A DNA stretch of 64,000 nucleotides from Oceanibacterium hippocampi (lineage in GTDB: Bacteria > Pseudomonadota > Alphaproteobacteria > Sneathiellales > Sneathiellaceae), in contig NZ_FWFR01000002.1 in assembly GCF_900172325.1 (NCBI RefSeq), positions 124,001-188,000 on the forward strand, given 5' to 3'. Shown here piece by piece: positions 1-64,000 of this stretch (position 1 is the stretch's first letter; each line of letters begins with the position of its first letter). A program made the position numbers and the translations under genes. The notes beneath the pieces were generated by a model, which saw only the letters and a list, made by a program, of their open reading frames with translations, did not search any database and had not been told where the DNA came from.

Positions 1-554
1 CGGCCGTAGCCCGCCGGATCGCGCAGGAAGTCGATGATTTCCTTGAGCTCGTCCTTGGCCTCGTCGACCCCGGCGACATCGTCGAAGCTGACCCTGATGT
101 CGCGCTCGACATAGATCTTGGCCTTGCTCTTGCCGACGCTGAGCGCCCCGCCGAGCCCCTGGTTGCCGAGGACCCGGCGGAACAGGAAGAACCAGATGGC
201 GAAGAAGACCACGATCGGCATCAGCCACGACAGCAGGTTGCCGAGCATGGTGTCCTCGGGGATCGAGGAATATTCGACGCCGTGCTTCGACAGCAGGTCG
301 GCGAGCGCCGGGTCGACCCTGTTGACCGCGAACAGCGGGTGCTCGGCCGCCGCGCCGTCCTTCAGCCGGCCGCGGATGCGGTCGCCGCGGATATCGACCG
401 TGGCGATCTCGTCGTTCTCCAGATGCGCGACGAAGCTGCTGTAGGGGATGTCGACGACCGGCTCGCGGCTTTGCTGGAACACGGCCTGCACCAGCAGGAT
501 CGCGATCCCGGCGAGCACGGCGTACCAGATGTGGGCCTGGGTTTTCTTGTCCAT
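1..554 (-). CDS. ftsH: ATP-dependent zinc metalloprotease FtsH, N-terminal part (cut by window edge)
   Basis: Membrane-anchored AAA+ protease that degrades misfolded membrane and regulatory proteins. About 184 residues are visible. A short cytoplasmic N-terminus (MDKKTQAHIW) leads into a first membrane segment, a periplasmic region of about 75 residues, a second membrane segment (about residues 108-128) and the start of the AAA module (VSFDDVAGVDEAKDELKEI). This order is diagnostic for FtsH. The Walker motifs and the HEXXH zinc site lie beyond the left edge, so catalytic integrity cannot be judged. The ATG at 554 matches the usual FtsH N-terminus. Confidence 0.96.
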   Translation of the reverse strand, partial: MDKKTQAHIWYAVLAGIAILLVQAVFQQSREPVVDIPYSSFVAHLENDEIATVDIRGDRIRGRLKDGAAAEHPLFAVNRVDPALADLLSKHGVEYSSIPEDTMLGNLLSWLMPIVVFFAIWFFLFRRVLGNQGLGGALSVGKSKAKIYVERDIRVSFDDVAGVDEAKDELKEIIDFLRDPAGYG

Positions 555-630
555 GGTTCGATCGGCGACGGACCCCGGTGACGCCTGCGTTGCCGCCGCG
601 CCCGGGATCCGTCCTGCCGTGCGCCTCCGT

Positions 631-1455
631 TCAGCGAGACATGAAGACCGGCACGGTCATGTGGTGCAGCAGGTGCCGCGTGGCGCCGCCGAAGACCAGT
701 TCGCGGGTCCGCGAGTGGCCGTAGGCGCCCATCACCAGCAGGTCGATGTTCTGGTCGGCCGCCTCGTTCAGGATGACGTTGCCGACCTCCATGTCCTGGG
801 CGACCGCCTTGCGGACCTCGGCGCGAACGCCGTGCTGGGCGAGGTGCTGGCTGATGTCGGCCCCGGGCAGGTCGCCCTCGTCCTTCGAATTGACGGTCAG
901 CACGACGACCCGTTCGGCCTTCTGCAGGATCGGCAGCGCGTCATGGACGGCGCGGCTCGATTCCGCGGTCGGCCGCCAGGCGACGAGGACATTCCTGCCG
1001 ATCGTCTCGCTCTTCCCCGCGTAGGGCACGGTGATGACCGGCCGGCGGCTCGAGAAGGCGACGTCGCCGGTCAGGTCGAAATCGACATAGCCGGTTTCCT
1101 GCGGCTCGCCCGCCTGGCCGAGAAAGACCAGGTCGGCATAGAGCGCATGGTCGGCAATCAGGTCGGCGAGCGGGCCCTCGCGGAGCCGCCATTCGGCCGA
1201 GACGCCGGCGCGCCGGGTCAGCTCCTCGAAATTCTTCTTGGCTTTCGCCGCCGCCTCCTCGCTGCGCTGGCGGACCATGTCCCAGATCTCCTGCGAGATC
1301 GGCACCGCCGCGTAGGTCGGCATCTGCACCGGCGTGATCACGAACAGGCCGACGACATGGGCGTCGTGGGCCTGCGCCAGGTTGGCCGCCATGTTGAGAC
1401 GCTTGGCGAAAAACTTGTCGTTGTCGCAATGGACGAGGATGCTCTTGATGGTCAT
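631..1455 (-). CDS. universal stress protein, two tandem USP domains
   Basis: Cytoplasmic stress protein of 274 aa, about twice a single UspA, so two tandem domains (about 1-140 and 150-274). The second domain keeps the nucleotide-binding signature: GAYGHSRTRELVFGGAT near the C-terminus fits the family pattern G-x2-G-x9-G(S/T). The first half is degenerate, as is common in tandem Usps. The reading frame stays open upstream, but ATG 1455 (MTIKSILVHCDND) begins exactly at the first beta strand of the fold, so I chose it. A perfect FNR/FixK-type box lies about 100 nt upstream, suggesting induction under low oxygen. The physiological client is unknown. Confidence 0.9.
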   Translation of the reverse strand: MTIKSILVHCDNDKFFAKRLNMAANLAQAHDAHVVGLFVITPVQMPTYAAVPISQEIWDMVRQRSEEAAAKAKKNFEELTRRAGVSAEWRLREGPLADLIADHALYADLVFLGQAGEPQETGYVDFDLTGDVAFSSRRPVITVPYAGKSETIGRNVLVAWRPTAESSRAVHDALPILQKAERVVVLTVNSKDEGDLPGADISQHLAQHGVRAEVRKAVAQDMEVGNVILNEAADQNIDLLVMGAYGHSRTRELVFGGATRHLLHHMTVPVFMSR

Positions 1456-1553
1456 GTCGTTTCCTGTTCTTTGCCTGTTTCGTTGCGCCGCTGTTCGCGA
1501 CGTCGCCTGGGGCGTTCTCGGAAACACTATGGCAATGCGTGCGGCGACCCGCC

Positions 1554-1567
1554 TTGATCGTGATCAA
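1554..1567. promoter_or_regulatory. FNR/FixK-type binding site upstream of the usp gene
   Basis: TTGATcgtgATCAA is a perfect match to the Crp/Fnr-family anaerobic box TTGAT-N4-ATCAA. It lies 98 bp upstream of the usp start codon and is the only site of this form I noticed in the window. Members of this regulator family are known to control usp genes in other proteobacteria. Which paralogue binds here is inference. The remaining DNA from 1568 to the tRNA at 1751 is GC-rich and shows nothing else I can name. Confidence 0.75.
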
Positions 1568-1750
1568 GGGCGATGACGACGCCGAAACTGCAACCGACAG
1601 CGCCCGGGGGGCGGGCGACCGGCGCCGGCGCGGTGGCCCGGGGGCAAACGTGAACGGGCCCGGGCCGGGACGCGGGGGAGCGCTGGACGGCCTTCCCTCA
1701 TCCCGTTATATGGGGGCCGTTCGTCCGAATGTCGCGGCACCGGACAGGCG

Positions 1751-1840
1751 GGATGGGTGGCCGAGCGGTTGAAGGCACCGGTCTTGAAAACCGGCAGGCG
1801 TTAGCGCGTCTCGTGGGTTCGAATCCCACCCCATCCGCCA
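1751..1840 (+). tRNA. tRNA-Ser (anticodon UGA)
   Basis: A 90-nt class II tRNA. The acceptor arm GGATGGG pairs with CCCATCC, followed by discriminator G and an encoded CCA end. The anticodon loop reads CTTGAAA with TGA as anticodon. There is a long variable arm, and the T-arm GTGGG-TTCGAAT-CCCAC is perfect. The identity follows from the anticodon and the serine-type variable arm. An AT-richer gene follows at 2017, as is common at tRNA insertion hot spots, but I found no duplicated tRNA 3' end. Confidence 0.97.
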
Positions 1841-2016
1841 TTTACCGTCATTTGCCGCCGACAGTTCTCTATTGGTCGAAATTGCGACCGATTACCGCCG
1901 ACGACTGCCCCATCATTGAACAGCATAAGCGCCGACGATTGCCTAAACTGTCGATTCGATATCGCGCTCGAACTGTATGCAGTTACTATCGCGACAAGAG
2001 AGGGGATGATCGACGT

Positions 2017-2988
2017 ATGAATCGACCGCGTATAACTTTCGACACTAATTGTTTCATCAACCTTTTCGACCGTGAAAGTCGCTCCGCGACATCAGTTTCT
2101 GAAATTGAGAAGCTCGTCTGCTATGCGTTTGACGGAAAAGCAGAAATCTCGGTCACGACCCGGCTGGAAACGGACCTCGAGCAGGACAAGAACGAGGAGC
2201 GCCGCAGCGCTTTTATCGCGATGCTCAAGATGTTTCCGGTTATTCCGTCCATCGGACGTTGGGACGTTTCCCGGTGGGATGAGGATTTTTTCGCTCACCA
2301 GACGTCGGGCCGTCTTAACGAAGAAATTCGGCAAATCCTCTCACCGGGCCTGACGCCGGATTCTTCCCGTTACAGCAACAAGATCAACGATATTGAACAC
2401 TTGGCAGGACATGTGCTCGATAAGCGGGATATCTTCGTTACCGACGACAAGGGTATCCTACGGAAGCGTGATCAATTGGAGGGGCTAGGAATCATCGTGA
2501 TGCGCCCCTCAGATTGTGTCGCTTATATCGATGAGATTGTCTTCCGATCAAAACCTCGTACCTTTCCCTCCGACGACATTCCACCGAATTATCACTCGCC
2601 TGCTCTGCATGGCTCGGTAACGTTTGACTACACGAACAATAACCACGTCTTCGCAATCGGCGAAGGAGAACACCTTTTCGAGACCAAGTGGACGAAGGCC
2701 AGCAATAACTCGATCCATGTCTATTCAGACAGTGGGAGCATCCAGGCTTTGGCTCTCGCAAAGGGAGTATTCTCAATCCCGGACATAAGAGATGCTGAAG
2801 TCTACGATTTTTCGTCGAGGGTACGTACTCCCCAAATTGGGGAAATAGTTGTTTGGCGCAACGTCAACGGGCTTTATGCCGCAACGCGGGGGTTGGCGAT
2901 CACCGACGACACTCGCGGTGATACGACAAACAACCTGACGATCGACTATGTGATCCTAGGCGAAGGCGGGCGTGACTTTTCGGCCTAG
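2017..2988 (+). CDS. PIN-domain-like ribonuclease with a C-terminal domain of unknown function; orphan, AT-richer gene
   Basis: A 323-aa protein. Residues 1-165 look like a PIN nuclease. An acidic residue sits after the first strand (FDTNCFINLFD, D9), with acidic candidates at E51-E55, D125 in KINDIEHLAGHVLD, and D143/D144 in the typical FVTDDKGIL strand. Residues about 198-318 form a second beta-rich domain with conserved-looking blocks ETKWTKASNNSIHVYSD, DFSSRVRTPQIGEIVVWRN and YAA. I recall similar tails on other predicted defence or toxin proteins but cannot confirm this. Start: ATG 2017 with an AGGGG-like site upstream; the frame stays open through the tRNA, which cannot be coding. The base composition is clearly less GC-rich than the neighbours, and no antitoxin gene is adjacent. 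Function inferred: RNA or DNA cleavage, possibly defence. Confidence 0.8.
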   Translation: MNRPRITFDTNCFINLFDRESRSATSVSEIEKLVCYAFDGKAEISVTTRLETDLEQDKNEERRSAFIAMLKMFPVIPSIGRWDVSRWDEDFFAHQTSGRLNEEIRQILSPGLTPDSSRYSNKINDIEHLAGHVLDKRDIFVTDDKGILRKRDQLEGLGIIVMRPSDCVAYIDEIVFRSKPRTFPSDDIPPNYHSPALHGSVTFDYTNNNHVFAIGEGEHLFETKWTKASNNSIHVYSDSGSIQALALAKGVFSIPDIRDAEVYDFSSRVRTPQIGEIVVWRNVNGLYAATRGLAITDDTRGDTTNNLTIDYVILGEGGRDFSA

Positions 2989-3043
2989 TTTTTGAGTAGG
3001 TGAATCATACATTAACAGTTTCCGCCCACCCTGCTCTCGCCCC

Positions 3044-4027
3044 CTACCCTTGCGCGGCCTCGGCGATGAGCGCGAAGGAGTGGAGCCGTTTCGCCGGGTC
3101 GAACAGGTCCGAGACGACCATCACCTCGTCCGCCCCGGTCCGCGCGACCAGCGCGTGGAGGCCGTCGCGCACCGCCGCCGGCCCGCCGATGACGCTGCAG
3201 GCGAGCATTTCCGAGACATGCGCCTTTTCCTGCGGCGACCAGTAGTTGTCGATGTCGTCGATCGGCGGCTGGGTCAGCTTGCGGGCGCCGCGGATCAGGT
3301 TGGTGAACGACATCTGCTTCGAGGTCGCAAGGTAGCGCGCCTCCTCGTCGGTGTCCGCGGCGATGACGTTGGCGCCGACCAGCACATAGGGTTCCGCCAG
3401 CTGCTCGGAGGGCTTGAAGCGCTCCCGATAGATGGCGATCGCCCGGTCGAGCGCCGCCGGCGCGAAATGCGAGGCGAACCCGAAGGGCAGGCCGAGCTCG
3501 GCCGCGAGGTGGGCACCGAACAGGCTCGAGCCCAGGATCCAGAGCGGCACCTCGGTGCCGGAGCCCGGCACCGCCTCGATCCGCTGGCCGGGCTGCACCG
3601 GGCCGAGGAACGCCTGCAGTTCCATCACGTCGTTCGGGAAACGGTCGGCGTTGGCCGGATCGCGGCGCAGCGCCCGCAGGGTGAACTGGTCGGTGCCGGG
3701 CGCCCGCCCGAGCCCGAGGTCGATACGCCCGGGAAAGAGCGTCGCCAGCGTGCCGAACTGTTCGGCGATCACGTAGGGCGCGTGATTGGGCAGCATGATG
3801 CCGCCGGCGCCGACCCGGATCGACGTGGTCGCGGCCGCGATATGCTGGATCACCAGCGCGGTCGCCGCCGTGGTGACGGTCGGCATGTTGTGATGCTCGG
3901 CGACCCAGATCCGCCGGTAGCCATGGGCCTCGGCATGGCGGCCGAGATCGCGCGCCTCGTCGAGCGCCGTGCGGCGGTCCGATCCCTCGCGGACCCGCCC
4001 CAGTTCGAGAACGGACAATGCAACCAT
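3044..4027 (-). CDS. LLM-class flavin-dependent oxidoreductase (luciferase-like)
   Basis: A 327-aa single-domain TIM-barrel flavin monooxygenase of the bacterial-luciferase superfamily. It contains the subgroup blocks [12 protein letters not shown] (about residues 38-49), [22 protein letters not shown] and [15 protein letters not shown], typical of the LLM class F420/FMN-dependent MsnO8/YhbW-like group. The substrate cannot be read from sequence. A good ribosome site (GAAGGAAGG) lies 6 nt upstream of ATG 4027. The gene is monocistronic between the PIN gene and the divergent TVP38-like gene. Confidence 0.9.
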
Positions 4028-4359
4028 GTCGGCCTTCCTTCACGCGTTCGCGGCGACGGCCGGCCCTGCCGGGGGTCGCCGCCGATCCCTACCGCGGAAT
4101 AGTCATATAGGCCCGGCGCGGCGGCGCAAGGAGCGATCGCCGGCGGGCAGCAGCTTCCCGCCAGCGGGCCGGATCGCATCCGCCCTCTTGCCCCCTCCTC
4201 GCCCCCGTCCCCGCCCACGTCCCTGCCCGCTCACCCACACGTGATCGCGGCGAGGCGCGCCGGGCGGTGACCGGCCGCGGCGGGCATGATACGGACGAAG
4301 TGTCGGGTTGCGCTGTTCCAGCCATGCGCCCCGCCCCGAACGACGGGAGGTTCCGGCCG

Positions 4360-5034
4360 ATGGGCCGACTGTCAGCCGCACAGCATGCCAGCATCCGGGC
4401 CGCGCTGCTCGTTGCCGTCGTCTGGGGCGTCGCCGTCGTGCTGTTCATCGGCCTGTTCGAGGATCCCTCGCCCGAGGCCTTCAAGAACCTCGTGATCTCC
4501 TGGGGCGAATGGGGCGTGCTCGCCGCCATCCTGCTGATGGTGCTGCATTCCTTCCTGCCGTTCCCGGCCGAACTCGTGGCGCTCGCCAACGGCATGTGCT
4601 TCGGACCGCTCTGGGGCACCGTGATCACCTGGGTCGGCGCGATGCTCGGCGCCATGCTGGCCTTCGCGCTCAGCCGCCGCTTCGGACGCCCCTTCGTCGA
4701 CCGCATGCTGACCCGGCGGAGCTGGAGCCTGGTCGACGAGTGGCTGACCCGGCATGGCGCCGGCAGCTTCTTCGTCAGCCGCTTCATCCCGGTGATCGCC
4801 TTCAACCTGATCAACTACGCCGCCGGCCTGACCAGGCTGTCCTGGTGGACCTTTCTCTGGACGACCGCGATCGGCATCCTGCCGATGACCGTGCTGATGG
4901 TCCTGCTCGGCGCCGGCATGCACGAACTGCCGCTCTGGCAGTGGCTGCTGCTGATCGTGGGCGGCCTCGCGCTCTGGCTGGTCGCGCACTGGATCGGGGC
5001 GCGACGGGCGCGGAAGATCGACCGTTCCGCGTGA
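4360..5034 (+). CDS. TVP38/TMEM64-family (SNARE-associated, DedA-like) inner-membrane protein
   Basis: A 224-aa polytopic membrane protein. It has about five hydrophobic segments and the family blocks FPAELVALANGMCFGPLWGT (about residues 69-88) and FFVSRFIPVIAFNLINYAAG (about 138-157), which form the re-entrant core of the DedA/VTT superfamily. Members are implicated in phospholipid or lipid-carrier translocation, but the substrate here is unknown. The frame is open from 4267, but ATG 4360 has a GGGAGG ribosome site 9 nt upstream and starts just before the first membrane helix. Confidence 0.85.
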   Translation: MGRLSAAQHASIRAALLVAVVWGVAVVLFIGLFEDPSPEAFKNLVISWGEWGVLAAILLMVLHSFLPFPAELVALANGMCFGPLWGTVITWVGAMLGAMLAFALSRRFGRPFVDRMLTRRSWSLVDEWLTRHGAGSFFVSRFIPVIAFNLINYAAGLTRLSWWTFLWTTAIGILPMTVLMVLLGAGMHELPLWQWLLLIVGGLALWLVAHWIGARRARKIDRSA

Positions 5035-5334
5035 CGTCCGGCGGCCTTGTGGCAATCCGTCACGGCCGGCGCGTCTTGAACGCTTTTTCCCTGATGCCCA
5101 TCTGGAACCACAAGCCGGTGGCGGACGTTTCCCGTCCGAACAAAGCCGGTCTTCACAGCCACGCCGGCAGGCATCGGAACGGTGAGCAGCGCGCGTTTTC
5201 GCGCGGCACGGTGTCGACAGGGAGCGAAACGTTAGCATTTGTTAATGTTTCCTCGGCCACAGTGGGCCGCGCCCGGAACGGGCGCCCGCGAACCGGACCG
5301 AAGCGCGGCTCGTCAGAAGGATATGGGGACATCG
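5035..5334. other. intergenic stretch with an AT-rich promoter-like patch
   Basis: About 300 bases between the TVP38-like gene and a doubtful small ORF. No RNA gene or repeat is visible. The only notable part is an AT-rich patch around 5229-5252 containing TTAGCATTTGTTAATG, which could be a promoter for rightward transcription. I could not assign -35 and -10 boxes with confidence. Confidence 0.3.
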
Positions 5335-5559
5335 ATGGAACTCGCGGGAAATCGTCCGACTGCACCGACCAAAGGCACCACTTCCGGAAACGGCATGACC
5401 ATCCTGCCGGAACCGGCGGCAACGCCCCTGTCGCCGCCACGCGATCCGCGCAACTGCTCGCCCAGGGCCTGGAAACGTGCCTTCGAGACCAAACGGCGCT
5501 TCGTCACCGGGGCCAGCAACCGGGCGGCCGCCGCACCGGTCGAGCCGGCCGACGACTGA
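5335..5559 (+). CDS. possible small hypothetical protein
   Basis: A 74-aa frame (MELAGNRPTAPTKG...) rich in Pro, Ala and Thr, with a basic stretch RAWKRAFETKRRF in its second half. No signal peptide, membrane segment or known domain. A GGGGA element lies about 5 nt before ATG 5335, with another in-frame ATG at 5323. It fits between the TVP38-like gene and the convergent TRAP operon and follows an AT-rich patch, which mildly favours expression. It may be spurious. Confidence 0.35.
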   Translation: MELAGNRPTAPTKGTTSGNGMTILPEPAATPLSPPRDPRNCSPRAWKRAFETKRRFVTGASNRAAAAPVEPADD

Positions 5560-5569
5560 TCCGCCCGGA

Positions 5570-6934
5570 TCAGCCGTAGATCTGACGCGGCAGCCAGAGC
5601 ACCAGTTCGGGGAAGACGATGCAGAGGAACAGCCCGATCGCCTGGATCACCAGGAACGGCAGGGCCGCGCGGAAGATCACCGCCATCGACACCTCGGGCG
5701 GCGAGACGCTCTTCAGGTAGAACAGCGCATAGCCGAAGGGTGGCGACAGGAACGACATCTGCATGTTCACCATGTAGACGATGCCGAACCAGAGCGGCAC
5801 GTCGGCCGGCGCCACCCCCGGCAGGCCGAACAGGCCGTCCCAGGTCAGCGTCATCATGATCGGCGCGAAGATCGGCACCGCCAGCAGCAGGATGCCGACC
5901 CAGTCCAGGAACATCCCGAGCAGGACCAGGATGATCATCATGATCAGCAGGATGCCGTACGGTCCGAAGCCGGTGCCGACGAGCGCGTCGGTGACGAACT
6001 TCTGGCCGCCGTTGACGATGTAGAAGCCGACGAAGATCGAGGCGCCGAAGATGATCCAGAGCACCATCGAGGAGGCCTTGAGCGTCGTGTTCGCCGCCTC
6101 TTTGATCGTCTGCCACGACAGCCGGCGGTGCATGCCGGCGACGAACAGCGCCCCGAAGGTGCCGATGCCGGCCGCCTCCACCGGGGTCGCGACGCCGGAG
6201 AAGATGACGCCCAGGACCAGGATCACCAGCATGATCGGCGCCGCCATGCCGCCGACCAGCCGGATCTTCTCGCGCGTCGAGATGCGTTCCTCGACCGGCA
6301 GCGCCGGCCCCATCGCCGGGTTCATGTAGCTGCGCCCGACGACATAGAGGATGTACATGCCCGACAGCAGCAGGCCCGGAATGACCGCGCCGACGAACAG
6401 CTCGCCGACCGACTGCTGGGCGACGACGGCGAACAGGATCGCCAGGATCGACGGCGGGATCAGGATCCCGAGGGTGCCGCCGGCGAGGATCGCGCCGCAG
6501 GCCAGTTCCTTGTTGTAATGGCGCTTCAGCATCGCCGGCAGCGCGATCAGGCCCATCGCCACTTCGGCCGCGCCGATCACGCCGACCATGGCGGCCAGGA
6601 TCGTCGCCGCGATGATGGTCGCCGCGGCCAGCCCGCCCTTCAGCCCGCCGAGCAGCTTGTAGATGACGTCGAACATCTGTTCGATCAGCCCGGCGCGTTC
6701 GAGCATCGCCGCCATGAAGATGAACAGCGGGATGGCCGACAGCTGGTAGTCGGTCATGTAGGGGAAGATCCGCGACGGCAGGATGTTCAGGATCTGCGCG
6801 TTGCCGAACAGGAACAGGAACACGCAGGCCAGTCCGCCGGTGACGAAGGCGAGCGGCAGGCCGGCCATCAGCAGGATGCCGAGCGAGCCGAACATCAGCA
6901 GTGTCAGCCAGCCGATCTCGATTTCGAGGCCCAT
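5570..6934 (-). CDS. dctM: TRAP transporter large permease (DctM family)
   Basis: A 454-aa inner-membrane protein with about 12 hydrophobic segments. It is the Na+- or H+-coupled translocation subunit of a tripartite ATP-independent periplasmic transporter. DctM features include GLPLAFVTGGLACVFLF near the N-terminus, AGGTLGILIPPSI in the middle and FLSPPFGYALFYL near the C-terminus. Length is normal for the family. ATG 6934 has GGAGG about 10 nt upstream, and the gene starts 3 nt after the dctQ stop, so the two are co-transcribed. The operon order is dctP-dctQ-dctM. Confidence 0.95.
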   Translation of the reverse strand: MGLEIEIGWLTLLMFGSLGILLMAGLPLAFVTGGLACVFLFLFGNAQILNILPSRIFPYMTDYQLSAIPLFIFMAAMLERAGLIEQMFDVIYKLLGGLKGGLAAATIIAATILAAMVGVIGAAEVAMGLIALPAMLKRHYNKELACGAILAGGTLGILIPPSILAILFAVVAQQSVGELFVGAVIPGLLLSGMYILYVVGRSYMNPAMGPALPVEERISTREKIRLVGGMAAPIMLVILVLGVIFSGVATPVEAAGIGTFGALFVAGMHRRLSWQTIKEAANTTLKASSMVLWIIFGASIFVGFYIVNGGQKFVTDALVGTGFGPYGILLIMMIILVLLGMFLDWVGILLLAVPIFAPIMMTLTWDGLFGLPGVAPADVPLWFGIVYMVNMQMSFLSPPFGYALFYLKSVSPPEVSMAVIFRAALPFLVIQAIGLFLCIVFPELVLWLPRQIYG

Positions 6935-6937
6935 CGC

Positions 6938-8059
6938 CTATGCCCTCCGACCGCGGAGCAACAGCAGATCCTTGATCAGGCGGGCGATCCCCTGCAGCAG
7001 GATCAGCGCCGCGCCGAGCGCGATCATCGACTTCACCGGCCAGTACTGGATGCCCCATTCGGAGAAGGACACCTCGGCGACCCGGATCGAGTCATGCGCG
7101 AAGATCCAGCCCGTGACCAGCAGCGTGCCGGTGAAGATGAAGAAGGACGTCGAGGTGACGATATCGGTGATCACCTTCGCGCGGGCCGACATCATGCCGT
7201 AGATCACGTCGACCCGGACATGGCTGTCCTCGCGCAGCGCGTAGCCGCCGGACAGCAGATACTGCATGCCGAACATCAGGAACATGCCCTCGTGGGCCCA
7301 GTTGGTCGGCGAGTTGAAGACATAGCGGGCGACCACCTCGTAGTAGTAGACGAAGACCGCGATCAGCGACCAGTAGCTCACGAACTCCCCGACGAAGCCG
7401 TTCAGGCGGTCGATGATGTTGGTGAAGCCCGAGCGGACGTTCTGGGTCGGGTCGCCGGCGGCCAGCGCCTCCTCGGCCGCCTGGATCGCCTGCTCGGTCG
7501 CCGACGGCCCCTCCGGCAGCGGCTCGCGCTCCCGGCAGCGGCGGTAGAGCCGCGGCAGCAGGACGGCGTCGAGGATCAACCCAGCGAGCATCACCAGCGC
7601 GGCACCGAGCGAGACATTCCGCCAGAAGCCGAGCTCGGCGTCCGCCGCCTCGTGACGGGTGACGGCATCGGCGAGATCGGCCCTCGCCTTCTCCAGCATC
7701 GCCGGCGCCCCGTCGCGCCCGGCCTTCACGAAGCCTTCCGCGCGCTCGACCAGGAATTCCGCCGACAGCTGGTCGTTGCGGGCCGCCGACAGCCCCTCGC
7801 GGGCGGTCCGTTCCTCGACATTGCCGAACAGGATGATGATGAAGAGCGGGACGTAGAGGACGCCGAGCCAGCTCTTCAGATAGAAGCGATGCAGGCCGAC
7901 GAAACCGCCGCAGACCAGCATCAGGTAGGCGAAACTGAGCGAGATGCCGCCGGAGCGGCGCGCGTCCTGGCGCCGCGCGATGAACATGGCGATCAGCGGG
8001 AAGACGATCAGCCCGCCCCAGTACAGCCAGTGCGGCAGGACGAAATTCAGCGAAGGCAT
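6938..8059 (-). CDS. dctQ: TRAP transporter small permease (DctQ) with an N-terminal TM2-like extension
   Basis: The C-terminal third (about residues 205-370) is a DctQ small permease with four membrane helices and the typical blocks EVVARYVFNSPTNWAHE and LREDSHVRVDVIYG. At 373 aa it is about twice the usual 160-200 aa. The extra N-terminus has a first hydrophobic helix (about 11-27) and a TM2-like pair of helices with GGFVGLHRFYL at 51-61. A charged, probably helical linker (about 80-145, rich in Glu, Ala and Arg) and one more membrane helix (about 150-172) follow. Start ATG 8059 (MPSLNFVLPH) is preferred because the upstream frame is arginine-rich and crosses an intergenic hairpin. A sensory or assembly role for the extension is a guess. 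Confidence 0.88.
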   Translation of the reverse strand: MPSLNFVLPHWLYWGGLIVFPLIAMFIARRQDARRSGGISLSFAYLMLVCGGFVGLHRFYLKSWLGVLYVPLFIIILFGNVEERTAREGLSAARNDQLSAEFLVERAEGFVKAGRDGAPAMLEKARADLADAVTRHEAADAELGFWRNVSLGAALVMLAGLILDAVLLPRLYRRCREREPLPEGPSATEQAIQAAEEALAAGDPTQNVRSGFTNIIDRLNGFVGEFVSYWSLIAVFVYYYEVVARYVFNSPTNWAHEGMFLMFGMQYLLSGGYALREDSHVRVDVIYGMMSARAKVITDIVTSTSFFIFTGTLLVTGWIFAHDSIRVAEVSFSEWGIQYWPVKSMIALGAALILLQGIARLIKDLLLLRGRRA

Positions 8060-8100
8060 CTGTAACCGGCCCCGATCAGGACGTTCGCGACGGCGCGGGA

Positions 8101-8116
8101 GGAATCCCGGGATTCC
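8101..8116. repeat. perfect palindrome between dctP and dctQ
   Basis: GGAATCCCGGGATTCC is a 16-nt perfect palindrome. With one mismatch the stem extends further (GGG at 8097-8099 against CCC at 8118-8120). It lies in the 102-nt gap between the dctP stop and the dctQ start. In TRAP operons an intercistronic hairpin often leaves more binding-protein mRNA than permease mRNA; that role here is inference. A protein-binding site is the alternative. Confidence 0.5.
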
Positions 8117-8161
8117 CCCCACGCACGCCCGAAACCACAAAGCACATGCATGACCCGACGG

Positions 8162-9331
8162 TCAGAGGTCGAGCTTCTGGCCCTTGATCTGGTCGGGTGT
8201 CACGTAGCCGAGACTGCCGGACATCATGTAGTCGAGCTGGATCTTGAAGAGCTCGGCCGCGGCCTTGTCCTTGTTGGCCCAGGCGAACCAGCGCGGCACG
8301 GCGAGTTCGGTGAATTTCTGCACGTCGCTCTCGCTGAGCCGGGTAACGATCGTCCCGGCCTCGTCGAACTTCTTCCAGGCCTCCTGGTCGGCTTTCTGGA
8401 TCGCGGCATGATGCATGTCGGAATAGACGTGCACCTCCATCTCGACGAACTGTTTCATCTGCGGCGAGAGCGCGTTCCAGGCGTCCATCCCGACCGTCAG
8501 GTCCATCAAGTCGACCGGCTGGTACAGCGACATGAACCCTGGCGGCCCCATGGAGATGTACTTGGTCACCTGGTGGAAGCCGAGATCGTAGTTGACCGCC
8601 GGGCCGACATAATCGGCGACGTCGATCGTGCCCTTGTCGAGCGCCGGGAAGATCTCCGAGCCGGGCAGCAGCGTCGTCTTGGCGCCGGCCGCCTGGAAGA
8701 CCTCGGCCACCATGCCGCCCGGAAGCCGCATCTTGCGGTCCCGGAAATCCTCGATCGAGCGGATCGGCACCTTCGAGTGGATGATGTTCGGCCCGTGATG
8801 GATCGGCCCGACATAGTAGAGGCCTTCCTTGGCGAACAGGGCGCGCGCCTTCTCGAGGCCGCCGAGGCCGTAATAGAAGACGTCCCATTCGTGCGGGTTG
8901 CGCATCCCGAGCGGGTAGGAGCTCAGGAACACCGCTGCCGGCATCCGCCCGGCCCAGTAGAGGGTGAACGGGTTCATCGCGTCCAGCACGCCGTTCTTCA
9001 CCGCGTCGAAGAGCTGGAAGTCGCCGACCACGTCCTTCGCGCCGAACGGCTGCATGGCAAGCTCGCCGCCGGTCTTCTCGACGATCGAGGCGCACCAGGC
9101 CTTGAAGACGTTGAGCCCCTCGCCGCCCGGCCACGAGGTCTGGATGCGCCAGGTCGTGGTCGCGGCCTTGGCGGTGCGGATGAACGGCGCGCCGAGTTTC
9201 TCGCCGGCGCCGAGGGCCAGTGCCGCGCCGCCGGCAATGGTGGTGGCCTTCAGGAACTTGCGGCGGCCGCTGGATACCCCTTCGACCGCTTCGCGATACC
9301 GCCCTTTACTGCTGGATGTCCTTTCCGACAT
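8162..9331 (-). CDS. dctP: TRAP transporter periplasmic substrate-binding protein, Tat-exported (DctP family)
   Basis: A 389-aa periplasmic solute receptor. The N-terminus carries a twin-arginine motif (SGRRKFLKAT, about residues 21-30) followed by a hydrophobic stretch and an AKA-type cleavage site, so the protein is probably exported folded by Tat. The body shows the DctP signatures WRIQTSWPGGEG and FRDRKMRLPGGMVAEVF, the latter containing the conserved Arg that binds a carboxylate. It resembles the alpha-keto-acid-binding TakP group, so a small organic acid is the likely ligand; this is inference. ATG 9331 has GGGAGGA 8 nt upstream. It is the first gene of the dctPQM operon and lies just upstream of a co-directional iclR. 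Confidence 0.95.
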   Translation of the reverse strand: MSERTSSSKGRYREAVEGVSSGRRKFLKATTIAGGAALALGAGEKLGAPFIRTAKAATTTWRIQTSWPGGEGLNVFKAWCASIVEKTGGELAMQPFGAKDVVGDFQLFDAVKNGVLDAMNPFTLYWAGRMPAAVFLSSYPLGMRNPHEWDVFYYGLGGLEKARALFAKEGLYYVGPIHHGPNIIHSKVPIRSIEDFRDRKMRLPGGMVAEVFQAAGAKTTLLPGSEIFPALDKGTIDVADYVGPAVNYDLGFHQVTKYISMGPPGFMSLYQPVDLMDLTVGMDAWNALSPQMKQFVEMEVHVYSDMHHAAIQKADQEAWKKFDEAGTIVTRLSESDVQKFTELAVPRWFAWANKDKAAAELFKIQLDYMMSGSLGYVTPDQIKGQKLDL

Positions 9332-9462
9332 GGCAAATTCCTCCCACGGTTTTTGCTTATCTCTATCGATCAGCTTGAACGCATGAAACGAACAGGGTCA
9401 AGCGGCGACGGATAACAATCCCACCATGTGGAACGGCCGCGCCGCGGGATCATTTCGCGGGC

Positions 9463-10302
9463 TCATGACGCGGCGCGATAGCGACCGCCAATGGCCTCGG
9501 TGACATGGCGCCCGGCGCGGCCGACCAGGTGGCCGAAATGGGCGAGCGCGCCGCGTTGCACGCGGACAATCGGCCCCGACAGCGAGATCGCCGCGATCGG
9601 TCGGGAGAACTCGTCGAAGATCGGCGCCGCGACGCAGCGCAGTCCGGCCGCGTGCTCCTCGTCGTCGATGGCGTAGCCGGTCTCGCGGACGCGCGCGAGC
9701 TCGGCACGGAGTCCGGCCAGGCTGTCGATCGTCCGGTCGGTCATCCGCACCAGTCCGCGCCGCGTCACGATCTCGGTCATCTCGTCATCGTCCATCATCG
9801 CCAGCACCGCCTTGCCGATCGCCGAGCAATGCATGTGCACCCGCGCCCCGGGACGCGCCAGCGCCCGCATCATCTCGCGGCTCTCGACCTGGGCCAGGTA
9901 AACCATGTCGCCCTGGTCGTGGATCGCCAGATTGGCGGTCTCGCCGCTCTCCTCCATCAGCGTCTGCATGTAGGGCCTGGCGATATCGCCGAGATCCCGG
10001 GCGCGCTGGAAGGCGGTGCCGACGCGGAAGGCCTGGATACCGACCTTCCAGCGGCCGGTGCGGCCGTCGAAGCGTACGTAGCGTTCGTACTGCAGGGTCG
10101 TCAGCAACCTGTGAACGGTCGACGGTGCCAGGCCGACCTGCCGCGTCAGATCGCTGAGCGCATGGCCCTCCTCGGCCTCGGCGAGAACGTTCAGGATGCC
10201 GAGCGCCCGCGACAGCGACTGGACGTTGCTGTTGGTTCCCTTGTTCTTCGGCTTCACCGTCACCGTGCCGCCCGACACCACTCCAAGACCCGCACCCGGC
10301 AT
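9463..10302 (-). CDS. IclR-family transcriptional regulator
   Basis: A 279-aa DNA-binding regulator. It has an N-terminal winged HTH (about residues 27-90: [13 protein letters not shown] ... [13 protein letters not shown]) and a C-terminal effector-binding domain with GKAVLAMM and [12 protein letters not shown] 10302 is chosen because AAAGGAGGG lies 8 nt upstream; the longer frame runs through the operator. It lies between the TRAP operon, on the same strand, and divergent malate synthase G. The natural inference is control of organic-acid uptake and of glyoxylate use in response to a small acid. An inverted repeat in the shared promoter is a likely operator. Confidence 0.93.
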
Positions 10303-10323
10303 GTCCCCGCCCTCCTTTGAATT

Positions 10324-10357
10324 GTTTCCCAATCCTACATTCCACAATACGGGAAAC
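10324..10357. promoter_or_regulatory. candidate IclR operator in the iclR-glcB divergent promoter
   Basis: The perfect inverted repeat GTTTCCC / GGGAAAC (10324-10330 and 10351-10357) encloses 20 bp, and nested in it is TTCC-N8-GGAA (10340-10355). IclR-family sites commonly carry TTCC...GGAA half-sites. The position, right upstream of iclR and 98 bp before glcB, suits autorepression plus control of malate synthase. No binding data exist here. Confidence 0.55.
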
Positions 10358-10454
10358 CATCCCATTTTTGTGGCAGCTGTCGTGCGGCCATGGCAATTTG
10401 CCGCCGAACTTGACTGCCCCGGACGGCCGGGCCGCGAAACGAAGGAAGAGAGTG

Positions 10455-12626
10455 ATGAGCAAACGCGTCGAACGCCACGGCCTGGCGATCGCCCGACCCC
10501 TGTACGAACTGGTCTCGGACGAAATCGCGCCGGGGACCGGGATCGACGCGGACGCGTTCTGGGCCGACTTCGCGGCGATCGTCCGTGATCTCGGGCCCCG
10601 CAATGCGGAATTGCTGGCCGTCCGCGAAACCCTGCAGACCCGGATCGACGCGTGGCACCGGGACCGGCGCGACGTGCCGCACGATCCGGCCGCCTATCGC
10701 GCCTTTCTCACCGAGATCGGATACCTGGTGCCCGAGGGCGACGCCTTCACGATCCGCACCGCCAATGTCGATCCGGAAATCGCCTCGGTTGCCGGACCGC
10801 AGCTGGTGGTTCCGGTTTCCAACGCCCGCTACGCCCTCAACGCCGCCAACGCCCGCTGGGGCAGCCTGTTCGATGCGCTTTACGGTACCGACGCGATTGC
10901 CGAGGACGACGGTCTGGAAAAGGGCCGCGCCTACAATCCGAAGCGGGGGGCGCGGGTGATCGAACGGGCCTCGGCCTTCCTTGACGAGGCGGCGCCGCTT
11001 GAAGGCGGCAGTCACGGTGACGCGGTCGAGTACCGCGTCGACAAGGGCCGTCTGGTTGTCCGGCTGTCCGGTGGCGGCGAAACCGGCCTCGCCCGACCCG
11101 GTCAGTTCGTCGGCCACCGCGGCGACGATCCGCTGGAGGCGGTGCTTCTCGAGAACCACGGATTGCACGCGGAGATCGTCATCGATCGCGACCATCCGGT
11201 CGGTCGCGGCCATCCGGCCGGGGTCAGCGACGTGATTCTCGAGGCGGCGCTGACGACGATCCAGGATTGCGAGGATTCGGTCGCCGCCGTCGATGCCGAG
11301 GACAAGGTCGCGGTCTACCGCAACTGGCTCGGCCTGATGAAGGGCACGCTGACCGAGGAAATGTCGAAGGGCGACAGGAGCTTCATCCGCCGTCTCGCCC
11401 CTGACCGGGTCTACCGGGCGCCGGACGGAAGCCAACTGACGCTGCCGGGCCGCAGCCTGCTGCTGGTCCGCAATGTCGGCCATCTGATGACCAGCGACGC
11501 GGTGCTCGACGCGAACGGCGCCGAGGTTCCGGAAGGCTTCCTCGACGCCGCGCTCACCGCCTTCGCCGCGCTGCACGATCTCCAGGCCGGCGACCGTCCG
11601 CGCAACAGCCGCACCGGCAGCATCTATATCGTCAAGCCGAAGATGCACGGCCCCGACGAGGTGGCCTTTGCCGGCACCCTGTTCGACCGGGTCGAACAGG
11701 CGCTCGGGCTCGCCCGCTACACGATGAAGATCGGCGTGATGGACGAGGAGCGGCGGACGACGGTCAATCTCAAGGAATGCATCCGCGCCGTCGCCGACCG
11801 GCTGGTCTTCATCAACACCGGTTTCCTCGACCGCACCGGCGACGAGATCCACACCTCGATGGAAGCCGGACCGGTGGTCCGCAAGGAGGCGATGAAGGGC
11901 GAACGCTGGATCGCCGCCTACGAGAACTGGAACGTCGATATCGGCCTCGAATGCGGGCTGCCGGGGCGCGCGCAGATCGGCAAGGGCATGTGGCCGAAGC
12001 CGGACGAGATGGCCGAGATGCTCGCCCAGAAGGGCGCCCATCCGATGGCCGGCGCGAACTGCGCGTGGGTCCCCTCGCCGACCGCCGCGACGCTGCACGC
12101 GATCCATTATCACCGGGTCGACGTGCGTGCCCGGCAGGCCGAGCTGGCCGGCCGGGGCCGCGCCAGCCTCGACGATATCCTCACGCTGCCGCTGGCCGCC
12201 GGCGCCAACTGGCGGGCCGAGGAGATACAGGCCGAACTCGACAACAACGCGCAAGGCATCCTCGGCTATGTCGTGCGCTGGATCGACCAGGGCGTCGGCT
12301 GTTCGAAGGTGCCGGACATCAACGATGTCGGACTGATGGAGGACCGCGCGACCCTGCGGATCTCCAGCCAGCACATCGCCAACTGGCTGTATCACGGGAT
12401 TTGCGACGCCGATCAGGTGACCGCCACGATGCGCCGGATGGCGGCGGTCGTCGACCGCCAGAATGCCGGCGACGACGGGTACCGTGCGATGGCGGACGAT
12501 CTCGACAACAGCGTCGCCTTCAGGGCCGCCTGCGACCTGGTCTTCAAGGGGCGCGAGCAGCCGAGCGGCTATACCGAACCGATCCTCCATGCCCGCCGTC
12601 GCGAAGCGAAAGCCGCCCGGGCCTGA
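10455..12626 (+). CDS. glcB: malate synthase G
   Basis: Condenses glyoxylate with acetyl-CoA to malate in the cytoplasm. The 723-aa length equals typical single-chain MSG enzymes. Family blocks include [20 protein letters not shown] near residue 130, [16 protein letters not shown] (about 272-287), [21 protein letters not shown] (about 450-470) and [20 protein letters not shown] (about 534-553). ATG 10455 ([18 protein letters not shown]) fits the family start and has GGAAG upstream. It is divergent from iclR. No isocitrate lyase is in the window, so the glyoxylate source may be glycolate or another C2 compound. Confidence 0.97.
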
Positions 12627-12668
12627 AACACGGGGCCGGGTCGAAGCGGCGGCCGCCGCCGGCGCGCC

Positions 12669-13130
12669 TCAGCGCTGGCGGCGAAGCTTCAGTTTCTCGC
12701 CGACGACGGTATACATGTCGAGCCCGGTCAGTTCGGCGATCTCGGAAAAGCGAAGCGAGGTTTCGGTCAGCAGCACGCGGGCGTGACGGAGCGGCTCGAG
12801 CCGGCGGCCGTTACGCCGGACGGTGCGGTTGGCGATCCGGGCCGGTCGCCGTTCGGCGGCGTCGAGGCCGCGTTCCTCCGCCGCCTTCAGCGAGGCCGCG
12901 CGGCGCTTCTTGTCGAGCAGGATCCGGTAGTCGAGCAGCAGCATGAACTCGGCGAGTTCGCGTTCCCAGAAGGCGAACCCGCGTCCGCCGGTCTTCTTGC
13001 GCTCCTGCGCCGGCGCGGCGGCGTCCGAACGCGCGGCCTCGTCGAGGGTCATGCCGAAACGCGCGGCAAGCCGCTCGGCGGCGGCAAGCGCATTGGCTCG
13101 CTCGCCCGCAAAGGGGCTCTCTGCCGCCAT
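12669..13130 (-). CDS. DUF2786-like protein, start uncertain
   Basis: A 153-aa basic cytoplasmic protein. Its N-terminal segment (SPFAGERANALAAAERLAARFGM) resembles the DUF2786 helix pair found on small proteins of unknown function; the C-terminus is Arg-rich. No catalytic motif is visible. ATG 13130 has no ribosome site, and coding-like sequence (ERFHNLLK immediately before it) continues in frame for about 24 codons to a stop at 13203 without an ATG, GTG or TTG. The true start may therefore be non-canonical, or the 5' end may be damaged. Convergent with glcB. Confidence 0.6.
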   Translation of the reverse strand: MAAESPFAGERANALAAAERLAARFGMTLDEAARSDAAAPAQERKKTGGRGFAFWERELAEFMLLLDYRILLDKKRRAASLKAAEERGLDAAERRPARIANRTVRRNGRRLEPLRHARVLLTETSLRFSEIAELTGLDMYTVVGEKLKLRRQR

Positions 13131-13342
13131 CTTCAGGAGGTTGTGGAAACGCTCCCTGTCGGCCCTGCTGAATTGCTCGGAAATCCTGAAAACTCCGCTT
13201 CGCTACTGCGTCCGACAGAATAGCATCCCGATCCGCGCCACCCAAGACGGACGAGCGGCGATCCGCGTAAAGTCACCAAATATTACCCGCGAAGCGAGGC
13301 GATCTACGGCACCTGAAGGCGGTATCGACCGCGAATGCCGGG

Positions 13343-13621
13343 CTAATGCGCCGGATTGTCCGCCGAGCCGGCGGCGGGCGCGATGTCCTGCGGGCGCTGA
13401 AGTGCTTCCGGCGACAGGATATCCTCCGAATCGGAACCGGTGACCGACTCGGTCGATGTGTCGTCGGACAGTTGTGCGATCAGTGAATGGCCTGCGTCGA
13501 GAGCTGCCTCGGCCGCAAGAATGAGCATCAGCCAGCCGGCGGCCGCCACCAGCGCTATGAGCGCGATCGTGCCGCGGTGTGAGATCCGGCGCCGCTCCGA
13601 ATATTCCGTCGGGATTGCCAT
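13343..13621 (-). CDS. small single-pass membrane protein, hypothetical
   Basis: A 92-aa protein. A short basic N-terminus (MAIPTEYSERRRISHRG) is followed by one strong membrane helix (about residues 20-42), then an acidic, Ser/Asp-rich tail with two SDD/SDS patches and a Pro/Ala-rich end. The charge pattern predicts the N-terminus in the cytoplasm and the acidic tail outside. ATG 13621 has AAGGA about 11 nt upstream, and an AT-rich patch around 13728-13775 could be its promoter. No family recognised. Confidence 0.6.
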   Translation of the reverse strand: MAIPTEYSERRRISHRGTIALIALVAAAGWLMLILAAEAALDAGHSLIAQLSDDTSTESVTGSDSEDILSPEALQRPQDIAPAAGSADNPAH

Positions 13622-13845
13622 CGACACCCATCCTTCCGCACCCGGCCGTTCTCGCCGATTACCGGGTGCTGCCGACGGGTCGGCACGCATCCGCGTCCGC
13701 TCCCGTCATGGGGATGAAATGGTAAAGCCAAACTCTCACGACAACAACTTGTAGTCGAAAAACTTTTAGAGAATCCGATTGCTGCGGCAGGACCTGCTGT
13801 TCCCGGGCCGGCGTCCGGACGGTCTCGGAAGAACGGGGCGCCGTG

Positions 13846-14529
13846 TCAGCGTCGGCGATCGAGACGGATCCCAAGCTCCTCGAGACCGCCCGAGAGTTCC
13901 CGCCACGCACTTGTGGAATCTCCCGCAGCCCAGCAGCTCCGGGCGTCGTCGGCGAATCGCCCGTGCCGGACATAGCGGCCGATCTCGCGCCGCGCCGCGG
14001 CTTCGGCGGCACCGCGGGTGAAGGCGCCCGCGCGCCACAGCCGGACGATGGCGAGTGCCTTCTCCGGGCGGGCGCCGCGGCGGTCCGCAAGCTTCTTGAA
14101 GAGCCGTTGCCGGTCCAGGTTGAGGACGGCGAATGCGTCGAGCCGGTCGCCGATCTCCCTCCGCACGGGTTCCGGCAGTGGGCATTCGGTAACCGCCTCC
14201 TGCAGGGCGCGGAGTTGCCGGAGACGATCGACCAACGCGCCGCTTTCGTCGAAGAAGAGCGTCGGCCGGGGGGGATCGTGCAGCACGGCGAGGATGCGTC
14301 TGCCGAGACGCTCCAGCGCCCAGGATTCGGACAGCTCGGCGCTGAGGTCGAGCAGGCGGGCGATCTTCGCGGTCGGTTCGATGACCCCGTCGAGCGCCTT
14401 CTCGATTCGCTGTTCGAAGCGGAATTCCGCCGCGTCGCCGGGTCTTCCCGCAGGCAATGCGGGAGCGCCCGTGCGCCGCGCGGAGACGGCCTCGTCATGC
14501 GGCCTGGGGCCGCCGGATTCGCGTTTCAC
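13846..14529 (-). CDS. hypothetical helical protein
   Basis: A 227-aa protein I do not recognise. It is highly charged and probably mostly helical (EFRFEQRIEKALDGVIEP ... RLRQLRALQEAV), without signal peptide, membrane segment or obvious catalytic motif. The GTG at 14529 is preceded by a strong ribosome site (GAGGAGGGG), which supports expression. It is separated by about 120 nt from an SDR gene upstream. A long frame on the opposite strand (13843-15396) is a GC shadow. Confidence 0.6.
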   Translation of the reverse strand: MKRESGGPRPHDEAVSARRTGAPALPAGRPGDAAEFRFEQRIEKALDGVIEPTAKIARLLDLSAELSESWALERLGRRILAVLHDPPRPTLFFDESGALVDRLRQLRALQEAVTECPLPEPVRREIGDRLDAFAVLNLDRQRLFKKLADRRGARPEKALAIVRLWRAGAFTRGAAEAAARREIGRYVRHGRFADDARSCWAAGDSTSAWRELSGGLEELGIRLDRRR

Positions 14530-14649
14530 CCTGCCCCTCCTCGCGAGAGGCCGTATCCAGAATCTTCCCGCCGTCAGGATGTGGAGGAAGGTCCTAACGA
14601 ATCTTTAAGTGGAATCTCGCCGCTGCCAGCCGGTAGCAGTCGGTGGCGC

Positions 14650-15414
14650 TCAGAGCATGACCGTGAGGCCGTCGTCGACCGGCAGGATCGCCCCGTTGAT
14701 GAAGCGGGATTCCTCGGCGACCATGAGCATCAGCGCGCCGTCCAGGTCGTCGACATTGCCGAGCCGGCGGCGCGGCAGTTTCGAGATCAGCTTGCGCCCG
14801 CCTTCCGTTTCCCAGTAGTCGCGATTCATTTCGGTCTCGACATAGCCGGGGCAGATCGCGTTCACGTTGATGCCGTAGCGGGTCCATTCATGGGCCAGCG
14901 ACCGGGTCATGTGAATCACCGCCGCCTTCGACATGCAATAGACCGACAGCGTCGGCAGTGTGCGAAGCCCGGCGATCGAGGCGATATTGACGATCCGACC
15001 GCCGCGACCGCGCGGGATCATCCGCTTCGCCACCGCCTGGGCGACGAAGAAGGCGCCCTTGACGTTCGTGTTCATGACGAAGTCGTAGTCGTCCTCGCTC
15101 AGGTCGACGGCGAGGCCTTCGCGCGAAACCCCCGAATTGTTGATCAGGATGTCGATCGGGCCGAGTTCGGTCTCGACCGCCTCGACGGCCGCCTCGATCG
15201 AGGCATTGTCGGTCACGTCCATGCGGAACGGCATCGCCCTGCCATCGAAGGCGCGAATCTCGGTCGCCAGTTCCTCGAGCCGGTCGGTGCGTCGGGCGGT
15301 GATCCCGACATGCGCGCCGGCGCGTGCCAGTACCTGCGCGAAGCGCCAGCCGAGGCCGGAGGACGCGCCGGTCACCAGCGCCGTCTTGCCGTCTAGTCGA
15401 AAGGGATTGGTCAC
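14650..15414 (-). CDS. SDR-family NAD(P)-dependent oxidoreductase
   Basis: A 254-aa classical short-chain dehydrogenase. It has the Rossmann glycine motif TGASSGLG near residue 16, NNSG, a catalytic Ser in NIASIAG, YCMSK carrying the Tyr and Lys, and the ICPGYVETEM substrate-loop start. The likely reaction is reduction of a 3-oxoacyl or other keto substrate. The start is taken as GTG 15414 (VTNPFRLDGKTALVTG), which begins where SDRs normally begin; the longer frame would need TTG at 15486 with no ribosome site. No neighbouring pathway fixes the substrate. Confidence 0.88.
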   Translation of the reverse strand: MTNPFRLDGKTALVTGASSGLGWRFAQVLARAGAHVGITARRTDRLEELATEIRAFDGRAMPFRMDVTDNASIEAAVEAVETELGPIDILINNSGVSREGLAVDLSEDDYDFVMNTNVKGAFFVAQAVAKRMIPRGRGGRIVNIASIAGLRTLPTLSVYCMSKAAVIHMTRSLAHEWTRYGINVNAICPGYVETEMNRDYWETEGGRKLISKLPRRRLGNVDDLDGALMLMVAEESRFINGAILPVDDGLTVML

Positions 15415-15566
15415 GCTCTGCGCTCCACTCGCGAATTGTCGATCAGGTTGGCCGAATGTATCCCCTGACCGGCCCGCGGCCGTCAAGCGGCGGTCGGCGC
15501 GGAGGCTCCCGCAGATGTGAGCGATGTGGCCTTTCCTCCCCCGCTCCGCTCCGATAGGATTCCGCC

Positions 15567-16220
15567 ATGCAGATCGACATCGTCTCCGACACCGTCTGTC
15601 CCTGGTGCTATATCGGCAAGCGCAAGCTCGAGGCGGCGCTCGCCCAACGCCCGGACCTGAAACCCGACATTCACTGGCGGGCCTTTCAGCTCAATCCGGA
15701 CATGCCGGCGGAGGGAATGGACCGGGCGACCTATCTGGCCGCCAAGTTCGGCGGCGCGGAGGCGGCCGGCAAGGTCTACGGGCAGATCGAGGCGGCGGCG
15801 CGCCGGGCCGGCCTGGACCTCGATTTCGCGGGCATTCCGCGGTCGCCGAACACCATCGATTCGCATCGCCTGATCCACTGGTCGCATTCGACCGGGCTGC
15901 AGAACGAGGTCAGCGAGGCGTTGTTCCGCGCCTATTTCATCGAGAACCGGGATATCGGATCGGCCGAGGTGCTGACCGAGGTTGCCGCCGGAGCCGGCAT
16001 GGACGCGGCGCTGGTGCGCGACCTGCTGGCCGGCGACTCGGACCGCGACCGTATCCGGGAGGAGGACGCCTCGGCCCGCCAGATGGGCATCAACGGGGTC
16101 CCGTTCTTCATCTTCAACCGCCAGTACGCGGTCTCGGGCGCGCAGGATCCGGAGGTCTTCCTGCAGGTTTTCGAGCGGATCGAGCAGGATCGGAAGAACC
16201 CGCCCGCCGCCGCCGACTGA
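15567..16220 (+). CDS. DsbA-family protein, FrnE-like (thioredoxin fold, CPWC)
   Basis: A 217-aa cytoplasmic protein of the DsbA/HCCA isomerase superfamily. The CxxC site is CPWC at residues 11-14, directly after the first strand (MQIDIVSDTV), which is typical of FrnE-type proteins. The C-terminal block GINGVPFFIFNRQYAVSGAQ carries the cis-Pro loop. There is no signal peptide, so the role is intracellular thiol-disulfide exchange or a related reaction. Convergent with mfd; the 13-nt gap between the stops is almost filled by the palindrome ACCCGGCCGGGT (16221-16232). Confidence 0.9.
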   Translation: MQIDIVSDTVCPWCYIGKRKLEAALAQRPDLKPDIHWRAFQLNPDMPAEGMDRATYLAAKFGGAEAAGKVYGQIEAAARRAGLDLDFAGIPRSPNTIDSHRLIHWSHSTGLQNEVSEALFRAYFIENRDIGSAEVLTEVAAGAGMDAALVRDLLAGDSDRDRIREEDASARQMGINGVPFFIFNRQYAVSGAQDPEVFLQVFERIEQDRKNPPAAAD

Positions 16221-16233
16221 ACCCGGCCGGGTG

Positions 16234-19719
<3,486 letters not shown>

Positions 19720-19761
19720 ACGACGAATATCCTGCAGCAAGGCTGAGGAACAGGCGGCAGT

Positions 19762-20031
19762 TCAGCCTGCGCTGTGCACTTCGAATTCCTTCAGACGCGC
19801 CATGAGCTCGGTATCGTATTCGGGCGGCACCGGCACGCGACCGCTGATCCAGGCATAGATATTCGGATCGCCGGCATCCATCAGGGCCTCGAGCAGATCG
19901 AGCAGATGGTGGTCCATCTCGGAGAGATATCTCCGGGAGAAGCGACCGAGCATCAGGTCGGTCTCCTTCATCCCGGTATGGGTCGCGCGGTAGTAGATTC
20001 GCTTGCGGCGGATCTCGATATCCTCGGGCAT
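19762..20031 (-). CDS. sdhE: FAD assembly factor SdhE
   Basis: An 89-aa cytoplasmic chaperone that promotes covalent flavinylation of SdhA. The family signature is clear: RRKRIYYRATHTGMKETDLMLG (about residues 8-29) includes the RGMKE-like loop, here TGMKE, that contacts the flavoprotein. FSRRYLS and the helical C-terminus follow. ATG 20031 gives the normal length. It sits divergently from recG and just upstream of mfd, an arrangement I associate with alphaproteobacteria. Confidence 0.95.
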   Translation of the reverse strand: MPEDIEIRRKRIYYRATHTGMKETDLMLGRFSRRYLSEMDHHLLDLLEALMDAGDPNIYAWISGRVPVPPEYDTELMARLKEFEVHSAG

Positions 20032-20196
20032 CTGGCAGGCTCCGGCCGTCGTCACGTCGAAGGGACAGGATATAGGCGCCCCGGCCGTCACTGTCACCCC
20101 CGGAGGCGGCGTTCCGGCCGCCGGCGTGGACGCAGCCGCTTGGAGCCGGCGCGCCCACGGGTTATCGTCCGCCCGCACCGAACCGGCGACGAGGCC

Positions 20197-22296
20197 ATGC
20201 GCCCAGAAATCCTCTTTCCGCTCTTCCGCGAGATCACCGCCCTGCCCGGAATCGGTCCGCGCCTGCAGAAGCCGCTGGCCCGTCTCGCCGGCGAGACGGT
20301 GGTCGACCTGCTCTGGCATCTGCCGGCCGACCTGATCGACCGCCGCTACCGGCCGACTATCGCCGAGGCCGAGCCGGGCCGGATCGCGACGATCGCCGTC
20401 ACGGTGCTGGACCATGTGCCCTCCCGCCATCGCCGGGCCCCCTACCGGGTCCGCTGCGAGGATGCGAGCGGTACGCTCACCCTCGTCTATTTCAACGGGC
20501 GCGAGGATTATCTCCGCCGGTTGCTGCCCGAGGGCCAGGCGCGGCTGGTAAGCGGCCGCGTCGAGGCGTTCGGCGGCGAGGCGCAGATGACCCATCCCGA
20601 CTATGTTGTCGCGCCCGACGACCGGACCGGTATCCCGCCGGTCGAGGCGGTCTATCCGCTGACCGCGGGGTTGAGCAACCGGGTGCTGGCAAAGGCCGTC
20701 CGGGCGGCGCTCGCCGATCTGCCGACGCTCCCCGACTGGCTCGACCCGGCCTACAAGGCGAAACAGGGCTGGACCGACTGGAAGCCGGCCCTGCTGGCCG
20801 CGCACGCGCCGACCGAACGGGACGATCTGGCTGCCGCCGCGCCGGCGCGGAGCCGCCTCGCCTATGACGAACTGCTCGCCAACCAGCTTGCGCTCGCCCT
20901 CGTGCGCCGGGCCGTGCGCCGCCGCAAGGGGCGGCCGCTCGCCGCCAACGGCCGGATCACCGCCGCCATCCAGGCGGCCCTGCCCTACCGGCTGACCTCG
21001 GCCCAGGACATGGCGCTGGCCGAGATCGGCGCCGATCTCCGCTCCGGCAACCGCATGCTGCGGCTCCTGCAGGGCGATGTCGGCAGCGGCAAGACCGTGG
21101 TCGCGCTGCTCGCCATCGCCCAGGCGGTGGAGGCCGGCGCCCAGGCAGCCCTGATGGCGCCGACCGAGATCCTCGCGCGCCAGCACCTGGCCAGCCTGAC
21201 GCCGCTTTGCGAGGCGGCTGGCATGCGGCTGGCGCTGCTCACCGGCCGTGACAAGGGGCGGAAGCGGGCGGCGTTGCTGGAGGCGCTCGCCGCCGGCGAA
21301 ATTGACCTGCTGGTCGGCACCCACGCGCTGTTCCAGGACGATGTGCGATTCCGCGATCTCGGTCTCGTCGTGATCGACGAGCAGCATCGCTTCGGCGTGC
21401 ACCAGCGCCTCGCGCTGCAGGCCAAGACGCGCGGCCCGGAGGGCGCCGCCCATGTCCTGGTGATGACGGCGACGCCGATACCGCGCACCCTGACCCTGAC
21501 CGCCTACGGCGACATGGATGTCTCCCAGCTCCGCGAGAAGCCGCCCGGCCGGCAGCCGGTCGATACCCGTGTGCTGGGCAACGACCGCATCGACGACGTG
21601 ATCGAACGGCTTGCCGCCCTGCTCGCCCGCGGTGCCCGCGCCTACTGGGTTTGCCCGCTGGTCGCCGAATCGGAAACCGACGACCGGGCAGCCGCCGAGG
21701 CCCGTGCCGCCGATCTCCGCCTCAGGCTGGCCGGGCGGGTCTCGGTCGGGCTCGTCCATGGCCAGATGCCGGCCGCCGAGAAAGACGCGGCGATGACCGC
21801 CTTTGCCGCCGGCGAGGTGCAGTTGCTGGTGGCAACGACGGTGATCGAGGTCGGCGTCGACGTGCCCGAGGCGACGGTGATGGTGATCGAGGGCGCGGAA
21901 CGGTTCGGCCTTGCCCAGTTGCATCAGTTGCGCGGCCGGGTCGGGCGCGGTCAGGACGCCTCGCACTGCCTGCTGCTCTACACCCCGCCGCTCGGCGAGA
22001 CGATGCGGGCGCGGCTGGAGATCATGCGTCAGACCGACGACGGCTTCCTGATCGCGGAAGAGGATCTCCGGCTGCGCGGCGCCGGCGAATTGCTCGGGAC
22101 CCGTCAGAGCGGGCTGCCGCAGTTCCGCCTCGCCGACCTCGGGGCCCATCAGTCGCTGATGCTGGCCGCCCGGGACGATGCGAAGCTCATCCTGGAGCGC
22201 GACCCCGACCTCGCTGGGGAGCGCGGCTCGGCGCTCCGGGTGCTGCTCTACCTGTTCGCCCGCGACAGCGTCGTGGAGACTATCGCCTCGGGCTAG
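20197..22296 (+). CDS. recG: ATP-dependent DNA helicase RecG
   Basis: A branch-migration helicase acting on stalled forks and Holliday junctions. 699 aa, normal length. It has an N-terminal HhH-like segment (ALPGIGPRLQKPLARL), an OB wedge (about 50-150) with VRCEDASGTLTLVYFNG, Walker A GDVGSGKTVVALLAIA, DEQHRFGVHQRL, TATPIPRTLTLTAYGDMD and QLRGRVGRGQ, plus the RecG C-terminal TRG region. ATG 20197 follows GACGAGG. The frame upstream overlaps sdhE in antisense and is not real. The stop overlaps the convergent DUF502 gene by 4 nt. Confidence 0.98.
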   Translation: MRPEILFPLFREITALPGIGPRLQKPLARLAGETVVDLLWHLPADLIDRRYRPTIAEAEPGRIATIAVTVLDHVPSRHRRAPYRVRCEDASGTLTLVYFNGREDYLRRLLPEGQARLVSGRVEAFGGEAQMTHPDYVVAPDDRTGIPPVEAVYPLTAGLSNRVLAKAVRAALADLPTLPDWLDPAYKAKQGWTDWKPALLAAHAPTERDDLAAAAPARSRLAYDELLANQLALALVRRAVRRRKGRPLAANGRITAAIQAALPYRLTSAQDMALAEIGADLRSGNRMLRLLQGDVGSGKTVVALLAIAQAVEAGAQAALMAPTEILARQHLASLTPLCEAAGMRLALLTGRDKGRKRAALLEALAAGEIDLLVGTHALFQDDVRFRDLGLVVIDEQHRFGVHQRLALQAKTRGPEGAAHVLVMTATPIPRTLTLTAYGDMDVSQLREKPPGRQPVDTRVLGNDRIDDVIERLAALLARGARAYWVCPLVAESETDDRAAAEARAADLRLRLAGRVSVGLVHGQMPAAEKDAAMTAFAAGEVQLLVATTVIEVGVDVPEATVMVIEGAERFGLAQLHQLRGRVGRGQDASHCLLLYTPPLGETMRARLEIMRQTDDGFLIAEEDLRLRGAGELLGTRQSGLPQFRLADLGAHQSLMLAARDDAKLILERDPDLAGERGSALRVLLYLFARDSVVETIASG

Positions 22297-23114
22297 CCCC
22301 GGCCGGCGTCGCCGGCGATTTCTCCGTCGCCTTCGTCGGCGGCCCGGACGGACTCGCCCTTCTTCGCCGCGACGCGTTGGGTCGCATCGCCCTTGCCCCC
22401 GACAACGACCGCGGATTCGCCATCAGCGTCGGGCCAGACCATGCCTGCGGAAATCACGAGCTTCACGCCCTCCTCGACCGTCATGTCCAGAAAGATCAGG
22501 TCGGCGCGCGGCGCGAACAGCAGGAATCCCGATGTCGGGTTCGGCGTCGTCGGCAGGAACATCGCGACCATGTCGTTGTCGCCCTCGAGCCCGAGATGAT
22601 GGGTTTCCTCGCTGGTGAGGAAGGCGACGGCCCACAGGCCCGGCCGCGGATACTCGACCAGCACGACCTCGCGGAACGAGTTCGACTGGGCGAGCACCGA
22701 TTCGAAGATCTGCTTGAAGGTCCGGTAAACCGTGCGGATCACCGGCATGCGGCCGACCATGCGTTCGCCGAAGCCGACGATCGCCCGGCCGAGGATGTTC
22801 GCCGTCAGGAAACCGACCAGGGTCAGCATCACCAGCAGCGCCAGCAGGCCGATCCCGGGCAGGGTGAAGGGCAGATAGGTTTCCGGATTGTAGCGGTCCG
22901 GTATCAGCGGCGTGATCTGGCTGTCGACGAAGTGAATCAGCGTCCAGGCGAGGTAGACGGTGATCGCGATCGGCGCGACGACGACGATGCCGGTGAACAT
23001 GTAGGCGCGCAGCCGCGCCAGGAAGCCCGCCTTCGGGGCCGGCTGCATGAGGCGTCCGAGGCCGCTTTCGTCGATATCGTCGGCGGGCCGCCGTTTCCGT
23101 CGTTTCGCATTCAT
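22293..23114 (-). CDS. DUF502 inner-membrane protein
   Basis: A 273-aa protein with two membrane helices (about residues 35-65 and 86-108) and a soluble C-terminal domain. The family blocks GIVVVAPIAITVYLAW, PGIGLLALLVMLTLVG, MPVIRTVYRTFKQI and FLPTTPNPTSGFLLFAP are all present and identify DUF502, a family of unknown function common in proteobacteria. The last 40 or so residues are charged and variable. Convergent with recG (4-nt overlap) and divergent from the type III PKS gene. Confidence 0.93.
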   Translation of the reverse strand: MNAKRRKRRPADDIDESGLGRLMQPAPKAGFLARLRAYMFTGIVVVAPIAITVYLAWTLIHFVDSQITPLIPDRYNPETYLPFTLPGIGLLALLVMLTLVGFLTANILGRAIVGFGERMVGRMPVIRTVYRTFKQIFESVLAQSNSFREVVLVEYPRPGLWAVAFLTSEETHHLGLEGDNDMVAMFLPTTPNPTSGFLLFAPRADLIFLDMTVEEGVKLVISAGMVWPDADGESAVVVGGKGDATQRVAAKKGESVRAADEGDGEIAGDAGRG

Positions 23115-23310
23115 GATCGCGGCATCCAGGTTGCCTTCTTGGCGAGCACTTTATTTCCCCATGTCGTTTCGCATTGCAACGGTTCTTGAGACCCCGGTCA
23201 CATCGGATCTCCGGGCATCGCGGACAAGTGGTTGGCGCGGCTGCCTCGATCCCCCCTATATAGGAACGATATCTGCGCCGGCATCGGGCGTTGAGGGATA
23301 CATCGCGACC

Positions 23311-24363
23311 ATGACGAATATGCCGAGACTGATATCGATGGCGACGGCGGTGCCGCGCTATCGCCTGGACCAGCCCGACGTTGCCTCGGGGGCGGCCCGG
23401 CTGTTCGGCGACCGGGTCCGGGACTTCGAGCGGTTGAGGCCGGTCTACGAGAATGCCGAGATCGAGACCCGCTATTCCTGCGTGCCGATCGACTGGTATC
23501 TGACCGAGCCGGGATTCGAGGAACGCAACCGGCTCTACCTGGAGAATGCCGTGCCGCTGCTGGCGGCGGCGGCGAAGGACTGCATCGCCCGGGCCGGGCT
23601 GGAAGTGGCCGATATCGGCGGCATCGTGACGGTATCGAGCACCGGCATCGCCACGCCGAGCCTCGATGCGCTGCTCATGCAGCGGCTGCCCTTCGGCCCC
23701 GATACCGAGCGGTTGCCGATCTTCGGCCTGGGCTGCGCCGGTGGTGTGCTCGGCCTGGCCCGCGCCGCCGCGCTCGCCCGCGCCAATCCGGACAGGATCT
23801 ACCTCTTGCTCGTGGTCGAACTCTGCGGGTTGACCTTCCGGGCCGGGGATCGCTCGAAGAGCAACGTCATCGCGACCGCCCTGTTCGGCGACGGCGCCGC
23901 CGCGGCTCTGGTGACCTGCCGCGACGGCTTCGAGGGTCCGGCGATCACCGCGACGGCCGAGCATACCTGGCCCGACACGCTGGACATCATGGGCTGGAAT
24001 GTCCGCGACGACGGGCTGGAGGTGCAGTTCTCCCGCGATATCCCGACGCTCGTTCGCCGCGACATGGCCGGCATCCTCGCGGACTTCCTGCGCCGTCACG
24101 AACTCGCGCCCGGCGACATCGATACCTTCGTGCCGCATCCCGGCGGGGCCAAGGTACTCGACGCGCTGGAAGAGATCTGCGGCTTGCCGCCGGGTGGGCT
24201 GGTCGAGGCCCGGGCGGTGCTCCGGCAATACGGCAACATGTCGGCGGCGACGGTTCTCTTCGTGCTGGAACGATCGCTTGGCGACCGCCGCCGGCGGCGC
24301 CTCCTGAGTTCGCTCGGCCCGGGTTTCAGCGCCGCCTTCCTGCTGCTCGAAGAGTTGGCGTGA
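23311..24363 (+). CDS. type III polyketide synthase (chalcone/stilbene synthase superfamily)
   Basis: A 350-aa homodimeric condensing enzyme. The Cys-His-Asn triad is visible as FGLGCAGGVLGLAR (Cys), DTFVPHPGGAKVLDAL (His) and RQYGNMSAATVLFVLE (Asn). Family members extend an acyl-CoA or acyl-ACP starter with malonyl-CoA to give alkylpyrones, alkylresorcinols or phloroglucinols. ATG 23311 has GAGGGA 12 nt upstream; a second ATG at 23320 is possible. The upstream region contains a TATATAGG-like AT patch near 23258. The stop codon overlaps the start of an ICMT-like methyltransferase, so the pathway probably ends in methylation of the polyketide. Confidence 0.95.
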   Translation: MTNMPRLISMATAVPRYRLDQPDVASGAARLFGDRVRDFERLRPVYENAEIETRYSCVPIDWYLTEPGFEERNRLYLENAVPLLAAAAKDCIARAGLEVADIGGIVTVSSTGIATPSLDALLMQRLPFGPDTERLPIFGLGCAGGVLGLARAAALARANPDRIYLLLVVELCGLTFRAGDRSKSNVIATALFGDGAAAALVTCRDGFEGPAITATAEHTWPDTLDIMGWNVRDDGLEVQFSRDIPTLVRRDMAGILADFLRRHELAPGDIDTFVPHPGGAKVLDALEEICGLPPGGLVEARAVLRQYGNMSAATVLFVLERSLGDRRRRRLLSSLGPGFSAAFLLLEELA

Positions 24364-24872
24364 CGACGCTCGGCTGGGTTCTGCTCTATCTGGTCCTGCA
24401 ACGGCTCGGCGAACTCGCCTATGCGCGTCGGAACGAGGGCCGGTTGAGGGCCGCCGGCGCCCGCGAGGTCGGCGCCCGGCATTACCCGCTGTTCATCCTG
24501 CTGCACGGCGGCTGGCTGGTCGCGCTGGCCGTCGGGGTGCCCTGGAACGCCCCGGCATCGATCCCGCTCCTGGCATTCTTCGTCGTCGTCCAGGGGTTGC
24601 GCTACTGGACCCTGGCCAGCCTCGGGCGTTACTGGACGACGCGCATCCTGACCGTCGACGGCGCCCCGCTGGTCCGGCGCGGGCCCTACCGCCTGCTCCG
24701 GCATCCGAACTATCTCGTCGTCGTCCTGGAGATCGCCCTGGCGCCGCTGATCTTCGGCGCCTGGCAGATCGCCGCCGTCTTCAGTCTCCTGAACGCGCTG
24801 CTCCTGGCCTGGCGGATCCGTGTCGAAAGCCGGGCCCTGGCGCCGCGCCGCCCGCTCGCGAACGACGGCTGA
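24360..24872 (+). CDS. isoprenylcysteine carboxyl methyltransferase-family protein (polyketide methyltransferase candidate)
   Basis: A 170-aa integral membrane methyltransferase with about four hydrophobic segments. The C-terminal ICMT signature reads RRGPYRLLRHPNYLVVVLE, which binds S-adenosylmethionine. It starts at GTG 24360, overlapping the PKS stop by 4 nt (GTGA), so translation is coupled. Similar PKS-plus-ICMT pairs are known: BpsA-BpsB of Bacillus and SrsA-SrsB of Streptomyces, where the methyltransferase methylates alkylpyrones or alkylresorcinols. That precedent is the main basis for the functional call. Bacteria lack prenylated CaaX substrates, so the original name is misleading. 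Confidence 0.9.
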   Translation: MTTLGWVLLYLVLQRLGELAYARRNEGRLRAAGAREVGARHYPLFILLHGGWLVALAVGVPWNAPASIPLLAFFVVVQGLRYWTLASLGRYWTTRILTVDGAPLVRRGPYRLLRHPNYLVVVLEIALAPLIFGAWQIAAVFSLLNALLLAWRIRVESRALAPRRPLANDG

Positions 24873-24983
24873 CGGGCGCTTACGGCCGTCGGTTAAGGGA
24901 TTATTAAGGCGAAAGAAGCAGACTCGCACAACCTCTGGAGCAGAACCGCTCCCCTTCGCGTCGAGGTTTCGCAAAGTCGCAAC

Positions 24984-27479
<2,496 letters not shown>

Positions 27480-27486
27480 GCGGCGT

Positions 27487-28710
27487 TCAGTCGTCGGCCG
27501 GGCCGGAATGGCGCGGCGATTCCCCCACGTAAAGCGCCCGCGGGCGGATCATCTCGCCACTGTCATACTGTTCCTGGGCATGGGCGATCCAGCCGATGCT
27601 GCGGCCGAGGGCGAAGATGGCGAAGCCGGCGCCCGGCGGCAGCGCCAGTTCCCGGGCCATGAGAGCCAGTGCGAAATCGATGTTCGGCCGCCGGTCGAGC
27701 AGTTCGGAAACCGTCGTGGCGATTTCGTCGCCGGCCGCGATCGTCGGGAAGGTCGGCCGCCGCATCCGCATCATGGCGATCAGCTTGGCGGCCCGCGGGT
27801 CGCCTTCCGGGTAGAGCGGGTGGCCGAAGCCCGGCAGCGTCTCGCCGCGCCGGATGCGCGCCAGCAGGGCGCCACGGACGTCGTCCGAGACCTCCCCCAG
27901 CAAGGCGCCGACCTGCGCCGTCTGCCCGCCATGGCGCGGCCCCTGCAGGGCGGCGAGCCCGGCGGTCACCGCGGCATAGGGTGTCGCGCCGGTCGAGGCG
28001 ACGCAGCGCGCGGTGAAGGCCGAGGCGTTCAGTTCGTGGTCGGCGACCAGCACCAGGGCGGCGCGGATCAGCTCGCGCCCGCCTGAATCGTCGATTCCCC
28101 AGGCCCGGGCCAGCTGGAGGTGCAGCGCCATGACGTCGGTGCGATCGGTGCCGGCGAAGGCGGCGGCCAGTGTCCGCGCGATCCGTGCCCCGCATTCGGC
28201 GACGCCGCCGGCGGTCAGGTTGAAGGCCCGGTCGTCCTCCGCGGCAACCGCGGCCAGCAGTTGCTGGGCCCGCGCCGGGCCCGGCGACGCCATCCCGCCG
28301 AGTATCGGCAGCGCCGGCGCCGGCAGGGCGAACGGATCCCGTGCCTCCGTTCGCCAGAGCAGCCCGGCGACGCTTTCCAGCGATGCGCTTTCCGCCAGCG
28401 CGGCGACATCGCGCCCCCGGTAATAGAGCCTCCCGCCCTCGATCAGGGAGATCGAAGAACGGATGACCGGTGGGCCGAACTTCAGCGCCTCCGCCCCGAC
28501 GTCGGCGGCCGAGCGCGGCGACTTCCGTGCCCGGAGTGCGCGGACATCGGTGGCGAGGTAGAGTTTCTCCCGCGAGTTCGCGGCCGGTTCTGACCGGATC
28601 ATGCCGCGGCTGACATAGGCATAGAGGGTCGCCCGGCTGACGCCGAGTTCGGTCGCCGCCTCCCGCGCCGTCAGATAGCTCTTGCCCGCGATCGCCGTTT
28701 CGGATGCCAT
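27487..28710 (-). CDS. citrate synthase-family protein with N-terminal MerR-like helix-turn-helix
   Basis: A 407-aa protein. Residues about 10-65 form a MerR/excisionase-type DNA-binding domain (YLTAREAATELGVSRATLYAYVSRG). The rest is a citrate synthase fold. The catalytic residues appear intact: His in ADHELNASAF, His in QGPRHGGQTAQ and Asp in RPNIDFALAL. It may both condense an acyl-CoA with oxaloacetate and bind DNA. It is divergent from a second citrate synthase homologue, with TTGAT-type inverted repeats immediately upstream of its ATG at 28710. Autoregulation is inferred, not shown. ORF length and context match the HTH-citrate synthase group of other proteobacteria as I know it. Confidence 0.9.
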   Translation of the reverse strand: MASETAIAGKSYLTAREAATELGVSRATLYAYVSRGMIRSEPAANSREKLYLATDVRALRARKSPRSAADVGAEALKFGPPVIRSSISLIEGGRLYYRGRDVAALAESASLESVAGLLWRTEARDPFALPAPALPILGGMASPGPARAQQLLAAVAAEDDRAFNLTAGGVAECGARIARTLAAAFAGTDRTDVMALHLQLARAWGIDDSGGRELIRAALVLVADHELNASAFTARCVASTGATPYAAVTAGLAALQGPRHGGQTAQVGALLGEVSDDVRGALLARIRRGETLPGFGHPLYPEGDPRAAKLIAMMRMRRPTFPTIAAGDEIATTVSELLDRRPNIDFALALMARELALPPGAGFAIFALGRSIGWIAHAQEQYDSGEMIRPRALYVGESPRHSGPADD

Positions 28711-28712
28711 GA

Positions 28713-28740
28713 CTTGATTGTTTTAATCAAGATTGATCAA
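28713..28740. promoter_or_regulatory. inverted repeats in the divergent citrate-synthase promoter
   Basis: CTTGATT (28713-28719) and AATCAAG (28725-28731) form a perfect 7-bp inverted repeat around GTTTT. The adjacent palindrome TTGATCAA (28733-28740) repeats the same half-site. The cluster begins 3 nt upstream of the HTH-citrate synthase start codon, so a bound protein would block it. MerR-like domains bind palindromes of about this size, so the neighbouring HTH-citrate synthase is the first candidate ligand. Confidence 0.55.
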
Positions 28741-28803
28741 TGTGAATGATAGGGCAATTTCTCCGTCATATCCAGTCGAACGATTTCACGGACGGAGAAG
28801 AAC

Positions 28804-29910
28804 ATGAACGCAGGACTTGAAGGTGTCGTCGCCGCCGAGACAAGGCTCAGCATGGTTGACGGCGAAGCCGCCCGTCTCGTGATTGCCGGCGAGACGGTCG
28901 AGACCCTGGCCGCGCGGGCCCGGTTCGCCGAGATCGCCAGCCGGCTCTGGCGCGGCCTGACGCCGGCGGCGCAGGAGCCCGCGGACATCGAGGCGGCCCT
29001 CGGCGAGGCGCGCATCCATGTCGCCGCCGAGCTGTTGCCGCAAATGCGCGCGCTCGCGCCGCTTTCCCCGATCGAGGCGCTCAGGGCCGGTATCGCGCTG
29101 TTGCCGGACGATGCGCCGATGCCGCCGCACCTGCTGGCGAGCGCCGCGATCCCGGTGATCATCGCCGCCCACTGGCGCACCAGCCGAGGCCGGAAGCCGG
29201 TTCTGCCGCGGCCGGGCGCAACCCATGTCGCCGACTTCCTGCGCATGCTCGACGGCCGTGACGCGGAGCCCGAGATCGTGCGCGCCCTGGAGACCTACCT
29301 GGTCACGGTTTCCGATCACGGCATGAACGCCTCGACCTTCGCCGCCAGGGTCGTCGCCTCGACGGCGGCCGGCGTGATCTCGAGCGTGGTCGCGGCAATC
29401 TGCGCCCTGAAGGGTCCGCTGCATGGCGGCGCGCCGGGGCCGGTCCTCGACATGCTGGACGAGATCGCCGCGAGCGGCGGCGCGGACGCGATCCGCCCGT
29501 GGCTGGAGGCCCGGATGGCCGGCGGCGAGCGGCTGATGGGGTTCGGGCACCGGATCTACCGGCGGCGCGATCCGCGCGCCGACGTGCTGAAGACAGTGGT
29601 CCGCGGGCTCGGCACCGGACACCGGCGGCTCGCCTTCGCCGCCGAGGTCGAGGCGACGGCGCTGGCGATCCTGGGGGAGCGCTATCCGGACCGCCGCCTC
29701 GACACCAACGTCGAGTTCTACACCGCCATCCTGCTCGATGCCGTCGGTCTCGACCGGGCGCTGTTCACCCCGGCCTTCGCCATGGGACGGGTTCTCGGCT
29801 GGACCGCGCATGCCCTCGAACAGGCCGCGACGGGGCGCCTGATCCGTCCCGCGTCGCATTATGTCGGCAGCCTGCCGGACGGCATGGAGGCGCCGCTCGT
29901 GCCGGCCTGA
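28804..29910 (+). CDS. citrate synthase / methylcitrate synthase-like protein
   Basis: A 368-aa citrate synthase-fold enzyme. His blocks are present (VSDHGMNASTF and KGPLHGGAPGPV), as is the FGHRIYRRRDPRA block. At the position of the third catalytic residue, where most enzymes read NVDFY, this one reads NVEFYTA, so Asp is replaced by Glu. I believe this is shared by a subfamily, but it may change activity or substrate. GAGAAG lies upstream of ATG 28804. It is divergent from the HTH-citrate synthase; the two may act as partners, with this one as catalyst and the other as regulator. Substrate (acetyl- or propionyl-CoA) not determined. Confidence 0.9.
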   Translation: MNAGLEGVVAAETRLSMVDGEAARLVIAGETVETLAARARFAEIASRLWRGLTPAAQEPADIEAALGEARIHVAAELLPQMRALAPLSPIEALRAGIALLPDDAPMPPHLLASAAIPVIIAAHWRTSRGRKPVLPRPGATHVADFLRMLDGRDAEPEIVRALETYLVTVSDHGMNASTFAARVVASTAAGVISSVVAAICALKGPLHGGAPGPVLDMLDEIAASGGADAIRPWLEARMAGGERLMGFGHRIYRRRDPRADVLKTVVRGLGTGHRRLAFAAEVEATALAILGERYPDRRLDTNVEFYTAILLDAVGLDRALFTPAFAMGRVLGWTAHALEQAATGRLIRPASHYVGSLPDGMEAPLVPA

Positions 29911-29992
29911 TCCCGGTCCCCTTGCGCCCCCCTCCGGTCGCGCCTAAAACGGATCCCTATCGGATAACGGGTCCATTCTCGGGAGTTTCAGG

Positions 29993-30757
29993 ATGCGGTT
30001 GAAGGGCAAGGTGGCGATTGTGACCGGTGCGGGATCGGGCTTCGGCGAGGGCATCGCCAGGCGCTTCGCCCGCGAAGGCGCCCATGTCGTGGTTTGCGAC
30101 ATGAATGCCGAGGCGGCCGAACGGGTCGCGGCGACGCTCCGTTCCGCCGGCGGCAGCGCCACCGCCTCGGCAACCGACGTCACCGACGGCGCCGCCATCC
30201 AGGCGATGGTTGACCGCACGGTCGCCGAACAGGGCGGCCTCGACATCATGGTCAACAATGCCGGCGTGCCGCAGCGCAACGGCCCGATGCTGGATGTCCC
30301 GGAAGAGGTCTTCGACCGCATCTTCGAGGTCAACGTGAAGTCGATCTACCTGACCTCGAAGGCGGTCGTCCCGGCGCTCCGCAAGCGCGGCGGCGGGGCA
30401 ATCATCAACACCGCCTCGACCGCGGCGCTCAGCCCGCGCCCCGGGCTCACCTGGTACAATGCCAGCAAGGGCGCGGTGGTCACGATGACCAAGTCGATGG
30501 CGGTCGAACTGGCCGCCGACCAGATCCGCGTCACCTGCCTCTGCCCGGTGGTCGCGCTGACCGGCATGACCGCCGAATTCATGGGCGGATCGGAGAAGGA
30601 TACGCCGGAAATGCGGGCGAAGTTCCTCGCCACCATCCCGCTCGGCCGCATGTCGACGCCGGAGGATCTGGCGAACGCCGCGCTCTACCTCGCCTCCGAC
30701 GAGGCCGCCTTCATCACCGGCGTGGCGCTCGAGGTCGACGGCGGCCGCTGCATCTGA
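29993..30757 (+). CDS. SDR-family oxidoreductase (3-ketoacyl reductase-like)
   Basis: A 254-aa classical SDR. It has TGAGSGFGEGIA (cofactor loop), NNAGVPQRNGPM, Ser in NTASTAALSPRPG, YNASKGAVVTMTKS with the catalytic Tyr and Lys, and a C-terminal ITGVALEVDGGRCI typical of the glucose-1-dehydrogenase/FabG-like group. Cytoplasmic; the NAD(P) preference is not clear. GGGAG lies 7 nt before ATG 29993. It is 82 nt downstream of the citrate synthase-like gene in the same orientation and may be co-transcribed with it. Confidence 0.92.
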   Translation: MRLKGKVAIVTGAGSGFGEGIARRFAREGAHVVVCDMNAEAAERVAATLRSAGGSATASATDVTDGAAIQAMVDRTVAEQGGLDIMVNNAGVPQRNGPMLDVPEEVFDRIFEVNVKSIYLTSKAVVPALRKRGGGAIINTASTAALSPRPGLTWYNASKGAVVTMTKSMAVELAADQIRVTCLCPVVALTGMTAEFMGGSEKDTPEMRAKFLATIPLGRMSTPEDLANAALYLASDEAAFITGVALEVDGGRCI

Positions 30758-30770
30758 ACGGCGCCGATGA

Positions 30771-31541
30771 CTAGCTCCCGGCCGTCGCCCGATCGGCGGC
30801 GGCCGCGCGGGTGAGCGCCGAGAGCGACGACAACTGCCCGCCGTCGCCGTCGAAGTTCGCCGGGTCGAGCCAGCGCTCGAAGGCCTGCCGCAGTGCCGGC
30901 CATTCCCGGTCGAGGATCGAGTACCAGGCGGTGTCTCGGTTCCGGCCCTTGTACATCGTCGCCTGACGGAAGGTGCCCTCGTAGCGGAAGCCGAGCCGTT
31001 CGGCGGCCCGCATCGACGGCCCGTTCAGGGCGTCGCATTTCCATTCGTAGCGACGATAGCCCAGCTCGTCGAAGACCCGGCGCATCAGCAGATACATCGC
31101 CTCGGTCGCCGCCGCCCGCCCCTGCAGGCGCGGCGAATAGTTGATATGGCCGACCTCGATCACGCCGACCGCGGGTTCGATCCGCATCAGGCTGGCGAGG
31201 CCGACGGCCCGGCCGCCCGCCCGCTCGACGATCGCGTGGAACAGGGGGTCGTCGCCCTGGCAGGTCGCCTCGAGCCAGCGGCGGTAGCCCGCCGGTTCGG
31301 CGAACGGGCCGTAGGGCAGATAGGTCCAGTTCCGCCCCTCGGCATCGTCGCTGTTGGCCTCGAACAGATCGGCCGCGTGGCGTTCCGGGTCGACCGGCTC
31401 GATCCGGCAGAACCGTCCCTCGATCGCCGTGCGCGGCGGCCTTGGCCGGGCGGTCCAGCCGGGGACCGGAAACCCGGTCTCCTGGCCGAGCGCGTTCTTC
31501 CGGGCCGCGAACGTTCCGGGTTCATTCGATGACTGCGACAA
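30771..31541 (-). CDS. GNAT-family N-acetyltransferase (RimJ/RimL-like)
   Basis: A 256-aa acetyltransferase with an N-terminal extension of about 35 residues ending in a Pro/Arg-rich linker, then a GNAT fold (about 38-225). Recognisable parts are YSPRLQGRAAATEAMYLL (acetyl-CoA pyrophosphate loop), YEWKCDALNGPSMRAAERLGF and YEGTFRQATMYKGRNRDT. This matches the RimJ/RimL-type subgroup, whose members act on protein N-termini or small molecules. The start is TTG 31541, supported by a very strong ribosome site (GGAGGAGGGGAG) just upstream. Convergent with the SDR gene. Confidence 0.9.
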   Translation of the reverse strand: MSQSSNEPGTFAARKNALGQETGFPVPGWTARPRPPRTAIEGRFCRIEPVDPERHAADLFEANSDDAEGRNWTYLPYGPFAEPAGYRRWLEATCQGDDPLFHAIVERAGGRAVGLASLMRIEPAVGVIEVGHINYSPRLQGRAAATEAMYLLMRRVFDELGYRRYEWKCDALNGPSMRAAERLGFRYEGTFRQATMYKGRNRDTAWYSILDREWPALRQAFERWLDPANFDGDGGQLSSLSALTRAAAADRATAGS

Positions 31542-31573
31542 GGCTCCCCTCCTCCGCCGCGACGCGGCCGCCG

Positions 31574-32149
31574 TTACAGGATGTCGGCCAGCACGCGCAG
31601 GCTGACGATATGGTCCGGGTCCTTCACCGTGCCGTTGTTCGAGCGCGAACCCTTCTTGATCAGGTCGACGGCGTCCATGCCTTCCACGACTTCGCCCCAG
31701 ACGGTGTACTGGCCATCGAGGAACGACGCGTCGTCGAAGCAGATGAAGAACTGGCTGTTCGCGGAATTGACGCTGTTGCCCTTGCGCGCCATGGAGACGG
31801 TGCCCCGGCGATGGGGCTCGCGCGAGAATTCCGCCTTCAGGTCAGGCTTGTCGGAACCGCCGGACCCGTCGCCGTTCGGATCGCCGGTCTGGGCCATGAA
31901 GCCGCGCAGCACCCGGTGGAAGGTGAGCCCGTCATAGAAACCGGCCCGGGTCAGCTCCTTGATCCGCGCGACATGGTTCGGCGCCAGGTCGGGACGCATG
32001 GCGATCACCACCTTGCCTTGCGGAATCTCCATGACCAGCGTGTTCTCCGGATCGAGCTTGGCCTGCGCCGAGGCGCTGCCCGCCCCGATCGCACCGGCGG
32101 CGATACTGAAGACAAGGGCGATGAGGGGCACGAGAAAGCGGTGTTGCAC
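31574..32149 (-). CDS. cyclophilin-type peptidyl-prolyl isomerase, secreted
   Basis: A 191-aa cyclophilin. A Sec signal peptide (about residues 1-28, ending ASAQA) sends it to the periplasm. The active-site residues are visible in FHRVLRGFMAQTGDPNGDGSGG and SQFFICFDDASFLDGQYTVWG. Start: GTG 32149 with GGGAGGA 6 nt upstream. A second, cytoplasmic cyclophilin lies at 55.8 kb. Proline isomerisation of envelope proteins is the expected role. Confidence 0.94.
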   Translation of the reverse strand: MQHRFLVPLIALVFSIAAGAIGAGSASAQAKLDPENTLVMEIPQGKVVIAMRPDLAPNHVARIKELTRAGFYDGLTFHRVLRGFMAQTGDPNGDGSGGSDKPDLKAEFSREPHRRGTVSMARKGNSVNSANSQFFICFDDASFLDGQYTVWGEVVEGMDAVDLIKKGSRSNNGTVKDPDHIVSLRVLADIL

Positions 32150-32317
32150 GGAAATCCTCCCGACGGTATCGAAACTGGTTGGGTCGCCTTGGCAACCTAG
32201 TGTCGGGAACCCGCCTCTGCAACGGCGGAGAGCGACGCAGACGGCGATACGGCGGCGAGGCGCAAGCGCGCTTGACCCCTTCCGCCCTGCCCCCTATGTT
32301 CCGACCCGCCTTGGTTG

Positions 32318-32393
32318 GGGCGCGTAGCTCAGGTGGTAGAGCAGCTGACTTTTAATCAGCGGGTCGCAGGTTCGAGTCCTGCCGCGCTCACCA
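32318..32393 (+). tRNA. tRNA-Lys (anticodon UUU)
   Basis: A 76-nt cloverleaf. The acceptor GGGCGCG pairs with CGCGCTC (one G-U), then discriminator A and an encoded CCA. The anticodon loop CTTTTAA carries TTT, closed by GCTGA/TCAGC, and the T-arm is GCAGG-TTCGAGT-CCTGC. Flanked by the secreted cyclophilin and a hybrid kinase; no integration scar visible. Confidence 0.97.
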
Positions 32394-32456
32394 GGTTTCA
32401 GCGAAAAATTGGCCTGTATCGACGGTCCGGCGTTCCGAGGCATTGACGCACAGCGG

Positions 32457-34553
32457 CTATTCCGTCCCGAGCGCCTCGCGCAGCAGGCGCGCCAGTTCGG
32501 CGCGGCGGAACGGCTTGCGGAGCAGCGGGTCGCGACGCTCGCCCTGCGTCAGCCCGTCGATCGCGCCCCCGGAATAGCCGGACATGAAGATCACCGCGAT
32601 ATCGGGATGGCGGCGGCGGACGCTCACGACGAACTCGGGACCGCTGATCCCGCCCGGCAGGACCACGTCGCACAGGATGGCCGCGGGCGGCGTCTCGTCC
32701 TGGTCTTCCAGCAGGCGTTCCGCCGCCGCCGCGTCGGCCGCCGACTGCGGTTCGTAGCCGAGGCCCCGCAACATCTGAACCGAGAGGGCGCGGATATCCG
32801 CATCGTCCTCGACCACCAGCACGCGCTCGCCGGTCCCGGCCGGGGCGGCGCCCGTACCGACGGGCCGGGTGACGGTATTCCGCGGCAGCGATCCGCGCGG
32901 CAGGTAGAGGCGCACGGTGGTGCCGGCACCCGGCCGGCTGTCGACCGAGATCTGGCCGCCGGTCTGGCGGACGAAGCCGAAGACCATCGGCAGGCCGAGG
33001 CCGCTTCCCTTGCGGACCGGCTTGGTCGTGTAAAAGGGTTCGAAGATCCGCGCCTGGACAGCCGGCGCCATGCCGACGCCGCTGTCCGCGACGCTGAGCA
33101 CGACATAATCCCCGGGCCGGGTGTCGGCCTCCCGCTCGGGACTGTTCTCGTCGAGCCTGGCATTGCCGAGCCGGATCGCCACGGTGCCGCTACCGTCCAT
33201 CGCGTCGCGGGCATTGATCGCGAGATTGAGCAGCGCGTTCTCGATCTGGCCCGGATCGGCACGGCAGTTCCAGAGTCCGGCCTCGACGTTGACGTCGATG
33301 CGGATCGCCTCGCCCAGGCTCCGCTCCAGCAACGCGATCATGCCGTCGACCAGTTCCGCAAGATCGAGGGATTGCGGCTTGAGCGTCTGGCGGCGGGCGA
33401 AGGCAAGCAGCCGCTGGGTCAGCTCGGTGCCCCGCTGCGCGGCGCGGAGCAGCGGACCGACATAGGCGTCGACCGCCGCGTTGTCGAGCGACTGGAGGAT
33501 CTCCGCGTTGCCCTGGATGACCATGAGCAGGTTGTTGAAATCATGCGCGACACCGCCGGTCAGACGGCCGAGGGCCTCCATCTTCTGGGTCTGGCGGAGG
33601 CTTTCTTCCGTGCGAACCAGCTCGGTCACGTCCTGACCGGTGCCGATTTCCTGCACGACCCGGCCCGTCCCGTCGATCACCGGGCGAGCGATCTCGCGCA
33701 CATGGCAGTCGCGTCCGTCCGATGTCAGGCTGCGGTAGCGAATGTCGATCGGCTTGCCGCCGCGGAGTTCGCGATAGGCCGAGCGGACCCGTTCGCGGTC
33801 CTCCGGATGGGTCAGGCCCATATCGCCGCTGAGCGTCGAGGCGCGGGCCATGAACTCTTCCGCCGACAGTTCGTGCAGCCGGGCGTAGGCTTCCGAGCAG
33901 AACACGCACCGATCGGCGACCGCGTCCCAGACATAATAGCCGAGGCCGGCGATCTCGGCCGCCTGGCGCAGCATCTCCTCGGAATCGTTCAGCCGCTTCT
34001 CCCGCTCCTGCCGCTCCGCCTCGGCGGTCAGGCGGCCGGACTGCTCCGCCTCGAGGACCTGTTGCGCGCGATGGCGGAAGTCGAGAATCTCGACCACGAG
34101 CGCCGCCGAGTGAACCAGCATCCGGCGCATCCGGTCGTCGAGTTCACGCGGGCGTATGTCGATGCCGGCAACGGTCCCGAGATTGATGCCGTTCGCGGTG
34201 CGCAGGGGCGCGCCCGCGTAGAAACGGATGTTCGGCGGTCCGACGACCAGCGGATTGTCGGCGAAACGGCTGTCCGACCGGGCGTCCGGGATGACCAGCG
34301 GCTCGTCGCCCATGATCGAATGGGCGCAGAAGGCGATGTCGCGCGGCATCTCGCTGTCGCCGATGCCGTAGCGCGCCTTGAACCATTGCCGTTCCGCGTC
34401 GACCAGGGTGACCAGGGCGATCGGCACGTCGAGCGCGCTCGCCACTGATTGCGCGACATGGTCGAAGGCCGCCTCGGGCGGCGTGTCGAGGATATCGAGA
34501 CTGCGCAGCTTCTCCAGGCGCGCTCGCTCGTTCTCGGGGGTCGGATAGGCCAT
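32457..34553 (-). CDS. cytoplasmic GAF-PAS hybrid sensor histidine kinase
   Basis: A 698-aa protein without membrane helices. Domains in order: GAF (about 20-165, with FCAHSIMGDEPLVIPDAR), a coiled segment, PAS (about 190-310, with DGRDCHVREIARPVIDG), HisKA with GGVAHDFNNLLMVIQGNAEI, HATPase with DSGVGM and GSGLGLPMVFGFVRQ, and a C-terminal receiver (about 575-695) with CDVVLPGGISG carrying the phospho-Asp. This layout fits a kinase that senses a soluble signal and passes phosphate to its own receiver. ATG 34553 has only a weak ribosome site. No response regulator is adjacent. Confidence 0.94.
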   Translation of the reverse strand: MAYPTPENERARLEKLRSLDILDTPPEAAFDHVAQSVASALDVPIALVTLVDAERQWFKARYGIGDSEMPRDIAFCAHSIMGDEPLVIPDARSDSRFADNPLVVGPPNIRFYAGAPLRTANGINLGTVAGIDIRPRELDDRMRRMLVHSAALVVEILDFRHRAQQVLEAEQSGRLTAEAERQEREKRLNDSEEMLRQAAEIAGLGYYVWDAVADRCVFCSEAYARLHELSAEEFMARASTLSGDMGLTHPEDRERVRSAYRELRGGKPIDIRYRSLTSDGRDCHVREIARPVIDGTGRVVQEIGTGQDVTELVRTEESLRQTQKMEALGRLTGGVAHDFNNLLMVIQGNAEILQSLDNAAVDAYVGPLLRAAQRGTELTQRLLAFARRQTLKPQSLDLAELVDGMIALLERSLGEAIRIDVNVEAGLWNCRADPGQIENALLNLAINARDAMDGSGTVAIRLGNARLDENSPEREADTRPGDYVVLSVADSGVGMAPAVQARIFEPFYTTKPVRKGSGLGLPMVFGFVRQTGGQISVDSRPGAGTTVRLYLPRGSLPRNTVTRPVGTGAAPAGTGERVLVVEDDADIRALSVQMLRGLGYEPQSAADAAAAERLLEDQDETPPAAILCDVVLPGGISGPEFVVSVRRRHPDIAVIFMSGYSGGAIDGLTQGERRDPLLRKPFRRAELARLLREALGTE

Positions 34554-34839
34554 GCACGATCCGCTTCGGTACCCGGTGCCAGCGGTTAATCAGCCGTGCG
34601 CCCGGGACAAAGTCAACCGTCGCGGCCCCCCGGACACGGACTGCGGGAACATGCCTTCCGTTCCGCGCGTATCGCGAACATTTGCGGAAAAATTTCCGAC
34701 ACTTTTTCACTCCGGCTATCAATTAACCTTAACGAACCATTGAAATCATTGGGCTTTCTCCGGCACGGCATTTGCTTCTCCAAGGGGGAAGCGAATCTGG
34801 CGGCAACCTGATCGCCGCCGAAGATCGTGAGGTTTCGTA
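34554..34839. other. intergenic stretch, AT-rich promoter region
   Basis: About 285 bases between the divergent hybrid kinase and a small ORF. The segment 34680-34760 is clearly AT-rich (for example TCAATTAACCTTAACGAACC) against the GC-rich background and probably holds promoters for one or both flanking genes. No RNA gene, repeat or palindrome of note was seen. Confidence 0.35.
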
Positions 34840-35043
34840 ATGCGTATTGCCATGATCGCCCTGACCCTGCTCGCGGGATATGTCCTGCTTCAGGACGATG
34901 CCGACTTCGAGCGCCAGATCCGCGTCCTGAAGGCGGAGGCGCAGGAGACGAGCATCAGCCTGCCGACCGTTCGCGATGCCGCGAGCCGGATCGACCAGGC
35001 GAAAATCTGGCTCGCCGAGAAGGTCAGCGTGCGGGAGGACTAG
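34840..35043 (+). CDS. small hypothetical protein with N-terminal hydrophobic segment
   Basis: A 67-aa protein. The first 17 residues (MRIAMIALTLLAGYVLL) form a short hydrophobic helix, either a signal sequence or a membrane anchor. An amphipathic, charged helical remainder (FERQIRVLKAEAQETSI ... IDQAKIWLAEKV) follows. A GTGAGG element lies about 9 nt upstream of ATG 34840, and an AT-rich promoter-like stretch precedes it. No known family. Convergent with the flavoprotein gene, 4 nt apart. Confidence 0.6.
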   Translation: MRIAMIALTLLAGYVLLQDDADFERQIRVLKAEAQETSISLPTVRDAASRIDQAKIWLAEKVSVRED

Positions 35044-35047
35044 GGTC

Positions 35048-36358
35048 TTACCAGGTGTCCCGCTCGACGCCTTGCAGGTTGTCGCGGACGCGGTCCTGCA
35101 GGGCGGCGATGTCGAGTTGATGCACCGAGCCCGCGCCTGCGAGATCGAGCGCATGCGCCGCCGCAGCCCCCATCGCGATGCACGGCCCCATGACGCGGAC
35201 GCTCGACAGCGCCGCGGGATCGCCGTCGATGCAGCGCCCGGCCGCCACGACATTGCCGAGTGCCGCCGGGGTCATCGCTCCGAACGGCACGTAGTGCATG
35301 TGATCGTCGCCGAACTCCTGCCAATGGACGGCGTCGGCGGCGTAATGCAGCTCGATCGGCCAGCTGCAGCGGGCAATGGCGTCGGCGGGCCGCGTGCCGG
35401 ACAGGACCTCGTCCACCGTGATGCGATGACGGCCGCGGATCCATCGGGTCTGGCGGATTCCCGGCAAGCCGTAGCTGCGCACCGAGGCGCCGGCGAAGGC
35501 GTCGGGGAATTCCGCCTTCAGGAAGCCGACCAGCCGGTCGACCTGGGCGCGGCCGGAAAGCACCGCGCGGCTGCCGCCGACCGGGTCGAGCGGCGTTTCG
35601 ATATGGGTCATGTTGACCAGCGCGATGTCGCGGCCTGGCACCGGGAAGACGAAGCCGTCCTCGCGACAGAGCCCGTGGTCGCGGCCGCGTGCGCGCAGTG
35701 CGTCGTGGATGACCGGGCGCGGGATCGCGCCGGCCTTCGCCCCGTCGACGCCTTCGAGGGTGAACATCACCGACCCCCAGATCGGCGTCTCCGGCTGCTG
35801 CAGTTCGGCCCCGGCGAGCCAGCAGAGCGCGCCGTCGCCGGTCGCGTCGACGAAGCCCTCGGCCTCGATCCTGAGATCGCCCCAGCGGCTGGCGAGGTCG
35901 AGCGCCGCGACCCGGCCGTTCGCGACTTCCGCGCCGCGCAGCACCGCGCCGAACAGCGGCAGCACGTCGGCGTCGAGCAGGCTGTCCTCGACCCAGCGGG
36001 CGAGCGCCTGCTCGTCGTAGAGCACGATCCGCGTGTTGCGGGCCGGACGGGCATGGGCGACGCCTTTCGCCTTGAGCGCCGCCAGCATCGCGCCCGCGAC
36101 CCCGTAGGTGACGCGGATCGGGTCGGGGCCGTTGCCATAGAGCCCGCAGAAGGTGCCGATCAGCGACGACACCGCCTGCCCGCCCGGCGACGGCGCCGCA
36201 TCGACGATCGCCACCCGCTTGCCGAGCGCCGCTGCCTCGAGCGCCGCGCTGGTGCCTGCGGCGCCGCTGCCGACGACGCAGATGTCGACGGCGAGCGGGG
36301 CCCGCGCCGGACTTTCCCGCCGTACCGTGCGGACGGCGATTTCGGGGATCAGCGCCAT
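35048..36358 (-). CDS. FAD-dependent oxidoreductase, linked to a NitT/TauT-type ABC transporter
   Basis: A 436-aa flavoprotein of the FAD_oxidored (succinate dehydrogenase/fumarate reductase-like flavoprotein) group. The dinucleotide-binding motif DICVVGSGAAGTSAALEAA is at about residues 25-43, followed by SPGGQAVSSLIGTFCGLYG. GFVDATGDGALCWLAG is the second FAD contact, and GRCIDGDPAALSSVRVMGP closes the fold. No signal peptide. ATG 36358 overlaps the end of the upstream permease gene by 10 nt, so it is the last gene of the ABC operon. It may oxidise the imported compound, which is unknown. Confidence 0.9.
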   Translation of the reverse strand: MALIPEIAVRTVRRESPARAPLAVDICVVGSGAAGTSAALEAAALGKRVAIVDAAPSPGGQAVSSLIGTFCGLYGNGPDPIRVTYGVAGAMLAALKAKGVAHARPARNTRIVLYDEQALARWVEDSLLDADVLPLFGAVLRGAEVANGRVAALDLASRWGDLRIEAEGFVDATGDGALCWLAGAELQQPETPIWGSVMFTLEGVDGAKAGAIPRPVIHDALRARGRDHGLCREDGFVFPVPGRDIALVNMTHIETPLDPVGGSRAVLSGRAQVDRLVGFLKAEFPDAFAGASVRSYGLPGIRQTRWIRGRHRITVDEVLSGTRPADAIARCSWPIELHYAADAVHWQEFGDDHMHYVPFGAMTPAALGNVVAAGRCIDGDPAALSSVRVMGPCIAMGAAAAHALDLAGAGSVHQLDIAALQDRVRDNLQGVERDTW

Positions 36359-37152
36359 TTCAGCACCCGGCGTTCGAGGCGCGCCAACAGCGCGCTGATC
36401 AGCAGCCCGAGCATCGAGAGCAGGACCACGCCGGCAAGCAGCTGGTCGGTCTGCATCAGGTTGCCGGCCGAAAGGATGAAGGCGCCGATGCCGAACTCGG
36501 CGCCGATCATCTCGGCGGCGACGAGCAGGATCAGCGCGATCGAGGAGGAGATCCGGAAGCCCGCGAGGATGCCCGGCATCGCGCCCGGCAGGACGATCTT
36601 GCGGACGATCTGGGCGTAGGGCATGTCGAAGCTCTGGCCCATCCGGATCAGGTTGCGCGGCACGTTGTCGACGGCGCTGTAGGCGCTGATCACCGTGGGG
36701 AAGAAGACGCCGAGCAGGATCGTCGCGACCTTGCTTGGCTCGCCGATGCCGAACCACAGGATCAGCAGCGGCAGCAGCGCGATCTTCGGGATCGGGAAGA
36801 GCGCCGAGACGATCGGTATGCCGACGCTGCGGGCCAGCGACCAGATTCCCATGGAGATCCCGACGGCGAGCCCGGCCAGTGTGCCGAGCGACCAGCCCCA
36901 GGCGATGCGCCCGAGGCTGGCGCCCAGATGCCGCGCCAGGGTGCCGTCGGCGGCGATCGCCTGCAGCGCCAGCGCTATCTCGTAGGGGCTGGGCAGGAAC
37001 AGCGCCGGCAGCGCCCCGCTCATCGAGGCGATCTGCCAGGCGGAAATGATAACCGCGAAGGCGAGCCAGGAGGCCCAGCGCTTCGGCCGCGGCGCGAAAC
37101 CGCCGCCGCGGAAGCGGACCGATGTTTCCTTGCCGCTGTCCCCGATGCTCAC
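36349..37152 (-). CDS. ABC transporter permease, NitT/TauT (SsuC/TauC) family
   Basis: A 267-aa inner-membrane permease with about six hydrophobic segments. It has the BPD_transp_1 EAA-like loop (VPRNLIRMGQSFDMPYAQIVRKIVLPGAMPGILAG) and the typical WFGIGEPSKVATILLGVFFP block. Start: GTG 37152 overlapping the ATPase stop by 4 nt (GTGA); the longer frame would run through the ATPase gene. Coupled at its end to the flavoprotein gene. Substrates of this family include taurine, alkanesulfonates, nitrate, riboflavin and pyrimidine precursors; none can be singled out. Confidence 0.93.
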   Translation of the reverse strand: MSIGDSGKETSVRFRGGGFAPRPKRWASWLAFAVIISAWQIASMSGALPALFLPSPYEIALALQAIAADGTLARHLGASLGRIAWGWSLGTLAGLAVGISMGIWSLARSVGIPIVSALFPIPKIALLPLLILWFGIGEPSKVATILLGVFFPTVISAYSAVDNVPRNLIRMGQSFDMPYAQIVRKIVLPGAMPGILAGFRISSSIALILLVAAEMIGAEFGIGAFILSAGNLMQTDQLLAGVVLLSMLGLLISALLARLERRVLKWR

Positions 37153-37925
37153 GCGACCGACTCCAGCTCGCGATCCGCGTCCTTGGCCTCGTCGACGATC
37201 AGCCGCCAGAGCTGTTCGCGAATCGTCTCGATCAGGTCGGCATGACGTCGCTCGGTCCGTTCGTCCAACGGCACGGGAACCGACACGATCTCCTTGATCC
37301 GGCCCGGACGGCGGGACAGCACCGCGACCCGGTCGGCCAGCCTGACCGCCTCGTTCAGGTTGTGGGTCACGTAAACCGAGGTCGTCCGTTCCCGCGCCCA
37401 GATCCGGATCAGATCCTCCATCAGCAGTTCGCGGGTCTGGGCGTCGAGCGCGGAGAGCGGCTCGTCCAGCAGCAGCAGCGCCGGCCGCACCGCGATCGCG
37501 CGGGCGATCCCGACACGCTGGCGCATGCCGCCGGAAAGCTGTTTCGGATAGGCATCGGCAAACTCGCCGAGACCGGTGAGCGAGAGCGCCTCGGCGATCC
37601 GTCGGGCGCGGCCGTCGCCGTCGAACCGGTGATGCTCGAGCGGCAGCCCGACATTGCCGGCGACCGTTCGCCACGGCAGCAGGGCGAAATCCTGGAAGAT
37701 GTAGGTGAAGGGGTTGAGACAGCCGTCCGGCGCCGCCCCCTCGGCGGCGACCCGGCCCTCGCTCGGGGCCAGGATGCCGCCCATGATCGAAAGCAGCGTC
37801 GACTTGCCACATCCGGACGGGCCGATCAGCGCCAGCGTCTCGCCGTCGGCGACACGCAGGTTGATATCGTCGAGGGCCTGCACCTCGCCGTAACGATGGC
37901 TGACGCCCTCGACGATAAGATCCAT
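37149..37925 (-). CDS. ABC transporter ATP-binding protein, NitT/TauT family
   Basis: A 258-aa nucleotide-binding subunit. Walker A GPSGCGKSTLLSIMGG (about residues 36-51), Q-loop FQDFALLPW, signature LSGGMRQRVGIARAIA and Walker B LLLDEPLSALD are all present, with the switch His in VTHNLNEA. It energises the permease encoded directly downstream (4-nt overlap) and follows the binding-protein gene by 16 nt, giving operon order binding protein, ATPase, permease, flavoprotein. Confidence 0.96.
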   Translation of the reverse strand: MDLIVEGVSHRYGEVQALDDINLRVADGETLALIGPSGCGKSTLLSIMGGILAPSEGRVAAEGAAPDGCLNPFTYIFQDFALLPWRTVAGNVGLPLEHHRFDGDGRARRIAEALSLTGLGEFADAYPKQLSGGMRQRVGIARAIAVRPALLLLDEPLSALDAQTRELLMEDLIRIWARERTTSVYVTHNLNEAVRLADRVAVLSRRPGRIKEIVSVPVPLDERTERRHADLIETIREQLWRLIVDEAKDADRELESVA

Positions 37926-37941
37926 GCGCGTTCCGCCCGGC

Positions 37942-38976
37942 TCAGTTCGCCGGAACCCCGTAGTGGCCGGAAATGAACGACAGGTCGAGGAAGCTCTTCG
38001 GATCGACGCTCTCGTCGACCAGGCCCTTCTTCTTCATCCAGGCGACCTGCTGGTAGATCTGGTCGACCTTGAGCCGACCGTCCGGGTCGATGAAGGGCGA
38101 GCCGGCGTAGATCGCGTCGGGCTTCGCCTTGGTGTATTTCTCGATGATCGGGACCAGCGCCTCGGCCTCGGAGCCGAACACCCGCTTGCCGTTCTCGAGC
38201 TTGTTGAACGCCTCGTGATAGTCGCGCGCGGCATGCTGGTAGGCGCGCACGAAGGCCTCGACGACCGGGCGCCGTTCGCTGACATTCTTGGCCGAGGTGA
38301 ACAGCCCGCCGAGCTGCCAGGGCGTGTAGTCATGCACCCAGCCGATCAGCTTGGCGCTGCCGCTTCCGGTCAGGCCGGCGACGATATGGGCCGGCAGGGC
38401 GATCGAATCGACCTGGCCCGACTTGATGGCGCCGATCATGTTCGGCACCGATTGCAGCGGCTTCAGCGCGACCGCGTCGTCCGGCCAGCCGAACTTGTCG
38501 GCCATCAGGCCGATATTGTAGTGGAAGGACGAGCCGACCTGGGTCATGCCGAAGCTGTGACCCGGCAGATCCTCGACCGACTTCAGGCCGGCCTCGTAGG
38601 CCTGGTTCGAGGCCAGGAAGCCGACGAAATCGAAGCCCGGCTCCTCCCGGCTCTGGGCGCCGATGACCTTGAGCGCGCCCTTGCCGGCGAGATTGAAGAA
38701 GCCGCCAGTAAAGGCGGTGACGCCGAAATCGCAATCGCCGGAGGCGATGCCGACGGCGACCGGCTGGGCGGCGCGGAAGAACTTGAACTCGGCTTCCAGC
38801 CCCTCTTCGGCGTAGTAGCCCTTGTCGGCCGCGATGAAGAGCGGCGAGGAGGACACGAAGGTGAGCGCGCAGACGACGACTTTCTCGGCCGCCTGCGCCG
38901 GTTGTGCGAGCGCGGCAGCGGCCAAGGCGGCGCCGAACGCCGTCGCGACGAGCCGGCCCTTGAATGACGACAGCAT
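37942..38976 (-). CDS. ABC transporter substrate-binding protein (NMT1/SsuA-like), periplasmic
   Basis: A 344-aa periplasmic receptor. It has a Sec signal peptide (about residues 1-29, ending AQAA), then a type II binding-protein fold starting EKVVVCALTFVSSSPLFIAADKGYY, typical of the NMT1/TauA/SsuA group. LTGSGSAKLIGW and other blocks fit. It captures the ligand for the coupled ABC transporter. ATG 38976 has GGGAGGA about 8 nt upstream, the best ribosome site in the operon, as expected for the most abundant component. Ligand unknown. Confidence 0.93.
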   Translation of the reverse strand: MLSSFKGRLVATAFGAALAAAALAQPAQAAEKVVVCALTFVSSSPLFIAADKGYYAEEGLEAEFKFFRAAQPVAVGIASGDCDFGVTAFTGGFFNLAGKGALKVIGAQSREEPGFDFVGFLASNQAYEAGLKSVEDLPGHSFGMTQVGSSFHYNIGLMADKFGWPDDAVALKPLQSVPNMIGAIKSGQVDSIALPAHIVAGLTGSGSAKLIGWVHDYTPWQLGGLFTSAKNVSERRPVVEAFVRAYQHAARDYHEAFNKLENGKRVFGSEAEALVPIIEKYTKAKPDAIYAGSPFIDPDGRLKVDQIYQQVAWMKKKGLVDESVDPKSFLDLSFISGHYGVPAN

Positions 38977-39278
38977 GGGGCATTCCTCCCGGATGGTTTG
39001 TTTTGCTTGGGCAACGTGCCTGATCGGTCACCATAGAGGCGCGCCGGAGGCAGGGTCAACGCGCACGCGACCGCCCGCCGCGCATCCCGGAGGCCGCCTT
39101 CCGCCTGCGGTTGCGCAGGCGCCGGGTTGCTCTCTCCCCGCGGGGCGAAGATGGAAAGCCGGCGATGGCGGTCACATATCCGGGTCGCGACACTTCCGCT
39201 CGCCGGGCGTCGCTGTTAAGCCTTTCAAAATATCCCTATGCTACCTCATCGGCAGGGGAAACGGACAGCTTCCGGGGA
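38977..39278. other. divergent promoter region between the ABC operon and the glycan cluster
   Basis: About 300 bases. The right half has an AT-rich stretch near 39213-39246 (TTAAGCCTTTCAAAATATCC followed by CTATGCTACC) that could be the promoter of the glycan cluster. The left half should contain the ABC-operon promoter, but no clear boxes are seen. No RNA gene or repeat recognised. Confidence 0.35.
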
Positions 39279-40292
39279 ATGACGTTGCAGCGCAGCAGTG
39301 CAGAGAGCGATCCGATCGAGAGCGCGCCAGAGGTGACCGCGTCGCCGAAGCTGTCGGTCATCGTTCCGCTTTACAACGAGGAAGAGAATGTCGCCCCGAT
39401 GCATGACGCGATTGTCGCGGCGCTCGCCGACGGCGACCTCGATTACGAGATCGTCTTCGTCGACGACGGCAGCCGGGACGAGACCTTCGAGCGCGCCGCC
39501 GCGCTGAAGGACCACGACCCCCGCGTCCGGGTCGTCAAGTTCCGCCGCAACTACGGCCAGACAGCCGCCATGGCCGCCGGCATCGAACATGCCCGCGGCG
39601 AGATCCTCGTGACCATGGACGGCGACCTGCAGAACGATCCGACCGACATCCCGATGATGGTCGCGAAGATCGGCGAGGGTTACGACCTGGTCGTCGGCTG
39701 GCGGCACAAGCGGCAGGACAAGTTCTTCACCCGCATCCTGCCGTCGAAGATCGCCAACTGGATCATCGGCAAGATCACCGGCGTCCCGATCAAGGACAAC
39801 GGCTGTTCGCTGAAGGTCTACCGCGCGGCGCTGATCAAGCGGATCTCGCTCTACAACGAGATGCACCGCTTCATTCCCTTCATGAGTTCCCTGGCCGGAT
39901 CGCGCATCGCCGAGGTCAAGGTGAAGCACCACGCGCGCCGCTTCGGGAACTCGAAGTACGGCCTCTCGCGGGTCTACAAGGTGATGTTCGACCTGCTGGC
40001 GATCAAATCGATCCTGACCGTCGCCAAGCATCCGATGAAGATGTTCTCCGGTCTCTTCGCCATCGCGTCGGTGCTGTCGATGGTTTTCTTCGTCAACGCC
40101 TTCTTCTCCGGCGAGGCGAGCGTCGTCTTCATGGGCATGTCGCTGCTGTTCGGCGCGATGGCCACCCAGATGGGCTTCGCCATGCTCCTGGTCGTGCTCA
40201 TCTTCAAGACCGGCACGCTCCGCCGCGAGAATTTCGTCCATCTTTCCGCCCGTGCCGTCTGGCCGGACAACCGCAAGCAGAACGTGACATGA
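39279..40292 (+). CDS. glycosyltransferase family 2, DPM1/GtrB-like, with C-terminal membrane anchor
   Basis: A 337-aa GT-A enzyme. The catalytic domain (about residues 25-245) has LSVIVPLYNEEENVAP, FVDDGSRDETF and an intact DxD in TMDGDLQNDP. Two membrane helices follow (about 258-278 and 292-315). This is the layout of polyprenyl-phosphate glycosyltransferases such as DPM1, GtrB and ArnC. It likely loads a sugar onto a lipid carrier on the cytoplasmic face of the membrane. Start ATG 39279 is the first in-frame ATG before the domain, but its GGGG is very close; a later GTG is possible. It is the first gene of the cluster and overlaps the next GT2 by 4 nt. Confidence 0.9.
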   Translation: MTLQRSSAESDPIESAPEVTASPKLSVIVPLYNEEENVAPMHDAIVAALADGDLDYEIVFVDDGSRDETFERAAALKDHDPRVRVVKFRRNYGQTAAMAAGIEHARGEILVTMDGDLQNDPTDIPMMVAKIGEGYDLVVGWRHKRQDKFFTRILPSKIANWIIGKITGVPIKDNGCSLKVYRAALIKRISLYNEMHRFIPFMSSLAGSRIAEVKVKHHARRFGNSKYGLSRVYKVMFDLLAIKSILTVAKHPMKMFSGLFAIASVLSMVFFVNAFFSGEASVVFMGMSLLFGAMATQMGFAMLLVVLIFKTGTLRRENFVHLSARAVWPDNRKQNVT

Positions 40293-41224
40293 GCGAAAAG
40301 CCCGATATCTCCGTCATCGTCCCCGTAACCGAGCGTTACGACGACCCGGCCGCAGTTTACCGCGTCTACAAGGCCGGTATCGAGGCGACCGGCAAGAGTT
40401 TCGAATTCATCTACGTGCTCGACGGCGAATACCCGGAAATGATGGCCGCCCTCGAGGCCCTAAAGGGCGAAGGCGAGAATATCGTCATCATCGCCTTCAG
40501 CCAGTGGTTCGGCGAGGCGGCGGCGCTGACCGCCGGCTTCCGCAATGCCCGCGGCGAGATCCTGGTCACCCTGCCCGCCTACTTGCAGATCAAGCCCGAT
40601 CACCTGGCGCCGCTGGTCGAGGCCCTTGCCGACAAGGACATGGCGATCGCCTGCCGCGGCCCGCGTCTGGACGCCGGCTTCAACAAGCTGCAGAACCGGC
40701 TCTTCCATGGCGCGCTCCGCTTCCTGCTCGGTTCGAGCTTCCACGATCTCGGCTGCGGCGTGCGGGCGCTGAAGCGGGAGCTGTTCGAGGAAGTCGATCT
40801 CTACGGCGACCAGCACCGTTTCCTGCCGCTGCTGGCCGAACGCCAGGGCTTCAAGGTGACCGAGATCGTGCTGCCGCAGCACGAGAGCGACGCCCGGCCC
40901 CGGGTCTATTCCTTCGGGGTCTATACCCGGCGGATGCTCGACATCCTGACGATCTACTTCCTGCTGAAATTCACCCGCAAGCCGCTCCGCTTCTTCGGCC
41001 TGATTGGCTCGGGGATGATCGGCGTCGGCGGCCTCGTCGATCTCTGGGTCATTATCGAGCGGCTGTTCCAGGACCAGGCCCTGTCCGACCGGCCGGCGCT
41101 GATCATCGGCAGCCTGCTGATCCTGCTCGGCATCCAGACCATGTCGGTCGGCCTGATCGGCGAAATCATCATCTTCACCCATTCAAAGGATCTGCGAGAA
41201 TATCGCATCGAGAAAATCGTCTAG
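40289..41224 (+). CDS. divergent glycosyltransferase family 2 protein lacking the DxD motif
   Basis: A 311-aa paralogue of the preceding gene with the same GT-A plus two-helix layout. ISVIVPVTERYDD and FIYVLDGEYPE are recognisable. At the position of the metal-binding DGDLQ, this protein reads LPAYLQIKPD, so both DxD aspartates are missing. C-terminal helices are at about residues 232-255 and 270-293. It starts with ATGA overlap on the upstream stop, which implies balanced synthesis with the canonical enzyme. It may be a metal-independent enzyme, or a non-catalytic partner forming a heteromer; both are inference. Confidence 0.88.
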   Translation: MSEKPDISVIVPVTERYDDPAAVYRVYKAGIEATGKSFEFIYVLDGEYPEMMAALEALKGEGENIVIIAFSQWFGEAAALTAGFRNARGEILVTLPAYLQIKPDHLAPLVEALADKDMAIACRGPRLDAGFNKLQNRLFHGALRFLLGSSFHDLGCGVRALKRELFEEVDLYGDQHRFLPLLAERQGFKVTEIVLPQHESDARPRVYSFGVYTRRMLDILTIYFLLKFTRKPLRFFGLIGSGMIGVGGLVDLWVIIERLFQDQALSDRPALIIGSLLILLGIQTMSVGLIGEIIIFTHSKDLREYRIEKIV

Positions 41225-41377
41225 CCGCCCGGCCGGACGCACGCCGACCGTCGCGGGGGCGCAATCCCCGTGTGATAATCGGCCGGACGTGACGCCCGAA
41301 TCGCGGCGGTGCGACGAGAGCGGGGACGCGGCCGCCCGGCCAGCCTCGCGCCGACAGAGAAAACCGGACGACGGACC

Positions 41378-43240
41378 ATGGATATCGCGGAACTGAAGAC
41401 GGCCTTTCGGGAAATCGATGACCCGGCGGAGGCGCTGGCACGGCTTGCCACGGTCGATTTCGACAGCCTGAAGCCCGGCGAGATCAGCTTCCTCCATCGC
41501 AAGCTGAAGCGCCTTGCCCCGGCACCGGGGGCGAAGATCGCCTATCTCGGCAATCTCACCGTCGAGCCCCTGCCCGACTATGTCGACATCCGGGCCGCCT
41601 GCGGCGGCCTGGCGACCGCGAGCCACGTCGGCGCCTTCGGCCAGCATTACCAGGAGGTCATGAACCCGGCCTCCGGCCTGCATGCCTTTGCCCCCGACCT
41701 GATCCTGCTCACCCTCAGCCTGCGCGAACTGGCACCCGATATCGCCTTCCGCTTCTCCTCGCTCGACGGCGAACAGCGGGCCGCCGAACGGAACCGCATC
41801 GTCGGCCATGTCGCGGACTGGCTGGCGGCGGCGAAGAACGCGACGCAGGCGACCATCCTGGTGGCGAATTTCCCGGTCCCCGCGGCGCTGCATGCCGGGA
41901 TCGCCGATCTCAACGACCCGGATGGCGAGCGTGCCTTCTATGCCCGGCTCAATCTCGACATCCTCGAACTCTGCAGGGAAACCGCGCGGGCGACGCTGTT
42001 CGATCTCGACCGACTCGTCGCCCGGGTCGGGACCGAGCGCGCCTTCAGCCCGCGCCTCACCTTCCTTGCCCGCCGCGAATGGGACGAGCATCTGCTGCCC
42101 GCCTTCGCCGGCGAGCTGTTCCGCTATCTCGTGGCGCTCAAGGGGCTGACCCGGAAATGCCTGGTCCTCGATCTCGACAACACGCTGTGGGGCGGGGTGG
42201 TCGGCGAAGAGGGGCCGGACGGCGTCAAGGTCGGACCGGGCGATCCGGTTGGCGAAGCCTTCCTCGCCTTCCAGCACGGCATCGTCGCGCTGAAGGAGCG
42301 CGGCGTGATCCTCGGCATCGCCAGCAAGAACAATCCCGCCGACGTCGAGGAAGTCTTCGCCCGGCGGCCCGGCATGCCGCTCCGGCTCGAGGATTTCTCG
42401 GCCGTCCAGGTCAACTGGAACCACAAGCACGAGAGCCTCAAGGCGATCGCGGCCAGCCTCAATATCGGCATCGACAGCCTCGTCTTCCTCGACGACAACC
42501 CGGTCGAATGCGGCATGGTCCGCGAGATGCTGCCCGAGGTGAAGGTCGTGCAGATGCCGGACGATCCGGCGCTCTATCTCGATTGCCTGCGCGCCCTGCC
42601 CTGGTTCGAGCGCCTCTCGATCACCGGCGAGGACCGCGCCAAGGCCCGGCAGTATCTGGAGAACCAGAAGCGCGACGTGGCGCGCGAGACGACCGGCGAC
42701 CTGAACGACTATCTGAAGAGCCTCGGCACCGAGGTGATCTTCCGTCATCCGGTCGAGAAGGACGCCGACCGGATCCACCAGCTGTTCACCAAGACGAACC
42801 AGTTCAACACGACGACGATGCGCTACAGCCCCGCCGACGTGGAGCGCTTCATGACCGGTGACCGTTTCGACATACGCGTCGCCGACGTCAGGGACCGCTT
42901 CGGCGAACTGGGCACCGTCGGACTGATCCTGATCGATCGCGAGGGCGAGGTCCCGGCCATCGACAGTTTCGTCATGAGCTGCCGGGCGATGGGACGCGAG
43001 ATCGAATCGGCGATCGTCAACAGCGTGAAGGAAGAATATCTCCTGAGCGGCCGCTATCCGGCGCTAGAATGCCGCTATGTTCCGACCCGGAAAAACCAGC
43101 CGGTCGCCGAACTCTACGAGAGCCAGGGCTTCATCGTGGCCGGGCGCGATCCTGAAAGCGGCGCCAAGAACTACCGGCTGGCGGCGGAGAACGCAGCCCT
43201 GTTGCCTTGCGACCATATCCAATTGACCAAGGACGAGTAG
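41378..43240 (+). CDS. FkbH-like protein (HAD-IIIC phosphatase fold with SGNH-like N-terminus and GNAT-like C-terminus)
   Basis: A 620-aa cytoplasmic protein. The N-terminal 240 residues resemble the SGNH-like region seen in FkbH homologues. The HAD-IIIC motif LDLDNTLWGGVVGEEG has the nucleophile-position Asp265 and Asp267, with motif VFLDDNPVECGMVREMLP later. The last 150 residues (TKTNQFNTTTMRYSP ... AMGREIESAIVNSV) are GNAT-like. FkbH proteins are known to dephosphorylate 1,3-bisphosphoglycerate and load D-glyceryl onto an ACP. An ACP gene starts 4 nt after the stop, which supports that role here. There is no polyketide synthase in this cluster, so the glyceryl (or similar) group probably ends on a glycan. 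The longer upstream frame from 41309 is rejected. Confidence 0.93.
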   Translation: MDIAELKTAFREIDDPAEALARLATVDFDSLKPGEISFLHRKLKRLAPAPGAKIAYLGNLTVEPLPDYVDIRAACGGLATASHVGAFGQHYQEVMNPASGLHAFAPDLILLTLSLRELAPDIAFRFSSLDGEQRAAERNRIVGHVADWLAAAKNATQATILVANFPVPAALHAGIADLNDPDGERAFYARLNLDILELCRETARATLFDLDRLVARVGTERAFSPRLTFLARREWDEHLLPAFAGELFRYLVALKGLTRKCLVLDLDNTLWGGVVGEEGPDGVKVGPGDPVGEAFLAFQHGIVALKERGVILGIASKNNPADVEEVFARRPGMPLRLEDFSAVQVNWNHKHESLKAIAASLNIGIDSLVFLDDNPVECGMVREMLPEVKVVQMPDDPALYLDCLRALPWFERLSITGEDRAKARQYLENQKRDVARETTGDLNDYLKSLGTEVIFRHPVEKDADRIHQLFTKTNQFNTTTMRYSPADVERFMTGDRFDIRVADVRDRFGELGTVGLILIDREGEVPAIDSFVMSCRAMGREIESAIVNSVKEEYLLSGRYPALECRYVPTRKNQPVAELYESQGFIVAGRDPESGAKNYRLAAENAALLPCDHIQLTKDE

Positions 43241-43244
43241 TTAG

Positions 43245-43490
43245 ATGCACGACAGCCAGAATGTGGCCGACGAACTGGACGAGATCATCGCCGACATCTT
43301 CGATATCCGGGTCGGCAAGCTCCGGGACGAGATGACGCACGAGGATATCGAGCAGTGGGACTCGATCAATCACCTCAAGCTCATCACCGCGATCGAGGAC
43401 GAATACGACATCGAATTCTCGATGGCCGATGTGCAGGCGATCGACAGCATCGGCAAGCTCCGCGAGATCGTCGCCCGGCTGCGCGGCTGA
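43245..43490 (+). CDS. acyl carrier protein, cluster-dedicated
   Basis: An 81-aa ACP. The phosphopantetheine attachment site is Ser40 in EQWDSINHLKLI, a variant of the usual DSL motif (here DSI). The protein is acidic with the four-helix spacing of ACPs. It lies 4 nt after the FkbH-like gene and 15 nt before the acyltransferase, so it probably carries the group made by FkbH and presents it to the acyltransferase. It is not the housekeeping fatty-acid ACP, which should read GADSLDTVEL-like and sit with fab genes. Confidence 0.95.
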   Translation: MHDSQNVADELDEIIADIFDIRVGKLRDEMTHEDIEQWDSINHLKLITAIEDEYDIEFSMADVQAIDSIGKLREIVARLRG

Positions 43491-43505
43491 GGAGGCCTGC
43501 CGGAG

Positions 43506-44036
43506 ATGAAGATCGGACGCGTTGTCGCCCTGTTCCTGATGCCGCGGGCGCTGATCACGGCGCTCTACCTCGTGCGCTCGAAATGCTTCGTCAGTCCGCG
43601 CGCCGAGGTCGATTTCGGTGACACGATCCGGATCGGCAAGGGCAGCCGCGTCAGCGGCTTCACCCAGGTCAAGGCCTCCGATACCGGGCGCATCACGATC
43701 GGCAACGACACCTCGATCGCGGTCGGCTGCTGCATCGCCGCCGGCGCGGTCGGCATCACCATCGGCGACGATTGCCTGATCTCTCCCGGCGTCGTCATCC
43801 TGAGCGGCAACTACAAGTATGACCGGCTCGACATGCCGATCCGGAAGCAGGGCTACACCTCCAAGGGCGTCACCATTGGCAACAATGTCTGGCTCGGTTC
43901 GAACGTCGTCGTGCTCGACGGCTCGGTCATCGAGGACGGGGTGATCGTGACGCCGAACTCGGTGGTCTCCTCGCATCTGAAGCGGAACACCGTTTGTGAG
44001 GGCAGCCCGGCCAAGGTGATTTTCCGCCGCCGCTGA
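43506..44036 (+). CDS. hexapeptide-repeat (left-handed beta-helix) acyltransferase
   Basis: A 176-aa protein of the LbH superfamily (WcaF/WbbJ-like). Hexapeptide turns are visible: ITIGNDTSIAVGCCIAAGAV, ITIGDDCLISPGVVILSG, then VTIGNNVWLGSNVVVLDGSV and the closing GSPAKVIFRRR. A hydrophobic N-terminal helix (about residues 7-22) may tether it to the membrane. Known members acylate sugars using acyl-CoA. Placed 15 nt after an ACP gene, this one may use acyl-ACP as donor; this is inference. ATG 43506 follows GGAGG about 10 nt upstream. Confidence 0.92.
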   Translation: MKIGRVVALFLMPRALITALYLVRSKCFVSPRAEVDFGDTIRIGKGSRVSGFTQVKASDTGRITIGNDTSIAVGCCIAAGAVGITIGDDCLISPGVVILSGNYKYDRLDMPIRKQGYTSKGVTIGNNVWLGSNVVVLDGSVIEDGVIVTPNSVVSSHLKRNTVCEGSPAKVIFRRR

Positions 44037-44113
44037 AGCCGGTTCGAAGGAAATCGCAATATCTCTCTGACAATACTGAACTTCCCAGGCAACAACCCAG
44101 GATACGGAGCGAC

Positions 44114-44977
44114 GTGGAACAGGTGCGGGACAAGGCGGATAGGGTGATACCGGACGATCGTGAGGGTGATCGCCTCGCCGGTCCGCATCTCGTCGATGCC
44201 CATGTCCACTGCTATCCCTGTTTCGGCGAGGTCCGGCTGTTCGACGCCGCGCGGGACAACTTCTCCGCCGTCGGCGGCAGGGCCGTGGACGGCGGCGTGC
44301 TGGGCTGGCTGCTCTATACCGAGACCGCCCGCGATCATCATTTCCGCGCCTGCCGCGATCGCGCCGACGGCCCGGCGCAGGCCGGCGACTGGCGCTTCGA
44401 GACGACCGGCGAGGCGATCTCGCTCCGCGCCGTGTCCGCGGACGGCGCCACGCTCGGCCTCGTCGCCGGCCGCCAGATCGTCACGTCGGAAGGGCTCGAG
44501 GTGCATGCGCTCGGCACCGACCGGGAATTTCCCGACCGGAAGCCGGCGCGCGAGACGCTGATCGCGGTCCGCGAGTCGGGCGCGCTGCCGGTCATCCCCT
44601 GGGGGTTCGGCAAATGGTGGTTCGCACGCGGCCGCCTGCTCCGCCAGCTTCTCGATGAACGTGGCGCGCTTGGCGCCTTCCTGCTCGGCGACAACGGTGG
44701 CCGTCCGGACCTGCTGGGCACGCCCGAGGGGTTCCGGATCGCCGGCCGGTCAACGATCCCGGTGCTGCCCGGTTCCGACCCGCTGCCGCTCGAGGGCGAG
44801 GAGCGCCGCACCGCGAGCTACGGTTTCCGCCTCGAGGGCGCGATCGACCGGTCGCTGCCCGGCGCCGGCCTGCTCGGCCTGATGCGCGGTCTCGACGGCT
44901 CGCCCCCGACGATCGGCCGGCGCGCCGGCACGCTCGAGTTCCTGATCAGCCAGAGCCGCATGCGGCTGCCGCACTAG
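44114..44977 (+). CDS. PHP-like putative metal-dependent hydrolase, cluster-associated
   Basis: A 287-aa protein without signal peptide. The HxH motif in LVDAHVHCYPCFGE (about residues 26-39) and the late LPGSDPLPLEG (about 215-225) sit where PHP-superfamily phosphoesterases and amidohydrolases keep metal ligands. IPWGFGKWWFARGR and LLGDNGGRPDLLG are further distinctive blocks. GTG 44114 has a CGGAG ribosome site 5 nt upstream. It is flanked by the acyltransferase and a GT4 on the same strand. I cannot name a substrate; a phosphorylated or acylated glycan intermediate is a guess. The 77 nt before it are AT-richer and could hold a second promoter. Confidence 0.7.
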   Translation: MEQVRDKADRVIPDDREGDRLAGPHLVDAHVHCYPCFGEVRLFDAARDNFSAVGGRAVDGGVLGWLLYTETARDHHFRACRDRADGPAQAGDWRFETTGEAISLRAVSADGATLGLVAGRQIVTSEGLEVHALGTDREFPDRKPARETLIAVRESGALPVIPWGFGKWWFARGRLLRQLLDERGALGAFLLGDNGGRPDLLGTPEGFRIAGRSTIPVLPGSDPLPLEGEERRTASYGFRLEGAIDRSLPGAGLLGLMRGLDGSPPTIGRRAGTLEFLISQSRMRLPH

Positions 44978-45033
44978 GGCGAGACAATGTACCAGACCTT
45001 CCGCACTCCCTGCCCGCCCGACGGAGCCCGCCG

Positions 45034-46209
45034 ATGACCCGCCGCGCTCTCGTGATCGCGCCCCAGCCGTTCTTTTCGCCGCGCGGCACGCCGTTCAGCG
45101 TCTATTACCGGACCATGGTGACCGCCGAACTCGGCCTCGAGGCCGACCTGCTGACCTATGGCGAGGGCCAGGATGTCGACATTCCGGGCGTCCGGATCGT
45201 CCGCATTCCGCGGCTTGCCTTCCTCGGGCCGATCAAGGTCGGGCCGTCCTGGCAGAAGCTGGTGCTCGATGTCTTCATCGTCTTCTGGACGCTCGGCCTG
45301 CTGATCCGCAACCGCTACGATTTCGTCCACGCCCACGAGGAGGCGATCTTCTTCTGCCGCTTCTTCAAGCCGCTGTTCCGCTACAAGCTCGTCTACGACA
45401 TGCATTCGAGCCTGCCGGAGCAGCTCACCAACTACAAGTTCACCACCGCGCGCTCGCTGATCGGCCTGTTCGAATGGCTCGAGAACAGCGCGCTCAAGGC
45501 GGCCGACGCGGTCATCACGATCTGCCCCGAACTCGCCGACTATGCCGAGGCCCGCGTGCCCGACAAGTCGCGGCATTTCCTGATCGAGAACTCGATCTTT
45601 GACACCGTGAAGCTGAAGGACCCGGCGAATGCAGGCGAGACACCGGACCCGGTGCCGCTGCCCGACGACCGACCGCTCGTCGTCTATGCCGGGACGCTCG
45701 AATCCTACCAGGGAATCGACATCCTGATCCCGGCCTTCGCCCGGGCGCACGCCTCTTGCCCGGAGGCGCTGCTGCTGATCGTCGGCGGCAGCGAGGCTCA
45801 GGTCGCGAAATTCCGCGCCCTGGCGGCTGCCGAGGGGATCGCCGACGACGTCATCCTGACCGGCCGGGTGCCGCAGGTGACCGCGAAATACTACAACAGC
45901 CGGGCCAGCGTCATCACCTCGCCGCGCTCGACCGGTACCAACACGCCGCTGAAGATCTACGAGCAGCTTGCCAGCGGCGTGCCGCTGGTCGCGACCCGGA
46001 TCCGCTCGCATACCCAGGTGCTGACCGACGACGTCTGCTTCCTTTGCGAGCCGACGGCGGACGGCATGGCGGCGGCGCTTGTTGCCGCTCTGACCGACGC
46101 GGAGAAGCGCGCGGCCGTGATCGCGGGCGCGAAGGCGCTTTACGAGAAGGACTATTCCCGCCCGGCCTACGAGGCGAAGATGCGGGCCCTGCTCGAGGTG
46201 ATCGAATGA
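45034..46209 (+). CDS. glycosyltransferase family 4 (GT-B)
   Basis: A 391-aa GT-B enzyme. The N-terminal Rossmann-like half has PFFSPRGTPFSVYYRTM (typical acceptor-binding loop) and HAHEEAIFF. The C-terminal nucleotide-sugar half has VVYAGTLESYQGIDILIPAF and TGTNTPLKIYEQLASGVPLV, the latter with the conserved E of the EX7E-like element. Cytosolic or peripheral membrane. It probably adds a sugar to the lipid-linked acceptor made by this cluster. GGAG precedes ATG 45034; the gene overlaps none of its neighbours but is spaced by only 34 nt from the epimerase gene. Confidence 0.92.
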   Translation: MTRRALVIAPQPFFSPRGTPFSVYYRTMVTAELGLEADLLTYGEGQDVDIPGVRIVRIPRLAFLGPIKVGPSWQKLVLDVFIVFWTLGLLIRNRYDFVHAHEEAIFFCRFFKPLFRYKLVYDMHSSLPEQLTNYKFTTARSLIGLFEWLENSALKAADAVITICPELADYAEARVPDKSRHFLIENSIFDTVKLKDPANAGETPDPVPLPDDRPLVVYAGTLESYQGIDILIPAFARAHASCPEALLLIVGGSEAQVAKFRALAAAEGIADDVILTGRVPQVTAKYYNSRASVITSPRSTGTNTPLKIYEQLASGVPLVATRIRSHTQVLTDDVCFLCEPTADGMAAALVAALTDAEKRAAVIAGAKALYEKDYSRPAYEAKMRALLEVIE

Positions 46210-46243
46210 GACATGTCGCGACGACGACAGGAAGGGACAGACG

Positions 46244-47242
46244 ATGACCGGATTCTGGAAGGATCGGGCCGTCCTGGTAACCGGCGCCGGCGGCTTTACC
46301 GGCAGCAACCTTGCCCGGCGCCTGGCCGCCGAGGGTGCGCAGGTACGCGCCTTCGTCCGCACCGGCGGTTCGCGCCGCGACCTGCCCGAGGCAGTCGAGA
46401 TGTTCGAGGGCGACCTGACCGACCCGGTCGATTGCGCCCGCGCCGTCGAGGGCGTCGACACGGTCTTCCATGTCGCCGCCGTGTTCCGCCAGCTGAAGGG
46501 CGGCCCCGCCGTGCTGAAGGCGGTCCATGTCGACGCCACCGGCCACCTGATCCGCGCCGCCAAGGCGGCCGGCTGCCGCCGCTTCGTGCATACCTCGACG
46601 ATGGGCGTGCACGGCCATGTGAAGCACGGGCCGGGCGACGAGAACACCGAATACGGCCCCGGCGACGACTACCAGGACACCAAGCTCGAGGGCGAACTGC
46701 TGGCGCGCGCGCTTTCGGCGGAGATCGGCATGCCGCTTGCCGTCGTGCGCCCCTGCGGGATCTACGGCCCCGGCGACACCCGCTTCCTGAAGATGGTCCG
46801 GCCGATCAGCAAGGGCCGCTTCTTCATGATCGGCGACGGCACGCCGCATTACCATTTCGTCTTCATCGACGATCTCGTGGCGGGGATCATGCTGGCCGGC
46901 GAGAAGGACGCCGCGGTCGGCGAGGTCTTCTTGATCGGCGGGCCGGACCATCCGACGCTGAACGAGCTTGCCGCGACGATCGCCGACCTGCTCGGCGTCG
47001 CGAGACCTCGCCTGCGCATCCCGGTCGGGCCGATCATGTTCGCCGGCCGGGTCTGCGAGGCGCTCTGCCAGCCGTTCGGGATCGAGCCGCCGCTGCATCC
47101 GCGCCGGGTCGCCTTCTTCACCAAGAACCGGGAGTATTCGATCGACAAAGCGCGGAAGCTGCTCGGCTACGCGCCCGCGGTCGATCACCGGGAAGGCTTC
47201 CGCCGGCAGATCGAGTGGTACCGGAAAGAGGGCCTGATCTAG
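46244..47242 (+). CDS. NAD-dependent epimerase/dehydratase (extended SDR)
   Basis: A 332-aa extended SDR. VLVTGAGGFTGSNLARRL is at the N-terminus, catalytic Tyr and Lys are in YQDTKLEGE with Ser/Thr in HTSTMGVHG, and VVRPCGIYGPGDTRF is the substrate-side block. FYHFVFIDDLV-type residues appear as YHFVFIDDLVAG. It acts on a nucleotide sugar or on a lipid-linked substrate; the sequence also resembles the 3-beta-HSD/dihydroflavonol-reductase branch, so sugar specificity is not certain. Last gene of the co-directional glycan cluster. Confidence 0.9.
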   Translation: MTGFWKDRAVLVTGAGGFTGSNLARRLAAEGAQVRAFVRTGGSRRDLPEAVEMFEGDLTDPVDCARAVEGVDTVFHVAAVFRQLKGGPAVLKAVHVDATGHLIRAAKAAGCRRFVHTSTMGVHGHVKHGPGDENTEYGPGDDYQDTKLEGELLARALSAEIGMPLAVVRPCGIYGPGDTRFLKMVRPISKGRFFMIGDGTPHYHFVFIDDLVAGIMLAGEKDAAVGEVFLIGGPDHPTLNELAATIADLLGVARPRLRIPVGPIMFAGRVCEALCQPFGIEPPLHPRRVAFFTKNREYSIDKARKLLGYAPAVDHREGFRRQIEWYRKEGLI

Positions 47243-47360
47243 GTTCCGGATCCGAAAAGCGTCCGGGGTTCACATCGTCCGATCCATCGCCACGTAAAAG
47301 GCGGATTGGCCTGCAGGAGGGCGGATCCTGCCGGTTACATGGACCATGGAGTGAAGACGC

Positions 47361-47804
47361 ATGATCACCAGTCTCCGGATGATCGCGATCGGGCTCACGG
47401 CTCTCGCGCTGGTTCCGAGCGCGGCGCACCTGTTCGAACTGCCCGGCAAGATCGATCTCGGCCGCGACGCCTATTTCACCGTGCAGGCTGTTTATGCCGG
47501 CTGGTCGCTTTTCGGCCTGCCGATCATCGCCGCCATCATCGCCAATGTCGCGCTCTTCCTTGCCGAACGACGACGCGCGCCCGGCCCGGCCCGCTGGGCG
47601 CTGATCGCGGCGTCGCTGATCGCGGTCAGCCTCGGCATCTTCTTCACGTGGATCTTCCCGGCGAACCAGGCGACGGCGAACTGGACCGTCCCGCCCGAGA
47701 ACTGGGCGGCGCTTCGCCGCGACTGGGAATACGGCCATGCGGCGAACGCGTTCATCGTCGGTACGGCCCTGATCGCGACCGCCATGGCGATCGTCAAACG
47801 GTAG
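47361..47804 (+). CDS. DUF1772-like four-helix membrane protein
   Basis: A 147-aa protein with four hydrophobic segments (about 5-22, 40-65, 77-98 and 122-142). The block ANWTVPPENWAALRRDWEYGHA before the last helix resembles the DUF1772 (anthrone-oxygenase-like) family pattern of Trp, Arg/Pro, W-x-x-L-R and E-x-x-H-A. Function unknown. It is separated from the glycan cluster by 118 nt and may have its own promoter. Convergent with the GlpD-like gene. Confidence 0.75.
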   Translation: MITSLRMIAIGLTALALVPSAAHLFELPGKIDLGRDAYFTVQAVYAGWSLFGLPIIAAIIANVALFLAERRRAPGPARWALIAASLIAVSLGIFFTWIFPANQATANWTVPPENWAALRRDWEYGHAANAFIVGTALIATAMAIVKR

Positions 47805-47838
47805 GGCTCCCGCCCGGCGGGTTCCAAGTGCGAACGGC

Positions 47839-49365
47839 TCAGTCCGGCTCGCGGCCTTCGTGGCGGGCGAGCCGCCCGGCCACCGCGTCGATCTCCTCGA
47901 TGCGCTTCGCCTCGTTCCAGCCCAGCCGGTCGGCCATCAGCGCCGCGATGGCCTCGATCTGCCCGTCCGCGATCCGCCCGCCCTCGCCGAGCCGGCTTCG
48001 CCGGAAGACCAGGTCGCCCAGCCGCATCGCCATCTCCTCGTCCACCGCCGTGTCGACCCGGGCGCGCAGAGAGGCGCGGTTCTCGTAGCGCTCGGGCAGC
48101 GGGTCGAGCGCGGGGAACGGCACGTTCCCGGTTGTCGACGCCACCGCCGGCCTGTCGAGCTTCGCCATCGCCTGGTGGACGGCGCGCTCGGCGATCAGCC
48201 GGGCGGTCGTGTACTTGACGCCGACGACACTCATCAGGCCGTCGACACCGTCGCTCGCGCGGTGATCGATGATATTGCCGCGCTTGGCCTGGCGGACCTT
48301 GCCGCTGTCGTCGTCGAGCGTGGCCGGGGTCAGCCCGGCATAGCAGTAACGGACATCCTCGCGGCTCAGTCCGAGCCCGGGCGCGGCGCCGTTGATCTCG
48401 TCCAGGAAAGCGGCGATCTCGTCCTCGCGGAAGTCGAAATCCGAGGGATCGCCGGTGAACGGCAGGTGCTCGGTCCCGACCACGGTGGTCTCGCCCCAGG
48501 GGGTGAGGAAGAACATCCGCCCGCCGCGGTCGACCACGGAATCGGCCTTGCGGCGGCTGACCACCCCGATTGCCGCGTTGCCGGTCAGGCGCCGGCCGAT
48601 CACCAGGTTCATTGCCCGCTGCAGTTTCGGAAACGGCTGCAGCGAGAATTTCCGGAGCGACCGGCCAAGCAGGTCGGTGACCAGCGGCCCCGCGCAGTTG
48701 ACGGTCAGCCGCGCATGCACGGAGAAACTCCGTCCGCTCAGCCGGTCCTCGACGACCGCGCCCTCGACCCGGTCGCCGGTCATCAGGAAATCCATGGCCT
48801 CGAGATGGTTGGCGATCCGTGCGCCGCGTTCGACCGCGCCCATCAGGCAGGCCAGTTCGACCCGGTTGGCGTCGCGCATCTGGCCGTCATGCCAGACTCC
48901 GCCGCCGCGCAAGCGCGGCCCCGCATCGGGCAGCAGGGCGCGGGCCTCGATCGTGTCGATCACGCCGGCGGCCGGCACCAGGCCCTGCCGGCTGCCGCGG
49001 GTCAGCATGTTGTAGGTGAGCGCGGCGATGCGGAAGGCCTCCGGCCCGCGCGCGGCGTAACCGTACAGCGGGATGACGAAGCGGAGCGGCGTGATCAGCG
49101 TCGGCGCGGCGCGCAGCCAGAAGCTCCGCTCCCGCGACGAGGCGAGCAGGCGGCCGATGTCGGCCTGTTGCAGGTAGCGGATGCCGCCGTGGATGAGCTT
49201 GAGCGAATTGTGCGAGGTCAGCGCCCCGAAATCGTCGCGCTCGACGAGCGCCACGCTGAGCCCGCGCAACGCCGCATCGCGCGCCACCGAGGCGCCGTAT
49301 ATCCCGCCGCCGATCACCAGGACGTCGAAGACGTCGTCGACCAGGCCGTCCAGATCCCGCTTCAC
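47839..49365 (-). CDS. glpD: FAD-dependent glycerol-3-phosphate dehydrogenase
   Basis: A 508-aa peripheral-membrane flavoenzyme oxidising sn-glycerol 3-phosphate to DHAP, feeding electrons to ubiquinone. It has FDVLVIGGGIYGASVARDAA (FAD loop), SHNSLKLIHGGIRYLQQ (family signature), LTPWGETTVVGTEH and SVVGVKYTTARLIAE. Length is typical. The start is GTG 49365 with GAGGCG upstream. No glycerol kinase or facilitator lies nearby. The downstream-acting pair (methyltransferase, AlkB) shares the strand, but the link is not obvious. Confidence 0.9.
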   Translation of the reverse strand: MKRDLDGLVDDVFDVLVIGGGIYGASVARDAALRGLSVALVERDDFGALTSHNSLKLIHGGIRYLQQADIGRLLASSRERSFWLRAAPTLITPLRFVIPLYGYAARGPEAFRIAALTYNMLTRGSRQGLVPAAGVIDTIEARALLPDAGPRLRGGGVWHDGQMRDANRVELACLMGAVERGARIANHLEAMDFLMTGDRVEGAVVEDRLSGRSFSVHARLTVNCAGPLVTDLLGRSLRKFSLQPFPKLQRAMNLVIGRRLTGNAAIGVVSRRKADSVVDRGGRMFFLTPWGETTVVGTEHLPFTGDPSDFDFREDEIAAFLDEINGAAPGLGLSREDVRYCYAGLTPATLDDDSGKVRQAKRGNIIDHRASDGVDGLMSVVGVKYTTARLIAERAVHQAMAKLDRPAVASTTGNVPFPALDPLPERYENRASLRARVDTAVDEEMAMRLGDLVFRRSRLGEGGRIADGQIEAIAALMADRLGWNEAKRIEEIDAVAGRLARHEGREPD

Positions 49366-49375
49366 CGCCCGCGCC

Positions 49376-50194
49376 TCACTTCCTGACGAAGGCGATCATG
49401 TGATGACCGCAGCGCCGCACGAGGGCGCGCGGCAGGAGATTGAAGAGATCGACGAAGACGAGGTTGAACAGCCGCGCCTTCAGCCCGCCATGCACCTTGG
49501 TCCGCACCGGGAAACGCTCCAGCACCAGGTCGACCTCGGCGAAGGGCTCCAGCATGCCGCGGAACTCGCCCGGAGAGTACCAGTGAAATTCCGGCGATTG
49601 CAGATGGTCGATCTCGACCTTCATCAGGCGATGCAGGAAGCGCAGCCAGGAATGGCGGTTGACCATCATCAGCACGGCCCGCCCGCCTGGTTTGAGGACC
49701 CGGTGGATTTCCGCCACCATGCGCTCCGGATGCGCGGTGAAATGCAGAACCGTGTGGCAATAGACGAAATCGACGCTGTTCGCCTCGAGGGTCATCGCCT
49801 CGCCGTTCATCAGCAGGAACCGGCCGGACAGGCCGCGCTGCTCGAAGTTGGTGCGGGACAGCGCGATCGCGCGTGGGGCGATGTCGATCCCGATGACGCC
49901 GGCGCCGCCGGCGGCGAATCGGCCGGTATCGTTGGCCAGGCCGCAACCGACGTCGAGCACGGTCCGGCCAGCCTCGCCGTCGTAGTCGATGATTCTCTCG
50001 AGATAGTCGAGCTTCTCGAAACGATAGGCCTCGGCTTCCCGGAAAAACCGTTCCGTTCCCGGTTCGGCCCTCGTCGCCGGCCAGTCGGTGACATGGGTTT
50101 CCCAATAGGTACGGACGGCCGCGATCCGGTCATCCCCGGCCGTCACGGGCGTGGCGTCGGCGGCATGATCGGGGCGGCGTTCGGGGTCGCTCAT
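49376..50194 (-). CDS. class I SAM-dependent methyltransferase (UbiE/COQ5-like)
   Basis: A 272-aa soluble methyltransferase. SAM motif I VLDVGCGLANDTGRFAAGG is at about residues 82-100; motif II IDIAPRAIALS and motif III-like HRVLKPGGRAVLMMVNRHS follow. The C-terminal third (SWLRFLHRLMKVEIDHL ... LLPRALVRRCGHHMIA) is more hydrophobic and may bind a lipid substrate. ATG 50194 is chosen since the domain starts shortly after; the longer frame has no ribosome site. It lies 10 nt from the GlpD-like gene, so they are likely co-transcribed. Confidence 0.88.
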   Translation of the reverse strand: MSDPERRPDHAADATPVTAGDDRIAAVRTYWETHVTDWPATRAEPGTERFFREAEAYRFEKLDYLERIIDYDGEAGRTVLDVGCGLANDTGRFAAGGAGVIGIDIAPRAIALSRTNFEQRGLSGRFLLMNGEAMTLEANSVDFVYCHTVLHFTAHPERMVAEIHRVLKPGGRAVLMMVNRHSWLRFLHRLMKVEIDHLQSPEFHWYSPGEFRGMLEPFAEVDLVLERFPVRTKVHGGLKARLFNLVFVDLFNLLPRALVRRCGHHMIAFVRK

Positions 50195-50288
50195 CGAAGG
50201 CTCGGATTTCGCGGAAGGACTGTTCTCGGCGTTGCGCCAGCATAGCGGCAAAGGGGTAAATTTTCGCCTATCGCCCAAGCCCCGACGA

Positions 50289-51365
50289 TCAGCCGGCGAC
50301 CGGCACCTCGCCGCCCGCGAGATCCCGGGCGCGCCAGGCGGCAACCCTCGGATTCATGATCCGGAACCAGAGCGGCGGCACCATCGCGGCCAGGAACATC
50401 GCCCCGTAGCCGCCCGGAAGCTGCGGCGCGTCGGGCCAGTGGCGGAGCAGCTGGTAGGGTCGCCCCGCGGCGAAATGATGGTCGGAATGGCGCGCCAGGT
50501 TGATCAGGAAGAGATTGCTGACCAGGTGCGAGGAATTCCACGAATGCCAGGGTCGGACCCGCTCAGGCCGGCCGTCGCCGCCGATCCGGCGGGCGAGCCC
50601 GTAATGCTCCAGGTAGTTGATGATCTCGAGCTCGGTGACGGCGACCAGCGCCTGGGCGACGAAGAAGAGCAACCCGGCCGGCCCGAAGACGGCGAGGACC
50701 ACCACCAGAAAGGTCGTCTGCAACAGGCCGTAGCGGAGCATCCGGTTGCGCAGGCTCCAGAACGGAATGCCGCGCCTGCGGCGTCTCTCCCGTTCCAGCC
50801 GCCAGGCGCTCTGGGCGCCCCGGACGATCGTGCGCGGCAGGAAGCGGTAGAAGCTCTCGCCGAGCCGGGCGGTTGCCGGGTCGTCCCGGGTCGCCACGTT
50901 GCGGTGATGGCCGTGGACATGCTCGATGCAGAAATGGGCATAGAGGACCGAACCCATCAGCAGTTCGGCCAGCATCCGGTCGAACCGCCCCGGCCGGTGC
51001 ATCAGTTCATGGGCGAAGGTGATGCCGACGGTCCCGGTGCTGATCCCGATCGCAAGCGTGAGGCCGATGATCTCGTGCGGCGCGAGGGCACCCGATGCGA
51101 CGAGGCCGAGCGACCAGACCAGGAGCGCCGTCTGCACCGGCACCCAGGCCCAGACCAGCAGCCGGTAGGGCCGGGATCGGGTGATGCGCGCCTCCGTCGC
51201 CGGGTCGGGATTCCCCTGCCAGGGACCGACGATCTCGTCGATCAGCGGGATGATCGCGAAGACCTGGAGGACCGGAAAGAACATCCACCAGCCACCCTGC
51301 TGGACCACGAGGACGGTGATCGCGGTCGTCAGGTACGAGACTGAGAAGGCAAGCGGCGAAAGCAT
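50289..51365 (-). CDS. alkB: alkane 1-monooxygenase-like membrane di-iron enzyme (AlkB)
   Basis: A 358-aa integral membrane hydroxylase. It has about six hydrophobic segments and the histidine boxes HELMH, EHVHGHHRN and RHSDHH, plus the NYLEHYGL block characteristic of AlkB and XylM relatives. Substrate: medium-chain alkanes or related hydrocarbons oxidised at the terminal carbon. No rubredoxin or AlkT gene is adjacent, so the electron donor must come from elsewhere. ATG 51365 has CGGAG 8 nt upstream. Confidence 0.92.
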   Translation of the reverse strand: MLSPLAFSVSYLTTAITVLVVQQGGWWMFFPVLQVFAIIPLIDEIVGPWQGNPDPATEARITRSRPYRLLVWAWVPVQTALLVWSLGLVASGALAPHEIIGLTLAIGISTGTVGITFAHELMHRPGRFDRMLAELLMGSVLYAHFCIEHVHGHHRNVATRDDPATARLGESFYRFLPRTIVRGAQSAWRLERERRRRRGIPFWSLRNRMLRYGLLQTTFLVVVLAVFGPAGLLFFVAQALVAVTELEIINYLEHYGLARRIGGDGRPERVRPWHSWNSSHLVSNLFLINLARHSDHHFAAGRPYQLLRHWPDAPQLPGGYGAMFLAAMVPPLWFRIMNPRVAAWRARDLAGGEVPVAG

Positions 51366-51410
51366 GGCGGTCGGCTCCGGTCGGCGCCGGCACCGCCCCG
51401 CGATGCCGGG

Positions 51411-52496
51411 CTATCTCGGTATCGTACCCTGTACGCCCTCGACGAACCAGTCGAAGCCCAGCATTGCCCCCTCGTCCATCACGGCGCCCGCGGGGACCCG
51501 CTCCGTGCCGGACTGGTCGCGGATCGGTCCGGCGAAGGGATGCAGGCTGCCGGCGACGATCGCCGCGCGACGCCGGGCGACCAGGTCGGCGACCTCGGCC
51601 GGTACGTCGGCGGCGAGCGGCGCGATGTCGACCATGCCGTCGGCAAGGCCGCCCCAGACGTCGGACGACGTCCAGGTGCCATCGATGACGGCCTGCGCGA
51701 CCCGGGTGTAGAAGGCGCCCCAGTGATGGGTCGCGGCGGTGAGCTGCATGGTGGGCGCATAGGTCGACATGTCGGAGTGATAGCCGACCAGCCGGACCTG
51801 CTTCTCCTCGGCCGTCCGTGCGGTTGCCGGGCTGTCGGTGTGGTAGGCCAGCACGTCGGCCCCCTGGGCGACCAGTGCCTCGGCCGCGTCCCTCTCCTTG
51901 CCCGGATCGAACCAGCTGTTCAGCCAGATCACCTTGACCTGAGCCGCGGGGTTGACGCTGCGGACCCCGAGCGTGAAGGCGTTGATCCCGCGCACGACCT
52001 CCGGGATCGGGAAGGCGGCGATATAGCCGAAGACGTTGCTCCGGGTCATTCGTCCGGCGACGACACCGGTGAGATAGCGGGCCTCGTAGAAGCGGGCCAG
52101 GTATGTTCCGACATTGTCGCTGCGCTTGTAGCCGCCGGCATGCTCGAAGCGGACACCGGGAAACGCGGCCGCGACCTTGATCGTCGGGTTCATGTAGCCG
52201 AATGACGTGGCGAAGATCAGCCCGGCGCCGGATTCGGCGAGCTGGCGAATGACCCGCTCCGCGTCCGGCCCCTCGCCCACGCTGGCGACCTCGACCGTCG
52301 TCACGGCATCGCCGAGCGCCGCCTCGACCGCCTTGCGCCCCTCGTCATGCTGATGCGTCCAGCCGACATCGGCGATCGGCGTGACATAGACGAAGCCGAT
52401 CTTGAGCGGTTCGGCCGCGGCGGCCGGAACGGCAAGCCCGCCTGCCAGCAGGGCGGTGGCCAGCAGCGCCCGGAGACGTGCGGTTAGGGTCATCAT
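51411..52496 (-). CDS. BMP-family periplasmic binding protein (nucleoside/purine-type ABC receptor)
   Basis: A 361-aa periplasmic protein. It has a Sec signal (about residues 1-28, ending PAAAAE) without a lipobox cysteine. The BMP/PnrA fold is clear: KIGFVYVTPIADVGWTHQHDEGR, LIFATSFGYMNPTIKVAAAFP, GRMTRSNVFGYIAAFPIPE and YHTDSPATARTAEEKQVRLVGYHSD. Family members bind nucleosides, purine degradation products or autoinducer-like sugars. No permease or ATPase gene is next to it. A divergent ribokinase suggests the ligand contains ribose. ATG 52496 and 52493 are both possible; AAGGAG lies just upstream. Confidence 0.92.
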   Translation of the reverse strand: MMTLTARLRALLATALLAGGLAVPAAAAEPLKIGFVYVTPIADVGWTHQHDEGRKAVEAALGDAVTTVEVASVGEGPDAERVIRQLAESGAGLIFATSFGYMNPTIKVAAAFPGVRFEHAGGYKRSDNVGTYLARFYEARYLTGVVAGRMTRSNVFGYIAAFPIPEVVRGINAFTLGVRSVNPAAQVKVIWLNSWFDPGKERDAAEALVAQGADVLAYHTDSPATARTAEEKQVRLVGYHSDMSTYAPTMQLTAATHHWGAFYTRVAQAVIDGTWTSSDVWGGLADGMVDIAPLAADVPAEVADLVARRRAAIVAGSLHPFAGPIRDQSGTERVPAGAVMDEGAMLGFDWFVEGVQGTIPR

Positions 52497-52592
52497 TCAC
52501 TCCTTGAACTTTCGGCATCGTCGGCACGGCCGGCCGGCTTCCGCTCGGCAACGAACTGGGGCAAGCTTCGCGACGACCAACGGGGACAGGCT

Positions 52593-53522
52593 ATGAGCAG
52601 AGTAAAGATCGCGGTGCAAGGGATTTTTGTCGCCGACCTGGCATTCCGGAGCCACCGGATGCCGGCTCCGGGCGAATCGGTGATCGGCCGGAGCTACGGG
52701 ATCGGGCCCGGCGGAAAGGCCAGCAACCAGGCCGTTGCTGCCGCCCGCGCCGGCGCCGAGGTCGCGCTGATTGCCCGCCTCGGCCGGGATTCCTTCGCCG
52801 AGATGGCACGCGCCCTGTTCGTCCGCGAAGGGGTCATAGACGCCCATGTCGGCAGCGATGACGAGGCGCCGACCGGGGCCGCGGCGATCACCGTCGACGA
52901 GACCACCGGGGAGAACGCGATCGTCGTCGTCCCGGGCGCCTCCGGGCGGCTTTCGACCGGCGATATCGACGCGGCTGCGGCCCGGATCGCGGCCTCCGAC
53001 ATCTTCATGACGCAACTGGAAACGCCGCCGGAGATCAGCGCCTACGGCCTTCGCCTCGCCCGTACGCAAGGGGTCCGGACGATCTTCAACCCGGCGCCGG
53101 CGGCCGAGATCGCCGCCGATCTCTATGCGCTCGCCGATTTTTTCACGCCGAACGAGAGCGAGGCGGCGGCGCTTGCCGGACACCCGGTCGGCAGCCTCGC
53201 CGAAGCCGAGGCCGCAGCCGCGAGTTTCCTCTCGCGCGGCGTCGGTACCGCCATCATCACGCTTGGCGCGCGCGGCGCGGTGGTCCGCGGTCCCGGCTTC
53301 AACGGTCATGTGCCGCCCTTTGACATCGGCCGTGCCGTCGACACGACGGGGGCCGGCGACGCCTACAACGGGGCGCTCGCGGTGGCGATCGCCGAGGGCA
53401 TGCCGCTCGAACGCGCGCTGCGTTTCGCCGCCGCCGCCGGCGCGGTCGCGGTGACCACGGTCGGCACCGCCGAGGCGATGCCTCGACGCGACGCGGTGGA
53501 ACGGCTGCTGGCCGGCGGCTGA
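52593..53522 (+). CDS. rbsK: ribokinase-like PfkB carbohydrate kinase
   Basis: A 309-aa cytoplasmic kinase that phosphorylates ribose (or a nucleoside). The N-terminal signature GPGGKASNQAVAAARAGAEV (about 41-60) and the C-terminal PfkB motif AVDTTGAGDAYNGALAVAIA with catalytic Asp are intact, and IDAHVGSDDEAPTGAAAITVD fits RbsK. ATG 52593 follows GGGGACAGG. It is divergent from a BMP-family receptor gene, with a 96-nt shared promoter region. Ribokinase versus nucleoside kinase cannot be separated by eye. Confidence 0.9.
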   Translation: MSRVKIAVQGIFVADLAFRSHRMPAPGESVIGRSYGIGPGGKASNQAVAAARAGAEVALIARLGRDSFAEMARALFVREGVIDAHVGSDDEAPTGAAAITVDETTGENAIVVVPGASGRLSTGDIDAAAARIAASDIFMTQLETPPEISAYGLRLARTQGVRTIFNPAPAAEIAADLYALADFFTPNESEAAALAGHPVGSLAEAEAAAASFLSRGVGTAIITLGARGAVVRGPGFNGHVPPFDIGRAVDTTGAGDAYNGALAVAIAEGMPLERALRFAAAAGAVAVTTVGTAEAMPRRDAVERLLAGG

Positions 53523-53544
53523 CGGGAAATCGGCGAAGGCTTGG

Positions 53545-54678
53545 TCAGAGCGGATCGATATCGCCCTGTGCCTGCTCTTCCCGGAAGGCGGCGGCGAAAT
53601 CGCCGAGCCGGCCATCCGCGATCGCCTGGCGCAGGCCGGCCATCAGGCTCTGGTAGTAATGCAGGTTGTGCCAGGTGATAAGGATCGCCCCGAGAATCTC
53701 GTTCGAGCGGACCAGGTGATGCAGGTAGGCGCGTGAATAATCCCGCGAGGCCGGGCAGTCGGAAGCCTCGTCGAGCGGCCGCGGGTCGTCCGCATGGCGG
53801 GCGTTCCGCAGGTTGACCGGGCCGCGCCGGGTGAAGGCCTGGCCGGTCCGGCCCGAGCGTGTCGGCAGCACGCAGTCGAACATGTCGATGCCGCGTTCGA
53901 CGGCGCCGACGATGTCGTCCGGCTTGCCGACGCCCATCAGGTAATGGGGCGCCGCATCGGGCAAAGCAGGGACGGTCACGTCGAGCATGCGGAACATCAG
54001 TTCCTGACCCTCGCCGACGGCGAGCCCGCCGACCGCGTAGCCCTCGAAGCCGATCTCGGCGAGCGCGGCGGCGGATCGTTCGCGCAGCTCGGGATAGATG
54101 CCGCCCTGGACGATCCCGAACAGGCCATAGCCCGGACGCTCGCGGAACGCCGCCCGGCAGCGTGCCGCCCAGCGCATCGAACGCTCCATCGAGAGCCGCG
54201 CGACTTCCTCGGTGGCGGGGAACGGCGTGCATTCGTCGAGCACCATCGTGATCGTCGAATCGAGCAGGTCCTGGATCTCGACCGAGCGTTCCGGCGTCAG
54301 TTCGTGCCGGCTGCCGTCGAGATGGGATTTGAAGGTGACGCCGTCTTCGGTGATCTTGCGAAGCTCGTTCAGCGACATCACCTGGAAGCCGCCCGAATCG
54401 GTCAGGATCGGCCGTTCCCAGTTCATGAAACGGTGCAGCCCGCCCTGCCCCGCGACCCGTTCGGCGCCGGGCCGGAGCATCAGGTGATAGGTGTTGCCGA
54501 GCAGGATATCGGCGCCGGTCGCGCGCACCATCTCGGGCGTCATCGCCTTGACGGTCGCGGCCGTGCCGACCGGCATGAAGGCCGGCGTGCGGATCTCGCC
54601 GTGGGCGGTCCGGATGAGCCCGGTGCGGGCCCGGCCGTCACGGCCAGAGATGGCGAAGCTGAAGGATTTCTCGGTCAT
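53545..54678 (-). CDS. tgt: queuine tRNA-ribosyltransferase, with altered zinc site
   Basis: A 377-aa enzyme that exchanges guanine-34 for preQ1 in queuosine tRNAs. Active-site blocks are intact: [36 protein letters not shown] and [13 protein letters not shown], the last with the nucleophilic Asp. The zinc region reads [17 protein letters not shown] where E. coli has C-x-C-x2-C, so the first and third Cys are Ser; the central Cys and the later His (TWHNLHYY) remain. It starts at ATG 54678 overlapping the queA stop by 4 nt. This is the queuosine operon tail: gyrA, coaD, ppiase, queA, tgt. Confidence 0.96.
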
Positions 54679-55709
54679 GATCCGGGGAATAGCAGGGCGG
54701 CGTCGCCATAGGAATAGAAGCGATAGCGCCGATCGATCGCATGGCCATAGGCGGCACGCATGCGTTCCAGCCCGGAAAAGGCGGAAACCAGCATGAACAG
54801 CGTCGAACGCGGCAGGTGGAAGTTGGTGATCAGGAGATCGACGGCGCGGAACCGGTAACCCGGCGTGATGAAGATGTCGGTGGCGCCCGAGAAGGGCTGC
54901 ACCTGGCCGGTCTCGTCGGCGGCGCTTTCGAGCAGCCGGAGACTGGTCGTGCCGACCGCGACGATGCGTCCGCCGCCGGCCCGCACGGCATTGATGCGGT
55001 CCGCATGGTCTGGCGCGATCACGCCGATCTCCGAATGCATGCGATGCTCGTCGGTATCGTCCGCCTTAACGGGCAGGAAGGTTCCGGCGCCGACATGCAG
55101 CGTGATGCAGAGATGGCCGATGTCGCGCGCCGACAGCTTCCCGATCAGTCCCGGCGTGAAATGCAGGCCGGCGGTCGGCGCCGCGACCGCGCCCGACTTC
55201 TCGGCGAACATCGTCTGGTAGTCATCGAGGTCGCGCCGGTCGACCGCCCGGCGGCTTGCGATATAGGGCGGCAGCGGCAGTTCGCCATGGGCGGCGATTG
55301 CTTCGTCGAGCGCCGCGCCCTCGCGATCGAAATCGAGCGTGATCTCGCCCGCCTCGCCTTTTTCCGCGACTGTCGCGTGGAAATCCTCGGCGAAATCGAT
55401 GCGGTCGCTGGGCTTCAGCCGTTTCGCCGGGCGCGCGAAGGCGGCCCAGCGCCCAGGGCCGAGCCGCATGTGCAACGTCGCCTCGACCTTCGCCTCGCGG
55501 CGGAGGCCGCGCAGGCGGGCCGGGATCACCTTGGTGTCGTTGAAGACCAGCAGATCGCCCGGTGACAGCAGGTCAGCCAGATCGGCGACCTGCCGGTCGG
55601 CGAAGCCGTCATTGCCCACGACAAGAAGCCGCGCGGAATCGCGCGGCTCCGCCGGCCGCTCGGCGATCAGCTCGGCCGGCAGCTCGAAATCGAAGGCATC
55701 GACTTTCAT
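54675..55709 (-). CDS. queA: S-adenosylmethionine:tRNA ribosyltransferase-isomerase QueA
   Basis: A 344-aa cytoplasmic enzyme that converts preQ1-tRNA to epoxyqueuosine-tRNA using the ribose of SAM. It has the N-terminal [70 protein letters not shown] and [17 protein letters not shown], all family signatures. Length is normal. ATG 55709 is the first methionine before the first block. It overlaps tgt by 4 nt and is preceded by a PPIase gene 42 nt upstream, so it belongs to the queuosine part of the operon. Confidence 0.98.
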
Positions 55710-55751
55710 GGCGATCCGTATCCGCCCCTGCGGGTTCGCGGGGCGCGCGCC

Positions 55752-56228
55752 TCAGGCGGCGTCCGCCGCGACCTTGAGCGAGAGGATGCTGTCCGGCTCG
55801 TCGACCTCGCCGTTGCGGAAATCGGCGCCCTTCTTGATCGAATCGACCGCATCCATGCCGTCCACGACCTGGCCCCAGACGGTGTACTGGCCGTCCAGGT
55901 GCGGCGTGTCGCCGAAGCAGATGAAGAACTGGCTGTCGGCGCTGTCCGGGCTGGCCGCGCGGGCCATCGAACAGGTGCCGCGGACATGCCGGCCATCATT
56001 GAACTCGGCCGCCAGCTTCTTGCCGGAACCGCCGGTCCCGTTGCCCTGCGGGTCGCCGGTCTGGGCCATGAAGCCGTCAATGACGCGATGGAACTTCAGT
56101 CCGTCATAGAACCCGTCGCGGACCAGTTCCTTGATCCGGGCGACGTGGTTCGGGGCAAGGTCGGGACGCAGCTCGATCACGACGCGACCGTCCTTGAGTT
56201 CCATATGCAGGGTGTTTTCGGCGTCCAT
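55752..56228 (-). CDS. cyclophilin-type peptidyl-prolyl isomerase, cytoplasmic
   Basis: A 158-aa cyclophilin without signal peptide. Active-site blocks are FHRVIDGFMAQTGDPQGNGTGGSG and SQFFICFGDTPHLDGQYTVWGQ. Start: ATG 56228 (MDAENTLHMELKDGRVV) with GGAAG about 8 nt upstream; ATG 56243 and GTG 56246 are in frame but lack ribosome sites. Its closest relative in the window is the secreted cyclophilin at 31.6-32.1 kb, so the two form a periplasm/cytoplasm pair. It sits between coaD and queA, as in many alphaproteobacteria. Confidence 0.94.
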   Translation of the reverse strand: MDAENTLHMELKDGRVVIELRPDLAPNHVARIKELVRDGFYDGLKFHRVIDGFMAQTGDPQGNGTGGSGKKLAAEFNDGRHVRGTCSMARAASPDSADSQFFICFGDTPHLDGQYTVWGQVVDGMDAVDSIKKGADFRNGEVDEPDSILSLKVAADAA

Positions 56229-56323
56229 GGGCTTGTCTTCCATCACGAGTGCATTGGTTTCCGGTCGCGCGGCAGGCGCGGCCGATGGCGGTATCGGGCC
56301 ACGCGACGGGCGCGACCGGGGTG

Positions 56324-56848
56324 TCAGCCAGCCTTGGCGGCGCGCCGCTCGACGGCCCGCTTGAGCAGCCGGTCGGCGACGCTGGCCGAGACGAACTTGC
56401 TGATGTCGCCTTCCAGCATGACGATTTCCTTCACCAGGGTGGAGGAAATGAACTGGTGGTTGTCGGAGGCCATCAGGAACACGGTCTCGATATCCTCGTT
56501 GAGCCGCGAGTTCATGCCGACCATCTGGAACTCATACTCGAAATCCGAGAAGGCACGCAGGCCGCGCACGATGATGCTGGCGCCGATCGACATCGCGAAA
56601 TGCATCAGCAGGCTGTCGAACGGCATCACGTCGATGTCGAACTCGGAAATGTCGCGCGTGCTCTCGCGCACCATTTCGACCCGCTCGTCGACGGTAAACA
56701 TCGGATTCTTGCCCGGGTTCCGGGCGACACCGATCACCAGGCGATCGACGAGCTTCGCCGCCCGCTTGATGACATCGTAATGACCGAGGGTGATCGGGTC
56801 GAACGTCCCCGGATACAACCCGACAAGCCTGTCTCCCCGCATCGCCAC
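56324..56848 (-). CDS. coaD: pantetheine-phosphate adenylyltransferase CoaD
   Basis: A 174-aa enzyme making dephospho-CoA from 4'-phosphopantetheine and ATP. Nucleotidyltransferase motif YPGTFDPITLGH (T/H-x-G-H type) at about residues 12-23, VRGLRAFSDFEYEFQMVGMN in the middle and the ISSTLVKE motif near residue 134 are intact. The likely start is GTG 56848 with AGGGGG 7 nt upstream; ATG 56842 is in frame. It begins 11 nt after the gyrA stop, so it is part of the gyrA transcript. Confidence 0.97.
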   Translation of the reverse strand: MAMRGDRLVGLYPGTFDPITLGHYDVIKRAAKLVDRLVIGVARNPGKNPMFTVDERVEMVRESTRDISEFDIDVMPFDSLLMHFAMSIGASIIVRGLRAFSDFEYEFQMVGMNSRLNEDIETVFLMASDNHQFISSTLVKEIVMLEGDISKFVSASVADRLLKRAVERRAAKAG

Positions 56849-56859
56849 CTCGTTCCCCC

Positions 56860-59574
56860 TCAGGTACCGTTATCTGCCGGCGCGCCGGCGCTGGAATCGT
56901 CGTCCGTGCCCTCGGCACCGGTCTCGTCGTCGCCATCACCATCGCCATCGCCATCGCCGTCACCGTTTTCCGACATCCAGGCGACGGAGACGACCTTCTC
57001 GTCCTCCGCCGTGCGGAACAGCGTCACCCCCTGCGTGTTCCGGCCGGCGATGCGGATGTCGTGCACCGGCATGCGGATCAGCTTGCCGGCGTTGGTCACG
57101 AGCATGACCTGGTCGCTGTCGGCGATCGGGAAGGCCGAGACGACCTCGCCGTTACGCTGCGAGGTCTCGATGTTGATGATCCCCTGCCCGCCCCGGTTGG
57201 TGATCCGGTATTCGAAGGCCGAGGTGCGCTTGCCGTAGCCGTTCTCGGTGATGGCGAGGATGAATTCCTCCCGTTCCGCGAGCACCGCCGTGGTCGCCTC
57301 GTCCAGTTCGCCGCGCAGGTACCGGTCGCGGGTCTCGGTATCGAGTTCGACATGGCTGAGGATCGACATCGAGATCACGTGGTCGCCCTTGGCCAGCCGC
57401 ATGCCGCGGACACCGCTTGAATCGCGGCCCTTGAAGAGGCGCACGTCGCTGGCCTGGAAGCGGATGCACTTGCCGCCCTTGGCGGCGAGCAGCACGTCGT
57501 CGTCGTCCTTGCAGATGGCAATGCCGACAAGGCGGTCGTCGTCGTCGAGCCTGATCGCGATCTTGCCGTTCGACTTCACGTTCACGAAGTCGCCGAGCCG
57601 GTTGCGCCGGACGTTGCCGTTGGCGGTCGCGAACATCACCTGGAAGCTGTCCCAGCTCTCCTCGTCCTCGGGCAGCGGCATCAGCTTCTCGATGACCTCG
57701 CCGTCGGCCAGCGGCAGCAGGTTGACCATCGGCTTGCCGAGGCTGGTCGGGCTGCCCTCGGGCAGCCGGTAGACCTTCATCTTGTAGACCTTGCCGGTCG
57801 ACGAGAAGAACAGCACCGGGGTATGGGTGTTGACGACGAAGATCTGGGTGACGAAATCCTCGTCCCGGGTCGACATTCCCGACCGACCCTTGCCGCCGCG
57901 CGCTTGCGGCCGGTAGGTGTCGAGCGGAACCCGCTTGAGATAGCCGCGGTGCGAGACCGTCACGACCATCTCGCGGCGCTCGATCAGGTCCTCGATGTCG
58001 TGCTCGTACTCGCTGTCCTGGATATCCGTGCGGCGCGGGGTCGCGAAGCGGTCGCGGACGTCCTGGAGTTCCTCGCGCAGAACCTCGAGCAGGCGGCCGC
58101 GATCGGTCAGGATCGCGAGATATTCCGAGATCTTGTCGCCGAGGCCCTTCAGTTCCTCGCCGATCTCGGTGCCGCCGAGCGCGGTCAGGCGCTGCAGGCG
58201 CAGGTCGAGGATGGCGCGGGCCTGCTGGTCCGACAGACGCATCGTCCCGTCGGCGCCGAGACGGTGGCGCGGATCGTCGACGAGGGCGACCAGCGGGGCC
58301 ATGTCGCGGGCCGGCCAGTCGCGCGATTTCAGCGCCTCGCGGGCGGTCGCCGGATCGGGCGAGCCGCGGATGATCCGGATCACCTCGTCGATATTGGCGA
58401 CGGCGATGGCGAGGCCGGCCAGGATATGGGCGCGGTCGCGGGCCTTGCCGAGCAGATGCCGGGTGCGCCGGGTGATCACCTCTTCGCGGAAGTCGAGGAA
58501 CGCCAGAAGCATCTGCTTCAGGTTCATCTGTTCCGGACGGCCGCGGTTGAGTGCCAGCATGTTGACGCCGAAGCTCGTCTGCAGCGGGGTGTAGCTGTAG
58601 AGCTGGTTCAGCACCACCTCGGCCACCGCGTCGCGGCGCACCTCGACCACGACGCGGACGCCGTGCCGGTCGGATTCGTCGCGAAGGTCGCTGATCCCCT
58701 CGATCCGCTTGGAACGGACAGCCTCGGCGATCACCTCGACCATCCGCGACTTGTTCACCTGGTAGGGAATCTCGCTGATGATGATCGCCGAGCGATCCTT
58801 GCGGAAATTCTCCTCGATCACCGCCTTGCCGCGGATCGCCACCGAGCCGCGCCCGGTGGTGAAGGCCTGGTGGATGCCGTTGCGCCCGAGGATCGTGCCG
58901 CCGGTCGGGAAATCCGGGCCCTTGATGTATTCCATCAGGCCGGTGAGCGGCAGGTCCGGATCGCCGAGCAGCGCGAAGGCGCCGTCGATCAGTTCACCCA
59001 GGTTGTGCGGCGGAATGTTGGTCGCCATGCCGACCGCGATACCGCCGGCGCCGTTCGCCAGCAGGTTCGGGATGCGGGCCGGCAGGACCGAGGGTTCCGA
59101 GGTCGTGTCGTCGTAGTTGTTGACGAAATCGACGGTGTCCTTGTCGATGTCGTCGATCAGCGACTCGGCCGGTTGGGCCATGCGGATCTCGGTGTAACGC
59201 ATGGCGGCCGGCGGATCGCCGTCCATCGAGCCGAAGTTGCCCTGGCCGTCGAGCAGCGGCAGGCGCATGGAGAAATCCTGCGCCATCCGCACCATCGCAT
59301 CGTAGATCGCCTGGTCACCGTGCGGGTGATAGCGACCCATCACGTCACCGACGATGCGGGCGGACTTGCGATAGGGCTTGTCGGACGTATAGCCCGATTC
59401 GTTCATCGCGTAGAGAATGCGCCGATGCACCGGCTTCAGGCCGTCGCGGACATCGGGCAGCGCGCGCGAAACGATCACGCTCATCGCATAGTCGAGATAG
59501 GAGACGCGCATCTCCTCCTCGATGGTCACCGTGACGATATCGTGACCCTTGGGCGGCGCGGGTGTGTCGGTCAA
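56860..59574 (-). CDS. gyrA: DNA gyrase subunit A
   Basis: A 904-aa subunit that breaks and reseals DNA for supercoiling. It has [21 protein letters not shown] at the N-terminus, the catalytic Tyr in [12 protein letters not shown], and six C-terminal beta-pinwheel blades with the GyrA box [11 protein letters not shown]. The residue equal to E. coli Ser83 is Gln ([10 protein letters not shown]), while Asp87 is kept. The start is taken as TTG 59574, encoding [10 protein letters not shown], which matches usual GyrA N-termini; an upstream GTG at 59634 is the alternative. The C-terminus is an acidic tail with (Gly-Asp)n repeats. Confidence 0.97.
56932..56964. repeat. hexanucleotide-type repeat encoding the (Gly-Asp)n tail of GyrA
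   Basis: On the minus strand GGC/GGT GAT/GAC alternate for about five and a half units, giving Gly-Asp dipeptides near the GyrA C-terminus. The near-identical GCCATC units on the plus strand would allow slippage in steps of two codons without breaking the frame. The tail downstream stays acidic. Confidence 0.8.
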
Positions 59575-59783
59575 TGAGGCATTCCGGGATTGAGGCTCGC
59601 ACCGTGCCGTTGAACGGCGCGGCTCGCCGCGCACGCGCGGCGGGATACAGGCTTGTTGGCCGGGAATTTAGACGATTTGGTCATGGGGAACAAGGTTTTG
59701 CGGCAGGTGCGAATAAGCCCCGCCGAAACCGCTCCGGACCGTCCCGCGCCGGGCCTGCGCAAGGCCGCCTCCGGGTGCGTCGA

Positions 59784-59808
59784 CCGGGGCGCGACAGGCG
59801 CGCCCCGG
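59784..59808 (-). terminator. strong hairpin just after ssb, likely transcription terminator
   Basis: CCGGGGCGCG (59784-59793) and CGCGCCCCGG (59799-59808) form a perfect 10-bp stem with a 5-nt loop, 8 nt past the ssb stop on the ssb strand. No U-run follows, so termination would be weak or Rho-assisted. The stretch from here to the gyrA start shows no other feature. Confidence 0.6.
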
Positions 59809-59815
59809 CCCCCGA

Positions 59816-60316
59816 TCAGAACGGGATTTCGTCGTCGAAATCGTCCTTGCGGCCACCGCCGCCGGCGCCGCCGGACCCGCCGCCGCTCGGCGAATCGTAG
59901 CCGCCGCCACCGCCGCCGCCTCCGCCTCCGCCGGACGATTCGTAGCCGCCACCGCCGCCGCTGTCACGCCCGTCGAGCATGGTGAGTTCGCCCCGGAAGC
60001 GCGGCAGCACGACCTCGGTCGTGTATTTCTCGTTACCGTCGCGATCGGTCCACTTGCGGGTCTGCAGCGTCCCCTCGAGATAGACCTTGGAGCCCTTGCG
60101 GAGATACTGCTCGGCCACCTTGCCGAGGTTCTCGTTGAAGATCACGACCCGGTGCCATTCGGTGCGCTCCTTTCGCTCGCCCGACTGGCGGTCGCGCCAG
60201 CTTTCCGACGTCGCAACCGACAGATGCACGATCGCCGTGCCGTCCTGGGTGCGGCGGACTTCGGGGTCACGCCCGAGATTGCCGATGAGAATAACCTTGT
60301 TGATGCTGCCTGCCAT
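59816..60316 (-). CDS. ssb: single-stranded DNA-binding protein
   Basis: A 166-aa SSB. The OB-fold (about 1-115) has [58 protein letters not shown] and a [11 protein letters not shown] strand. A Gly-rich linker and the conserved acidic tip DDFDDEIPF, which recruits repair proteins, complete it. Homotetrameric, binds ssDNA at forks and gaps. ATG 60316 is standard. A perfect alphaproteobacterial SOS box lies about 140 nt upstream, so ssb is probably LexA-repressed. Located upstream of gyrA on the same strand and near uvrA. Confidence 0.98.
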
Positions 60317-60453
60317 GGCCCCTGTCTTTCAGATTTTGCAATTCGGACCGCCGCTGCGGCCGGGCCGACGGACTGTAGCGTCGGCAAGTGGGGGTTTCCA
60401 GCGCCGATCCGCCGACACCGCCACAAGCTGCAACAAAGAACGGCCGGGAACAA

Positions 60454-60468
60454 GAACAAAACAGGAAC
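60454..60468. promoter_or_regulatory. LexA SOS box upstream of ssb
   Basis: GAACaaaacagGAAC (GTTCctgttttGTTC on the ssb strand) is an exact GAAC-N7-GAAC direct repeat, the LexA site known from Rhodobacter and other alphaproteobacteria. Two more GAAC units at 60438 and 60448 lie next to it with non-standard spacing. It is the only perfect site I saw in the window. The centre is about 145 bp before the ssb start. Confidence 0.8.
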
Positions 60469-60521
60469 AACAATGGCTCATCGTCGTGCCGCGATCCGGT
60501 AGCGGTCGCGGCGTATCGTCC

Positions 60522-61142
60522 TCAGCTCGGGGCGAACGCTGCCTGCCGCCGCCTGGCCCCACGCCCCTGCCCTTGCGCCTGGGCCTGGCGAAGGGAGAGA
60601 TAGCAGGTGATGTTGTATTTGGTCCCGGCGACCGGCGGCGCGCCCCGGTGTACATGGGTCCAGAATGGCGGGAACAGCAGCATGGCGCCAGCTTTCGGGC
60701 GCACCGCCGCCTCCTGCATGGGGAACTCCGTCAGGCCGCCGTCCTTGACATCGCGCAGGTAGATCAGCACCGACAGCAACCTGTCCTGGGTCATCGCCGG
60801 ACCGGCGTCGATATGCCAGTCATAGCTCTGTCCCGGCAGGATGCGCTCCATGAGCGGCGGGGTAAGGTAGCTCTGGTCCGGCTGCCCGAGAATTTTCAGG
60901 CCGGGATACTTCTGGATATACAGGGCGATCCGGTGACGAATCGACTCCAGCAGCCGGTCGACGGGCTGCTGCCAGTCCGCCAGTTCGCCGATCGACAGCA
61001 TCGTGCCCTCGCGCCCTTTCGGGTTGGCGGAATTGGCTGTCCGGCTCGGATACTTGCGGCTATCCCCTTCGAACCGGGCGATGATGTCCTCGCAGAAGTC
61101 GATCGGCAGGGCATCGAGGAAAAGTTCCAGAAAATGTTGCAT
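60522..61142 (-). CDS. 2-oxoglutarate/Fe(II)-dependent oxygenase, prolyl-4-hydroxylase-like
   Basis: A 206-aa cytoplasmic protein with a double-stranded beta-helix. Iron ligands His and Asp are in SYDWHIDAG, the distal His is in PFWTHVHRG, and the basic 2OG-binding residue is probably the Lys in [31 protein letters not shown] also fits the P4H family. Substrate unknown. The start is uncertain: ATG 61142 ([16 protein letters not shown]) or ATG 61190; neither has a good ribosome site. The C-terminus is Gln/Arg-rich. It lies between ssb and the divergent uvrA. Confidence 0.85.
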
Positions 61143-61383
61143 CGTTCCAAGCGGCGATTGAGCGAGTTGGCCGGCGTATCCCGGAAGCATCCGTAATCTT
61201 TAGCGCTTTCCCGCCCGCTGCTGCGATCAACTGCCTTTCACGATGTCGTAATCCCCTGCCGCTCCGGGAACGCCGCCGACGGCGGGCTTGAATTTCTCCA
61301 GGCGGGATACGACATTCAGGCGCTTGCCGTTCGCCGCCGGCGCTTGCCGCCCGTGTCCGACGACGGTGGCGCCAGCGGGCGCA

Positions 61384-61398
61384 GAACGAATCGAAAAC
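61384..61398. promoter_or_regulatory. degenerate SOS-box-like site upstream of uvrA
   Basis: GAACgaatcgaAAAC has one mismatch to GAAC-N7-GAAC. It lies about 70 bp upstream of the uvrA start, a plausible operator position, and uvrA is commonly LexA-controlled. The single mismatch falls in a conserved half-site, so this is only a candidate. Confidence 0.3.
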
Positions 61399-61465
61399 AC
61401 GAGTTTCCGCCCCATCGGCAAATGGTCTAGATTGGGGCAACCTCCCGACACGATCCGGCGGATTC

Positions 61466-64000
61466 ATGAATCGAGAAATCAGCGTTCGCGGCGCGCGCGA
61501 ACACAATCTTCGCAATATCAATGTCACGCTTCCCCGCGACCGGCTGGTGGTGATCACCGGGCTCTCCGGTTCGGGCAAGTCGTCGCTTGCCTTCGACACC
61601 ATCTATGCCGAGGGCCAGCGTCGCTATGTCGAGAGCCTCTCGGCCTATGCGCGCCAGTTCCTGGAAATGATGCAGAAGCCCGATGTCGATCACATCGAGG
61701 GGCTCAGTCCGGCGATCGCGATCGAGCAGAAGACGACCTCCAAGAACCCGCGCTCGACGGTCGGCACGGTAACCGAGATCTACGACTACCTGCGGCTCCT
61801 GTTCGCCCGCGTCGGCGTCCCCTATTCGCCGGCGACCGGCCTGCCGATCGAGAGCCAGACGGTGAGCCAGATGGTCGACCGGGTGATGGCGATGGAGGAT
61901 GGCACCCGGCTCTACCTGCTGGCGCCGGTCATCCGCGGCCGCAAGGGCGAGTATCGCCGGGACTTCCTGGAACTCCAGAAGAAGGGCTTCCAGCGCGTCA
62001 AGGTCGACGGCGCCTTCCACGAGATCGACGAGGTGCCGACCCTCAACAAGAAGGTGAAGCACGACATCGACGTCGTCGTCGATCGCGTGGTCGTGCGCGA
62101 GGGACTGGAAACCCGGCTCGCCGATTCGATCGAGACGGCGCTCGAGCTCGCCGACGGTCTCGCGGTGGCGGAAAACGCCGAGACCGGCGAGCGGACGATC
62201 TTCTCGGCCAAGTTCGCCTGCCCCGTTTCCGGCTTCACGATCGAGGAGATCGAGCCGCGCTTGTTCTCCTTCAACAACCCTTCGGGCGCCTGTTCGACCT
62301 GCGACGGCCTCGGCACCGAAATGATGTTCGACACGGCGCTGATCGTGCCCGACCCGAAGAAGACCCTGCGCCACGGCGCCGTCGCACCATGGTCGCGCTC
62401 GACCTCGCCCTATTACATGCAGACCCTCGACAGCCTGGCGAAACATTACAAGTTCTCGGTCACCGTCCCCTGGGAGGAACTCGACGAGACGGCGCGGCAC
62501 GCCATCCTGTTCGGCTCCGGCGGCGTTCCCGTCTCGATGACCTATGACGACGGCCTGCGCAGCTACACCACCAAGAAGCCGTTCGAAGGGGTGATCCCGA
62601 ACCTGGAACGGCGCTGGCGGGAAACCGATTCCGCCTGGGTGCGGGAAGAGATGACCCGCTTCCAGAGCATCACCGCCTGCAAGGCGTGCGGCGGCTTCCG
62701 CCTGAAGCCGGAGGCGCTCTCGGTCCGCGTCGGTGGCCTGCATATCGGCGAGGTCGGCGAGATGTCGATCGCCGGCGCCTACGAATGGTTCTCGGGGCTT
62801 GACGCGATGCTGACCGACAAGCAGCGCGAGATCGCCTACCGGGTCACCAAGGAGATCGGCGACCGGCTCGGTTTCCTGGTCAATGTCGGCCTCGAGTACC
62901 TGACGCTGTCGCGCAATTCCGGCACGCTTTCGGGCGGCGAGAGCCAGCGCATCCGGCTCGCCTCGCAGATCGGCTCGGGCCTGACCGGCGTGCTCTATGT
63001 CCTCGACGAGCCGTCGATCGGCCTCCACCAGCGCGACAACGACCGCCTGCTGAAGACGCTCGAACGGCTGCGCGACCTGGGCAACACGGTCATCGTGGTC
63101 GAGCATGACGAGGAGGCCATTCGCGCCGCCGACTATGTCGTCGACATGGGCCCGGCCGCCGGCAAGCATGGCGGCGAGGTGATCGCCGTCGGCACGCCGG
63201 CCGAGGTGATGGCCAACCCGGCCAGCCTGACCGGCCAGTATCTCACCGGGCTCCGCCAGATCCCGCTGCCGGCTGAGCGGCGCAAGGCGTCGCCGAAGCG
63301 GCGCCTGAAGATCGTCGGCGCGCGGGCCAACAACCTGAAGAATGTCGACGCGGAACTGCCGCTCGGCACCTTCACCTGCATCACCGGAGTATCGGGTGGC
63401 GGCAAGTCGACGCTGATCATCGAGACGCTCTACAAGGCGCTCGCCCGGCAGCTCAACGGCGCCCGCGACCTGCCGGCCGATCACGACAGGATCGATGGGC
63501 TAGAATGGCTCGACAAGGTGATCGACATCGACCAGTCGCCGATCGGTCGTACGCCGCGCTCGAATCCGGCAACCTATACCGGCGCCTTCACGCCGATGCG
63601 CGAATGGTTCGCCGGGCTGCCGGAAGCCAAGACGCGCGGCTACAAGCCGGGCCGCTTCTCCTTCAACGTCAAGGGCGGGCGCTGCGAGGCCTGCCAGGGC
63701 GACGGCGTCATCAAGATCGAGATGCATTTCCTGCCCGACGTCTATGTCCAGTGCGACGTCTGCCACGGCCGCCGCTACAACCGGGAAACGCTGGAGATCC
63801 GTTTCCGCGACAAGTCGATCGCCGACGTCCTCGACATGACCGTCGACGAGGCGGCGGACTTCTTCAAGGCGGTGCCGTCGGTCCGCGACAAGTTCGTCAC
63901 CCTGCAGCAGGTCGGCCTCGGCTACATCCATGTCGGCCAGCAGGCGACGACGCTTTCCGGCGGCGAGGCGCAGCGCGTGAAGCTCGCCAAGGAACTGTCC
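61466..64000 (+). CDS. uvrA: excinuclease ABC subunit UvrA, N-terminal 845 residues (cut by window edge)
   Basis: Damage-recognition ATPase of nucleotide-excision repair. Both ATPase cassettes are visible: Walker [17 protein letters not shown] near residue 31, signature [30 protein letters not shown], then a second Walker [13 protein letters not shown] and [12 protein letters not shown] at the right edge. Zinc cysteines are in [23 protein letters not shown] and the C-terminal [11 protein letters not shown] with [16 protein letters not shown] 61466 gives the family start [17 protein letters not shown]. The last 100 or so residues lie beyond the window. It pairs functionally with Mfd at 16-20 kb. 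Confidence 0.98.

Follow-up and report, generated by a model that had tools for sequence, protein, structure and literature searches.

Organization of the locus

The window, a 64,000-nucleotide stretch of the genome of the alphaproteobacterium Oceanibacterium hippocampi (RefSeq contig NZ_FWFR01000002.1, positions 124,001 to 188,000), encodes a tightly spaced trio comprised of an FkbH-like protein, an acyl carrier protein (ACP), and an LbH (hexapeptide) transferase-like protein, set among glycosyltransferase genes (Table 1). The ORFs agree exactly with the positions of the trio and the gaps within it (4 nt from FkbH to ACP and 15 nt from ACP to LbH) given in the preliminary description, and its account of the flanks, viz., two GT2 genes upstream and a run of PHP-like, GT4, and epimerase/SDR genes downstream, likewise holds. 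The two upstream genes, GT2a and GT2b, overlap by 4 nt, and the start codon of the former is uncertain (39111, 39165, or 39279, with the end at 40292). The unit in the window is larger than the trio, reaching to about position 50344 with a GlpD-like oxidoreductase gene and a methyltransferase gene on the opposite strand, both of which we count in the unit because they have counterparts in related cassette loci (that of the methyltransferase in L078; see below). A small membrane protein with a sub-threshold match to Anthrone_oxy is encoded between the SDR and GlpD-like genes (47361-47804), and a fatty-acid-desaturase/AlkB-like membrane protein (50289-51365), which was not seen in the other cassette loci, adjoins the methyltransferase.

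Table 1. Genes of the unit in the window, with predicted products and the matches on which the assignments are based
Predicted product	Coordinates	Strand	Basis
GT2a, DPM1/ArnC-like GT2 with intact DGDLQNDP (polyprenyl-phosphate sugar synthase type)	39279..40292	+	PF00535 122 bits; ArnC is the best model match
GT2b, degenerate GT2 with PAYLQIKP replacing DxD	40289..41224	+	PF00535 57 bits
FkbH-like HAD-IIIC plus acyl-transfer domain, predicted D-glyceryl-ACP synthase	41378..43240 (ATG 41378)	+	TIGR01686 283.2 bits
Dedicated ACP, Ser within WDSINHL	43245..43490	+	PF00550 24.9 bits
LbH (hexapeptide) transferase-like protein without catalytic His	43506..44036	+	PF00132 50.4 bits
Orphan PHP-like protein, HxH kept	44114..44977	+	No Pfam/NCBIfam family; fold matches to PHP
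GT4 glycosyltransferase	45034..46209	+	PF00534 77 bits
NAD-dependent epimerase/SDR, HpnA-like	46244..47242	+	PF01370 139 bits; TIGR03466 169 bits, under cut-off
GlpD-like FAD oxidoreductase	47839..49365	-	PF01266 134 bits
Class I SAM methyltransferase, auxiliary, start probably internal	49376..50344	-	PF08241 80 bits

The FkbH-ACP pair and the polyketide alternative

The FkbH-like protein lies above the curated TIGR01686 cut-off (283.2 versus 146.65 bits) and retains intact DLDNTLWGG and SCRAMGR motifs, with D265, D267, and C535 invariant among the five homologues; C535, the Cys of the SCR segment, we take to be a functional residue. Homology to BF1531 (PDB 3slr) covers the N-terminal and HAD parts of the protein. 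The ACP only just passes PF00550 (24.9 bits versus a cut-off of 20.8), and the Ser of its WDS motif aligns both with the phosphopantetheine Ser of AcpP and with ACPs adjoining other FkbH genes. The loading of glyceryl from 1,3-bisphosphoglycerate in FkbH-ACP systems is published (PMC7489565), and, going by family membership, the window FkbH would load D-glyceryl onto the cassette ACP. The FK520 methoxymalonyl-ACP module and the tetronate glycerate-utilization operon (Mad7/Mad8) share the same FkbH HAD-IIIC motifs and an adjoining stand-alone ACP; unlike them, the locus in question is without a PKS or FabH-like partner and sits with GT2/GT4 and LbH genes.

The precedent of the FkbH family, a Methylosinus FkbH-ACP pair that adjoins KASIII and PKS genes, and several Kiritimatiellae FkbH genes that follow what by eye is a FabH-looking gene would all accord with FkbH and ACP feeding a tetronate- or polyketide-type product. 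We nevertheless hold such a product to be highly improbable here, as the window genome (4.83 Mb, 99.4% complete, with FkbH in single copy) contains a single complete ketosynthase gene (474-aa frame) and the cassette has no KASIII. The further matches in the ketosynthase search are weak and partial, lie in frames of about 390-410 aa, and are probably thiolases. The lack of a PKS in the cluster, pointed out in the preliminary description, thus extends to the whole genome, and neither a PKS nor a KASIII gene was seen next to the trio, be it in the window or in the cassette relatives. Given the single full ketosynthase and the missing PKS, a polyketide destination for the glyceryl-ACP is very unlikely. 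In other lineages, namely Kiritimatiellae, Verrucomicrobia, and Lentisphaerae, a gene recognized by eye as FabH/KASIII-like precedes FkbH (L022, L023, L027, L031, L035, L036, L055, L058, and L063), which suggests tetronate-like chemistry in gut bacteria.

Distribution and gene order of the cassette

When 84,980 species genomes were scanned for FkbH, four relatives were recovered that match along almost the entire protein, at 43-47%; the remaining 61 lie at 30-40%, mostly over shorter stretches. The four come from MAGs assigned to Gammaproteobacteria (L008, genome G502), Ectothiorhodospiraceae (L009, G503), Thermoanaerobaculum of the Acidobacteriota (L010), and 'Proteobacteria' (L011, on one contig with L078, G505). 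The order FkbH-ACP-LbH with tight spacing is found in the window, L008, L009, and L010, and in L011/L078 FkbH and ACP are adjacent and the LbH gene of the cluster lies about 7 kb upstream of them. The preliminary description had made its reading depend on conservation of the trio, and such a unit beside glycosyltransferase genes indeed recurs in distant genomes; this recurrence in other loci indicates that the arrangement is not due to chance. As about 591 genomes were searched directly and the one contig-level scan relied on short exact patterns, further cassettes may exist beyond the five known genomes.

The gene order in L008 and L009 is PHP-GT4-GlpD-SDR-FkbH-ACP-LbH. In L010 it is GT2a-GT2b-AsnB-LPG_TM-GT4-FkbH-ACP-LbH, a separate contig (L080) carrying PHP-GlpD-SDR, and in L078, read in plus-strand coordinates, it is GT2b-GT2a-Wzx-LbH-SDR-GlpD-methyltransferase-GT4 (all on the minus strand) and then LPG_TM-SDR-FkbH-ACP (plus strand). 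A GT2a-GT2b pair is present on a second contig in G503; PHP is missing from G505, and a close GT2a/GT2b pair is missing from G502, a 2.9-Mb MAG. Overall, eight to nine cassette genes recur in shuffled order in five very distantly related bacteria, with at most one to two parts absent per relative. As read from the sequences, the cassette is comprised of GT2a and a predicted dead GT2b, FkbH, ACP, LbH, a degenerate PHP, a GT4, an HpnA-like SDR, and a GlpD-like protein; as a unit it is apparently undescribed in the searchable literature. Flippase-like LPG_TM, Wzx-like, and PMT_2 genes also occur near the cassette in the relatives.

In a tree of 38 FkbH rows the five cassette FkbH proteins form one clade with 100/100 support. 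The membership of this clade, drawn from different phyla, together with the shuffled gene order, points to horizontal spread. We rejected vertical inheritance, as FkbH was found in only six of 116 related genomes (the window's included), and the 20 further genomes listed for the same family yielded none; the PHP-like gene is found in one of 398 genomes of the phylum, that of the window itself. A further 'acyltransferase' near an FkbH gene (L094) is a short hexapeptide-like protein that aligns poorly and was not counted as part of a trio.

Glycosyltransferases, oxidoreductases, and the PHP-like protein

The DxD motif is retained by GT2a and absent from GT2b in each of the window, L077, L010, and L078, and the GT2a homologues of the latter three adjoin GT2b every time (the GT2b identities are 57, 49, and 45% in G503, G505, and G504, respectively). 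On these grounds, GT2b is predicted to be a conserved pseudo-glycosyltransferase partner, which always accompanies an active GT2 in the four genomes, these spanning more than one phylum. Homologues of the GT4 (44% to the L078 copy), the SDR, and the GlpD-like protein are found in all five genomes, the last adjoining cassette genes. The GlpD-like protein has AGLTP against the AGLRP of GlpD, i.e., a Thr for an Arg (alignment to 3da1), and falls under all G3P dehydrogenase cut-offs (205.9 versus 360 bits for the GlpD equivalog); the loss of this Arg and the sub-cut-off scores suggest that its substrate may differ from that of GlpD. A second GlpD-like relative is encoded elsewhere in the window genome (G000:C16:948963-950096). 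The methyltransferase, shared by the window and L078 only, matches L078:13201-14073 at 61%, the latter likewise adjoining a GlpD-like gene.

The orphan PHP-like protein, a marker of the cassette, has homologues in L008, L009, and L080, and H30 and H32 of its HxH motif are the only invariant His residues, whereas a PHP phosphoesterase would be expected to have further metal-binding His beyond HxH. Its fold matches, 7rty (PsfC; the top match, E=2e-4), 7ug9, and 2anu, correspond to the PHP members PsfC, RNase AM, and TM0559 and are weak, with TM-scores of about 0.35-0.5 for a query model of pLDDT 71.6.

An LbH protein with an altered active site

Around the catalytic segment, the LbH protein and maltose acetyltransferase (Maa) align without gaps (APGVHIYTATHPID in Maa, SPGVVILSGNYKYD in the window). 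The His of Maa at the aligned position (TATHP) is catalytic; it is replaced by Tyr in the window LbH and in all four cassette homologues, and the alignment contains no invariant His. Tyr103 and Tyr105 (YKYDRLD) are invariant in the cassette LbH proteins, and Q115 and C75 are also conserved. Most of the other LbH proteins encoded in related genomes have His at the aligned position (SDHDH, PTNH); the Tyr is not confined to the cassette, as the LbH of L083 (TAGTYRYND) also has it. The best NCBIfam match is to WbbJ, under the cut-off (83.2 versus 243 bits), with Maa at 61.3 versus 314 bits. The AlphaFold model, built from a shallow alignment, is poor, with a pLDDT of 70, and Foldseek returned no match at E < 0.001; the model was therefore left out of account. 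The protein thus shares with the WbbJ and Maa O-acetyltransferases the hexapeptide fold and homology over the active-site segment, but differs from them in scoring far under the curated cut-offs and in the Tyr that replaces the catalytic His. Lacking the catalytic His of the family, it is therefore not a standard O-acyltransferase, and the Tyr in its place makes substrate-assisted transfer to an amino group, or a mechanism based on Tyr, likelier than His-dependent O-acyl transfer.

The identification of this protein as a sugar acyltransferase in the preliminary description consequently stands in part: FkbH-ACP pairs adjoin other types of acyltransferases, some of them in polysaccharide regions, but the catalytic His is absent. 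The LbH protein may instead have a structural role or be an unrelated enzyme that uses acetyl-CoA. In the former vein, a dead LbH might act as a scaffold or regulator, with acyl transfer from the ACP left to another protein, for example FkbH through its C-terminal domain or the PHP-like protein, and the absence of a conserved His and the conservation in the cassette of another apparently dead enzyme, GT2b, would fit this; yet the would-be active-site segment is strongly conserved (the YKYDRLD region, Q115, and C75), which suggests function, and we deem a dead LbH quite improbable. We view as unlikely, to a lesser degree, that FkbH and ACP supply an acyl-ACP for a glycolipid or small natural product, made with the SDR, the GlpD-like enzyme, and the desaturase/methyltransferase, and that LbH, though encoded in the operon, has no part in this and acetylates sugars from acetyl-CoA in the ordinary way. 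The best matches of LbH are indeed acetyl-CoA enzymes (WbbJ, Maa), the SDR, GlpD-like, and methyltransferase genes resemble FkbK/I/G-type glyceryl-ACP processing, and MaoC and FabG-like genes come after the trio in L008. However, the three genes of the trio stand side by side in four genomes, the Tyr-for-His replacement sets LbH apart from most acetyltransferase relatives, and neither the window nor the cassette relatives have a PKS or KASIII beside the trio.

Proposed function and comparison with known systems

We favor over the alternatives, at about even odds, a reading in which the cassette has spread horizontally and uses glyceryl-ACP, or a derivative, to acylate a lipid-linked sugar or surface glycan, most likely via LbH. 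FkbH would take the glyceryl of 1,3-bisphosphoglycerate, dephosphorylate it, and load D-glyceryl on the cassette ACP, where the group might be oxidized by the SDR and GlpD-like enzymes and, in some clusters, methylated. LbH, the best candidate for the transfer, would then pass the glyceryl or derived group from the ACP to a sugar. Judging by their families, GT2a would charge polyprenyl phosphate with a sugar, assisted by the inactive GT2b, and the GT4 would add a further sugar. The acyl group is perhaps placed as an N-acyl on the lipid-linked sugar; against an amino-sugar acceptor, the cassette is without an aminotransferase. More ambitiously, and in our estimation somewhat doubtfully, the cassette might constitute a hitherto undescribed pathway shared across phyla: an LbH without the His would move a glycolytic C3 acyl directly from a dedicated ACP to a polyprenyl-linked sugar, together with an obligate pair of dead and active GT2 proteins and re-purposed GlpD-like and PHP-like enzymes.

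FkbH-ACP pairs lie beside an MBOAT gene in S. meliloti pSymB, Rhodobacteraceae SC52, and Tistrella and beside WcbI in Niveispirillum (annotated plasmids). As in the cassette, the pair adjoins a likely sugar acyltransferase; these clusters differ in having no LbH and in their FkbH proteins falling on another branch of the tree. In C. jejuni, the fkbH-domain gene cj1302 lies in the flagellin glycosylation locus, and a di-O-methyl-glyceric pseudaminic acid is found on flagellin (PMC7099621, PMC3068675). This locus resembles the cassette in being a glycan locus with an fkbH gene whose product bears a glycerate derivative, and differs in its nonulosonic acid, flagellin acceptor, and other neighbors; the glycerate there has been tied to Cj1295 and not directly to fkbH (PMC3068675, PMC7099621). 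Together, the MBOAT/WcbI neighbors of FkbH-ACP and the C. jejuni glycerate locus favor ACP-to-sugar transfer of glyceryl. A literature search on FkbH with glycan acylation returned almost nothing; among the papers searched, none ties glycan glycerate to FkbH-ACP chemistry, and no direct assay of cj1302 came to light. The sphingan glyceryl route was set aside, the sphingan paper giving no glyceryl gene.

LpxA and LpxD have the LbH fold, keep the catalytic His, and use acyl-ACP donors, so the contention in the preliminary description that an ACP donor would be unusual for an LbH sugar acyltransferase does not stand. An ACP, RfbK, has also been proposed for O-antigen acylation in V. cholerae O1 (PMC12208996). 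The LpxA/LpxD and RfbK-RfbL tetronate pathways thus share with the proposed route an acyl-ACP donor for sugar acylation, but their acyl group is fatty or tetronic, and the His of LpxA/LpxD is absent from the cassette LbH. Acyl-ACP as an LbH donor and glycerate substituents on bacterial glycans were known already; what is new is the tie of a glyceryl-type loader to an LbH protein, the loss of the His from that protein, and how large the cassette is and how far it has spread. Compact, rare, and conserved, the cassette offers a small testable gene set for a path that would lead from glycolysis to acylated sugars, and its LbH a case of an acyltransferase that may function without a catalytic His. 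The FkbH-ACP-acyltransferase module of S. meliloti pSymB is tractable in the laboratory; the rkp genes for capsule export are about 5 kb away from its ACP-FkbH pair with MBOAT (L093:5798-10833).
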